Source: Coptis chinensis (lineage: Eukaryota > Streptophyta > Magnoliopsida > Ranunculales > Ranunculaceae). From it: a stretch of DNA of 64,000 nucleotides. The stretch's first letter is position 1. Every line of letters starts with the position of its first letter. Where the stretch lies: positions 91,971,501-92,035,500 of the forward strand of contig CM027381.1 in assembly GCA_015680905.1 (NCBI GenBank), given 5' to 3'. Below are positions 1 through 64,000 of the stretch, in pieces. The notes under the pieces are model-generated. The model was not told where the DNA came from, made no database searches, and saw nothing but the letters and a program-made list of their open reading frames with translations. Made by a program: the position numbers and the translations under genes.

Positions 1-267
1 TGGTTGTACTCAAAAAACAACAAACCATATGATAGTGGGTATAGGTTAGAATATAATAGGTAGATTGAGCAAATAGTATACTAACACAAAGCTATTGTAT
101 CTAAACCCGACATGTAAGGACTTCGGAAGCACGGGGACCGTGAATTTGACATATACTCACCATCGAAGCAGAATTTAGGATATCAATGGGCAAGAATGGG
201 ATGAGATTCGCATACTCCCAATTCCAGTCAAGTAAACGGGGAAAGAATTCCCAATCTTTGTCCGAAT

Positions 268-371
268 GAGGGAGATTCAATACTTTGCGTGGGTTTTCCG
301 CTATGAATTTTATATTTGCGTGTGCTATGAATTTTATATAATATTTGCGTGGGTTTCTGCTATGAATTTTA
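268..371. repeat. Short tandem repeat, about 30-bp unit, 3 copies
   Basis: Three imperfect copies of a unit containing TTTGCGTGGG and GCTATGAATTTTAT follow each other. The rest of 1-1120 shows only AT-rich sequence with purine-rich patches (around 780-960) and no gene that I can support. Confidence 0.7.
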
Positions 372-1119
372 TCTCTCAACTCAAATATTTTGAACTGCTT
401 TTCTCCAAGCTTTTTCTTTTATTTTTTGGGCTCTCCTTAACTGGTTTGATGGTGTATCTACAAGGAAAACTAAAGGTCTCGTGACACTAGGCTTCAAGAT
501 ATATTTTAGCATAACAAGTTCAAGAATGCCTAAGGTGCTTGTTTGGCATGCTTCAACAAAGACATACTTCTCAGTTAGTGTGTGTCGTGTACATGGATGG
601 ATAACCAAGAAAACTTATTTGAAGAACACAAGATATCAAATAAAAATCGAAATTTTTGTTGTATTTCAAAATAAATAACATACCTTTGAAGCAAACTAGC
701 ACCAAATTACTTGCGGGTTGTGGATTAAACACCTAGAGGAGTGTGAAAAAAAGCATAAAAGTGGAAATTAGTTAATGAATAAAAAGCATAAAAAAGCATA
801 AGAAGAAGGAAAAGGAAGAGAAAACTATTTGGATGTCGGGTGGCGTGAAGTGTTGTTTGGTTGAGAGAGAGAGAGGGGATGTCGGTGGCGGCAGAAGTGT
901 TTGTTTGTTTGGTTGTAAAAACAGGGGATGAAAAATATGAGCGAGAAGAGAGAAGAGAGAAGAGCGCGATTTTTTTCTCGCCCAAAATTCTAATTTTCGA
1001 TTTATTTAGTTTCTATTATTTTTTTTTTTTTTTTGCTAATCTAGTTTTTATTATCTTAATAACCTTTACGGTTTTATGTCAAAACAAAACTTTATAAATA
1101 CGTTACAAATTAATTCTCA

Positions 1120-1249
1120 AATCCGGGAAAATTAACTAACACATTATTTGCAATTTTAACGCTAAATAAACGTTAGGAACTTAGTTACGCCTAGAAGCGT
1201 TAGTAAACAAAAAAAGTGTGCGTTACTGATTTTCTGTTTTGGTGTAGTG
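1120..1249. mobile_element. CACTA (EnSpm) transposon terminus, partial
   Basis: The stretch ends in the reverse complement of a CACTA terminus: read from 1249 leftward it begins CACTACACCAAAACAG. Subterminal motifs containing AACGC/GCGTTA recur in direct and inverted orientation between 1150 and 1225, as is usual for CACTA elements. No matching left terminus is visible upstream, so the other end is outside the window or lost. No transposase is visible. Confidence 0.7.
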
Positions 1250-4200
1250 ATAGGTCTTGCAACATTCAAACATTCCTGATACCCCACAAGTTAGCTAAAT
1301 ACATATATAAACAGGTGCAAAAGGGAATGAAGTGAAATCCGCACTGAGAAGGAAACCAAGTAACCATATAAACAAAGTAATTAAGAGCAATCAATTGATA
1401 GGGATTATCTAACCTGTAAAATTTGTGATGGTTACAAAGGTTACCCTCATATGGATGTTATTCTCAACTGGTGTGACATGTATCAAGTTAACCAACAAGT
1501 TCCAGGGTATTTCATTCCGTTACCAAATTCACATTTGTAGGGTAACCTGTCAAGAACGGGAAACTAAGTTAACCAACAAATACAACTATGAAGAGGCAAA
1601 GGGTCATGCACTTTAGAAAGGAGGGTTACTTGAACATAATGGTTCCAATGAAAGTGACCCAAAGAGCAGCATCCCAAATGGTGGAGAAATAAGAGCTTTT
1701 AAGAATACACACGGTGGTAATCTAAGTTGGCCATCTGCAATTAATATTCTAAAACTGTTATGATACGGAAAAAAATAATAATAATGTGCATAAATAATAA
1801 TGTAGGTAGTCACAACCTAAATACATTTGCAATTCACTCACAAAATTTATATACAACACTCAATAATAAAAGGATAATAAAATGGAAATAGTAAATAGAG
1901 TGATTCCGAGTCATTTATATTCTTCACAAATGATTTAATGATGTTGCCACAAAAAAAAACAATGGGCTAAATTAAAAATTCTTTGTGATGAGATGGATAA
2001 GCATGTTGAAAATATTTACTTAGGCCCAACCCAATTTCAATGGGCTAATTTGTTTTTGGCCCGTGCTTCACATTGCATTGGTCTAATGCGTGTATTAACA
2101 CTTTTAAATTATGTTAATCTCCTTCCGCTCATACCTTATAATACCAATGTCTCCCCCAATCAAAACTCTTGGCAACTTCTAGAGTGTGGTATCATCCTTT
2201 TTGTATTAGTTTTAGTCTACGGACCAATCATGAATACAACATTCACTTACTTAATAAGTATTACATGAGCAAAATTTAGGCATAGTGCAAATAACTTCAC
2301 AAAAACTATAAATTACTACTACTTAAAAGTTAAAAATGACTAAATTCTTGGAAATAAAGATGCTTATTTAAAATGTAAATGAATGAAATTCTTCATCTGT
2401 GATTCACACAAAACTTGGAGATAGCTACCTTTGCCACACTAAAATCCCTGAAGTCTTCATTGGTCAAGTTGACTTCTTGATATATGTGGATGAGTTTCCT
2501 AACAGGTTATGTGATTGTAAATGCGGATATCAATCTTAGAACTATATCAAACCCACTACTTGTATCTAAAATTGACTTGAGAAAAAACTACATATTACAT
2601 TAACAAATGTGCAAAACAAACGAAAAAAATTAGAAAAAAAAATTCAAAGAAAGTGATGGCACAATTCTGTAGTGATGTAAGTTCAAAGCTATCAACAGAT
2701 GCAATCGTGTTAAACTACAAAAAATAACCTCTGGCAAAGAAAAAAAAACCCACAACCAAAAACCCAAGTAGGAAGAAAAAAAAAAAAAAAAAAACTTGCT
2801 TTTACCTCGTGATTATGCCCACCATTATGAAGTTAATTTCTAGTAGATGAATCCTCGTGGGATGAGAGAGGAGGAAAGATGATGGGTTTTGGGAAGAGGT
2901 ACGGTGGGTTATAGAATAGTGTTTGTTTGGGTTTTCTACGTGAAGAAGAAAGTCGGGTTTTGTAGAGTTGAGTTAAACTTCCTTTTTTGTTCTCCACTTA
3001 GCTTTTTTCGTAATCCCCCCGTGACATACTGACATATAAGAAATGCTTCATGAGCCATTTAATAACCGAGTCACATTGATTGTAATTATCAATTAAAATC
3101 TTAGTATACCACTAAGCATGTCAGATCTAATTAAGATATCAACAATCAAACACATATAGACCACACAAAAAAAAGACTATGCGGGTACGAATAAAAAGGT
3201 CATTATTTAGTTGGCTAACAAAAATAAATGAGAATATAAACCAATTGCATAAAAGCAAAGGCTATTCACATGGTTTTAAAATTTTCTAGTCCGAAGTTGC
3301 CTCCAACATTAATGGCAACAACAAAGCAACTACTCAAAAGAAGAAAATGACAGCGCCAAAACGTAGTACTGTTTACTACATTAGTCACTGACATTTTGGG
3401 ACTAACAAATTTTTCTAGGAATTCTTTTTGTTTTATGATGATATGCATCGCTTTGTCTTCTTACATAAATCTTGACAGGGGAAGAAATGTTTTTTATCTT
3501 AATTTAATTGTTTTTCTTTTGGATTTAAGTGTTTAACTTTTGAGGTTTACATAAAATTCCATTTTCTCTCCTCTTTTTAAGTAATCCCCTGGCGACGTGG
3601 ATAGCCCTCGGATCATACATTTTAATGGAATTAATAATAATCTCCAATCACATTGCACAATAACCCAATGTGTAGACGTAATAAGTTCAATGAAAGCATT
3701 AATTGAAAAATAGCATAGGATCTATTGACAACTCTGTGTGACCTCGGATATTAACAATAACAAAAAAGGTAAGAATTATTAGCGCTTTGCGACATCTAGG
3801 AACACGCTTGTACAGTCTAGCATTTAGGTACAATAATCACTTATATTTTTCTTTTATCAGTTCCATATGCAAACTCATATGAATCAGTCAACACATATAC
3901 TTATAAAATCCAATCTAGCTACAAAGAAAAATAAAATAAAAGATATTTAAATTCGCCAAAGCATATCTTGTAAGACATTTGCATCTTTTTTTTCTCTCTC
4001 GACGAAAAGAGAACATGGAATATGACTTGCCAATGACTTCAACCTCTAACAAAGCACCGAAAGTCCACAAATAAATGAACCCGATTAGTGCGGAGCGCTT
4101 GAGTAGCTAATACAAAAGCGGACAACTATGGCAAGTCGGCATACTCCATTGAGTTCTAAGATACCAATTACATTTGGTGTCATGTGTGTGGTGTGCAAAA

Positions 4201-5159
4201 CTTAATCTAGACACTTAATCTGCTCATCATCCTCAAAACAATTATTAGTGTGACCATTACTAATACCTTCCCAAGACCCTTCTAAGCGTAAAGTTGTAAA
4301 ATTCAACCTCCAACAGTACTTATCAATAAACAAATTCTCGTGCATCATAGTCGCTGATTAGGGGTGTTGACTATATATCATCAGACATCAATGGGGTATT
4401 CCAATATTGTTTAGTGTCCAATAAAACAATATAATCTATAGACACAATTATCAGTAAACTACACAAATTGAAAGAACAATGCAAACCAAAAGAGTAAAAA
4501 AATTAAAATATTGTATCTTGAATAGGCTCAGCTGCTTCGGAGGCAGTAGCAAAGGGCCAACTTGAAACGTAGAACAATCACCCCTAGAGGGGGAAACTAA
4601 GTCATTAGAGTGGTGAGGAACGACAACAGAGCAGAGACACGAACAATCAACACGATGGTTATTGATTTACAGTAATGGTGGACACCCTCATAGATGAGGA
4701 AAAAGGATTGTATAAAGATGAAGAATGCTGAAAGTATTAAAACTTCAAACAGTAAATATTTGTTGAATTCAAACGACTTGATCGTAAACTTCTTTGTGGT
4801 TGATTGCGATGAAAGAATGTAACTTCTGTAAAACTGATTGTGCCTGGATGTGATGATATAACTCATAATCACGTCATTAGTTAAGCTATACGCATTACCG
4901 CAATGGTGTGTGCGTGGCTCTGTGATAATATAAAACCAAGTTTATTTAGAATTTAAACATTTTACAGATGTGAGAAACAGGTTGAGCAATTCTACTAACA
5001 TGTACACACATAAACAGAAGTGTAACCACGCAAGCAAGTGGATGCAGATACACAAAAAAAAGATAAAGAAATCGTCTATCCTAAAAAAGTGAGCAAGCCA
5101 TTCAGTCAAGAGCAATCATGCAATTTACTACGAAGATTAAACTTAATTAGTATCAACAT
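1250..5159. other. AT-rich intergenic stretch without a recognisable gene
   Basis: No conserved coding segment was seen on either strand. Two short pieces, 3585-3610 and 4670-4712, resemble the GTCCAC-containing 5' ends of the Helitron-like elements further right, but are too degraded to call. Poly-A/T runs are common. Confidence 0.5.
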
Positions 5160-5167
5160 ACTGGCAT

Positions 5168-5985
5168 TAGGGGTGGGAATTTGGCCCTAACGACCCTAAC
5201 CCGGCCCTAACCGACCCGACCCTAAGCCCTATAAAGCCCTCACAACTAAAGCCCTCACAGAGTTTAGGGCAGGGCCGACCCGACCCTAAGGCCTTCTAGG
5301 GCAGGGCTAGGGCTAAGGTTCTGAAACATAAGCTCGACCCTAATTCAGCCCTAGTTATAGTTTAACATTTTCACTATAAATACAAGTCCATAATTGTCCA
5401 ACTCTTTGTTAAATATTTTAAATTAAAATAACATTGTCATTTGTAATTTATCACTTACACCCAAAAGTACTTCCAATAACTTGTTTTATATAACAAAAAC
5501 TTGTCAACCTATCTAACAGCCATGAAGAACAATGAGCACTAGCCTAATAAAAAAATAAGACTTTATTCCTTTGATCATCAAATCAAAGTCTAGAACTTAT
5601 TATTCTCAATTTATTTTCCCACTTACTTCTTATAAATTATATTTTTATTCACATCCAAGCCAAGTCTAAAACTAAAGGTTTCCGTCCACACCATTAAAGC
5701 GAAATACATAACAGACATTTGTAACATAGAAACCAAAAAAACAACCTTTGTCTGAAAAATGACATTTGTAAAACGAAGAATATATATAGGCCTGGCTCTA
5801 AAACCCGACCCTAAAGCATTTAAAGAGGGCTTAGGGTAGGGTCAGGGCTTGAGATTTAGACTTGTGACCCAAACGACCCGACCACTATCTCGACTTTTTT
5901 TTAGGGCCGACCCGGCCTTAATATTTAAAGGGCTTTTAAATGTTTAGGGTCGAGCTAGCCCGACCCGGCCCATTGCCCACCCCTA
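5168..5985. mobile_element. Non-autonomous hAT-type element with perfect 8-bp target duplication
   Basis: The element starts TAGGGGTGGGAA and its right end, reverse-complemented, starts TAGGGGTGGGCAATGG. It is flanked by an exact 8-bp duplication ACTGGCAT (5160-5167 and 5986-5993). An 8-bp duplication with TAGGG-type ends is diagnostic of hAT transposons. The 818-bp interior has no ORF of note, so it is a MITE-like passenger. The subterminal regions are unusual, being packed with CCCTAA/TTAGGG-like and CCCGACC motifs on opposite strands. The intact target duplication suggests a moderately recent insertion. Confidence 0.88.
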
Positions 5986-5993
5986 ACTGGCAT

Positions 5994-7613
5994 ACCGCAT
6001 CAACAGAAGCCTCTGCAGGACCTCTGATCGTACGTTCATAACCAAAGAAGATTCAATGAGACAACCCACATAAACTCAAACTAAAGCATAAATAACAAAT
6101 TAACAAACTTCTATGAAACTGCTTAAGCAAAGAAGAAATTTCTGATATTACGGACGGTTAGTGATGTTTCGTGGCAGTCATTGGTCTTTAGCATTAGTAG
6201 AATTACACGTGGGAGTCTCCTTAGAAGCTCCGAGATTTGAGGGAAATACTGAGAAGCATACATCTGTGAAAGGGAGCAACACAATGAAGCAAAGGATAAC
6301 AAAGTTTGATAAAACATTAAACTAAACTTGCTAATCAGAACAACAATGTGATCTATTTTTTAAAAATATTGGAACATTATCCTAAATAACCCCTCAACCC
6401 TTGAACCACCCTTCCCAGATAACGGTGGAAAAAGGTCCTAAGACCTGGGGACTTCTAAGGCTTCAGCAGAGGGACAGTAATAGTGCAAGATCATTAGTGG
6501 GTCTGCACAGCATCACAAACGTTCTTTAATTTGGTCCTAAGTTAAAAGCATTGGTCTAGATTAAAGTTATGACTTTTAGGCTCTACAAACTAAAAGTACA
6601 AATACAGCCATTCACTAACTATACAAACAACATCTCCATTGCAACTCAATTCAACGTTTTTGCAATGCTAAAAATTTCTTATTCTTTTTTAAGATATCAA
6701 AGCGTTCTTATGGGTGATGGCTCTAAAGATATCAAAGTGTTTTTGCATTGAAATTTCTTACCTTAGAAACTAAGGGTCCTAAGAACTGGAATCTGTCTGT
6801 CCAAGTCTTCTTAACACCTACTCATTTTTTGACAAAATGTTTAACAGAAACTCATTTTCTTTTCATGCCTAAATCTCATTCAAACTGAGACAAAGACAAA
6901 CAAAACAATGAACATCAATTATTAAAAAAAATGGGTTTTCTTCATCATAAATTGTTGCGAATTACAGTCACTAACCTAAATCTCATTTCTACAAATTTCC
7001 ATACAGTAGAGAGAAAGAGAGATATACCTCTTCGGCAAGTTGAAGATTGTTGGTGCGACTCCCTAGTTAAGAGGCGAGAGTGAGATTGTGGGAATTTATT
7101 AGGGTGAAAGAGGGTTCATTTTTTTTTATCACATTTTCTTCCCGCCCATTGGCAATGAAAACGGTCTTTAAACACTTGCTAATTTCTTCTTACACTGAGA
7201 AAGCCCAATAAGAATTCCCAGCCAAACAAATCTATAGTGGCCCCGATTGGTTGCATAGCAAATTAGCAATATGAGCCTGATACACTGGTGGAGGTAAAGG
7301 AATCAACAATACCGTTGCTCTTATCAATTCAGGCCTTTCAACTTCAAAGCTTGTAGATCAATCAATGTTGGAAAGTTTGCTGGAGCAAAGTTTGTATGTG
7401 AGAACACATACAAAAGTCACAAAGATCATGTAGAGAATGCTGCTTCGTATGGTAATTTATTTAATTGAGATATTTGATAGTTAATGTACATGTTGCTAGA
7501 CTTAATTAAGTAAACTCAAAACTCTCATTCCAGTGTACATGCATGATATAGTAATTTAAATAGTTCAAACCCAAAAACTTAATTGATAAAGAATGGTAGC
7601 AGTAGCAAATAAC
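5994..7613. other. Intergenic stretch, nothing recognised
   Basis: AT-rich sequence without a conserved coding segment, an RNA gene that I can recognise, or a clear repeat end. Confidence 0.5.
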
Positions 7614-7793
7614 CTGGAGTTCTGAACGGTCACTGTCATTGCCTTTTATAACTAAACGATCAGCAGCTGGGTCAATGACCCTATTCCATGGCCTCATAGT
7701 GAGAATCCCAACGAACAGTGCATACAAATCTTCTCTAGCACCCAATTTCATGCTATTTTGCTTTATTGCATTAGCATCAGCAAATACCAATGC
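7614..7793 (-). pseudogene. Orphan 60-codon exon, unidentified protein
   Basis: On the minus strand an open 180-bp segment is bounded exactly by a CTGCAG acceptor and a CAG|GT donor and encodes 60 codons in phase 0. The peptide begins ALVFADANAIKQN and contains ILTMRPWNRVIDPAADRLVI. It reads like one internal exon of a conserved protein, but I do not recognise the family. No partner exon is visible nearby. It lies just inside the 5' end of a Helitron-like element of the same orientation, so it is most simply a captured host exon. Confidence 0.5.
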
Positions 7794-7904
7794 CTGCAGG
7801 ATCAAAAATCTGAAAAGGAAATCTTAATAAGTTTCTTTTAGACATACATGGCATGCAGCCAAGCATGGGGTCAATTTCTTAAGGGAAGAAGATTTGTACT
7901 CAAG

Positions 7905-8130
7905 GGTTGTTTTTAATTTTAGTCGTGGGTTTTTCTTTTTAGGAACAGTCGTGGGTTTTTTAGGCGGGTTTCCGTTCTAAGTGGGAGACATGTATCGCAG
8001 TTTTTTTCTCCCTTTTTTTAGTAATTCCTCTCTCTCCTCGATTTTTTTCGTGAGTAAAATAGGGTACTTAAAATTTGCTGAGGTGGACACCCTCAGAGAC
8101 CAGGAAAAGGGACTGCTATTATATATATAA
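7905..8130 (-). mobile_element. Helitron-like 5' terminal region (element A)
   Basis: Read on the minus strand from 8130, the sequence begins with a TA run followed by ATAGCAGTCCCTTTTCC, then GGTGTCCACCTCAGC and AATTTTAAGTACCCTAT. The same roughly 220 bp recurs at 17935-18160, and the first 60-90 bp recur before 14797, 15688 and 21215. A conserved 5' end with divergent interiors is typical of non-autonomous Helitrons. The 3' end of this copy could not be located on its left side. Confidence 0.55.
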
Positions 8131-8214
8131 CTAGTTTTCAAACCCGTCCTACAAACGGGTGCTGTTATATTATAGTGATCACTCATTCAATTTTTTTGCA
8201 AAGTGTGAAAACCC

Positions 8215-9610
8215 ATAAAAAAGAAACAACCCAGGTTGCCGATTTCCCGTTAATTAATTATTCCTTAAGCACTTGCTTTGAGTTTTCGATTTCTTGTTAA
8301 TTATTTTTTGAGGTTAGTTCGATGTTGTTGCATTCAGTTTTCGATTTCCCATTAATTTTTCTTGGAGATTAGTTTGTTGCATTTGTATCCTATTTCGAAA
8401 TCCCGTTAATTATTATTTTATATTAGTTTGATGTATTTGCATTCATTTTCCGATTTCTCATTAATTATTCTTTAATGTTAATTCAATGTAATTACATCTA
8501 GTTTCCGATTTTGCCGTTAAGTATTCTTTGAAGTTATAGTTCAATATAGTTACATCTAGTTTCTAATTTTCCGTTAATTATTCTTTGAGGTTAGTTCTAT
8601 GTAGTTGTATCAAAAATTTGCCGTTAATTATTATTCAATGTTAATTCAATGATTTGCATCAAGTTTCTAATTTCTCGTTAATTATTCTTTGAAGTTAGTT
8701 CAATGTAGTTACATCCAATTTCCGATTTTCAGTTAATTATTCTTTGAAGTTTGTTCAATGTAGTTATATCTAATTTCCGATTTTTCGTTAATTATTTTTT
8801 GAGGTTAGTTCGTTTGAAGCATTTGCATTTATTTTCTTATTTTCTATTAATTATTCTTTGAAGTTTGTTCTATGTAGTTGCATCCAAAATTTCCCGTTCA
8901 ATGTGTATGTAGTTACATCCAGTTTTCAATTTTTCATTAATTATTCTTTGAGGTTAGTTTGATGCATTCACATTAAGTTTCCAATTTCTCGTTAAGGTTA
9001 GTTCAATGCATTTGCATTGCGAGTTTCTGATTTTTCGTTAATTATTCTTTGAAATTAGTTCAATATAGTTGCATCGAGTTTCTCATTTCCCATTAATTAT
9101 TCTTTGAGGTTAGTTCAATGCTTTTGCATCCAGTTGTCGATTTCCCGTTAATTATTTTTTGAAGTTAGTTCAATGCATTTGCGTCTAATTTCTTATTTTC
9201 CGTTAATTTTTCTTTGAAGTTAGTTCAATGTATTTTCATCTAGTTTTCGATTTTTTTGTTAGTTATTCTTTGAGGTTAGTTTGATGCGTTCACATCAAGT
9301 TTCCAATTTCGTTGAGGTTAGTTCAATGCATTTGCATTCATGAAGTTTCGATTTTTTTAGTTAATTATTCTTTGAAATTAGTTCAATATAGTTGCATTGA
9401 GTTTCTCATTTCCGTTAATTATTCTTTGAGGTTAGTTCAATGCATTTGCATCCGGTTTGTCGATTTTCCGTTAATTATTTTTGAAGTTAGTTCAATGCAT
9501 TTCGTCTAATTTCTTATTTTACATTAATTTTTCTTTAAAGTTAGTTCAATGTATTTTCATCTAGTTTTCGATTTTTACATTAGTTATTCTTTGAGGTTAG
9601 TTCAATAATT
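8215..9610. repeat. 1.4-kb minisatellite, about 55-bp unit, with a 322-bp higher-order repeat
   Basis: About two dozen imperfect copies of a unit with the consensus elements TTTCCGATTTTCCGTTAATT, ATTCTTTGAGGTTAGTTCAA and TGCATTTGCATC run in tandem. The last part is organised at a higher level: a block of about six units at 8954-9275 is repeated, in the same unit order and with the same unit-specific variants, at 9276-9596. The array sits immediately inside the hairpin 3' end of Helitron-like element B, a position where tandem repeats are known to accumulate in Helitrons. Confidence 0.9.
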
Positions 9611-12600
9611 GCCTCAAAAAAGACATGGGCGATTGTAAGAACTTCTGAAAGAGAGTAGATAGTAATGACTTTAACTACGATGTTGCAGGTATATTCAAGA
9701 ACATGAGCACTGATATGTGTACTGTGTAGTACCTTAATCCATCAAGATTGTTCCAATGTCCCATTTGCCAAAGAACTCAAGAACTCCTCTTCATGGTTTA
9801 GTATTTTAAAACCATCTACTCAATGTAATTCTTATTAGTACCATTAGAACGTAACACACATGTCTAATGAACGTAATTCTTTTGGCTTGCTACGTATATA
9901 GTTGATGATCAGTTGATTGAAGTACCCCAACCATTTTAAAAGAAAATGCAATTATATTATTAAGGTGTATTGGGTTTTCAAATTGGTTTGGGCCTTTCAA
10001 TTATTTTAGTTGTCAAGACCTTTTTCGTTGAAAAACGCATTATTTGTGTAAAAATGCACAAATTTGTGACTGGGAGTTGCTACATTAATTAGCACATACG
10101 TACGTTAAATCAAATAAACAACTGCAAAATACATATTTAGTGAGGATCAAATTATATTTTCCATTGAACCATAGATAAACTCGACGTTCCTTCGACACTA
10201 ACTATAAGCACCAAAAACGAAAATCATTATAAGTGGGAAATCTGGAAAGAATATCTCCACTATTTTTCAGAAGGCTGCAAAGACAATTCGCATTCATTGA
10301 ATCCGGCATCATAGCTGCACAAATGTGTCCAATAGTAATTCGAGATGCCAAAATGACGCCATAATCTAAATAGACTTAAACATAGAAAGACATCAATACA
10401 ACCAAATGAAATACAAAAAATATGAGAAAGAGAACACATAAATAGTCTTTCCTGGTTTCAAAAGTGAGGACGGTACCAAAAAGGGGTCACATTGTAAGAG
10501 CAACCGCCAAAGTATGCCCTCAATAGAGTACACAACATTGTATACGATCTTAACTTTCCCATAAACCCCATAAGAAGACCCTAATCACACATCCAATGTC
10601 GGTCATATTTGTAAATCGATTCCTTGAGGAAACTTAATCTTGAAGTAGGTAATTGCCTGTTTTAACACCGTTAAAGAGAGTTAGTACAAAACGTAATAAA
10701 TATTGAAGAGAATAAAAATTGAATATTTAAAATAAGTGAAACAAAGACAAAAAACAATCTTATTCACCTTTATATTCTCCTCATTGAATTCTTCCTCTCA
10801 TGGGTTCAAAAAAGGAATAACTTGCAATGAGTAATACATAAGTAGAAATAGGAGCAATGCCGTGCACAACTATGAAGAAAAAGATAATTACTGTACATAT
10901 TAAGATGGATTAGCCCATGCAAGAAAAATCATAAGCGGACAACAAAAACCGGCAAGAAGTTGAAGTAGTACCTGAACTCCAGTGGGGAGGTTGAAGGTTC
11001 AACCCATCTCAATCTGGACTCGAACAAAAGTAAGGTTCTTTTGGTTCAAACGATCCTCGGAAGGGTTCATTGGACGCATGCCCCTGTCCGCCATTTGGAA
11101 AGTTGTGAGGCGTTTTTTCTTTTAGTATATAACAATGAACAATAATGAAGTCGACTCAAACATATATTTAAGTAATTAAGCTTGGTCACCAATAAGAGGA
11201 ATCATATTGTACTGGATGCTAGAATAAAAAAAAGGTAGGAAAGATGTAGCTACTCTATAATTGCATTTTATACTTAGACTATGCTTAAATAGAGGTCTTA
11301 AAGAAAGTCTCATACTCTTTGTACCTTTTTTTGAGCACCTTAGCAGATCATGTGCATTGTTGCATATTGTCAAGCGAAAATTTTGATGCGCTTTAATCTA
11401 TTTGATATAGTTTCATGATCAGTATTAACTTGTGTCCTTACTCTTCTACCTCATGTGACATCATCTTCTAATAAAAATATTTCCAAGCTTTCCTGGTATT
11501 TCGTTACAACAAATTCCCAACTGCATACTAAGAAATAACCCCTTCTACAAATTAAATTCAAACCCATAGAGAAGTCATATTTACACCATTTTATCTTTTA
11601 TTCTATTAGGAAAACAATAATTTAAAACAATTAAAATTGGTTTACACCATTTAATCGTTTAGTTAGTAGTTTCAAGTTTGAAAATGGAACGGCTCAGCGC
11701 GACTAAAATAGGAAATCAGCAGCCGTAAAGGAGTAGGAAAACTGGATCCAAGTCAATTCATTTTACGTGGTCAAGACCATTCACCTATTCTTTTCCACCT
11801 GTTTTATCGAAGATTTTATTTTAATACTAACCAAACACTCTATGACCACCATAATTAGCGTAGTACACAAAGGTTTAGTCATCAGGGTCACTACCAACAA
11901 TCTTTCCAATAAACCAAGTAGAAGCAATTTTATTTCCTAGAAGAATTGTCAAAAAGCTTCGAACGGTGACTTCTTCTCTAAGTATGATCCTATAATTAAT
12001 TGGGAGACCCAATAACATAAGACGCTGAAATAACCCTTAAAAAAATCCCCTTTGGTACTATCCAATATAAACATCCTCACCGTGAGACTATGACCCCTCT
12101 ACAGATGAAGTCCTTCTAAATATCATATCCATGTTATAGGCTAATGACTACTCATCTGGTGTTAGCTATTACATAATCTTTCAATAATTTCAAGTTATAG
12201 AAGAACCATGAGAAAAAGGAAATAAGATCGATTGAAAGGTACATGGTATGGTATGAAATTTGAGATAAAAGCAGTGTACCTAGATAATTAGTACTTGAGT
12301 TGCCTGCTTGCATATTAGATTTTCTCGATCTCTTGGTGGAATGTCGCACTACTTGATACACTTAGCAGAAAAGGTGACAATCTAAACATTTTGAAATCCA
12401 GCACACTCAATTGACCATTTGCTCATTACAGTGACCACAATTTCCATAGCAGATCCCCTAAATGACCTACATCATAGAGATCACTATTATCTACTAACAA
12501 ATGTTAAATTTCTTAATAATTTGAAAGAACAAAAGAAGACTAATAATACATGATTAAGCATAACTTGCCTACTGTATAAGCATATTCTACTATAGATTAT

Positions 12601-14780
12601 GGTGCCTAGATTTTCTTCAATTGCCAAGCTAGAAATAAAGGGTTTGCTTTTATGTATTTTTTTGTGTCTCAGATCACGGTTTGCAATATCTTTTGCGGCT
12701 TGGATTCAAGTGAAAAAAAATCAAATGCATCAAATGCAAAAAACATACCCACTACCCATCATAGAAACCGATTTAGAAACAACAAACTAATTGTAAACCG
12801 TGGTAGAATATTAGGTGTTTCTCTTGTGAATATTGGATCATTTAAATATAGTAATAAACTACAGTTGGACACTTTATCATGTCAAATATAACTTTCAAGT
12901 AAATATATGTTTATGTTAAAATGAAGTCTCTTGCATAATTAATTAAACTCAAACAAAATAAACATTTGAACACTTTTGTTTTAACCCAACAACTTTGAAT
13001 CCCATAAAAAATTGTTTTTTCCACTTTGTTTTTCTTCACTTAAGATTGGGTTTGAAGGTTATACAATCTCAAACATTTTTTTTTTTTTTTTTTGAAATTT
13101 AAAAGAATTTGGAAAAGGTGTGTAAACCCATTACCGGATCTGACAATCGACAAAGTTATTTGTGTCTTGGATGGCACCTTTGCAATCACTACTTTATGAA
13201 AATCAAATCTGTACCATTCGCCAGTGTTGGAAAGTCGTTGGTGGTGTTTGGAACAATGGTGGCTATATTGGGTTCTAACTAACTGTTATTTGGTTTGGAA
13301 GAATATAAGTGAGTCAACTCACTGATTTATTTGTTTTTTCTTATTGAAAAATAGAAACTTGTGTAAAATGTCAACATGTAATTTATTTTGTCACGTAATA
13401 GGTCAGGACGCTAGCAATTCTCTTCTTTTAATATTTTTTTTTATGGTACAACAATGACTATTGATTTACAACTGGAGCAAAGTTGAGAAAACAGGTAATT
13501 AAGAAAATCAACTTACCTTACGTTGTAATGATGCAAGAATGTGGTCTACTCGACTTTAGCTTCAAAGGTAGCAGTTTCAGACTCGCTATCAACTGCATCA
13601 CATATAACATTGTGGCTGCATCATAGCATAGAAAGGTAAACATTGACGTTTAGTAGCAACAAATAACGGGACGTGAACAATAAGAAGAGGGCAGCATTAA
13701 GTGTCATAATGGATGCTAACTTTGAGCCCATAAATTTTATTTGGTTATATCTAGCATTTCTAGTGCTGAAAGGAAACAGGTGGTATTGATGTATCATACT
13801 CTTATCCATAACCCACATGCTAGTTCAAAGTAATAGCATAAGTAATTCCACGGGATAAATTTTATATGTACTGTGGACCTCGACATTAATGCTCTTAAAC
13901 TAAACTCACACTCCAATTCAAGGTAAAGAAAGGGTGCAATGAATCCAACACATGATGCCTTGTTGCATCCACATTGATAAGTTGAATTGCCTCCAAAATA
14001 TTTGCATCGTTCATCATATGTACTAAAAAGGAAGTGAAGATGCATGGTAAGTTTTGTTAAAAGAATTTGGTGAGCTTCCACTTTGTAGCACCCAACGATA
14101 CTACTCACAATGACACAATATGATTCCATTCAAGAACTGATATAGAACTATATCGTTACAAAAAAACTGATATAGTAATATGTGGAATTCGCCCCATGAG
14201 AAATTTCTAAACCAATTGTAATATATTGGGTGAAACGCTTAACAATTTTGTGAGTAGTTGTTATCAAGTTGTATTTCATTGTATTCTTCGTCCATAATAG
14301 CTTGCATGTTTTGTTGATGTTGTTATGTTAGAATAACCCGCTACATAACCAATTATGAAGGTAATCGGAGGTTTCAGATAGAGGCAAAAAATAGTTATTT
14401 ACTGATTAATGAACCTGCCTTCAAAAGTCACTATGTTAAAATCGATTGTGTATAATGAAGTGTTCCACCAATTGATATACCAAAACTTAGATATCTATTA
14501 CTTGACTTAGTAGTATTGATATAAACAATGCACAACTAATATCCACAATACCATTACTCCTAATACTATTTGTCATATATATAAGCTAAGCAAATGCATC
14601 CATAGCTTACAGATTATCTTCACAACCCGCTTATTTGTTATTATGAAGTGATTGAGGGGCAAAATGGGAAGCCAAGGGGATATTTTTGTCTAAGTACATA
14701 AAAGATCGAGTTGGGGAGAAATACCAAATCCAACACAAAATTACGCACATAGACGTGGATAGTTTCAGAGAGCTTGAAAA
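9611..14780. other. Interior of Helitron-like element B, no named gene
   Basis: AT-rich sequence with scattered exon-like open segments (for example on the minus strand near 10970-11090 and 13800-14120) that I cannot tie to any family. A poly-T run lies at 13077-13093. No tRNA, rRNA or complete gene is apparent. Confidence 0.4.
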
Positions 14781-14811
14781 GGGACTGCTATTATATAATT
14801 TTCTGGTGGAC

Positions 14812-15085
14812 GGTTTCATTCTGGTGATCTTGCGGTGAAACACCCTGATGGCTATATAGAGATTAAGGATAGGTCCAAGGACATCATTATATTCGGGGGT
14901 GAAAATATCAGTAGCTTGGAGGTAGAGAGCTTTTTGTATCAACACCCTCCTTGTGTTTGAAGCATCAGTGGTGGCAAGACCAGATGAGCAGTGGGGAGAG
15001 CCACCTTGTGCCTTTGTCACATTGAAGCTAGAAGTAGATGGATCAAAGTCTAGTTCTCTGGCCGAAGATATCATGAAGTTTACAG
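14812..15085 (+). pseudogene. Fragment of an acyl-activating enzyme (AMP-binding, CoA-ligase family)
   Basis: The plus strand encodes [20 protein letters not shown] followed by [20 protein letters not shown]. These are the hinge and C-terminal motifs of plant peroxisomal-type acyl-activating enzymes (AAE/4CL-like, adenylate-forming), in which the D-x-R-S-K-D segment is the hinge between the two domains. After a frameshift near 14950 the next segment reads [19 protein letters not shown] and continues to AEDIMKF. Only about 90 codons of a normally 550-residue enzyme are present, with no start and no adenylation core. The piece starts immediately after a Helitron-like 5' motif, so it was probably carried in by a transposon. 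It is not functional. Confidence 0.85.
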
Positions 15086-15537
15086 TTAAACCAACCCAAA
15101 ATTAGATCTGACTTCTTCTTCTCCACCAAGTGAAATCGACCCTTTCTCCTCCAGCAACCCAACTCCCCTACTCTCCAACACTTTTTTTTTTAACTCTATT
15201 TTTTTGTCTTCACCATCATGACTACTGAAGAAGTTAATAACCCACCTTCTTTTCGTCATTACTCTGAGTTAAGTAAATATTTTTTCTTAGTAAGTAAACA
15301 AACCTTTTTAGTGTAGGTTTCTCAAGCAATCAATAAAAACTGCAAAAGAGCAGAAGATCTCCCCTGAAAAATTCCTCACCAAACCCCTAGAGTCTAATGA
15401 GGTTGAAGAGAGAAATTAATGACTTCTCTAGGTGAGTGATTTGTTGATGCAGTGGCCAAAGTGTGGAATTTAACAACACTTTGAAGTGCAAAAGTAACCG
15501 CTAAGATTGAAAGAGTTCGAGTGGGGGGTTTAACCGA

Positions 15538-15539
<2 letters not shown>

Positions 15540-15568
<29 letters not shown>
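15540..15568. repeat. Poly-T tract (about 29 nt)
   Basis: An uninterrupted T run. The minus-strand ORF running through it starts with a lysine run and is an artefact. Confidence 0.9.
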
Positions 15569-15599
15569 CGACACTCGAGGCTCAAAAGGAGTTAGTAAT

Positions 15600-15688
15600 A
15601 TTCTTGTTTTTTCTCTCTTAATTTTTGTGAGTAAAAATCTGACGTGGACACCCTAAGAGAGCTTAAAAGGGGACTGCTATGATATATA
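15600..15688 (-). mobile_element. Helitron-like 5' terminus, abutting the next element
   Basis: Minus-strand ATAGCAGTCCCCTTTTAAGC followed by GGTGTCCACGTCAG matches the 5' ends at 8130, 14797, 18160 and 21215. It directly touches the hairpin 3' end of the element to its right, giving a head-to-tail junction. Confidence 0.55.
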
Positions 15689-18165
15689 CTTGAAATGCCC
15701 GACTATGTTCGGACATAGCATGCACTTCTTAAAAAAAATTCAAGCTACTCGGCATTTGTAATGCATACTAACGTGAAAGTATGTACATAGTGTGGGTGTG
15801 GGTTGGCACATCGTTAACTCAAAATGAGTGACCCTGCCTTAACTCTACAATCAATAACAATTAGCACAATACTTAAAGTGCTCATGGAACACTCTAAACC
15901 ATATATTTATGTGTCCCTCGATGCTCTATAGTCTATACTAAATTAGAAATCACGTCCGAGTAATACTTGTATTAAGTAAAAGCATATAAATAAAGATTAA
16001 TAAGAAAAATAAATAAATAATTTTATCTTGATTAATTTGCAAACAAAAAACAAAGTAAATTGGGTAGAACAATCATTTGAGAAAAACTATATATATGCTA
16101 AGAACATGGCAAATGAGAAAAACATTAAGGTAGCACTATTAAATGAACTTCTTAACAAATAAAGAGAAAAAATATATATATATATAAGGTAGCACAATTA
16201 AGGGGGTGTGTAATATGCAACTAAGAGGAGTCCTCCGAGATCAATTAATTAATATGCAATTGTATATTAAGTTGGTTACTTCAAAAGATTCCCAATTGAC
16301 TACACAATACAATTCACCTGATGGCTAATCCATTCTAAAACAAATAGTATACCTAATTTACTTATTAAAAAAACACACACACACAAATTAAGTATTGAAA
16401 AAAGTGTCAAATTATTTTTTCCAAAACAGTGATGGACTCTAGATAAAGAAGTTTCTCCCACTTTCTCTCCCCATAAATCACATAGCCTTTTATGTTAGCG
16501 TCCATCAATTTATCTACAAATTTAATAATAGCAAAAAAAAAAGAAAAATTAAAATTAGAGATTCGTTACCTTGAAAGACAAACACAGTACCAATATCATT
16601 TTGGCAGCTCAACATGAGTAAAGAATTGTTTTTCATATACCCCCATCATTGGTTCCAAGTCAATACAAACAAAAAATCCTTTGGAAAAATAATAACAGTT
16701 GTTTGGAAAAATAATTACCTGAAGTGAACCATATGAAATATCTTCTGGAATCCGTGAAACTTCCTCCTTACTCTTGCACAATAGAGAAAGATTTGTGTCT
16801 TCAACTGCAACCATGGCAAAACAACACCATCCATTTCAACAGGAAGAGAAGTAGATCTTGTAGAGCACTCAGCAGCTTCACTTTCCCCATAATGCAATAT
16901 AAGGTCTGTGTCTTCAACATTTGAAAGGAAATCATCTATGTATCTCTTTGCATCCTCGGTCAAACACTTGGACATCCAACCTCTACCATTATTCTGGTAA
17001 AGAAGGAAAAATACACCAGGCGTATCAGGAAAAAAAGAACCAAGTGAAGTAACGTTTACCACAGTTCAAATCCTTAAGTCTTGCTAGCAGCTCATAGTTC
17101 AGGATGGAAGATTGCCGGTTTGAAATCAGTAACTTTAAAAGGCTCATAAAATAATTGGGCAAAAAAAGAGCCAATCAACAATGGTCGAACTAAAAAAATT
17201 TCATGTTAGATTTGTATCTATTAAATTCGGAATTAATGAGGATATATACTTGATATTGGAAGTCTATCAAAACCAAACATACATTTTCTTTAGGTAAAAT
17301 CAGAATCAGTACTTGACTGCTTGTTTTTGTAGTAAAAATGCGTATATAGGGATCAAAAATTCATTTGAATACTCCGTAGCCCACAAAATGCGTGTTTTTA
17401 TTTGTATGTGGTAACAAACGAAAGAGTTAATTCCAGTATAATTGAATCAGTTCTATGGAGTTGGATGTTTGTTCTTCAAAACACAAAATTCTCCAATCAG
17501 CTAGTTTTTCTTCGAAGAAATACCAATGCCCTAAGCTTCAAACATAACTAATAATTAAAATCAATCTAGATGTGTTATGAGAGGCCTACCTTTCTACCAA
17601 GTGACGACTTTTCTTGAACAGCAGGATTTTTTCTCTCATAAGTGAAGACCTTGAATATCATGCACAGGAGTCCCACATCAGAAATGTTACACTTATCAAC
17701 AGTCACGGGGATGAAATGTGATGGGATGGGAAGATGAAGTGTTGTTTGGGTTTTGGAAAGAGGTGCGGTGGGTTTTAGAGTGTTTTGTTTGCCGTGAATT
17801 CTTTAAAAAAAAAAAAAAGATTCTCTGTTAGATGTTGTTTCTCTTTTTTTTTTTTTATCTGCCAATTCATTGTTTCCTCTCTTTTTTTCTCCTGATTGCT
17901 CATGACTATGTACTCATCAGAGAATCTCAAGGGTTGTTTTTCATTTTAGTCGTGGGTTTTTCTTTTTTTTTTGGGAACAGTCGTGGGTTTTTTAGGCGGG
18001 TTTCCATTCTAAGTGGGAGACATCTATCTTAGTTTTTTTCTCCATTTTTTTCGTAATCCCTCTCCTGATTTCTCATGAGTAAAATAGGGTACTTAAAATT
18101 TGCCGACATGGACACCCTCATAGCGCAGCAAAAGGGATGCTATTATATATATATATATATATAAA
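15689..18165 (-). mobile_element. Helitron-like element C, non-autonomous
   Basis: The minus-strand 3' end carries a perfect hairpin, CTATGT-TCGG-ACATAG at 15703-15718, followed by GCATTTCAAG, which resembles the usual GCAT...CTAG Helitron end except that CTAG is read as CAAG. The 5' end at about 18160 has the shared TAATAGCATCCC motif and is nearly identical over roughly 220 bp to the end at 8130. The interior holds minus-strand exon-like segments. Each terminus is well supported. That they belong to one 2.5-kb element is inferred. Confidence 0.5.
16594..17062 (-). pseudogene. Exon-like segments of an unidentified gene inside Helitron-like element C
   Basis: The minus strand has an open segment at 16715-17062 containing WMSKCLTEDAKRYIDDFLSN, then VEDTDLILHYGESEAAE. 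A second segment follows at 16596-16814. A further exon-like piece at about 17590-17720 reads HFIPVTVDKCNISDVGLLCM and ends at a GT donor. Composition and splice-like borders suggest captured host exons. I do not recognise the protein, and no complete gene can be traced. Confidence 0.35.
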
Positions 18166-18439
18166 GAAGTATATTTTTTAGTATTGATTAAAAATGACTA
18201 AATAAAGGACCAATCGGCCTAACACATAGGAGAGAAGATACCAAAATGAAGGTCAATCAAACAATCACTAATTCACTATAGTCCCAGATAGATATTCATT
18301 TGAATACTTCGTGCAAGAGGTGAAAAACTAAATACAGGTAAGCAAGTTCAATTCTCTTGGAATCCAAAGTAGAATTTCAGAATCTAAGATATGAATCCAC
18401 TATAATAGATACTACATCGTAATAGGCAGTTAAGACATG

Positions 18440-18760
18440 ACATACCTAGAACTTTTGAAGCAGTGAGACGTTGGGTGGGATCGATCTGAGCATTCCGTTG
18501 ATCAAGTCCTTGGCGGATGCAGATATGTGATCGGATGGAAACCGCAAATTGGCAGCCCCGATAGAATCGAAAATCCTCAACTTAGTCTTCCCCAAAATGG
18601 TGGCATCCCACGAGAAGAATGTAAAGAATCAGCCTCCGGACATCGGTAGCTTGGTTGTAGCCCCCGGCCTAATACCTCGGGGGCTATATATAATGGACTT
18701 CCAACCGCCCCCTGTAGACTTTTTTCCTCGTTCATAAAAAAAACCAAATTGTTTACACCC
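18440..18760 (-). pseudogene. Fragment of a CDPK/PEPKR1-like protein kinase
   Basis: The minus strand shows the kinase activation segment and APE motif, SLQGAVGSPLYIAPEVLGRG. In shifted frames it continues with YNQATDV, LILYILLVG, MPPFWG and then IFDSIGAANLRFPSD and SASAKDLINGML, which are lobe-C motifs of Ca-dependent-kinase-type enzymes such as PEPKR1. At least two frameshifts occur between GRG and the end, and the ATP-binding lobe is missing. It is a dead piece, probably captured by the surrounding Helitron-like element. Confidence 0.8.
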
Positions 18761-18840
18761 CCACTACGCCTATTATAAGTTGGGTTGATTCGATTCCCCG
18801 CTTGCATAGTATTGTGATTAAACTTGATATAAAGTGAGCT

Positions 18841-20490
18841 ATGCTAAAGGGTTTTTGCAGCTATCCCCGCTCTTACTCTAAGCATACTCAAAGCGTCTTT
18901 GCCACTGTACTTGTCTATCTTGCTCTTGTTTTAAGTGGAACCCAAAGTGCTGCTGTACATGGCCATCTTGCTCATGTTCTAGTTGTTGTCGGTTTTATCG
19001 AAAAACAAAACGGAGGAAAGTTCCTTTGGGTAATAGATAATGAAAACTACGTGTAGTTCTTATTTGTAGTTAAAAAGACCAATATGAAGCACACAAATCA
19101 GCAAAAATATATATGAGTTTTGATGATTTACAATCACTTAAGATAAATAAAAGATCCAAGCCTTGTAACTTATAAAACAATTGTCCGGCTTTAACTCAAG
19201 GAAATCACTAAAGGCATTAAGCATACAGTTGACAATTGCAAAAAAAAAATGGCACCCATATAATTTCCTCCATCCATTGTTTGTGTTATGTTTCATCTCG
19301 ATGCGTAGGGAAGATAGTCATTGCGATGAAAGCGACAACAATGAGCTGAAATCGGAAAAGAACATGCAATTATGTTAGGATGAACATTTAATAATATAGT
19401 TTCTTGTTCAAAGAAAATTTGAACTTCGTGAGGTCGAGCCGATCGAGGTATGTTCTAATGGTTGTTAGAACAATGAATTATATTGGAACTTTCAAGTAAC
19501 TCGGCTTCTACTTCCTTATAACTACTGAGGTATTAAAATGGGCTCACGCAGCCTGACCACCTTTACATTACTTTCCTCTAACAAAGTCCACATAATCTTG
19601 AGCATGCATAGTGCCTATCGTCCAACTTTTTCCTTCCACAAATAGAGATCCTGTATAGAATGTAGAAATAAATATTTCAAAGCAAACAATTGGTAAAAGA
19701 AAAAAGGGTTATATTTCTTACGGTAAGCACTCCACTCTGTCAATCCAAAGCCAATAGCCATTCCAATCCGACGGACGGCAATTATGATAAATAAACTTTC
19801 TCCGGCGGGTTCTTTGCAATAGTCCGACAATTTCAAGCTCTTTGAGGAAAGCATGTCTTTGCCGAAATATGGAAGTACCAAACCAGTTTTCTGAAAATCT
19901 TTTTCCTAAATCGCCATTGACGATTGGAGGACCTCAACTAATCAATCTCTCCTTCCTCTACATCCGTTAAGGGTCACGAAAACTATTGGGCTCACATTCT
20001 TCCTCCTCCTATTCCTCCTCTTTCATGTATAAGCCAAGTTGCTCCAAGGGGTTAGTACATCCTTGGAGCTTAAAGCCACCCATGCCATCTTCCTCGAAAG
20101 TGAATTGGACTTGTTTCATCTACGAGCAGGTTATCTTTTTCGTCCAACTTTGATTTGTGTCGGTGGTAACTTTATTTTGGACTTGAAATCACAGATTTTG
20201 ACTTAAAATTCTTTCAAAAGAGTAATTGAGTTACATTTGACAAACTTAAATGAGTCTTCCGTGGATTAGGAAAAGATGGTAATTGTGTAGTGTTATGTCT
20301 CACGTATCTCTGTTTTGAGCTTGCTCATATTTCATGTCTTCATTGTGTTGAAAGAGTTTGCTAAACAACAATAATTTCATCGGGCGCTAACTTTCGAACA
20401 CAATTTGGACTTAATTTAGTTAAATTTCTTTGTCGGAATGAGAACTACGTCGATATGAGCTAATGATGCATTACAAATTTTAGGTACTCA
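18841..20490. other. Interior of element D without a named gene
   Basis: Minus-strand exon-like bits occur, for example at 19728-19905 (containing NCRPSDWNGYWLWIDRVECL in one frame) and near 20040-20110 (EEDGMGGFKLQGCTNPLEQL). They cannot be assigned to a family. Otherwise nothing is recognised. Confidence 0.35.
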
Positions 20491-20491
20491 C

Positions 20492-21020
20492 TTGCATCAT
20501 TTTGAAGATATACACAGAGGAATTCCTCTTCATCAGCAACCATTCCCTTGAAAAGCAAGCTTTCAAAAGCTCTTTTTTGTTGACACCATACTCGGAAGTT
20601 ATCGAAGCAGCAGGGTGGCTCTTTCTCTTGTCAAAAGGGGTGCTGAGTTCTTGCCCTTGCTTGCGGCCAACATGGAACGACTGGAATGCATCTGCGAATT
20701 CCTGGGCTGAAACATAGGAATAGGGTTCGTCTTTATTGGCCCAAGATCGGTGTCGATCTTTTCTTGATGTTACCTGTATGAGAAGAAATTACAGGTCAGA
20801 TCTTAACATTCTACTTAGTTAATTTGACATAATTGACAACTAAAAATGCGTACAAAATTTATAATTCAAATGATAGGAATAGAATGTAATTGGTTGAGTT
20901 AGGAAATCTTACTTCTTGCAAGAAGTCTGCAACCTCTTTTCTTCGGGACATCTAAAACCCTTGGCTTCAAAGAACTTCGAGCACGTTCTCCCCGAGGACC
21001 TTGGTAGATGATCTGTCCCT
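20492..21020 (-). pseudogene. Fragment of a PDR-type ABCG transporter (two exons)
   Basis: Two minus-strand exons with proper AG/GT borders are visible. The first (20913-21020) carries the end of the first nucleotide-binding domain, GQIIYQGPR, then, after a one-base insertion and in-frame stops, EVADFLQE. The second (20492-20773) is an unbroken 94-codon exon beginning VTSRKDRHRSWANKDEPY, with SFHVGRKQGQELSTPFDKRK and YGVNKKELLKACFSREWLLM, the linker before the first transmembrane domain of full-size ABCG (PDR) exporters. These proteins are normally about 1450 residues, so this is under 10 percent of one. It lies directly inside the 5' end of Helitron-like element D. Confidence 0.88.
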
Positions 21021-21222
21021 CTGAAAGTAGAATAATATTCAGAGGCGGAGAAAGAAGGTTTTCGGAGACTCGTGGGGTTTAGACTCTTATTTGTGGGGGA
21101 CTCGTCGTATAATTGAACTTTTTCCCTCTCCTGATTTCTCGTGAGTAAAAAGGGTACTTAAAATTTGCTGACGTGGACACCCTCACAGACCAGGAAAAGG
21201 GACTGCTATTATATATATATAA

Positions 21223-21617
21223 AGAAGATTAATTAGCATGAGAGAATAGTACTTCTATCAATCTCGATCTTGTATATAATTACTAAACTCTAGTTCAAAA
21301 CTAACAATTTCTATCTCTAAAAATATGAAAGCTTCAAACTTTAAATGCATAAACACAAATAACCAACAAAATCATAAACAATCCTCACACAGGCTTCATT
21401 AAAACTCCCTTTAATGGGAGTTTTAGCCTTGATTCATTGGACTAAAATTACTTAAACAATAAAGGGAAAGCATAATAAAAGAACTTGAAATAAGAGGAGA
21501 ATTGGATATGATAACTAAAGTTTTTTATTATTGAAAGGTTTAATAGAGGCTATAAACTAAATCTAAACTAAACTAAAAATGAGAGAGAGAGAGAGAGAGC
21601 CCTAATTTATTCTAAAC
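21223..21617. other. Short AT-rich spacer
   Basis: Contains a (GA)n microsatellite at about 21580-21600 and no coding signal. Confidence 0.5.
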
Positions 21618-21620
21618 TAA

Positions 21621-22122
21621 GAGCATTCCCAATGCAGGGGATTATGAGGGGTTTGTGACTATAGTCACCAGTTTTTGAGAAAAATGGGTGTTCAATGCGA
21701 GGTGAAAAACTGGTGACTATTTTCCCCAGTTGATTTCAAGGTGAAACCTTCCACCGAGATAGTGGCTGACTTGTTAACTTTGGACGGGATGTTGGATTCC
21801 GTCTTGTGTGTTTTTTTCGATTTTTTTTTCGGATAGAATGTTTCATTCCGTCTCGAGTGTTTTTTTAATTTTTTTTCGGATGGAATATTTCATTCCGTTT
21901 TGGTTTTTTTTAACTTCAGACAAAATACCGGACGGGATGTTACATTCCGTCTCAATCAAAATGCCTCCAGACGAAATCCAACATCCCGTCCGAGATTTTT
22001 TTTTGACCTTTGCATTGCACAGCTTCACCTTGCTTTTCACCGTTTTGGTTAAAACAGAGGGAATAAGTGCCTACGTGGAGGTGATAAGGGGGGGATTATT
22101 TTGACTTGCATTGGGAATGTTC
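21621..22122. mobile_element. PIF/Harbinger-type MITE with TAA target duplication
   Basis: The 502-bp element has terminal inverted repeats GAGCATTCCCAATGCA (left) and, read from the right end, GAACATTCCCAATGCA. It is flanked by TAA on both sides (21618-21620 and 22123-22125). GAGCATnCC-type ends plus a TAA/TTA duplication are characteristic of Tourist-like, PIF/Harbinger-mobilised MITEs. The interior has several copies of GGATGGAAT/CATTCCGTC-like motifs in both orientations. Confidence 0.85.
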
Positions 22123-22125
22123 TAA

Positions 22126-23062
22126 AGAGGGGAGTAGCCAATCTTTGTTTTAGCCTTAACCCTCTTTATATAGGAGAGGGTTATGTTACAATTTCGTGCA
22201 TGGGCTTAATTTTAGGCTAGGTTATGGACCCATAAATCAAGTCAATAACCCAATTGGATAAATCCAAGACTTCCAATTCTGGTCGTTTTACTATAGCACA
22301 CGATTTCACTAACTTATACTACTCTGATCGAGTCAAGGCCTAGACCATTGGAAAGAGCTTTCTGAGCCGGTCATTTTGATATAAAATGGGCCTAATTCCG
22401 AGGCCTGAGTCCAAAGATATGGCATTTTAAAGTTTTGTTGACTTTTCTTCAGCTTTCTAATCCGGTTTGACTTTCACTTAACAGCTTTGAATTGGGCTTT
22501 TTAAAGGCTTTTTCTCCATAAAATTTGGGCTTTCTTCATAGCAATCACTTTAGCTCCTTTTAGCACCTAATTAGTAACGAATTGACATTTATTCAACTCC
22601 TCAAGCACGAAATATTCAAAACACGTAATTAATGATAAACTTATATTATTAATAACATAATTTGCTAAATAGAAATACTATTAAAAGGTTTAAACTACAG
22701 TTTTGGGCTCTTATCATAAGTTTAAAAAAAATAAGCTACAATAAATTCAAGGTATGTCACTACATATTCTATACCTATATATATGTTGAAACTTTTTACG
22801 TTTAGATGGAACCCTATCCTATAGAAAGATAAACTTTGAAGAGTTTTTAAGTGGGCGATCGATACCCATCAATTTGGAGGGAACAGATTGTTACTTGAAG
22901 GTGGGAACAGATTTTTGAACAGAGGGAGGAAACCGGGTCATATCTCGTGGAGTAATTGGCACGGATATGCGACCATGTCATTCTTCGTTACTTTGTATGC
23001 ATCTTTACGTGTTTTAGCTACTATTACATCCATGCAGAAATGAACCTAGGACCCAACAAACA
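22126..23062. other. Intergenic stretch, nothing recognised
   Basis: No coding or terminal-repeat signal stood out on either strand. Confidence 0.5.
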
Positions 23063-23070
23063 CTCCATAC

Positions 23071-23721
23071 CGGCGGACCTAGGAGAGGGCTGGACCAGGC
23101 TTCAGCCCGGGGTCCTTTTGCTACAAAACAAAAAATACTATACTACCTAAACTACCTAAAGCCCAACTGCCCAAGGCAAAAAAGTCTGCCCACATACTTA
23201 GAGCATCTCTAGGTGGTAGTATCACCTCTAAATTTGCTTCCAAAACTCGGAATTTTGCGAAAAACCAACTCTAGGTGGAAGCAAATCTGGTAGTATCACC
23301 TGTCTAGCCGCATCCCTGGATGCAAATTTTCGATTTCGGATGTGGATGCGGCGCTACAATGGTAATGTCGCGCGCCATTCCAAATGTCGGGGTTTTTTTT
23401 TTTTTTTTTTTTTTAACTTTTTCAATTTAGCACGACATTCGCGCGATTGGGAATGTCACGTGGGTTTTTTTTTTTTTTTAACTTTTTTCAATTTGGGATG
23501 ACATTGGAAGTGTCGCGCGACAGTACCAATGACGCGCGAGGTGAAATTTGTGGCCACCTAGAGTTGGTCAGATTTTGAGAAAAGTTTTGTCAAATTTCGG
23601 AGGCAACTACCACCACCTAGAGATACTCTTAGAACTTGGGTTTGAAGGATTACACAATGGCATGGCTATCATCTTTTAGGCTTTTAGCCCGGAGAGAGTT
23701 GAAGTCCTGGGTCCGCCCCTG
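23071..23721. mobile_element. hAT-type MITE interrupted by a Harbinger MITE
   Basis: The left end reads CGGCGGACCTAGGA and the right end, reverse-complemented, CAGGGGCGGACCCAGGA. An exact 8-bp duplication CTCCATAC flanks it (23063-23070 and 23722-23729). This is the common plant hAT family with GGCGGACC ends. Most of its length is a second, younger element (23201-23628). A similar left end, GTGGCGGACCTAGAG, stands alone near 25912. Confidence 0.85.
23201..23628. mobile_element. PIF/Harbinger-type MITE nested in a hAT MITE
   Basis: Left end GAGCATCTCTAGGTGG, right end read inward GAGTATCTCTAGGTGG, with TTA duplications at 23198-23200 and 23629-23631. The interior holds two poly-T runs and GC-rich CGCGCGA motifs. 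Its position inside the hAT element dates it as the later insertion. Confidence 0.87.
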
Positions 23722-23729
23722 CTCCATAC

Positions 23730-24420
23730 TCAGTGATTGGATAAGGAACTCCGATGGGAAGCTAAGTTTCTTGGGGTACACCAAAATTTTGCATGGTGTC
23801 ACAATTAATCGACATGTATTCGACCTTTACCCCTCCCACAGTTAGCTACTTAGCTAGATCGAGTTTGGAAATAAGCAGTTCGTTATTGTCAATATCATCA
23901 CCTCATAAAAGACATCAGACATCGGAATCTGATTCTGCCCTAAACAAACCATCCCCAGTACCGCAACCTTGGACAAAGAAGAGTCGTCTCTTCCGCCATC
24001 AAAGCATGCGTCAAGTCAGGAATTCTCTTATCTCGAAGTACCACCAACTCAGCAATGCTCTTACACTCAAGTAGTCATCAATGGTAACACCATGCATACT
24101 CCAGATGTTAATCTTTTTTCCCTTAATTATCTCCAGATGAATTTTGTGGTATTGTGGTTGGATCTCTCCATTAGTTGCTTGGAAACTACATAGAAAGTAT
24201 GTAGTTTTCTTGTTAATTATTCCATCTTAATTAAGCATGAGCTCTGGAAGTTGTTTAAAAATGTACCATTGTATTTGCTTTAGCCAAAAGGTTTACATTA
24301 AATTTCCTTTTGGTGCAGGTGTTAATGTTCTATGTGGAATGGGACTACTTTCAACGCCCTACACAATCAAAGAAGGAGGTTGGATGAGCTTATGGATACT
24401 ACTGATGTATCACCTATAAA
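23730..24420 (+). pseudogene. Decayed 5' part of an AVT1-like vacuolar amino-acid transporter
   Basis: The first exon encodes the serine-rich cytosolic N-terminus of the AVT1 group of the AAAP family: [20 protein letters not shown], with SSPHKRHQTSESDSALNKPS. After a frame change it continues with SSQEFSYLEVPPTQQCSYTQ and VVING up to a donor at 24084. The second exon, from a CAG acceptor at 24316-24318, gives VNVLCGMGLLSTPYTIKEGG and WMSLWILL, the first transmembrane helix, then stops at 24420. AVT1 proteins have about 10-11 membrane helices in some 450-550 residues, so only the first is left. The hAT MITE ends directly at its left border. No later exons were seen to the right. Confidence 0.85.
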
Positions 24421-27235
24421 CAACAGAGAATTCAGCCAAACACCCTCTTGTTACAGAATCTGTTGTTCAATGTTCAAAGCAGATTATTAAATCATAGAGT
24501 TAGCGTGACAACACAATCTAAGTTGAGTTCCGTTTAGTCTAATTCATATGATAAGCGGTTCAGTGTGATAACTGTTCAAAGTAGGAATCCGAAACAGAAC
24601 GAAGAACGGGATGATGGCTCCTACTAACCCTTAAGTCGAAACACTGTCTAAGGAGCCATGGGACCCTTGAGACATTCAAGACCATACAACCTGAAAGACG
24701 GACTATAGAATGTGTGAAGCTAACTCCTTCACCAGACCTGTCGCTCTGTAATTCATCTCTATCTCTCTCCCGCACATTCTTTATAGCTTGTTTTGTTAAT
24801 TTCTCAACTCTCTTCTCTGGCAGAATCCACCTACTTTCAATGGAGAAAGACATAGGCGGACTTCAAAGGGTTCTCTTTGATCTCTTCATCCTCGTATTTT
24901 AAGAATTTGGTTTAGTAGTTTTTAGGAATTTTATTTTATTAGGATTCGTTTGAAAGGCTGGAAGGGTTTTTTTAATAGATTTGTTTGTACATGTGTTCTG
25001 ATATTTGAGGAGGACCAAATAAATAAATAATAAAAGAATGAGAAAGTAGCAAATTTAGGGAGGTCAAACTAATTTATAAAGTTGCCTGCTTCTTTTTAGG
25101 AGTGTATGAGAATGTATGGTTTGGAAAATAAAGACATAAGATGAGGAGAGAGGTAAAGTGCGAGCTTTTATAGACTGGGACGTCCGAGTTAAAAAATTTG
25201 CAAATTATGACTTTAGAACTAGAAAGGGACTTGACTTAAAGTGACGTCAAATTTTCACCTAATGAAAGATGATTTTGATCCCCCGATCCCAGTACCATTA
25301 ACGATATGTTTTCGTTGAATAAGTATGAATGGGACTGAAAAGGCAGAATGCGTTCGTCTTTGTTTTGCAAATGCTTAAACATTTTGATAATTTGATCGAG
25401 ATTACATTATCATAAGAAGTCTTCTTAATCATGGTCCAATCAAAAAACAAATGAGGGTCGTCGTCACACATTTTAACTGTGCTACACCATTAGGAAGGAA
25501 ATTTAGTACAATACAACATAGGCGATGTATAGTACATGTATCTCAGCCTTATAAACACGAGTGTAAATCGCGTTAGGAGAAGATCTCATTTCTCTCAGCT
25601 ACTTCACTTCACTGCACTAAAAGACTGAAAAAGTGATGATACCTGGATATGGAAGACTGAAAAAGTGATGATATCTCAGCCTTATAGATTATGGAAGACT
25701 GAAAAAGTGAGTAGTTGAATCCTACTTAAGAAAATCTTAGCCTACAAGAAAATGATGATACCTGGATAAACCTTTTTTTTTTCAATATCCATTCAAACCA
25801 GTGTGTGGAATGGATATATATAACAAAGTTTCACATGAGTTGCACATCTCTTCTCACTATTAACTCTTCTTCACTTGCTTTCTAACCTTCCCATTCATAC
25901 AGTGATACAGTGGCGGACCTAGAGCAAGGCTCTATCCCCCCACAACTTTTTCAAAAAAGGAAGATAATTGCAAACTCTTTACAAGGAAAGCCACTCTAAC
26001 GTAGATATTATTAGTCCTTTATTAAAGCTTATATTCTCCACGTACAGGTAACATTTCCTGCGAAAACAAATACCAACATACAGTTAAAAATGGTCTATAT
26101 ATACACAAATAACAACAAATATCAATGTCCAGCTACTGATAAAATAATAAGTAGATTAGTGTCACGTCAAACACAAACCTATCAAGCACGAACTAAAAAT
26201 CCAACAAGGTTGTTCATCATATTTTGTATGAACCGAACTTGTTCAACAATGTTTTAGTGCATCCAAGAAAGAGGTAGTGGAAGTGCAATTCCAGCATGAT
26301 TACTGCTCTCACAATAAAAAGGTCTTGAAATGAACTAATCATGAATCAAACGCACTTAGCTGTAGTCTGATATCAATTTACTTCAGAATATAATTCCATG
26401 GAAGCGCTGGTACACCAATTCAGTTGAACTATATATACGGATGGATCCATTTTAGTCAGCCCAATTTCCGTTTGATTGGGCCGGACCAAAATATGAATCC
26501 GTTCCATTCTACCCTTTTTCCATCATTTTTTTGGGTTACGTATTTGAGTGTTTTAGTTAAGGTCTGAAAATTATCGGAAAAAAAAAACAAAAAAGCAAAA
26601 AAAAAAACAAACAACAAACAACACTTTTGGTTGAGTTGGGGAATGGTAACTGGAGTTTCTCCGTTAGTAGGGTTGGGGAATGGTGGCTTTGAGGTGGGAG
26701 AAGCAGCTAAGAGAACATCGACAAAGAAGATGGAGAAGCATGAGAAAACTTGCAGGGCTAACCAACATCGTTTCATTCCGTTTAGTTTGATACTTTCGGT
26801 TTTTTAAAACAACAGTCTGTTGAGCTCCTCAAGAGACTTCAGAAAGTTATGACAGTAACGTTATGACAGCTGGTTCTAACGAGTTTATTTTTAGAATGAT
26901 AGAATTTGTTATTCAGAAAGGACTTGCTTATCATTATGAATAAAATTTCAACTTAAAAGAAAAGAAAAGAAAGAAAGAATAAGGAGGTCTGAAACTTTGA
27001 AATCGTTATCAGAAAGCTTTCTACACTTAATTTTTGGACATATGACTTGTAAGTTCCATTTAATGGTACACTATAAAGTACTTCTATAATTAAATTAGTT
27101 TATGCTAAATGACTAAATGTGCTTGATATGGTGGTGCACTGGTGCTACTGCCATAGCTCATAGGTTTCGTTGGTGCTTGATACTAGTACGTGCAGTAGTA
27201 CTAACTACCAGATTTTGGGTTTAATCTCACCACTG
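24421..27235. other. Intergenic stretch with repeat fragments
   Basis: A piece at 25165-25262 (GACGTCC, ...ATTATGACTTTAGAACTAG, AAAGTGACGTC) is nearly identical to the interior of the MITE fragment at 31206-31480. Three copies of GGAAGACTGAAAAAGTGA occur between 25620 and 25710. A hAT-like end stands at about 25912. No gene was recognised. Confidence 0.5.
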
Positions 27236-27241
27236 CATTCA

Positions 27242-27409
27242 TTCATTTTCTTGTTTCATATTTTTATTGGCTTCTTGATTGTGGTTCATGCAATTATTTT
27301 CTTCTTGGGCATTTCCACAAATCTGTTCATTTTCTTGTTTCATATTTTTATTGGCTTCTTGATTGTGGTTCATGCAATTATTTTCTTCTTGGGCATTTCC
27401 ACAAATACG
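27242..27409. repeat. Near-perfect 84-bp tandem duplication
   Basis: The 84-bp unit beginning TTCATTTTCTTGTTTCATAT occurs twice in direct succession with almost no difference. The unit length is a multiple of three, so a plus-strand ORF runs through both copies and repeats a 28-residue hydrophobic block (FHIFIGFLIVVHAIIFFLGI). The duplication must be recent. I do not think the ORF is a real gene. Confidence 0.9.
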
Positions 27410-28240
27410 CAATGAGCATATTCAACTTCTCCCCCACCTTGAATATATACCACTCAAATTTGTACTTATAAAATATGGTTATCCATGAACCCATTTTCTA
27501 TCACAAGAAATCGGTGTTCTTTTTTTAGTGTAACAAAGAATCTTCGCTGCTTTATTGGAAAAAGATAGTTCTTTTTCGAAGGATCTTGATTTAATAAAAA
27601 GGGTAGAATAGGAAACCAAAAATTTAAGGGGATAAAAATTAGATGGCAAATTACTTACAATTTCAGGAGTTTACCCATAACCGGATTGGATTGAGGGGGC
27701 TGAGGCCCATTTCTTGCTTTAGAAATAAACAGGGACGACACTCCAAGTGACGTCCGAATTTGTTTTTACTCAAACGTCTGTTCGAGTGTTGTCCGGGCTT
27801 TTTATTAGTTGATAGCGAGAGGGGGAATTCCTCACCCTCTCTATCAACTAATACTCTATTACCTACGGTATAACACCCCCATTGGAAAGAATTTTTTGAC
27901 ATTTGGGGTGTAAAATTTCCACTCTATACAGTTTACACCCCTAATAGAGATGCCCTTAAGAAAGGGCCATTCAAGATTACAGTTCTTCATAAATGTGAAC
28001 TTCGATGTGAAACCAATGTTTGAAAAAGTGTTTGAGCTGAGTCTCCAACTGAGTTACTATCAAAGGACATAATGGATATCCTGTCCACTGTGAATAACTC
28101 CTCCAGAATATTCACTAGTTCTTCCTCTATCGATCGTCTCTCGCAACTATCATTGACAACTTCACACGAATATTAAATATAGTGTTACACTGTTGCTAGA
28201 AAACTGAAGTGTCAATTAAAAAAAAGGTTAACGAGTATTA
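27410..28240. other. Intergenic stretch with a MITE end
   Basis: The segment 27900-27960 ends GGTGTAAAA...CTAATAGAGATGCCCTTA, the right end of a Harbinger-type MITE (GGGCATCTC ends) whose left end is not visible. An inverted pair around GAGAGGG/CCCTCTC at 27815-27850 forms a hairpin. Confidence 0.5.
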
Positions 28241-28242
28241 CC

Positions 28243-28474
28243 CCACTAGATGAGCCAAGATTTCTCCCTAGATGGGCAATTAGGGTCTTCCTTCAAATAC
28301 ACACAAAAAAAGACACTTTACATTTGCTCTGCTCCAAAAACCGGCTCAGATACTCTACTAGATGGGGAAATTAGGATCTCCCGAGTTGACGGTTTTTTTT
28401 GTGTGTATTTTGGGAAAGGAGAACCCAAATTTCCCTATCTATGGAGAAGGGAATCTAATTGGCTCATCTAGTGG
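28243..28474. mobile_element. Small palindromic TIR element, CACTA-like ends
   Basis: The ends are CCACTAGATGAGCCAA and its inverted copy TTGGCTCATCTAGTGG, with ACC on both outer sides. The inner parts also mirror each other imperfectly (TACACACAAAAAAA pairs with TTTTTTTTGTGTGTA), so the 232-bp element can fold into a long hairpin. The CACTA-like start and 3-bp duplication point to a CACTA-derived MITE, but assignment from ends alone is weak. Confidence 0.65.
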
Positions 28475-29320
28475 ACCCAACATTTTACATCAACAAATCC
28501 ATTTCTGTAAGCTATGCTATAACCGATCAGTTAAGTCTTCCTAGTGAAAGTAGTTGTTTGATGCTAAAAAATGAGAAAAATAATGTAAATCCCTTTTTCT
28601 TTTAGTTTGACTTGCATATTATCTCAACTAGGAAAGCATGGACACTCCACAGAGAGCATCTTCAATGGTATCCCTTTCGTACCACTGTTTCATTACAAAA
28701 ACTACAACTTTTGCAGTTCTAAAAAAGACTCGGCTTCATTGATGTACTTTCTCTGCTTTGAGTAAATTTGTTGAGGAGTTATCGTTGTCTGTATTGTAAA
28801 TCATATGGATCGTCATTCATGGATATTGCAGGAATCAATACGGATGGCAGTCAAAGGAGTATAATACGTACTGTTAGAGGAATATATGGTCGAAGGAATA
28901 CACATTATTATGGTTCATCTTTTTAGTTTGGAAGCAGGTCTAATGCGGTGTCCATTAGCATTTAACGGTTTAACTCCGGCCCACGGGATATTCCAAACTC
29001 AATGTTATATAAAAACAGCCAATTTCTTCATATTCCATCCTTTAAATGCTTTGTTTCCATTTGTTAGGACTTTAACAAGAAAGCAAGAGCAAGTCTTTGG
29101 ATGGGGAACAGGAACCGTGGAATTACCCAAAAATGTTTCTAAGCTTTGGTGAAAACATTCTCAACCGGATAGCTACTGTGGATGGACATAGAATCAAATT
29201 TAATAACCTTTCGCGGCCTGTTATTTGTATTTTTCACTAAGCCAAGGGATAAAAATCATCGTCCAGGCCAATCACATTTTGAATCTCAGAATCTCTTTTT
29301 TGACGTGTTTTTACCTTTTC
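28475..29320. other. Intergenic stretch, nothing recognised
   Basis: A GAGCATCTTCAATGGT motif at about 28655 resembles a Harbinger MITE end without a partner. Confidence 0.4.
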
Positions 29321-29329
29321 TGATTTACC

Positions 29330-30215
29330 TTGTAGCTTCACCTGCAACTCTTCTTGAATGTCCTGATTCTGGGAGTTTAGCATCAATATTTTCAGCAATA
29401 AACCTAGCTGCAATGTCAAAAGTACACACTCAGATAGGCAGTACGTACAAACATTCTAAAGAATATTTGCGAGGAATGGGAGTACGTGGATGCACAAACC
29501 ACTTTAGTTTCACACAGGGTGGAAGTTTCTGATAACTTTTCTATTGCAAGGAGTGATTCTGCTGCTGCTTTCTTCGAGATCAATGCTTGTATACCAATCC
29601 CCATATTATCAGATTTAACTTGCAGAAAGTGATCATGGAGTTGGTAAAACTGGCATTGAACACGCTTCACGTTTAAGTCCTTCTCTTATTGGTGCAATTT
29701 GCAGCATATCTCGAACGTGGAATTCAACTGGATAACATGGTTAGATAACACCAAATTGTATTCGTACGTCTAATTCGACTGATTTTTCCATTAATCTACA
29801 AACCAAATCTGCAAGATATTTTAACTCCTGGGTGACTCTCAACTCTTTGTAAATGTCTTGTTTTATGTTCAATTCAACTAGCACTCCTTCCAGACGAGCA
29901 GTTAGACTCTCCAGGCACAACTTGTTTTCTGCAACAGCTCCTTCTAAGTCTCTGATCCAAGACTCTATATGCCAAAACAAAGGTATATATAATTAAATAT
30001 GGGAAATATATCCCTGTTTTATTTCATTCATTCTCACTTGAAGAAAATATGAAACACAGCTACACGTAACAAAGAAATAAAACTAGTAAATACAGATTTT
30101 AAAAGAAGTACTAGTTCTCATTAATTAGTATAGTAAATAAGAATATCGTTATACCTTTCTTTTCTACACTACAATTTGCAATTTTGCAGTATTTCTCCTT
30201 CTTCCACATGCTTTC
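29330..30215 (-). pseudogene. Remnant of an unidentified coiled-coil gene, several exons
   Basis: Minus-strand segments look like successive exons of one protein. One at 30150-30215 encodes VFVQESMWKKEKYCKIANCS. The next, 29745-29965, has SWIRDLEGAVAENKLCLESL and ARLEGVLVELNIKQDIYKEL, which is heptad-like. The next, 29530-29670, has QLHDHFLQVKSDNMGIGIQA and SKKAAAESLLAIEKLSE. The last, about 29330-29415, reads AARFIAENIDAKLPESGHSR. Frame changes and stops separate them. The Leu/Glu/Lys content and spacing suggest coiled coils. I do not recognise the family, and the gene appears broken. Confidence 0.5.
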
Positions 30216-30259
30216 TTGAACAAAAACCACGAAAAACGCAAAGACCAAGTCAAGAACGT

Positions 30260-31610
30260 TATAGGAAACAAAAAAAAACCTTAAACCCCTAATGTTTTTT
30301 GCTTATTTATTTGGCTTTTTTAAGGAAGAACTATAGATGAAAGAGGAAACAAAGAAGAAGAAGGGAGAAAAGGATAGTTATGGACCAGAATTTAATAAGG
30401 TGAAGGATATATGCATGTATATAAACCATCAGTGGAGGAAAACAACAACAAGAATAATGACCATTAGACCAAGAAGCAAATTGAGAAAATTTGAAGGAAA
30501 TGAGGAAACTAAACATTACGTAAAACATTATTGTGATGAACAGTTTTTCTATGTTACTCAGAACCATGTTGTCGGACGAGAGAAATGAAGTTGAGAAGAG
30601 TGAGAGTTATATAGGTGAGTTTCTGATGAAGAAAAAGGGGTCCCACACGGTTAAACTTAAAACTACTTGAGTGTATGCCTCATGCTAACTTATCTACTAT
30701 GATCAGAAAATCAAAGATCAACTACTCCTAAATTATCACACTGATTCCATGGCCCAACCGTCCAACTCCTCAGTTACTAATCTTGATAGTCAAGTTTAAC
30801 GATTTGATATGAGAAAATTATTTTTATATTGTGTGTGGGACGGTAATTCCCGATCTTAGCTTGTCTAATGTGTCCCTGGACATTTGGTTAGTATTTGAGC
30901 CGCCTGTATATGTAAACTTCAATTTTACTCCTACTATTAATTAACTAGCTAGTAATTGTGCAATAGTACCTAAAAAGAGAAGATTCGGTTTTTTTTGGGA
31001 AAGATAAATTTTGAAGATTTGGATTGGATAGACTTGTCATGTGGAAATTATAATAGAGGAAGCAATAAAAGAAACAAAAACTACAACTAATTGGAAAGTC
31101 AAGAATTGGAAGGCAGCAATAAACTAAATAAGCAAACGCAGGTCCGAAAACTAATTGACACTTTACTTCATTAGCTGTTAAACTTTACAATATATCCAAT
31201 TCTTAAGGGCATCTCCAATTGGAGGGTGTAAAATTACACCTCTACGTAGGTACTATTAGGATTTTACAACTCTAATAAAGATATTATCAGTAAATAGCTA
31301 TAAATATCCACACTTTATACCTTAAATGGAAAAGTGTAAAAAAAATTGAATTTTAAACTCGAACGACACTTAAAATGACGTCTCTCTTTAATTTAAACTG
31401 GGACGTCCAAGTTAAAGTTTTTGCAAATTATGATTTTAGAACTAGAAAGGGACGTGACTTAAAGTGACATCTGAAATTTTTTTAGGCAAATGAGGCAGCT
31501 GGTAAGAGGGGCCTCAAATTTTCAGCCCAATGTTATTCTAGCTACTTCTTTTCTTTTTCTGTTATTAAGCCCAATAGAACATTGTTTATGTATAAGCCCA
31601 ATCTATCTTT
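30260..31610. other. Intergenic stretch with a truncated MITE
   Basis: From 31206 (CTTAAGGGCATCTCCAATTG) a Harbinger-type MITE end is followed by about 270 bp shared in part with 25165-25262. Its right end is missing. Nothing else was recognised. Confidence 0.5.
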
Positions 31611-31623
31611 AAACTTCTTTCAA

Positions 31624-31964
31624 GTTCAACTGACAAATACTAGAGGTGGAGACTGATTGTAAATCAGCTAGCAACTTTTTGCAAATAAAGAAGACAACAG
31701 GAAATATATCTTGGACTTCACAGCTGATACTGACGGATGTTTTGTATATATTATCTATTTTAAATTGTGTTTGTATTAAATGGATTAGTCGTACAGGAAA
31801 CTATGCTGCTCATACCTTAGCTAAACAGGGGCGATCTTTACCTATTACTACATAATGGATTAATTACCCACCATCATGGCTTGGGAACATTCTGGATATA
31901 AGAAAAGATTTATTGTAAATTTTGCTTCTTAATCTCTATATATAATATAATGATTACCAAAAAA
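31624..31964 (+). mobile_element. 5'-truncated L1-type LINE tail (RNase H end)
   Basis: The plus strand encodes ETDCKSASNFLQIKKTTGNI and later CIKWISRTGNYAAHTLAKQG. These are the last two motifs of the RNase H-like domain at the C-terminus of plant L1 LINE ORF2 (D-x-x-S and the N-x-A-A-H-x-L-A helix). A short 3' UTR and an A tail follow at about 31959-31967. The flanks carry a 13-bp duplication AAACTTCTTTCAA (31611-31623 and 31965-31977), the right copy overlapping the A tail. Only about 340 bp inserted. A stop follows PITT, and the usual PPSWL end of the family is then read in another frame. Confidence 0.85.
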
Positions 31965-31977
31965 AAACTTCTTTCAA

Positions 31978-32865
31978 CTTTCAACGCTAATTTACTTAGT
32001 AATTGGTCAGTTAATGATGAGTCATTAACACTCATTGATTATAACCCTTTAATATTCACTTATAACCCTTATTTATCTCGATACATAATGTTATAATGTT
32101 ATAATGTTATATAGACTTATAAAATATTAACATTGAAAATAAAAAATTACATTGTTTTGTTTGTTTTAAGTGAAAATTTTATTGATAATGATAATGAGTT
32201 TTACAAATAATTATGACAAACGTGCAACAAGCTGCGCTGCAAGTCCTTTATGAATTTGTGTTTTTTGTTTTTTTTGTTTTTTTTTGGGTTGAGGTCTGAT
32301 TAATTGAGAGTGAAAGAAAAGAGGGAAGCATCTGAGTTTGTTATGGGTGATTAGAATTATACGAACTAACTGATTGGGCTTTGGGTCTTTGGCTATTTGT
32401 TTTAGTCTCATCAACCCATCAAACATTCAAAAATACATTTATTTCTCTTTAATGGTTTTGGACTCAAAATAAATGATAAATGATAATATAAGGCCAAAAA
32501 GAGAAGTAAAAAAAAGTTGGTTTATTGGAATATTTTTTATTAGTTTTTTTTTATATTATTTTTTTTGTTGATTATATTCTTACTATAGTTGTGAAAATTT
32601 TGGGGGTGCGGTAGTGGAAGTTTACTAAACAAAAATTGGGGGTGCGAGTCTTTATAGTTTGAAGATTTTTTTAGGTAATTAGTTATATGGTAGTGGAGTT
32701 TTTCAAATCTTAGGGGTGCAACCGCCTCCACACGCACCCCCTATATCCATCTATGGTGACGAGCCAACAATTTGTTAATGATTCCATTGAGTGGTACCAA
32801 TTTTGTTATGAATATGGGAGTATAAAAAAAATGATAGAACAAAAAACCATTGTTTGATTTGAGAC
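31978..32865. other. Intergenic stretch, repeat-like
   Basis: The segment 32595-32750 has repeated GGGGGTGCG motifs and ends GCACCCCCTATATCCATC, which looks like a transposon end, but no partner end was found. No gene was recognised. Confidence 0.4.
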
Positions 32866-32869
32866 TTAC

Positions 32870-33190
32870 GTTGTGGAATATATAGCAAAGACATTCTGGC
32901 ATATGGCAGACGTTAGCGGCTTCACCCCATATTAGATAATAGAGACAAAGATAATACACTTGGCTGCTTTGCCAGAGTATTTCCTTTGCAGGTTTGGAAA
33001 TAGCTTCTTTGCTCACCCACAGAAATTGACTGCATGTAATAAAATATAGAGATTACCAATAACACCTCCCCAAGCCCTTAATATAGAGATTTTGTTTTAA
33101 AGAAACTTACAAGAATCCATGTTTGCACCTCAAGTAGTCGCACCATTGTTGGTAATTTCGAGGCTTTATGCAAAACAAATTCTCTGATGG
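32870..33190 (-). pseudogene. Two exons of a callose synthase (glucan synthase-like), isolated
   Basis: The minus-strand exon 33111-33190 encodes NYQQWCDYLRCKHGF and ends at a GT donor. The next, 32870-33029, starts after a GCAG acceptor and encodes QFLWVSKEAISKPAKEILWQ, then YYLCLYYLIWGEAANVCHMP and ECLCYIFHN before a GTAAGT donor. This is the FKS1-like N-terminal domain of plant callose synthases, where the usual sequence around it is LIWGEAANxRFMPECLCYIFH. The exons join in frame, but the rest of a roughly 1900-residue enzyme is absent on both sides, so this is an isolated gene piece. Confidence 0.85.
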
Positions 33191-33553
33191 GCCTTTCTAG
33201 AAGTTATCATCATCAAGCTATATAATAACAGCTAATATAAGGGCAGGATATTCACGACTCCCCTCATATCATCTTGCAAATGTTTTAAGGTTTTGAAAAA
33301 TCTTTTCATAACCCCATATATTTTTTTTGATAATAATAATAATAATAAAATGATTTATGGAGTTTTGAAATATCTTTTCAGCCATTAGACAATCATCAAT
33401 TTACTAATGTTTGCAAATAAAATTTGTGGAGTTATATTATAATAACTACTACTATAATATTCAATTGAGTTTTAATTTATTATAGATACGAACATTTTGC
33501 AATCATCAATTTATAATTTTTTTTCCCCATTTTAGATTTCTTTTGGGATTATT

Positions 33554-33591
<38 letters not shown>

Positions 33592-33862
33592 TATATATAA
33601 CATATCATTATTTCGAAAAATCAACAGAAATCCATTAATATTTTCAAGGTCAGTTTGGTTTATACCTGATTACCTGGTCATCAACTATTTGTGATGTTTC
33701 ATTGAAACTAATCCACATACTTTCTTGGAAAAAAAATCCATCAGTCACTAAGAACAAAAAATACAAAACAGAACAAAAAGCTTACAACTTTTTTTTTTGA
33801 ATGACTAATTGGGAGGGAAAAAGAAAAGACAGTTAAAAGGAGAATTTGACATGTAGTTCTCA
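33191..33862. other. AT-rich spacer with a poly-T tract
   Basis: Contains a poly-T run of about 36 nt (33555-33590) and an (ATA)n patch near 33335. No gene was recognised. Confidence 0.6.
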
Positions 33863-33872
33863 AAAGATAAAA

Positions 33873-34673
33873 GGGATGGTTATATGAACTCCACCTTATA
33901 GCGACTCCAAAGTTACTCCACTCATAAAAATGAACTTACAAAATGAACTGAGGACTAATTTTTTGTGGATGTGTACATCTCATGATGGAGAACACCCCAA
34001 AAAAAATCAGCTCAATTGAATATGTCTAACCTTGTCAAAAATTGTATCGAAATTAAAAAAACGGGACCAGTTGGATAATTTCATAACTTTCTAAATGATT
34101 TTTGATGAGGTTGTACATCTTCAAATGAGCTGATTTTTTGTGAGGATGATCTCTATTGTGTGGAAAACATCTCCACCAAAAATCAGCTTCTAATTCATTG
34201 AGTTAAGTGGTGGAGTTCGTTTTAGTGGAGTTCATATAACTAGGGCTGGAAATGGTGCGGGTTTTGACCCGAATCCGACCCGATCCAAACCCATTTCAAC
34301 GGGTTTGGACCTTAATAATGAGTCCGAATAAGAAAATGGGTCGGATATGGATTATCCATTTTTAATTCGGATTCAAATATGGTTTTACTCTAAATGGTTC
34401 GGATCCTCCTAGATCCGAATCCAAAATATAAAATTTTGTTAATATATCTTCCAAATAATAATAGGTCTCTCTTGTTTGTAACCGTGGGTGATTGAGAACT
34501 TGTGGTTCACAATCGGGTCGGGTCGGTCGGATCGATTATCCCATTTAAATGGTTCGGATATGGTATGCCATTTTGGATCCATTCGGGTCATGGATCCGGA
34601 TCTGGTTTTGTATTGAAAAAACGGGCATGGGACCGAACCCGCTCCATTTCCAGCCCTACATATAACCATCCCC
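33873..34673. mobile_element. Mutator-like MITE, interrupted by a hAT MITE
   Basis: The left end GGGATGGTTATATGAACTCC is mirrored at the right end, where GTGGAGTTCATATAAC and CCATCCC are separated by a 418-bp hAT insertion. Both sides are flanked by AAAGATAAAA (33863-33872 and 34674-34683), a 9-10-bp duplication as made by Mutator-like transposases. No coding capacity is visible. The spliced-out length is about 375 bp. Confidence 0.75.
34241..34658. mobile_element. hAT-type MITE inserted in the right end of the Mutator-like MITE
   Basis: Ends TAGGGCTGGAAATGG (left) and the same sequence read inward from the right. An exact 8-bp duplication CATATAAC lies at 34233-34240 and 34659-34666. The same family occurs at 53714-54033, again with a perfect duplication. 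The interior is full of short GGTTCGGAT / ATCCGAAC words in both orientations. Confidence 0.9.
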
Positions 34674-34877
34674 AAAGATAAAATTAAAAATGTAAAAAGT
34701 GACATAAAATAATTAGAGGTGGGAAACAAAAACACAGCGAAAATTAATTATATGCATTGAAAACTGGAAAAAAATGATTATGACGACATAAAATCGTTCA
34801 AGGTTATTCATATTGGCGAAGAGTTTGAATTGAAAACACTAAAATGACATGGATTTTCAAAGCTGTAACATTAGTGG

Positions 34878-34883
34878 CACGTG
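34878..34883. promoter_or_regulatory. G-box (CACGTG) upstream of the F-box/kelch gene
   Basis: GGCACGTGTC, a G-box/ABRE-like core, lies about 85 bp upstream of the chosen start codon. Such cores bind bZIP and bHLH factors. Use in this promoter is inferred from position only. Confidence 0.45.
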
Positions 34884-34966
34884 TCTGATAAGTAGTAGGA
34901 GTATTGGTGCTTGTTAGAAGAGAAATAACAAGAACGAAGCGGCTTATTATTAAAGTTGGTAAACAA

Positions 34967-37900
34967 ATGACATCAGTTTGTTCATCGTCAAATTCCCAAG
35001 TAGAAACCCTAGCCCTAACAACCTTAATCCCAAATCTCCCAAACGATATCTCCTCCCTAATTCTCTCATTCATTCCATTTTCTCACCATTCTCGTCTTAA
35101 ACCCACGTGCAAATCATGGAAACATTTCTTCTCCTCAAAACCACCAAATTTCTCTCTCCGACAAAAATACTCCCATCTTTTATGTTTATTCCCACAGGAC
35201 CCCTCAATCTCACCACCTTTTTTATTCGATCCTAAAAACCTCGCTTGGCGTCCAATTCCACCTATGCCATGCAACTCACAGCTCTACGGATTAACTAACT
35301 TCATTTCCATTGCTTTCAATTATCATTTGTACGTCATTGGTGGCTCCTTGTTCGACGCCAGGTCGTTTCCTATGGACCGCCCATCCGCGTCTGCCTCCAT
35401 TTATAGGTTTGATATGTTTACTAATCACTGGGTCTGTTTATCGCCTATGTTATCGGCTCGGGGGAGTTTTGCGTGTGCCGCCGTCAATGGGGGGATTATT
35501 GTCGCTGGTGGCGGCTCTAGACATGCTATGTTCGGGGCAGCTGGAAGTAGGATGAGTTCAGTGGAGAGATATGATGTGGACAAAAATGAGTGGGTGGAGA
35601 TGGATGGGTTACCCAGGTTTCGAGCTGGGTGTGTTGGGTTTTTAATTGGGAATGGTGAGGAGATGGAGTTTTGGGTTATGGGTGGGTATGGTGAGTCGAG
35701 GACAGTTTCGGGGGTTTTTCCAGTCGATGAGTATTATAGAGATGGTGTGGTTTTGGAGTTGAAGAGTGGAGGGAAGTGGAGAGAGATTGAGAATATGTGG
35801 GAAGAAGGAGAGAGGAGGAGATTGGGTAATGTAGTTGTTCTTGATGGGGAAGACGGTGAGGAGCCTGGGATTTTTATGCTTGATGGTGCTGATATTTTCA
35901 GGTAACTCCTTGAAAATTGTGCTTGTTAAATGTCACAGTGATCTAATAACTGTGTCGTTTGAAATCCCCTCTGCTGTCATTTGTTTAGTTATTTGGTTTT
36001 CCTATGAATGCTAGTTACATTATGGATTGATTTATTTGACGGAAGTAATTATACTTTGCTAAATGTCAAAGTTTATTGGATAATTGTCTTGTTTTTAGAG
36101 ATTAATTAGATGTCGTGATTGCTTTGAGATTTCTATCTTTGGTTATGTTTATGATGCATATATGTCTATACCAAAGTTGTCAAACTCGATGAACTTTTTG
36201 AAAAATTATTTTGTTTATCAATCTCATATGTTTTACAGTCCAATTTATGCTAGTTAAGTCAAGGACTAATCCATTTGACTTTAAGCACAGAACAGTAAAA
36301 TTCTAAGTTGTTTATATAGCAGCTGCTCCATTGTACTGCTTGGTCTGCATGAGAAAAAGTTGCACACCTTTTGTCACCTTTGTTGAACAGCTTAGTCATC
36401 TTATGGGCCATCTATTCTTACATTTGACTTATGGATGTCTCTATACGGTTTTAGCTATAAAACTCAAACACATAGCATTCGTTTCTTTTCAGTTTACAAT
36501 TTTATTGTATTATTTTAGGAAGGAATCTTATAGTTCTCACTTCATAGTTGGTTGACGTAGTTTATAGTTTTATAGTTATACGACATACTCTATCTTATAA
36601 ACTTGGCAAAACAGGAATTTCATAGATACTGGTTAAAATTGACTTACTGCATTCCCCAATGTTCAAAGGAGTTCAAGCTGAAACCTGACTTTCATAAGTC
36701 CTAATACACCATGAGGTCCTTGAAGCGAAGGGACTCAATGCAAGATACTTAGGTTTATACTTAGTATATCGTAATCCATCCTCAATTACTGATCTTTAAA
36801 GATTTGGTGATCCTTGAGTCGAGTTCATATAATAGTTATAAGACGCCATTATCTATTTGCCTTTGCTTAATGGTGATTTTGTTTGTACTGTATCGATCTT
36901 TAAAGATGTGCTGATCTTTATTGAGTCCGCTTATTATAACAATTTTATGATGCCAAATCATCTATATATCGTTGCTTAGTGGTGACTTTGTTTGGACTGT
37001 GTGCTTTTGAATTAATGTGTGGTAGCTAATGTCTTGATAAGATAAAGTTTAAGGAAATAGTAATCAATTTATCCATCTGGTTTAGTTTTATAATGTCACA
37101 TGATAGGTTTTTTCCTTGGATGGACGGGCTTGCACCTTGTGCCTCCGTGAGGCATACGCCTTGCTTCGTTTTAGTAAACCGTCGCTAAATAGAACTTTTA
37201 AATAATGGCTTTGATGAGCATATGCATGTTAGGTATTAAACATTTCAAAATCATGGACCTTTTCCTTTTGTTGTTGGGTGTATGCTTTGGTAGTGTAAAC
37301 TGTGTAATGTGGGTATTGGTCAGTTTGGGTTCCCTGCTAGAGTTATGTGGAACTGCTGGGGAGAAAGGGGAGGAGTGGAAGAACGAGGATGGTTACTGTG
37401 GTATCCTCTCTTTTTTCCTCGTCAATCTATTAATCTTCCAGATGATGATGATGATTGGGGATCTGTTTCTGCTGAAGAAGAAGCTAATGATCTTGTGAAT
37501 GATGTGGACTCGAAGAAGAATGTGTACCTTTATAGTTTAGAAAATTTACATAATTGGATTTCTTCCTCGGAGGGATTAATGGTTGATTCTAATCTGATGA
37601 AGGTTGGAGAATATTTGGTGATTTCAGTGGGTGCAGGATCTTCTTTTTGCTCGGTTGGGTGCAGGGTCCCTGAATCGGCTGATATGTTATTATGTTTAAT
37701 GACATTAATCAGTGTTGCCAAGAAGTACGGGTTCGCAGACAATCTGTCAATGTTGTGGTATCTGACACTAGGGATGGCTCAGTTTTCAATGAATTCTGAT
37801 ATTGTTTGTGGGAATACGAGGGGTTCGAAGAGTAAAGAAAAGGCTGGGTGATTGAGGAGAGTGGTAGGTATATTTAAAACTTTAATTGTGATGTTGCAAG

Positions 37901-40438
37901 AATCCAAAAGGGAGAGTTGTGACCAGATATTTGTTAATTACTTGCGGGGAAGTCAGCACATGATTGGGACTTTTCATTCCATCAATCTGGGGGGAAGGGG
38001 AGATTTTTATTTGGGACTGTGATAGAATAAGGGTAGAGGATCAGCTTAAAGGTGCTTTCACGTTTTCTCTACTATGTTTATGTAACGACAGAGAATTCAA
38101 GTGGGTCTTTACTAGTGTTTCTTGTCCTGTAGATGATGCGTTGATGCGGGTAAGGGGTGGTTTTGGTCCGAATTGGAAGATGTTACTGGGTATTGGGATC
38201 TTCCCTGGTGTATTGGGGTGGTTTTAACTCTATAATATTTCCAGTTGAGAAAAGTGGAGGGTGCATTACTGCATTGTGTGTGGATCAAGACAATTGCTTG
38301 GAAGTAGGTATTGTTAATCCTGTTATGAAGAGTGAGTAGAAGACATTATGTTGATGGGATGAAGTTATTTTAGACGTTCATTGATGTAGTATGATTTTAA
38401 GATGGATTCTAGTGTGACATTCGCTAACACATTTTTTCTAGTAAACATTATTGTTTTGTCGGCTAAAAATAACAAAAAAAATGTCAATCTATTAATGTTA
38501 AAGAGTTGCAGTAACGTAAGTAAAATTAAAAGAAAGGAAAAGAAAAGAAAAGGGAGTAGCTTGGAGGCTTCACTAGATGAAACCATGTTCCCAGGTTGTC
38601 ATATTCGTTCAAAACTGAAGTAAACTCTATGAGGGTCCTCCACTTGAATAAAAGTCTTCCGAAAATATTTTGTGAGTACCCTGGACCGTGAGAAGTTTCA
38701 TGTTTTGCCGTAGTATATGCTAAGAAATTTACCTCCCTCCATGTTGATTAGATAACCACATGATTGAAGGAGGTCATTGCGTGCATCCATCTGCCTTGTA
38801 GCTGGGTTGTGTTGTCTAATCTTCTACTCCAGGCTCCAAAGACCAGTCCAAAGTTATTTTTGTATACCACATTACCACTAGTGTAATCTGAGTTATTGTC
38901 AGTTTGGTTCCCTGCGAGAGTTATGTGGAACTTCTATCTATGTCTCTCTCTTTGCAAGTTATTTTCTTATTTTCAGTTAGGTAGATCATTTAGAAGACCA
39001 TCTCTCCAGTTGCATTCTATGGCTCCTGCCAACATTTTAAATTTGCACTTCACATTGAACTTACATCTCTGCTTTTCTTGTTTTTTGAAAAAAAAATTTG
39101 GGATTGTTTCATTTGTATTATTCCATGTCTTATGTAATCACTAAGTTCCATGTCTTATTACACTAAGTTCAAGCTTGTAAAGCTTGGCACATGTATCATT
39201 ACAAAACCAGATCTGCCATTTATTCCAGTTTGAAACTAGTATCTGCATTCCTTTTTATACTCAATACTGTTTGTCCTGTTTTTTATGTTATCCTTTTCCC
39301 CATTCTCCTTTATGAGTCAGAATGCAAGAGTGGTCAGGTTTACAGAGATGCGTGAAACGGTGTGCCTTTAGATCTCCCTGGTGGAGATTTAATGTCATCA
39401 TACTTTTGTTTTATTAGTTAAGATCAGTTGCTTAAAAAAACGCATGGAGGCTCGCACCTTGAGGCTCGCCTCGGAGCCTCACACTTAAAATCGCGTGAGG
39501 CTATTAGCCTCACTCACAGGTAGTGCAAGAGGCTTAAGATTTTTTTAAAATTTATTCGTAGAAGTTGTATCTCCTATTTTGTTTCTAAGTTTGTTGCCAT
39601 TCATTTAATCATGACACATTGTATCTCCAGATCTTTTTTAGTTCTTTATATTTAATAGGTTATATTGACACGCCGTATCGGACACGGGTACGAATTGTCG
39701 GACATGGCAAAATATCAAAATTCAAGGTAAATTACGTGCAATGTGTCCGACACGGACACATGGATACATATCCGACACGGATTTTTTTCAAAATATGGCG
39801 TGTCCATATAACCTAGATATTTATGGATTCTTTAAGTGCGTCTTTTGGACACTGAGGCTTACAGCTCTAACGCCTTTCAGGCTCGCCTTAAGCCTCCAAG
39901 AGGCTTGACGCCTCAAGGCACTTATGCCTTGTTTGTTTTTTTAAAGAAAAAACACTTTATTGAAAATCTAATATCTGCAATCTAATGGAAGACTGCATTA
40001 GTAAACATCAGAAAGCCTTACCCTTCTGTGTTTGGCTTCATATCAAGTTCTTTGAAAACACGAAGACATTTCTTTCCTTTTCTTTTGTTTCTTCGGCACT
40101 TAAGGGTGATGGCTTACCTACCAACCATTGTTCTTCTTTTTCTCAGATACGATATCTCTTCTAATAGATGGCAGAAGGAGTCAAGCGTGCCAAGAACAGC
40201 CCTTGTGGACTTTTGTTTTGGGTTTGCTGCATTGGATGGAGAACTACATGTACTTTCCCCACTTTACACCATTGACTCAAAGGAAAACCGAAGGCCTCGA
40301 CTGCAGAAAAAAGGGGCAACTATTCTCATTCAAATCTACCATCCTAAGAAAAGAGCTTGGAGATCCATGACGACAAAGCCACCTTCCAATTGCTCACTGG
40401 ATTTTAAAACTGTAGTAATGTGCACCATCCGAATATAG
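34967..40438 (+). CDS. F-box/kelch-repeat protein, At3g24760-like (two exons)
   Basis: Exon 1 is 34967-35901, ending TTTTCAG|GTAACT. Exon 2 is 40147-40438, after CTCAG. The join restores AGA TAC GAT and gives about 408 residues. The N-terminal F-box (about residues 20-60) shows LPNDISSLILSFIPFSHHSR and CKSWKHFF. Kelch-type blades follow: YVIGGS, SIYRFDMFTNHWVCLSPMLS, GGIIVAGGGSR, VERYDVDKNEWVEMDGLPRF and FWVMGGYG. Exon 2 gives YDISSNRW and ends YHPKKRAWRS...VMCTIR, matching the C-terminus I know from the Arabidopsis At3g24760 type. F-box proteins dock to SKP1 in SCF ubiquitin ligases, and kelch blades recruit the substrate, which is unknown here. The upstream in-frame ATG at 34904 is possible, but residue 22 starts the F-box-family-like N-terminus. 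The 4.2-kb intron is filled with repeats. No lesion was seen. Confidence 0.9.
36796..36998. repeat. Imperfect tandem duplication (about 99-bp unit) in the F-box gene intron
   Basis: Two copies begin GATCTTTAAAGAT and end with CTTAGTGGTGACTTTGTTTG-like sequence. Divergence is roughly 20 percent. Confidence 0.7.
37309..37851 (+). other. Unidentified 180-codon ORF inside the F-box gene intron
   Basis: A long plus-strand ORF, unusual in this AT-rich intron, reads FPARVMWNCWGERGGVEE near its start, then an acidic run (DDDDDWGS), YLYSLENLHNWISSSEG and VPESADMLLCLMTLISVAKK. GC content and codon variety look protein-like. Further gene-like but interrupted sequence continues to about 38340 (for example LPWCIGVV). 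I do not recognise a family. An imperfect 52-bp direct repeat (37302-37354 and 38881-38932) brackets the segment, and the ORF start lies within its left copy. It may be the remains of an inserted gene or element. Expression is unproven. Confidence 0.35.
39425..39935. repeat. GAGGCTCGCC-rich repeat with a nested palindrome
   Basis: The outer parts (39440-39535 and 39850-39930) consist of GAGGCT/AGCCTC words in both orientations and mirror each other. The same words appear near 37125-37165. Between them lies a separate inverted-repeat element (39656-39815). This is probably a TIR element with degenerate ends, but no target duplication was found. Confidence 0.5.
39656..39815. mobile_element. 160-bp palindromic MITE-like element
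   Basis: Left TAGGTTATATTGACACGCCG and right (read inward) TAGGTTATATGGACACGCCA are inverted repeats. Inside, GTGTCCGACACGGACAC is itself palindromic. No coding capacity. The superfamily is not clear. Confidence 0.6.
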
Positions 40439-40854
40439 ATGTAGTCTTTTAATTTGTGATACAGTAAATCCTTCTTCCACATGGCGAAGGTAATTTGTTT
40501 GTAAGTTCATATTACCTGCTCCAACGCAGACAATGTATGTGCATGTACTTCCTGAAATGTTTTCACTTTCGTTTTTTTTCCTCAAAGGAACATATTTGTA
40601 AATAAATATTAAATGGTTCAATGTAAATTTTGCGAAGAGTATTGATTTGTAGTTCAAGCTTATATATTTTCGAACACTGTTTATTTCAGCAATTCTTTCC
40701 ACGCACTAGTTATCTTGAAAACAGTGTTTGCAAAATTATCTCTTTTGTTGGACAATGAAGTTGCTGAAATGTAAGTCGCTGCCCCTTTTCTCTTGAAATA
40801 ATGCATTTCGCAGACAAAACCAGTGAGGTTATTGTAGGGGAACTGATATTGGAT

Positions 40855-41190
40855 GAGAACCAGGCTCAGAATCAGCAGAATGCAGGGGTTTTCATCAAGG
40901 CACTCAACTGCTGCAAACAGCTTCAGTTCCCCCCAAACTACTAATAGATGGATAACAAAGCAGCACTCAATCTTTTGGAGGAAAAAGACACAAGTATCTC
41001 ATGGACATCAAAGAATATCCTCACTGATGTTGCCCAGATTATGAAAGCTCTAGACTACATAGATATATTATATGTACCTAGAAGTGCTAAATCTACAGCA
41101 CATGTATTAGCTTCTTTTGCTTAGAAGTTATTCCTCCACCATGGCTTTCGAAAGCAGTGGAGGAAGACTAACTCTATATGTAATCTTTTC
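40855..41190 (+). mobile_element. LINE remnant, RNase H end
   Basis: From about 40949 the plus strand encodes MDNKAALNLLEEKDTSISWT, then NILTDVAQIMKALDYIDILY and VPRSAKSTAHVLASFA before a stop. This matches the C-terminal RNase H-like domain of plant L1 LINEs (compare 31624-31964 and 44596-46517). In another frame PPPWLSKAVEED follows, the usual P-P-W-L end. No A tail or target duplication was recognised, so this is an older copy. It lies about 0.4 kb downstream of the F-box gene stop. Confidence 0.7.
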
Positions 41191-41534
41191 TGATATATCT
41201 ATATTTTATATGATGGTTAAAAGACAAAATGTTAACGTTCATCACCATCCTTTTGTTTTTTGTATTAGAAGAACAGTAAGTGATCACTATAAATTTTTCA
41301 TAGGAGGAACGTTATTGGAGACCCATGTTTTGGGGTTGTGGACTTGTGGCTCTTAAGCAATGTGCAATTGAGCCCGATTAGAGAGCTCAACCTGCGGGGC
41401 GAAAGAATATGTGTTCTTCTTTAAGTTCAAATCTTCTAGTGGGAATATTGAACTCATTAATGTCAGATATTGAACATTTTGAAGCTTGGGCAACTAAGTT
41501 TATGTCCTCTGTCCACAGCGTTTAGTTGAATGGA

Positions 41535-41690
41535 GAATCTAAGTTATTGATCACTGAATGCAACCGCAACAACTGAACAAGTATGTGTCATAATCTAAGT
41601 AATGATCACTGAATGCAACCGGAACAACTGAACAAGTATATATGTGCCATAATCTAAGTATTTATCAATGAATGCTAAATGCAAACTGTA
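41535..41690. repeat. About 58-bp tandem repeat, 2.5 copies
   Basis: Units contain GATCACTGAATGCAACCG, ACAACTGAACAAGTAT and CATAATCTAAGTA. The rest of 41200-42890 is AT-rich and shows no gene that I can support. Confidence 0.75.
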
Positions 41691-42894
41691 CCTAGTCTCG
41701 TCTTAGAACTAGTCACGTACACCATTTTTAAGCATGGCGTGCGGAGTGGCGATGATTGTCGACTATTATGGCCACCATTTCATTAAAAAAATTCATTCCC
41801 CCACTCCCCCCTTTTTTATTACTTTAAAACTATGTACGAGTATATTAACATGTCCGTCGACCTTAGTATAATATGGATGACTTTGTGCCCTGAGTTCATC
41901 CCTCATTGTTCAATTTCTTTGTTTTATTTTATGCAGCATAAAAATGTTGACAAGCACAATACCACATGGATTGAACCATCCCAATCTCATACAAATCTGG
42001 ATGCTCTACAGCTCTACTACTAGAAAACACTATTTCCGCTACGTGGATGCTTCTTAGAGATGCGCAATTGCACTCTTTTTTGGATAAAGAATAATATCTT
42101 GTTGGTTAACTAAGAATACACTTATACACATTTATGGAGTGTCTTGGCCGTTCAGAGCAGCCATAATTAGTCTCATTCAGTCATTCTCTTATGTTTTTTC
42201 TATTAAGCCAATAGCACTTGGGCATGAAGATCAAAATTCAATAAATCAAAGTCGTCTATGTTCTTACAAAAAAAGTCGTATACGTTTGTGTGAATTTCTT
42301 AGAATTTAGGCCTACGTATATTCACAGCCTCATAGGTGTAAGTGAGATACCAGAGTCTCTAGTCTCTACAGTCTACAGAAGTTTTTGGTTCCCAGAATTG
42401 GACAAGAAAACTACACATTAATACTAAAACAGTAAACAGTCTAACCAGAATATGCCAGAAAAGTCCCTAAAAGTATCAGGGCGAAAATACGGTGTCGGAA
42501 TCTTTGCATATGTCTAGCATTAGGGGAGTATAGGATCCTTACAATGCATATAAAATTCAATAACACAAAATTTCCTTGCATGGCTTGAAATGAAGAATGA
42601 TTTGTGCAGCACAAGAAAGAAATGTCAAGAAAATGTATCAAAATTGCTGAGTTATACGTCTAAAATCAACTATATAATGGAAAATTCAATACATTGACAC
42701 ATTGTATGCGTTTCTACATGATTATTAAAACTTAAAAGAAGGACTAGCAAATCATACCTTGAGATTTAACTTCAAATCCAACTAGCACTCTTACGACCCA
42801 TTCAATTTCTTGTGAAAATGAAATCCTAATAGTCAACAGTACGTACATTCAAAGTCCTTCGAATGAAGAACTAGATTTTACAACTCGGTGTGCA

Positions 42895-42902
42895 TATAAA
42901 TA
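42895..42902 (+). promoter_or_regulatory. TATA box of the CTNIP/SCREW peptide gene
   Basis: TATAAATA stands 44 bp upstream of the ATG at 42946, preceding a CACATACACATA repeat that would form the short 5' UTR. Position and sequence fit a plant core promoter. Confidence 0.6.
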
Positions 42903-42945
42903 CACCTACACATACACATACACATACTTCTCATTATTCTCTAAC

Positions 42946-43164
42946 ATGGGGTACAAAAGCATGGGTTTAGTACTTGTATTTTGCGTTCTTTTACTACTAT
43001 TCCATCAATACGAAGCAAGTAGAGTTTTGCGTGAAGAAGGTTCGATCAAGAAAGCAGAATTTCTATTAAAATCTATTCTACGGGGTCCTGTCCCTTCTTC
43101 TGGATCTTCTGGGTGCACCAACATTCCAGGTGTCAGTGGACCTAGTTGTCCACCATTCCCTTAA
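42946..43164 (+). CDS. CTNIP/SCREW-type secreted signalling peptide precursor
   Basis: Single-exon ORF of 72 residues. Residues 1-24 form a signal peptide (MGYKSMGLVLVFCVLLLLFH, cleavage likely after QYEA). A variable, charged middle (SRVLREEGSIKKAEFL) is followed by the conserved C-terminus RGPVPSSGSSG and CTNIPGVSGPSCPPFP with Cys57 and Cys68. The C-T-N-I-P core followed by a second cysteine defines the CTNIP (SCREW) phytocytokines, which in Arabidopsis are perceived by the receptor kinase HSL3 (NUT), recruit BAK1-type coreceptors and affect defence and water loss. The length fits the family (about 70-80). A TATA box lies at 42895. No sibling copy is seen nearby. Assignment rests on the motif, not on an alignment. 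Confidence 0.85.
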   Translation: MGYKSMGLVLVFCVLLLLFHQYEASRVLREEGSIKKAEFLLKSILRGPVPSSGSSGCTNIPGVSGPSCPPFP

Positions 43165-44581
43165 TTGAACTCTTTGGGCGATGCTTTCATTCGTCGTAAC
43201 ACCTCTGTAAGTCGCAGTGATGCAGTGTGTCGATGCAAAGTTATCAGATATGATTGCTACAATGTTCATGTCCTAATTTGGTGCAGCTCAAAAGTCTTGG
43301 GTCTGGGCACATTCACGAATTCTTTATTCATTTTGTAGCTGTTCTTTATCCTTGTTTTCACTTAGAATTTGTAATTAATACGTAGCAATATCATGCATCC
43401 AAAAATTTGAAACTTTTTAGATACGTAGAGTTTGAGTTGGAGGCCGGAGGAGGAAATAATGCTAGACTAGCAGTATATGTTGTATCATATGTGCATATTT
43501 ATTTATAATATTCTCGTAAGTTGATTGTATTCTTCTGGCATAAATATAATTGAGCAAAATTTACAACTCGACAGGACGACAACTACTGAAAAAACTAGTG
43601 TATTTAGCACGGTACATATTTTTCCCGTGAGATTCAATTACTTCAGTGGCGCGTAATACATCCAAAACTGGTGAACCATTGCTCTGAATCGAACAATATA
43701 TCACAAAATATCAGACACAATTACCAGCTAGAGATAGCTGTGATATGGAGATATTCAAGCTTGCATGCGTGCTATCTAAACCATGGCTAAAAACAAAAAA
43801 AATTACTTTAAGTCGTGGTATGAGAGGGATCAAATAAGAGGTAATGCTCGACCAAATCAGTTGCATGGGTAGGGTCAAGATTAAGCCATATAACACAAGT
43901 CGAAGGCATGGAGAAGGTGGCAGCTGAGGCATTTGAATGGCAAGCCAGACGCTACTTGGAGAGTAGGGTCTCTTGTGAAAGAAAACAATTAGCGATCTTA
44001 GTACAGAATCCCCGTCATATTAAAATATTAAATTAGGCAAAATATAAAATGGTCTAACTAGCCATCTTTTTGTGTGGTGATGTGCGTTGAATATCATATT
44101 AAATTAGGCAGAATTAAACAAAATGACGTTATGATCTTCATTACTTGTAGCACACTACTTGGTTCCTCTTGTGGCATTTTCTCTCTTTTTCCTTCTTTTC
44201 TTATCTGGATGGAATAAGTCTAATTAATTTGATTAGGATAGTGGCGTTGAATATTATCAAAATCTAATGAGTGCAACATTCTCTGACAATGAACTGCCCC
44301 TTGATTTACGCCTAGGTTTGCTTTATATATACTCTGACAAAACAGTTTGTTTTTTTTTTTTGTTTTTTTTTTCCGACTGCAAAACACACATTTAATAATA
44401 GTTTAAACAGAGTGCGAGAAAGAGAACGCGAGATTTTTTAACTCCATAACTGCATCTATCATTAACTAAGCCGCACAAAAGTGGCCAAAATGCTAGCTAA
44501 TTTATTTCTTCCTGTAGTTGAACCTAGAATACATTGAACCCTTTCCTCATTTATCTAATGCAGAAACTTGCAAAAAACTTC
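43165..44581. other. Spacer between the peptide gene and the LINE
   Basis: Includes the presumed 3' UTR of the peptide gene to about 43400. The rest is AT-rich, with T-rich tracts near 44350, and no recognised gene. Confidence 0.5.
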
Positions 44582-44595
44582 ACCCTTCTATTGAG

Positions 44596-46517
44596 GTTTT
44601 TTTTTTGAATGATAGCTATTAATCAAATTCTTACATAGATTGTTCCTCTTGTATCCTCAATAATTTTAGTCAATTGTTCATCTAGAGGGGGTATAAAATA
44701 CAAAAGAGTCTCGAGAGAGTCCTTAACACACTTAGCCAATAAATCTGCAGCCCGACTAGTCTCCCTATAGCAATAGTTGACACTACTGTAACTGAGTTTC
44801 TTCCTTTTGCTCCCGATAGATAGTACAATATTCTGACAATACCATGGTGGTGTAGTCAAGCCATTAACTATACTCACAGCAATCATAGAGTCAAAGTACA
44901 CCTGTACTTTGGTAATGCCATGTTTCAGACACCCCTCTAACCCCGCATCAATAGCCATTAGCTCCTGTTGAAGTATAGACCTCTTTGGGTTAGAGCCCAT
45001 GTAGGCAAAATGCACTGTGCCATCTTCTTTTTTTGCAATACCACCGAATCCTTGGTGCGGAAGGAGTCAAAGACCCATCCGTGTTTAACTTAACATGGTG
45101 CGGATCAAGTTTACGCCATTGGCGATAAATAGGTTCCTTTGCATGGTAGTTTGCATCTATACCAAGGTTTTGAAGAAGGACTCTCTTTGAAGTGGAATGC
45201 GGTATATCCTTTACAACCCTTTGTATGTATAGCTTCAAATCTTCTAGTATTCTCACCATGACCAGCTGAGGGGGACGATACTTTTTTTGAAAGATTCTAG
45301 TGTTTCTCTCAGCCCAAATAGCACTTACGGTAACACATATGTATGCTCCTCTGATATCACCTTCCATAGAACTATTTCTGCAAATCTACAAAATATTATG
45401 CCACTCATTGTTAGAGTCTACTACTCTGAAACTCATACCAATCTTTGCTTTGACCCCACTCCACACTCTCTTTGTGTAAGAACACTCAAAGAATAAGTGT
45501 TCGGAGTTTTCTCTTGCTGTTACTCCACATAAACTATATTTTGAATGATTGATTATACCTTTGTTAACCAACCTGTCTTGAGTGGAGAGACTACCAAAGA
45601 ATAGTTGCCAAGTGCAAAAAGAATGTTTAAGGATCGCCAATTTTCCCCAAACAAGCTTGGACCATGTGACTTTGTTCTTAACCTTCTTTAGTGCTATATA
45701 AGCAAATCGAGCACTGAATTTTCCTGAATGAGTTAGAGACCAAACTACTTAAACCTTATTCATGGGATCATATATATCCGTTCTTAGTATCTTGGTTTTC
45801 AAGTCACACTCTGGGAGAGAGAGAACTATGTCATTCCACCTGCCATTTGAGATCAGTTCACTAACTTTGGCTTTCTCACCAAGCTATAGCATATGTCTAA
45901 CATTGTTATCCCATAGAAGGGGTGTCTCTGTACACCACAAGTCATTCCAAATGAAAGTGTCATCTCCATTAGCAATAATGTTTCTCGTAAACTTCATAGC
46001 AGTCTTCCTATGCTCTAAAATGCCTCTCCATACCCATGAGCAGTCCTTAAAAGCTTTCATAGTCTAGAAATGTTTGTTTTTAATGTTATGAGTCCACACC
46101 CAGTTACCCCATAAAGAATTCTCTCTTGATGCTAGTTTGAACATTAATCCACAATACACAACTATATTCCATGTGTGGAGATCAATCATGTTCAACCCCC
46201 TTTCATCTTTCAAGCATCGGAGTAGCTCATGACTAGCCTTGTGTAAACACTTAGTTAGAGATGGACCAGACCAGACAACTCTGTTGCAAATTTTATTAAC
46301 CTTGTCGAGCACAGTTTTAGACACTACAAAGGTCCTAGACCAGTAAGTGTGGAAAGAAGAAAGAACAGAGTGAGTCAGCTATAGTCTTCTGGCATGAGAG
46401 AGAACTCTATTCTTCCAATTAGAGATTCTGCTAGTGATACTCTCAATGAGAGGTAAGCAGTCTTTTACTCCAAGTCTAGACGCAAAGAGAGTATTGGATT
46501 GTTCTGAACTCAATGAT
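44596..46517 (-). mobile_element. 5'-truncated L1-type LINE with 14-bp target duplication
   Basis: The minus-strand element encodes the end of the reverse transcriptase (RLGVKDCLPLIESITSRISN, SHARRL, then VNKICNRVVWSG), then a zinc-knuckle zf-RVT region (QDRLVNKGI, YSLCGVTARENSEHLFFECS) and a C-terminal RNase H-like domain (HHVKLNTDGSL, QQELMAIDAGLEGC, VQVYFDSMIAVSI, ETSRAADLLAKC). It ends with an A tail at 44596-44606. The flanks carry an exact 14-bp duplication (CTCAATAGAAGGGT on the minus strand, 44582-44595 and 46518-46531). The 5' half of ORF2 and all of ORF1 are missing. The remaining reading frame has several stops and at least two frame changes, for example after ARRL near 46380 and between LTPSAP and the SILQQEL segment near 45030. 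It landed about 180 bp downstream of the AIR carboxylase gene. Confidence 0.92.
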
Positions 46518-46711
46518 ACCCTTCTATTGAGTTACTTTCGCGCCACAGTAAAATCTCCAGTGATGATAACGGTTCAACAATAATACTTCAAAGTTTTTCG
46601 TGAACCATTTCCAACTCAATTTGGATGGAGACCTCAAGTCAACCCAACAATTTTTGAAAAGGAGGCAGTTGTTGATACATGAAAGATGAACGAATGGGAG
46701 AATATGCTGAC

Positions 46712-49700
46712 TCAAGAATTTAAGTATCCTTCCCAACCAATTTTCGCTAGTTTTTCATCTTTTTTCAAGACTTCCGTCTCTCATATCTTCTTGGTATTGG
46801 ATTGTTCTGTACAACATAAGCCAATGGAGCATTAAAACAAAGTTACAAAGATGTAACATAAGTACCAAAGAGCTTAAATTCTCTGGGGGTATTATATGCC
46901 CTAACCTAGCAAGTAAATCAGCATCCCCTATTCCCAGAATCCTGACTGGTAACAAACCGGCATTTGTTGCATTGTTTATTGCAACTGTTGCTACAGGAAC
47001 ACCTCTTGGCATCTGCAGTTGAAAGCAAAGATCAGCAATTGGTGTTAGCCAACACATCTAATACTAATTGATTAGAGGTGACAGAGAGTCGTACTTTGCA
47101 ATTTATGAAGACAAGCTAGAACGGACAGGCGATACAAGATAGATGCTAGTAAGTTTTGAAAATTGGGATACTTTAAAGTAAAAATAAGATCTCAAACTAG
47201 TTTAATTGTTTCAAAATCCAAGTCAGGGTTCCATGGTTATGACTTGAAACAGAAGAAGAATTCAAATAAATCATTATTTAAGTGAAAGAAATATTTGACT
47301 ATATTTCTTTTCACTCAAAATGAATTTCTTAAGAAAGACGAGTGTTATTTTTGTGGGTGATGGGGGTGAATTACTAGACTTCCATTGATAGGAGAGAGCA
47401 GCCCATATGAGCTATTAAGGATAAATATCTTTGTGAGCTAAAATTTTACATTTCTTCCGAACCACATTAGAAACACCAACGATTAAGACCGTGTGAGATA
47501 TGTGATTTCAAGCTATAAAAGTGTCCAGGGATAACTCTTGCCAATTCCAAACTCCAAACAACCATAAGCTCATCCACAATGTACCCTTTAGAGAGGTAGA
47601 GGAAGGCCTGAATTAATTCATCACTAAGTATAAAAATGAATTTTACAACATACCTGGACAATAGACAAAAGTGAATCAATTCCATCCAAGGAAGAAGCAC
47701 GTACTGGAACACCAATAACAGGTAAGGGTGTCTTTGAAGCCACCATACCTGGAAAAGATATAAAAGCTGAATTCAACAAAAAATCCTATGTGCAGAAGAG
47801 AAACATACTGATGGACAATTAAACATAATCAAATTGCCTGGTAAATGGGCTGCACCACCAGCACCAGCAATGATAATCTGAATGCCTCGCTTATGAGCAG
47901 AAGCAGCATAAGTATCCATCAAATCTGAAGTTCGGTGTGCTGAAACTATTCTCACCTATAAAGTTGGAGATATACAGATATGCTATAAATGACATCTAAT
48001 TGAACCAAATAGAGGTTTAGAATAACAATTATTCAAAACTAACCGCAAATAAAAAAGCCTACCTCATGAGGCACGCCAAAAGAATCCAAAATTTTTGCAG
48101 CGTCCTTCATGATTGGTAGATCTGAATCAGAACCCATTATAATCCCAACACGTGGAGCACTGCAGGAAACAGATTATAGAAAATTTTATTAAATAAGGAA
48201 CATCAAACTCCTTAGTCCAAATGAATTTTAACGTAAATAAGGTAAATAACTAAATATAAATTGTCATATGGCCCATCTTGGCTGTTTTCGCATTTCTACA
48301 CGATCACATCAAATAATTGAGCACTAAAAAACTAGAATATATGCTAATCATGGCCTAATGGCCATCAGAAAAAGCTTCAAAATTCTAACCTGGCTTATCA
48401 TACCAATGAATAGAAGCTCCAGAGATATTCAATGCCCTTCCAATAAACTGATGAGCCAAACTGAATCCCAGCTCCCCCTGCATGCATAAGAAGATTACAG
48501 TGAATAATAGCTTCTTACATTAGAGAATAAGAATATACTTCAAGAATATTTCATACAAAGAAGTAAATGGTAAAACGGTGTCCTAAATGAAAGAAAATAT
48601 ATATAGGCTTAGGGACATCGTACAAAAGCGTGTAAAGTACATATGCATGTTTATTACGTTCAAAGACCTGAACAGCTAGACGAATGTACTACCAAATTTT
48701 CTTTTTCATTATTTTATCGGTAAAATAGAGGGTTTGTATTAAAATAGAAAGAAAAACTAGAAGAATGCACTACCATTAGTGTGGTCAGTTCTAATCACAG
48801 TTTATGGCATATGTCTCACATCTCATAGTTGAGGATGCATCTATAACTCAACGACTACAGAGTTTATTCTGTAAAAGGAAAGGAGGAAGAAAGCTAACTC
48901 TTCTTCACCGAGTAAATTGTACATGATAGCAGCTGGGACTTTCATTGATGGATCACCAAGTGGAAGACCAAGAACTGCTCGCAAATGCTGCTCATATTGG
49001 GAGGTCAAGCAAGATTCTATTGTGTGATGCCCACTGTTGTGAGGTCTAGGAGCTACTTCATTTAGCAAAATCTGTAAAAAAAAAATATCAGGGTAATTCA
49101 CTTATCACTGGTATCCGAGAAACGCAATACAGAAACAATCTCTAAATTTCATTGTGGAGTGTTAAAAGAAAAGGAAAAGAAAAAGAAACAGTGAAAATGT
49201 ATCATGCAGCAAAGCATATGAGAAATAGATGAGCTACCTGGCCATCCTTCGTCAGAAACGATTCAACTGCAAACACGCCAGCACCTTCTAATGAACTAAC
49301 AGCTTTTTGTGCAACATCAGCAGCAAGCCTCCTGATCTTCCACGACACATCTGCAGGTGCCTTTACTATGTGACAGATGTTATCCCTTAAAAGCACAAAA
49401 TCCAAAAACAAATACATAGGATCAACATAAGATATAAAGTCACAGGCAACGAAGACTTGTGCAATTATTCAACTACATTAAAATTATAATCTTACTTGTG
49501 AATGGTTTCAACAACAGGATAGCATGAAATATTATTGTCTCGTCCCCTTGCCACAATGACTGCTAGCTCCTAAAACAGAACATAGAACATTTCAAAAGTA
49601 AGTCACCCTTGCACTCAAAGATAATACATCTGAAGTTCTGAACCATATCAGTTACAGGAGAATGTGAGGATATAATTGTTGTAGCATGTAACTACCAAAC

Positions 49701-52700
49701 AAGGTTTCATGCAATCAAACACACACATAGCACAGCTCGTTCACGGTGCTTTCAATACTTCGCATAAGTGGTTATAACGCAAGTCTTAGCTGGTGGTAAC
49801 TTAGTTACCAAAAAAAAAAATCCCTACAAGTTAAGGAAAACTGATACCAACCTTTTTGAATGGTGCCCACTTCTCAACATATAAGCCACGATCATATCCT
49901 CCAAGAACTGCAGTAGAGAGACAAGTGAGAGAAAATTCAGATGATAAATAGACACCATTAATGAGAGAAAATAGTGGCAACCAACAACTCTGTACTTAAT
50001 ATAAGATAGTAGCAAGTGGAACATGAAGGATAAGCAGGACTATAAAAAGGGTAAGCTGGGGATTTTAATACCATATTTCTCCTTGCCTGGTGGTGGTCAG
50101 GCCAGAACTGGGTTTGCTAGGCCACACACCCCTATAATAATATAGAACCACCGTAACTTGAAAGACAATAAATTACCCGTAAATGAAACATTTCAACAAA
50201 ACAACCAAAGGTATTGTTCCAGATTGGCATTATATGCTTAGTAACAAAAAACTGGAGGAAGAGTGCATTTTGAGAATCCTTTTTACTTACTTATTATGTG
50301 TTATATACATTTTTCAGGTTTCTCATGTACTGAAACCCCTTGTATGGATCATGGACAGATGTGTCTATCTCCTTGTTCTGTACCTAACTCTAAATTCGAG
50401 AACAGAAGAGCCCAACTACATTGGGAAAATCTCATGAGAGGTGATTATTTCCAATAACTTGTCTTTCTGCACTGCACAGTGCAAATGCCATTAGAGCAAA
50501 GTATCAATCATGCTTAAACCGACAAAAGTGAAACAGGAAGTATATCTTTCATGACCTTGTATCCAAGACTTGTTTAACTGGAAACAAGGCGAAGACAAGT
50601 CTGATCAATCTGGTTGTGATCCTAGTAACACAGCTAGCACTTTTGGGCATATGTACAAAAAATCAGATCAACTATATGCTATGATGTGGTTTTGTCAAAT
50701 TTAAGAAGAAAAACTTTCAAAATTAGAAAATCTTGTTAATGAAGCAGTTAAGACATGCCCAATGTTGTCCTGCAACGTATGTTTGCTAATATGCTCAAGC
50801 AAAGTTCAATCCCCTCATAGACCACAATATTTTCACTTCCCTGGTTTAGGAAGAAAAGTGAATATGTTTATTCTCAATTAGAGATTGCAAACAAACAAGT
50901 AAAGAAAAATATCAGTGTAGCCTTATATGAAATGAAGATCTTCACACACGCCAACCGGAACAGGAAGTGAGCAAAAGCAAAGACAGAAGAACAATTGAAA
51001 CAAAAACATTCCAATGAACTACCTTTGTAATTGGTGTCGAGTTGGACAGATTTTCTTTTTCTTATTTATTTATTTTATTTGCACAGACCATAACATATAC
51101 GGAATAATTCAAGCAGTACCATATATGTAAACACCTACAGGACCTTAGCAACCTAAAGCGTCAACCAAGGGTAACTCACACACACTCAAAACACGCACTG
51201 CCGCTTTAAATATCCAATTGTCCCAAAAGCTCGCTCTTAATTGTTGAAAACCGCACTCTCAAAAGCCTGAACATGTCAATTTACATGAGATGATGAGACA
51301 CGGCAATTCTTGACATGTTGGGACTGAGTTAGCAAACCAATTTGCTGCACTAAAAAGTACTTAAATAGTGTCTAGAGTCTTAATCCATATACATGGATCA
51401 AATATTAGGGCACTAGGCTAAGGTAATAAGTTGGTAAAATTTAGAGAGTGGTTAGTCCATGTGCACTAAATGCATTCTAGGTGACATGTGCACCAAAATT
51501 TTCAAAACAATATTCGGATTACAATTTTGTCATACTTTCTAATCAAACATGAAAGTATTGAACAGTAAGAAAAAAATGTAATTGTTTAGAATTTACATGT
51601 TATACATGATTCTTTTCATTTTTACGTTATAAAAAAAATATCTTTCTCCATAAGCTTACTGATACTATGCATTTGTAGTTTTGTACACAATATATATATA
51701 TATAGGCACTCTGAATAATGGAAAACTTTGGGTTAAGCGGTTTTATGCTCTCGCTCCCGCTTTGCGCTTTGGTTGCTAAGTACAGGACACAACAATAACA
51801 AATATATGATATCAACGAAAGACAATAAACATTTATGTAATGGTATGTCGTGGACATTTACCAGATACAGAAGAAGAAATTTCCTCTTCGCTGTGAGCAA
51901 CCGCATTTCCATGCCCATCATAAGCAAGTCTTCTACTTTTTATCATTAGGGGATATCCAAAGAGCTCCCCTGCTCTCTTTGCACTGTCCAGATCATCTAT
52001 CTGCAACATCAGAAATTCAGAAATCAAAACAATTATATACCCTTAATCAAAGTGCTTTTATGTTAATCCTTGAACTTTTCGTGACCTGCATAAAATCAGG
52101 CAATGGGGTTCCATGCTGAGAAAAATGAACTTTTTGAAGATATTTGTCCTGTAATGAGAGAGGAAAAAAGATCATGAGACTCAATAGATAAACTTTATCA
52201 CATAACATGAACTAGTCATTAGTATTGAAAGGACCAATACAGATACAATAAGAAGAGAAACTTGCATTCCAAAAAATAAGTTGAGCAAAATCATATTTGT
52301 CACAAGAAATACCGTAAATTGTGGAAACAAAACAATTGCAGTCACATAAGAAAGGCTGGACAGAAACTATGAGCAAGCTAGTGAAATCTTCAAAAAGCTA
52401 TAGAGTACCGACTCATAGTCATCTAAGATATCATGTATAGGAGATGTGTAGACATCCCTAGAAACTCAAAATACTTTTGTGGAATAACTATTTGTAAAAT
52501 GTGTACTGATACGCTTGACAAAGAGGTTCTTAATGTCCATAATATGATCAGTAAAGCCTTTCAAATCTAATACACTAACTCATAATTACTAAAGACTATA
52601 AGATAGTTCAAAATAAATACTCCGTTAAACCGGTATAAACATTCCAATGAAGCATAGACAATCTTTCTAAGTCACATAAACATAAAAAGACGCTACTCAT

Positions 52701-53346
52701 ACTTGGATGATTCGAATTGTAGAAGCTTTAGGTTGACAATCAACACCTTGTTGCTCCAACTTCTCAAGTGTAGCAACATCAACATGCTCGATTTCAACAG
52801 TCAAAACTCCACACCTAACTACCATATATAAAATCACATAAGAACTTTAAAACCATAAAAAAACAGAACAACAATCATTACTAAACATAGAAACCACCTT
52901 TTTGCAAAATCCTCAACTGTAGCACCGTCATCAAAGCTTCCAACAACATGTTTATAAGCCACTGCACTTGCTGGGCAGTTCTCAAGTGGGTCCAAAACCA
53001 TTACTTTAATAGCCATTTGTGAAGCCACCTGGCATAACATACGACCCAAAACACCAACTATAGTATCACATATTCCATGTACCTCTCTACAGTAATAGCA
53101 AACTAAAAATTAGTCTTTAACTACTTAAAAACAAAACATAAGAATGAATGGAATGGAATGTACCTTGGTATAATTTCATGGCCATTATTTGATGCTTGGC
53201 AGGAAGTGACTTGTTTTTTTCCTGTTCTTATATGTTCCATTGAAAGTGGCAGCAAGTGTGTAGTTTTTGGAGGTGTGAGAGTTGAGGCAATCACGTCTTT
53301 GATGACTATAAACTGTTGCTGTACAAGGTGGACAGCGAAGAAGCAT
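46712..53346 (-). pseudogene. Phosphoribosylaminoimidazole carboxylase (PurK-PurE fusion), decaying 16-exon gene
   Basis: Plant AIR carboxylase converts AIR to CAIR in plastid purine synthesis. Exons, minus strand: 53164-53346, 52898-53086, 52703-52814, 52086-52148, 51862-52000, 49852-49907, 49496-49569, 49228-49385, 48898-49071, 48390-48477, 48261-48295, 48063-48159, 47838-47955, 47654-47748, 46906-47012, 46712-46806. The PurK ATP-grasp part reads QMAIKVMVLDPLENCPASAV, GVLTVEIEHVDVATLEKLEQ and [18 protein letters not shown]. PurE reads [24 protein letters not shown] and [11 protein letters not shown]. Lesions: the transit-peptide frame does not join the mature frame in exon 1; VGVLG runs straight into RML, lacking the expected GGGQL loop; exon 9 lacks a GT donor; exon 11 is cut to about 35 bp; an extra base in exon 16 truncates the C-terminus. 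Intron 13 has a GC donor. Probably a recently dead duplicate that kept its introns. Confidence 0.85.
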
Positions 53347-53495
53347 CACCAACTTAGTTTAACTGCCAACGTTGGAAACTACAAGTTGAGCGGCTTCTAT
53401 TTTTTTTCGTTAGAAGTGGTGGTGTGTGGTCGTGTGACTGTGTTCGAAATTTCGGATGAGATTTCGTTGGAATTTATCGTGGTCGTTGGATCTTG

Positions 53496-53548
53496 TGGGC
53501 CTTGTGTTAAGTTAAATTTTAAAACTAGGGTTTAAAATATATTGGGCC
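53496..53548 (-). promoter_or_regulatory. Site II and telo-box motifs of the AIR carboxylase promoter
   Basis: About 150-200 bp upstream of the exon-1 ATG at 53346, two TGGGCC/GGCCCA site II elements (53496-53501 and 53543-53548) flank a telo box AAACCCTA (53526-53533). This combination is typical of plant housekeeping and ribosomal-protein promoters, which fits a purine-synthesis gene. The motifs survive although the coding region is damaged. Confidence 0.6.
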
Positions 53549-53713
53549 TGGCCCGTTAAGAAATGACTTGATACAATTGGGTGCCCCCTTCACTGGATTT
53601 TGTCGATTGTTGAACTAGAAGGGGTCTAGAGAGGGAAAGTGAGTTTGGGGCGAAGAAGAAGAGAAGAGAGACTGAGGAGAGTTAGACAGAAACCAACAAA
53701 ACAACATTTTGGG

Positions 53714-54033
53714 TAGGGCTGGGAATGGTACGGGATCAACCCGAATTCGACCCATATCCGAATTCATTTTTATCCAAATAGACCATATCCGAATCTAAAT
53801 TATCCAATCCGAATATCCGAAAACCCAAACTATTTTAACAAGATTCATATTTTGATGCCTAAAAATAATTTATATCTTACATTTATATATGAAAATCATT
53901 AAAATAGTGTATTTTTTTGTGTGTTTTTAGTAGATATGGATATCCGAAATCCGACCCGAATCCAGATGGATCCGGATATGGTAAAGAGTTTTGAGTGAGA
54001 ATCCAACCCAAACCCGCTCCATTTCCTGCCCTA
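53714..54033. mobile_element. hAT-type MITE, same family as 34241-34658
   Basis: Starts TAGGGCTGGGAATGG. The right end reads inward TAGGGCAGGAAATGGAGCGG. An exact 8-bp duplication ATTTTGGG flanks it (53706-53713 and 54034-54041). The interior again has ATCCGAAT/ATTCGGAT words. It sits about 170 bp beyond the promoter motifs of the AIR carboxylase gene. Confidence 0.9.
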
Positions 54034-54041
54034 ATTTTGGG

Positions 54042-54670
54042 CCACATACCCCTCTCGACCCAGAATGTTCGCTCTGCTCACTTGATTAGAGACCACAATG
54101 TACATTGTCTTGCTTTTTACACCCCAATAGAAGTATAGAGAGAATCAATTTTGGAATAACGAGATGATAGCATTTGTCACAGGACTGAAACTTTGCCTAA
54201 CACTGGACTTCTAAAAGGTCATTATTGCTTCTGATTATTTAATAGTCATTCAGTGCATTAACAAAACGAGAAAGGCTATAACACCCAGTGCATTAACAAA
54301 ACAAGAAAGGCTATAACACCCATCTATTTCTATTTATTATTTTTATAGTAAAGAGGATAAACCTCATTTCCTATTTTTTTCGTGGGGTTTTCAAAAAAGG
54401 GGAAACACTTAGAGTAATTTACACGGAAAAGTGGTAACTAACACAGAAGGGGAGACCTAAGAAAAAAAAGGAGAGAGAAAGAAAGGAGAGAGAAAACTTG
54501 AGAGAGAATGAATGAACACAGAGAGTTGGGAAAAAGAAGGGGTGTTAGCCTATTTTGGTAATAAATTTCGTTTATGAACCCTTGTCAATTTACTTGACTG
54601 CACTCATATTTTCTGGTTTTGTGTTCTTCAAAATAAGCATTGTTTCACAAATTTCTTTCCATCATAGTTA
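54042..54670. other. Spacer with a short tandem duplication
   Basis: A 38-bp unit (CAGTGCATTAACAAAACGAG...) is duplicated at 54249-54323. GA-rich sequence follows at 54455-54545. No gene was recognised. Confidence 0.6.
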
Positions 54671-54676
54671 TTAGCC

Positions 54677-54999
54677 ATGGCTAGATCATTTGGGGAAAGA
54701 GGGACATAATCATCATTTTATAAACAATAAGTCCTTTGTTTCTTGATTTGTGATTTTAACAAGGGTCACAAGAAGGCTGCGGTGGATGTGGCCGCATGGA
54801 TGTTCAATGTTGTCACTTCTGTTGGAATCATTATTGTTAATAAAACTTTAATGGCAACATATGGCTTCGGTTTTGACGTTAAATGGGTTGCATTTTTCCA
54901 CTACAAAGTACGATGATTTCTCTTGTTCTTGGTTAAGCTTCTGAAATTGTGCTTGTTTGCCAACTTTTTCTTCAGTGGAATTATGTGGGATTTTATCAG
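54677..54999 (+). pseudogene. Fragment of a nucleotide-sugar transporter (UDP-rhamnose/galactose transporter-like)
   Basis: The plus strand encodes [20 protein letters not shown] and [18 protein letters not shown], the N-terminus and first membrane helix of plant TPT/NST-family Golgi transporters (usual form [20 protein letters not shown]...). It ends at a donor after 54907. A second segment, about 54934-54999, has KLCLFANFFFSG and then WNYVGFYQ in a shifted frame, matching the family's LFANFS...WNSVGFYQ. Between them FATTLTGLHF is reduced to [12 protein letters not shown] possible start at 54677 is followed quickly by a stop. It is a truncated, decayed gene piece; a complete protein would have about 330-350 residues. 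Confidence 0.8.
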
Positions 55000-55479
55000 G
55001 TTAGCATTCTCAATTTACTATTTCAGTCTACGTTTTCTATATAAATTTCAGAGGTTCAGTCTGAAATTCCTTCTCTACTATATATATATGCTCTGCATTA
55101 TATAACACACATTGTCAAGCTACTTATAAGATGAATCTAAGATAAAAGGATATGTCCTGAAGACTTGACGTTAACTCAATGAGTTGATATTTAAGAGTTT
55201 TCAATATCAAAAGGACAAAATAATAACTACATGTGTATGTGAATTCAGCTTCTATGTATCAAGGGCCTGTATAAGTATACTACACCACATAACCGGAGCT
55301 TTCTTTAAAGCCAAACTTCGGTGCTTATTAAAATTAAAGAAACTACTGTTCTGTTATGAAGTCTTATTTTTATTGGCTATGTGATTTAAATTCTTGACTG
55401 GGGAAGACAAACTAAGTAGGATATAAGGCTTCCATTAACATGTATAAGGTTTGATCACAAATTGCATAAATCTAGGGGG

Positions 55480-55995
55480 AGAGTTAGAGTTTTTGTAAAA
55501 CATGAAAAAGTGAATTTTCTGTGTCTTCTTTCCAACCCAATTGGCCTCGCCGTATTCCGAGGTCTGTGGTGGTAGATATGATGTCTGGAAGTTTGGTTGA
55601 CAGAAAACAGTGCGTTAGAAATCAGTTTCTACGCACTGTGTTCAAGTCCAGTTTTAATTTAGTTAGAGTTTGAACTAGATTTTTATGAAAACATGAAAAA
55701 AATAAGATTTGGAAGTCTATTTTCTATTCCAATTGGCCTCATCGCATTCCGAGGTCTGGGAAATTAATTATAGTGTTTGGAAGTTTGACTGGCAGAAAAC
55801 AGTGCGTCAGACAGTTTCTGCGCACTGTGTTCGAGCCTAGTTTTCGAACATTTAGAATGAGATTGAGTATTTTTGTAAAACATAAGAAAGTAAGTTATGT
55901 GTGTTATCTTTTCAACTCAAAAAGCCTCGATGCATTTAGACACCTGTGGAAAGTATTGTGTCATTCGGAAGATAGTCCGTCAGAAATCTAGTTTG
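55480..55995. repeat. About 193-bp tandem repeat, 2.5 copies, with an internal hairpin
   Basis: Units share AATTGGCCTC, ATTCCGAGGTCTG, GGAAGTTTG, and an inverted pair ACAGTGCGT ... ACGCACTGT (GCGCACTGT in the second copy) that can form a stem. The period, measured between the ATTCCGAGGTCTG copies (about 55551 and 55745), is about 193 bp. The third copy is diverged. Flanking 55000-55479 and 55996-56270 show no gene. Confidence 0.85.
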
Positions 55996-56274
55996 CTAAA
56001 AATTAGGATTTTTACCATTTTCGACCTAAGTTTTCTTTTAGATGGCTAAGGTTGGGACTTCGAATTCTACATGAAAAAGTATATCTACATACCTTAGTTT
56101 CTAAATAATTAAGTTACATATCATTTGAATGAATGTAGGAAAAACTATAGCTTTGACTCTGTGGCTGATAAGAACTACTAAGGCTTGATTCCAATCTTAA
56201 AAGATTTGGATACGTAAGCAACTTTGAGCAAAAGTACAGCCACTACACTATATTATATATTATATATTAGTTTT

Positions 56275-56753
56275 TGTGATAACTATATGTGTACAATGTT
56301 AGTACTTGTAGTGGCATGATACCGTCTTGAAATAGCATGGGGATTTGGGCCGGACTTAGCGTAACCCCCTGAGGGCCGCTACCGCACAGATCGGGATGGC
56401 AAAGACGTGGTCGTGACGGAAACCCTACACATGGAGGGGAGTGGACCAGGAGATGAAAAGACAGGTGGAGGGTTGAGATAAAACGTGGTCGCGGTACGGA
56501 AACCCTACACATGGAGGGGAGTGGACCAGGAGATGAAAAGAGAGGTGGAGGGTTGAGATGAAAGGGAGAGGGGATATAAAAGAGAAGAGAAGAGAAGAAA
56601 AAAAGGAGGAGGAAAAAGAAGAAAAAAGAAGAGGAAGAGAAGAGGAGGCGGCCAAGAGTGAGAAAGAGAGAGTCTTGTGAGGAGAGTGGAAGATAGCAGT
56701 TTGTAATCCGTAGTCTAAAGAAGAGTTTGCCATTACTATTTTGTGTTGTAACA
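56275..56753 (+). repeat. 5' LTR of the Ty3/gypsy element
   Basis: The right end is set by ...GTAACA directly before the primer-binding site. The left end, near TGTGATAAC, is approximate. It contains a tandem duplication of about 80 bp (from 56405 and from 56483, each with GGAAACCCTACACATGGAGG) and a long purine-only stretch (about 56570-56665). The minus-strand ORF rich in Ser/Leu/Pro across this region is a by-product of that purine tract. Confidence 0.65.
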
Positions 56754-57149
56754 TTTGGCGCCGCCTGTGGGGACGACAAGATAGAAATGGCACCAAAAAG
56801 AAGGTGGGTAGGCCCCCGAAAGAAGAGGACGGAGCAAACGCCGGAGGGGCGGTGGAAGAAGGAGAGGGAAGGGAGGAGGAAAGAAGAGGAGCTCATGCGA
56901 GAAGAAATTGGGAGGTCGAGAGAGGAAAAATGAGGAGCCGAGGAGAGAAAAAAGAGAGAAGGGAGGAAGAACCGGGGATGAGACGTAAGAGGAAGCGAGA
57001 GAGAAAAGGCGGAGGGGAGGAGCAAGGACCGACCTTGGGGACAATCCGGTGACCGGATTAACAATGGAGCAGTCCAAAGAAATGATTAACAAATGACCGA
57101 CAGAGAGGCTTAATCTTCACCGCACAAGGGCCCAAACGGTGCGGCGGTC

Positions 57150-58151
57150 GTGGTGGTGGCAGGTTTGAATCGCAACCCCCTGGCGGACGCGATATGGACG
57201 TCCGAGGTACCAAAACGCTTCAACCAGCCGAGGTTCGAGAGGTATGATGGCACGGGGGACCCGGCAGATCACATCCATCACTTCAGACAGCAGATGCCTC
57301 TCTGGCAAGAGGCGAGGTATGATGGTCTGCGGTGCATGATGTTCCCGGCTAGCCTTAAGGGTGGGGCCTCCGACTGGTACTATCGATTACCCTCAAAGAG
57401 CATAACGAATTTCCAAGAGCTAGAACAGGCATTTGTGGACCATTTTATACATCAGAAGAGGAGGGTGGTAGACATCGCGGCCCTATTCAATGTTAGACAA
57501 AGATCCGCGGAGTCGGTCAGAGAGTATCTGTGTCGCTTTAAGGCCGAGACCTTAAAGGTGGAGAATCTGGACGAGAGAACGGCGGTAATAGCGTTTGAAA
57601 GGGGGCTGCGACCCGGAACAGCGGTCCATCAGTCGGTGGCTAAGAACGAGATTGCGAACTTGCACGAATTATACCCGCGGGTAGAAAAGTACATCAGGTA
57701 CGAAGATACCATGCAGAAGGAATCGAAGAGGGGAGGCAAGACAGTATCAGCAGTGGAGAAAGAGAGGGAACGCGGTAAGACTGGGGGAAAAGACCGGGGC
57801 AAAGAGAGATACCGCGGACAATCGTCGAGGCCGGAAAGAGGGAGGGAAGTAGTTCGAAGAGAACAGAGGGAGAGGAAGCCATACCACGAATTGGAGACCG
57901 TCCCGCTGACGAGACCGCTGAGTGAGATATTGCCGTTGATAAAAAATGTGCAAGGATATGAAGGGCCGCGAACCATTCCGGCTGAAATGCCTAACAAGCC
58001 ATACTGCGACTATCACCAGGTGCGCAATCACGAGACCAACGATTGTTATGCCTTAAAATGGTTAGTCCAGAGATTGGTGGAGAAGGGGATGCTGAGGGAA
58101 TTTGTGGGTGAACCTCAAAATAGGGGAGCAGGGCGCAGCTGGGCCGCTTAA
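57150..58151 (+). mobile_element. gag region of the Ty3/gypsy element
   Basis: A retrotransposon gag domain is clear: RFERYDGTGDPADHIHHFRQ, FPASLKGGASDWYYRLPSKS and LEQAFVDHFIHQKR. A basic, RE/KR-rich stretch follows, then a CCHC-like remnant near the end (YCDYHQVRNHETNDCYALK). The fossil's best-preserved part. Confidence 0.88.
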
Positions 58152-58189
58152 TATCGGGAACTATAAATGTTATTTTCAGCGGGAAATAC

Positions 58190-60250
58190 CGAGCCATAAT
58201 GCCCACCGGAGACAAGGTCGGGAGGACCGCGAAAGTATCCAAAGCAGTCAACGAGTCACACCGAGGACAGAGATACAGAGAGGAGACAATGGAAGAGACA
58301 ATTACATTCTCCAAGGCAGACCTCCGAGCCGTGGACACACCGCATGAGGATGCGTTGGTCATTACAGTAGCGATGGGTAATTATGTGGTCAAAAGGGTTC
58401 TGGTAGACTGTGGCAGCGCCGTGGATTTACTGTTCAAAGGGGCTCTAGAGGAGATGGGAATCGACCCGGGGCAACTGAGACCTCCGCGGACAAACTTGTA
58501 CGGGTTCAATGGGAGCGTCACTGAGCCTATGGGGGAACTCTTGCTGCCAGTAACCGCGGGACCAGTGACAGTGTTCTCAAGGTTTATGGTGGTCGATTCC
58601 AGCTCCCAGTACAACGCAATCCTGGGAAGGAGATGGATACATGAGATGAGGGCAGTGCCGTCGACGTACTATCAAGTTATTCGATTCCCTACCCCAGCGG
58701 GCACATATGAGGTCCGCGGAGATCAGGTGGCATCCAAAAATAGTCACCAGAATACAATCAAAAGGATGTCCCGCGGACCAGAGGACAAGCCGGCGAGCTC
58801 CAGGAAGAGGGCCGCGTAGCAATTACAGTGTGGGGCCGCGGAAGAGGGGGAGCAAGCCGCGGTGACCCCAAAAACTTTGGATGAGATAGAGACGGTAAAC
58901 CTGGGGCAGGGGGAGGAAGAGAAGTTCACGTCGATAGGGTCGAGTTTAGCCGAGGAATGGAGGGAGAAACTGATACAATGCTTGGTGAGAAACAAAGACG
59001 TCTTTGCGTGGGGGATAGAGGATATCACTGGTTTAGATCCGAATCGCTTTGTCATCGCCCCGCACATGAGGGAGGACGGGGCCGCCGAGACGTAAGATGA
59101 GGGGTGTAAGGCCCAAATACGCGGAAGGAATCCGAGAAGAGGTTGTCAGGTTAAAGAATGCGGGAATTATAAGGGATGTGGAATTCACGGACCGGGTTGT
59201 CCAACATTGTCGCGGTCCCAAAGAAGAATGGCAAGGTCGATGTGTGTTGACTTCACGAGGCGTGAATTTGGAGTGCCCAAAAGAGCTTATCCGATGCCGC
59301 GAGTCGACGAAGTTGGGTAGACAGACGGGGGGTTGGCGTGTTCTCATTTATGGACGATCGATGGGGTACAACCGGTGGCGATGTATGGCCGGACGAGAGA
59401 AGACCTCCTTTGTAGTGGAAGGAGGCACCCATCGCTACACGAGAATGCCGTTCGGGTTGAAAATGCAGGGCCCGTTCACCGCTGGCGGAGAAGATGTTCG
59501 AGGGCAAAATTCGCGAAAGGCATTGAGGTGTACATCGATGATATGGTGGAAAAGAGCATGATGGAGCAGAACATTTGGAGGGTTGGAGGAGACGTTCGAA
59601 TACTACGGACCCACAATTTGAAGCTCAACCCCGAAGTGTACATTTGGAGTGACCACAGGAAATTTCTAGGGTATATTGTGACGCCGGGCGAGGGATAGAG
59701 GCAAACCCGTGAGAGCAGATTAGGTCATTGGTAGAGATGCCCTCGCCGCAGACAAAGAAAGGAGGTGCGGGTCATCTGGAAGGGTTCGCGGCTCTCAATA
59801 GATTCATATCGGTCGTCGACAAATGCAGTCACTGATAACCGGTTGAGGAACTCCGCGGATTTCTCATGGACGGCAGAGTGTGAACAGGCATTCCAGGGGC
59901 TCAAAAGATATTTGGGGGAGATCCCCTTGTTGTCGCGACCGGAAGAGGGAGAGAAAGTGTATCTATATCTAGGGGTCACAGATTACGCAGTCAGCTCAGT
60001 CCTCATTCGAGTAGTGGATAAGATAGAAAGACCGGTGTACTTTCAGAGCAAGACGATGTTGGATGCGGAAACCCGGTATAGTCGCGTGGAGAAGTACGCC
60101 CTCGCCTTGATATTTTCGGCCCTGAAACTAAAGCCCTACTTCGAAGCACACTCAGTGATCGTGGTCACGAACTTGCCCCTTAAGCAGGCTCTGAGGGCAG
60201 AGAAATCCGGGAGAATGTTGAAATGGGCCGGATGCCGAAAGTGCATATGA
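58190..60250 (+). mobile_element. Protease, reverse transcriptase and RNase H region (fossil)
   Basis: Protease: RVLVDCGSAVDLLFKGALEE and SRFMVVDSSSQYNAILGR. Reverse transcriptase remnants with the YIDDM active-site motif. RNase H: KRPVYFQSK-like IERPVYFQSKTMLDAETRYS followed by VEKYALALIFSALKLKPYFE. The order is as in Ty3/gypsy pol. The region is broken. Confidence 0.85.
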
Positions 60251-60259
60251 GATCCGAAG

Positions 60260-62148
60260 ATCGTTAGGACAAATGGAGAAAGCTCAGCCCCGGCCGAAGT
60301 TCTTGGCGGAGTTCCCCGCAGAGGACCCTACTGGGGAGGATATGGTGTTGGAAAACGAGGGAGCAAAGGAACCCGATAAGCGGACCCATGGGACGAAGGT
60401 AACGGTTGGAGAGTGTTTGTCAATGGTCACCTACGATGCAAGTGCAAATGGAATAGAGTAGTATTGGTTACGCCGACAATAATATGTGCTAGATTTGACG
60501 ACGATGAGATTGGGGTTCGCGGCATCCAATAACGAAAGGCGAGTATGAGGCGGTAAATCGCATGGGAATGGCAGGGCTTGGGGTGAAGGAACTCACCGCG
60601 GTATTCCGATTCTAATTTGGTGGTGTGTCGCTTAATGGCGGATTCGCGACGGTGTCCCCGGATGGCGAGATACTTGGAGGTCCTCGGGGTAGAAAGCGTC
60701 GGTTCGCTGGAGGTTCGGTTTGTACATTTGAACCGCGGAGAGAACGCCACGCCGATGCCCCCGCATATGTGGCCGCAGCCATGCGGGATCCGGGCGAAGG
60801 ACTATAGAGGTGAGAAGACCGATGGACTGCCAATGAGGGAACCAAATGGGAGTAATGAATCGCTGGAGAATTTAACGAGGGTGGATGTTGCCCATCAAGC
60901 GCTTTTGACAGAAGGAGAATGTTGATCCCGTGGAGAGACGAAGGTTGGAACAGACGGCGGCTCGGAGATACACCTTAGTGGGGGAGAGTTATATCGGAGG
61001 AATTTCAAGGGACCTTTGTTGAAATGCTTGGGGCGGGACCTCGGGAGGTGCTCGAATGAGTTACACGAAGGGGATCAAGGGAGCCACTCGGCAAAGTGAC
61101 GACAAGATAACCTCTTGCCGACGCAGGGTTACTTCGGCCTCACATGAAGAGAGATCGCCGTGGAATTCTCAAAAATGCGAAGTGTCAAAGATTTTTCGGT
61201 TGATATGGGCCCCAGCCAGAGCGGGCCGACAAAGGTGTCTAGCCCATGGCCATTCGCGATGTGGGCCCTCGACATAGTGGGACCACGCCCATGGGCCCGC
61301 GGTAAGAGGAGGTTCTTATTGGTCGCGACCGATTACTTTACAAAGTGGATTGAAAGCCGCTAGCCTACCGCAAAGAAAGTTAAAAGAGGTGCATGTGATC
61401 AAGTTTTTTGTGGGAAAACATCATTTGCCGCTTTTTTGGGTTGCCTATGCTATAATCGCGGATAATGGAACCCAGCCCATCGGGTTCAAAGGTTAGGGGT
61501 TTCCGCAAATGTATCACATCAAACAGGATTCTCAGCCCCATACAACCCCGGCTGAAATGGCCAAAGCGGAGTCCTCTAACAAAACCATACTCAACAATCT
61601 CAAGAGGAAACTGGAGGGGCGAAAGGGTCCCGGGCCAAATTTAACTAAGTCGGGTGCTTTGGGCCTATCGGACGACCCCACCTAACATCCACCGATGAGA
61701 CCCCTTCGCGATTGGCATATGGAGTAGAGGCCGCGGATACCAACGAGATGATGGTGGCGGCGACCACTAGGACCGCTGGCCGTGGAGGATAAGTCAAACC
61801 GGGGCATTTTGGCCGAGACTTGAACCCGGCAGAGGAAAGGAGAGACGAAGCCACGCGATCGATTGAGGAATATCACCGCCACCGCAGAGGCAAGACGCAA
61901 AAAGTCGAGAGTGAGGAGATTCGGTGGGAGACAAGGTGCTTCGGAGAGTGACTCCCAGCACCAAAAAAGCCAGTGAGGGGAAGTTGGGCCCGACGTGGGA
62001 GGGGCCCTACGTGGTGGTCGGGGTAGGGGGAACCGGCACCTACAAGTTACAAACTTTGGAGGGAACAGAGGTGGATAAGCCGTGGAATGTAAGGTTGTTG
62101 AAAATATTTCACGAAAGTGAATGTAACGAGAGACCGAAAACCGCATGA
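60260..62148 (+). mobile_element. Integrase region (fossil)
   Basis: Integrase-core sequence is visible around 61200-61360 (FAMWALDIVGPRPWARGKRR, then FLLVATDYFTKWIE). A C-terminal segment at 61924-62148 (GDKVLRRVTPST, GKLGPTWEGPYVVVGVGGTG) is typical of the end of gypsy integrases. The stretch between RNase H and integrase (60400-60720) may hold a second, archaeal-type RNase H as in Tat elements, but this is not certain. Confidence 0.75.
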
Positions 62149-64000
62149 GCTATTTGTACATATATAAAACCGTAGCACTTTTGAGGTGAACTATTATTGT
62201 TTGAGTATTCATTACCCCTTAGAGTGAAGGGAAGGGGATGAGCCCCCCAAGGACGAGAGGTCCAAACCTTAGAGGGGCAAAAAGGAGTTGCCCCCCTAAG
62301 GTAAAGTCTCTCAGGGCCGGGGTGAGAGGAGTCACCGCGAACCCCTGGGAGATTAGGGCAGCGGAAGCAAAGAGGCTTCCGCATGCCGCGGGCAGAGTGC
62401 CTGCCAGAGGTAGAGAGAGCCGGAGCTCCAATGGGGCATGGGGCGATTAAATCAAACATCCCCAACCGACGGGGAGGGAGGCTTAACGGAGGCCAGTTTT
62501 ACAAGGACAAATACCCACGCAGATAGCAGAAAATACAAGGAACGGAAACAATCAGATAGAAAGGAGCAAAAACATAATATGTACATCCCTACTGGTGGGA
62601 ACGAAAATACAGTAACAAGTAGCGGAAAGGGTATGACAACACATAGCATCAAGAGACGAATAGCCAGGGCACAAACAGGCTATATTCAAGGAACAGTACT
62701 TTCCAGAATCACCGAATCGGCGGCTTCTTCTATGATTAGGTCCGCAGCCGTGTCTATAGCCTCGGCTACCCCGTTCGGCGCCCGTCCCTTCGAAGCCGAA
62801 GTCCCCGCGACCGCACAATGCCCTCAGATAGCGGAGCAGCGGTGGGAGCTTCCGGAAGAAGGCGGCCTTCTTTGGTGAGAGGGTCAATCTCCTCCTTGAC
62901 CTTCTTGGCCACCCCTCTTCGGCCGGGCCCGTAGATATCCCGGAGCTCGCCCATGTCGGCCTCATGTCGCGCATGGATTGCTGCAAGAGCTTCCCCGGTG
63001 CTTCCGAAAGGGAGTCCCAGAGCGGCAAATGCTTTTTTTGGAGAGACTCTACCGAGAGGGCGGCGCTCATATATCGCCCGGATGGGCGCCCTCTGGGTCC
63101 TCGGCTTCGTCTTGGGCCCGGACCTTGTCTAGGTCCGCGCCGAAGTTCTTCTCTCGCTAGGAGGGCCACCTCCTTATCAAGTTCATCGATCCGGCCCCGC
63201 ACCAAATAGGCCGCTGGATCATGAAGGATATATCCAAACTCATCCGAAGAAGATAGCAAAAGTCTAACACTCAAAGAGAGAGAAGAAGGAGGTCAAATGT
63301 AAAGAAAGTAGTACCTTCTCCCCACCGCGGTAGAAGGAAGTCGGTGGGACTCAAAGGAGCCACCTTCGGGCGATGCCATATCCGGCGGGAGGTGAGACCC
63401 ATAGAACGGGGAAGAAGCCATCGCGGGTTCTTCAAAGCGTAATCCTTTGATCGTGGAGCGGTTCCGAGCTTTGAAGGAGGGGCAAAATAGAGGAATGGGC
63501 TCGTCGGCCTCCTTGTCGGTGCGGGACGCCACCTCCTTCCCGGGACGTTGTTCCACTTGAGAAGGCGCGGTAGGTGGGGTCGCGGCCTTAGATGGAGGGC
63601 CTTCTCCAGAGTCGGATGGCCGTGGACGTTTGGAGGCGGGGGGAGGAGGTGGGGGAACAATGGTGGATCGGGGGCAGCGGCGACCACGTCCTCATCCGAG
63701 TCGCTATCAAAGAGTTTGCGTTTGTTAGCGCCCATGCTTGAAGGGGGAGAAGAGGTGGAAGAGGAATGAGATGGGGAGTATTGGTCTTCCCAAGTCTTCA
63801 GGGAGCGGTACGGAGTGGGGGCTGCGGAGCTATGAGCGGCACGGGCGAAAGGGGGGGTCAAGGAAGAAGAGGCGGCGCCGGGCGCTTTTTTCCGAGGAGG
63901 GAAGTGACACGGGCCTTTCTTTCTTTAGGGGGAGGGGGACGGAAAAATGGGGCGCTATATTTTCCTATGGATGCCAGCTCAGGATCAGAGAGTAGGGGAG
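62149..64000 (-). mobile_element. 3' non-coding region of the element with antisense ORFs
   Basis: Beyond the integrase end there is no plus-strand domain. On the minus strand two long open stretches occur, 62552-63274 and 63271-63861. The second contains SMGANKRKLFDSDSDEDVVA and many proline-rich segments, and the first an RIDELDKEVALLAREEL helix. Antisense ORFs of unknown function between pol and the 3' LTR are known in several Tat/Retand-type elements. No function can be assigned. Confidence 0.55.

Follow-up and report, generated by a model that had tools for sequence, protein, structure and literature searches.

We report a CTNIP/SCREW phytocytokine precursor gene in Coptis chinensis, encoded with high probability by a 72-residue open reading frame at 42946..43164 on the forward strand of the window, the 64,000-nucleotide stretch of DNA analysed here (C5:91971501-92035500). 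In our joint reading, to which we attach high confidence, the gene would specify a secreted precursor whose released C-terminus binds an HSL3-type receptor and recruits BAK1/SERK in stress signalling. What the sequence shows directly is the open reading frame, its similarity to the family, its paralogues and, elsewhere in the genome, receptors of the HSL3 type; secretion, processing, the need for the cysteines, binding and signalling are carried over from Arabidopsis.

Layout of the precursor

The frame runs uninterrupted from an ATG, the first Met within it, to a TAA stop and translates as MGYKSMGLVLVFCVLLLLFHQYEASRVLREEGSIKKAEFLLKSILRGPVPSSGSSGCTNIPGVSGPSCPPFP, with the start codon in the context TCTAACATGGG. 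The features of the gene are the following.

42895-42901, forward strand: TATA box TATAAAT, a consensus match and candidate element 51 nt 5′ of the ATG
42946..43164, forward strand: CTNIP/SCREW-family precursor open reading frame, 72 residues, assigned to the family through its match to PDB 9w1s_C and 9wum_B
42946..43017, forward strand: signal-peptide-like N-terminus, residues 1-24, from hydropathy only, with putative cleavage near A24
43018..43083, forward strand: variable pro-region, residues 25-46, from a five-member alignment
43084..43161, forward strand: presumed bioactive C-terminus, residues 47-72, GPVPSSGSSGCTNIPGVSGPSCPPFP, of which residue 47 lines up with the start of the chain 9wum_B
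43111..43128, forward strand: GCTNIP motif, read from the sequence
43114..43116, forward strand: first conserved cysteine codon, C57, invariant in five aligned members
43147..43149, forward strand: second conserved cysteine codon, C68, invariant in five aligned members

The original prediction of a 72-residue frame preceded by a TATA box is borne out at these positions, and its secreted product agrees with the hydrophobic N-terminus, as judged by hydropathy only. The hydrophobic core of this N-terminus spans residues 7-17 (Kyte-Doolittle mean 3.32), and A24 and R26 are invariant in the five aligned members. The TATA box lies at −51 in an identical copy of the gene upstream on C5 as well, and at −45 in a copy on C2. 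The 1 kb upstream of the open reading frame contains TTGAC[CT] and ACGTG once each, a count that gives no sign of a rich stress promoter. The C-terminal part follows the layout GPVP...GCTNIP...SGPSC, in which C57 and C68 are separated by 10 residues and C68 is followed by the four residues PPFP.

Evidence for CTNIP/SCREW membership

A phmmer search of the 72-residue protein against all PDB chains of at least 20 residues returned six matches, the best two being the 43-residue chain 9w1s_C (E 2.1e-4) and the 23-residue chain 9wum_B (E 0.039). Both chains are deposited as ‘Transmembrane protein’, and chain A of both entries is AT5G25930, which passages of PMC9191895 identify as HSL3. From their sequence and their partner receptor AT5G25930, we infer that both peptides are CTNIPs. 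When the C-terminal 36 residues of the window protein (residues 37-72) were shuffled and compared with a 26-residue stretch of 9w1s_C, none of 20,000 shuffles reached the observed 13 ungapped identities, the best giving 10. The precursor is shorter than 150 residues, carries the CTNIP motif near its C-terminus and has a cysteine spacing of 10, within the filter of 9-11 residues described in the text of PMC9191895; it is similar to solved peptides, and HSL3-type receptors, recognised by best match, are found in the same genome. No Pfam family covers the open reading frame; PsbL (E 0.27) scores 11.7 bits, far short of its cut-off of 33. The hydrophobic N-terminus, motif and cysteine spacing, PDB matches, paralogues and HSL3-type receptors thus agree with the CTNIP/SCREW assignment proposed in the original prediction.

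Could this be a chance open frame that happens to contain a chance GCTNIP? A degenerate GCTNIP pattern matches the 935.6-Mb genome 23 times (~0.0016 matches per 64 kb), against 11 for the reversed pattern. Three of the 23 matches are the window gene and its two copies, and 13 of the other 20 have one common 17-base sequence. GCTNIP alone is therefore not rare genome-wide, and the open reading frame stands above chance through the PDB matches, the shuffle test and the divergent paralogues. Eight of the 20 other occurrences were examined (seven of differing sequence and one of the 13 alike), and in none of these eight does a cysteine follow the motif before the stop codon. Since the window frame resembles both solved peptides and divergent paralogues, we regard a chance origin as having a negligible probability.

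The protein might instead be a different secreted peptide of the proline-rich SGP group (IDA, PIP, CLE, CEP) that came to look like a CTNIP through convergent evolution and signals via a different receptor. A PSGP core is described as common to CLE, CTNIP, PIP, CEP and IDA in passages of PMC11331138. The similarity found here, however, includes GCTNIP itself, and both solved peptides matched, in a search of PDB chains of at least 20 residues and hence longer than the short IDA, PIP and CLE ligands, are deposited with HSL3, so that membership of this other group is very improbable and CTNIP/SCREW membership remains the preferred reading.

Family loci in the genome

Searching the 935.6-Mb genome with the window protein brought up 17 matches at E<=10. 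Six of them are convincing family loci: the window gene, an identical copy at C5:91964720 (49.7 kb upstream, all 219 bases the same), a copy on C2 (C2:46280086) with 93% identity and, on C4, three divergent members with E-values of 4.0e-9, 6.0e-4 and 0.0036. The search for CTNIP paralogues suggested in the original prediction has thus yielded five further loci, on C5, C2 and, three times, C4. The three divergent CTNIP-like genes, L004, L005 and L006, lie within 0.2 Mb of each other at C4:92.18-92.38 Mb. We discarded the remaining 11 of the 17 matches (E 0.3-7.7, four with internal stops) as noise; the motif is absent from both of those examined (L007 and L008).

A reciprocal search with L004 recovered, at E<=1, precisely these six loci, and L004 by itself matches 9w1s_C with E 2.9e-5. 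From GPV to the second cysteine, L004 and the window gene have 16 of 22 residues in common, compared with 40% identity overall, which shows constraint on this stretch at a deeper scale. Pfam returned nothing usable for L004 or L005. The furthest paralogues, L005 and L006, add little weight to the family, because no CTNIP peptide appears among the PDB matches of L005 and because the cysteine spacing of L006, at 12 residues, exceeds the 9-11 filter given in the text of PMC9191895.

The original prediction had also viewed the PPFP tail as a possible species-specific feature of the mature ligand. As it stands, this idea finds no support. PPFP occurs only in the three near-identical copies (the C5 pair and the C2 copy), all of which have it, whereas the C4 paralogues of the same genome carry other tails after the second cysteine, of 32 (L004), 31 (L005) and 38 (L006) residues compared with 4 in the window gene; in 9w1s_C the residue after the second cysteine is position 42 of 43. 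As the tail differs among members, PPFP is no special feature of the ligand.

Duplication and divergence of the window gene

The gene lies in a large tandem duplication, in which window positions ~1250-47862 correspond to C5:91924310-91969639 in long pieces that are 95.7-98.9% identical, with interruptions. One such alignment to the upstream copy (L030), over 8,222 columns, has 97.8% identity, 42 mismatches and 46 gap openings. The upstream copy contains an insertion of ~9 kb, and window positions 8130-21123 (~13 kb) have no long match in it. The tandem copy may be a true duplication, or the assembly may have placed two haplotypes one after the other. On C2, too, there are pieces of window 39.5-54.1 kb, in inverted orientation, the longer ones being 89.4-97.1% identical.

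Between the window gene and its C2 copy, 6 of 219 coding bases differ, five of the changes being nonsynonymous (R29C, S33W, L45Q, V63A and S67G, from window to C2) and one synonymous. This corresponds to a dN of 0.031 (164 sites) and a dS of 0.019 (52 sites), with dN/dS ~1.6 over very few sites, and the differences are too few for a claim of positive selection. The surrounding alignment has 54 mismatches in 1,992 columns, the six coding ones included. Because coding differences are no fewer than those in neighbouring DNA, no recent purifying selection is visible between the two copies, and at least one of them may be drifting. In the pro-region, the window sequence has S33 and L45, and the W and Q kept at these sites in the other four aligned sequences are absent from the window copy and its identical twin; 9w1s_C also has Q at the second site. 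As the window sequence alone departs from the other four at residues 33 and 45, and 9w1s_C carries Q, the window copy probably holds the derived state.

These observations raise the alternative that the window gene is a CTNIP copy decaying after a recent duplication, with its frame still intact and function carried by the C2 copy or by the C4 members. The five nonsynonymous changes against one synonymous, at the rate of neighbouring DNA, and the loss of W33 and Q45, which the other aligned sequences retain, speak for such decay. Nonetheless, the frame with its start context is intact, as are the TATA box, the motif and both cysteines; the tandem copy is the same over all 219 bases, and the lost residues precede the stretch that appears to match the active 23 residues of Arabidopsis CTNIP4 (as given in passages of PMC9191895). 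We therefore consider decay unlikely, and retain the reading of a CTNIP/SCREW gene.

Other genes were observed alongside. The duplicated block also holds an F-box/Kelch gene at window 34967-35902 (Pfam Kelch_1 E 3.2e-18, F-box E 1.4e-5), and a retrotransposon gag lies at window 57114-58151 (Pfam Retrotrans_gag E 2.1e-14, while Ty3_capsid stays under its cut-off), with more open frames behind it to about 60250. Elsewhere in the genome, Pfam CMAS has 23 matches, with exons read at nine; 16 of the 23 fall into three clusters (C3:1.25-1.67 Mb, C3:3.38-3.47 Mb and C2:1.70-2.40 Mb), in which some of the exons read resemble coclaurine N-methyltransferases, as would suit a plant that, like Coptis, makes benzylisoquinoline alkaloids. 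An exon at L064 is identical over 68/68 residues to the coclaurine N-methyltransferase of PDB 6gkv, which we take to be from Coptis japonica, a match that itself points to a Coptis genome.

HSL3-type receptors in the same genome

Candidate receptors were sought with a piece of the Arabidopsis HSL3 kinase, scoring 150 of 1,023 candidates, among which at least 74 kinase matches have E<=1e-10. The best 11 stand apart (E<=8.7e-20, 53-71% identity). The twelfth, L020 (E 1.1e-16), is by sequence a fragment of the same type, and the next match (43%) is close behind it in E-value. Seven of these 12 HSL3-type candidate loci were examined with at least 5 kb of upstream DNA. Two of them, L023 (1015 residues) and L027 (1031 residues), which are 59% identical to each other, are complete receptors: in both, the frame runs uninterrupted through ectodomain and kinase, and a GT-AG intron precedes the last exon. 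By best match, without a tree, the ectodomain of L023 is placed first with AT5G25930 (E 1.5e-194), ahead of FLS2 (1.5e-149, in two stretches), HSL1 (2.7e-136) and ‘Receptor-like protein kinase 5’ (5.7e-128); on the same basis, that of L027 is also placed first with AT5G25930 (E 1.2e-183), followed by GSO1 (1.6e-122) and HSL1 (7e-122). In a third locus, L026, which is related to L027, the frame is broken, and the other four of the seven have no ectodomain frame of at least 110 residues. The search for an HSL3 orthologue envisaged in the original prediction thus finds at least two complete HSL3-type receptors by best match, a lower bound because seven of the 12 candidate loci were examined.

The last kinase exon of the L023 type recurs nearly unchanged at L009/L010 (C3), L016 and L019 (C6), and L020 (C7). 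No ectodomain frame of 110 residues is found upstream at L010 (read as L024), the single one of these fragments examined with upstream DNA. Such a dispersed, near-identical exon, lacking an ectodomain frame at L010, may be a mobile or segmental copy of the 3′ end that is spreading. At L029 (C4:9892800-9899500, minus strand), the long frames upstream of an HSL3-type kinase fragment resemble what is presumably a LINE-type reverse transcriptase.

Two ligand types are present in this genome, the short C5/C2 type with GCTNIP and PPFP and the long-tailed C4 type, of which two of three members are without NIP. It is conceivable, if rather doubtful, that the two types pair privately with the two receptors and form two insulated CTNIP channels. 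The presence of two ligand types alongside two receptors makes this genome a natural test of ligand-receptor co-evolution.

Proposed mechanism and family background

By analogy with the Arabidopsis work, we propose that the precursor would be secreted through its signal-peptide-like N-terminus and that its C-terminal part would then be released, roughly as GPVPSSGSSGCTNIPGVSGPSC, either including PPFP or lacking it. The released peptide, whose two cysteines would be required for activity, would bind the ectodomain of an HSL3-type receptor kinase from the same plant. This receptor would in turn recruit a BAK1/SERK co-receptor, the complex leading to calcium, ROS and MAPK responses in stress. 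In Arabidopsis, passages of PMC9191895 report that CTNIPs bind HSL3 with recruitment of BAK1, and that the C-terminal 23-residue region of CTNIP4, CTNIP4(48-70), is sufficient for responses and needs its two cysteines; residues 47-72 of the window protein are likely to resemble this active region. The infection test in the text of PMC9191895 gave no direct evidence for an immunity role of CTNIPs, and the SCREW work (Liu et al. 2022, as cited in PMC9191895) is linked, in passages of PMC13056886, to suppressed stomatal closure and defence.

CTNIPs have been reported in Amborella, in eudicots and in monocots except Poaceae (text of PMC9191895), so a CTNIP in Ranunculales is to be expected. The main text of PMC9191895, whose species list sits in its supplement, contains no Coptis, Aquilegia, Ranuncul- or Papaver-. 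Among the matches listed in our literature searches, there was none for CTNIP or HSL3 in Coptis, Aquilegia or Ranunculales and no paper titled as an HSL3-CTNIP structure, and CTNIP-like sequence strings led only to papers unrelated by title. The window gene is an ordinary, easily missed member of a known family with a known matching receptor type, and it changes no concept. It adds a CTNIP gene, together with ligand paralogues and receptors, in the early-diverging eudicot order Ranunculales; as more than 40% of the CTNIPs identified in PMC9191895 were unannotated, according to its text, such finds fill a known gap.

Comparison with known systems

The window gene and the C4 paralogues L004, L005 and L006 have a common layout of hydrophobic start, A-x-R, GP[VI]P.S, CTxI and second cysteine. 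The cysteine spacing is 10 in both the window gene and L004, compared with 11 in L005 and 12 in L006, and NIP is lost in L005 (CTSIGG) and L006 (CTFIGG). Compared with 9w1s_C, the window gene has GVSGPSC where the solved peptide has RGTPRC and L45 where it has Q, and it ends in the PPFP tail where 9w1s_C has H as its penultimate residue. IDA, PIP, CLE and CEP peptides use different receptors and, to our knowledge, lack the combination of paired cysteines and a CTNIP motif. They are alike with the window gene in being secreted peptides with a PSGP-type core, in the grouping made in passages of PMC11331138. The closest likeness is to Arabidopsis CTNIP1-4, as presented in the text of PMC9191895, and to the 9w1s and 9wum peptides, in the short precursor, the C-terminal GPV..SG..GCTNIP..C and a cysteine spacing within 9-11 residues; as in the Arabidopsis CTNIP system, HSL3-type receptors are present in the Coptis genome too.
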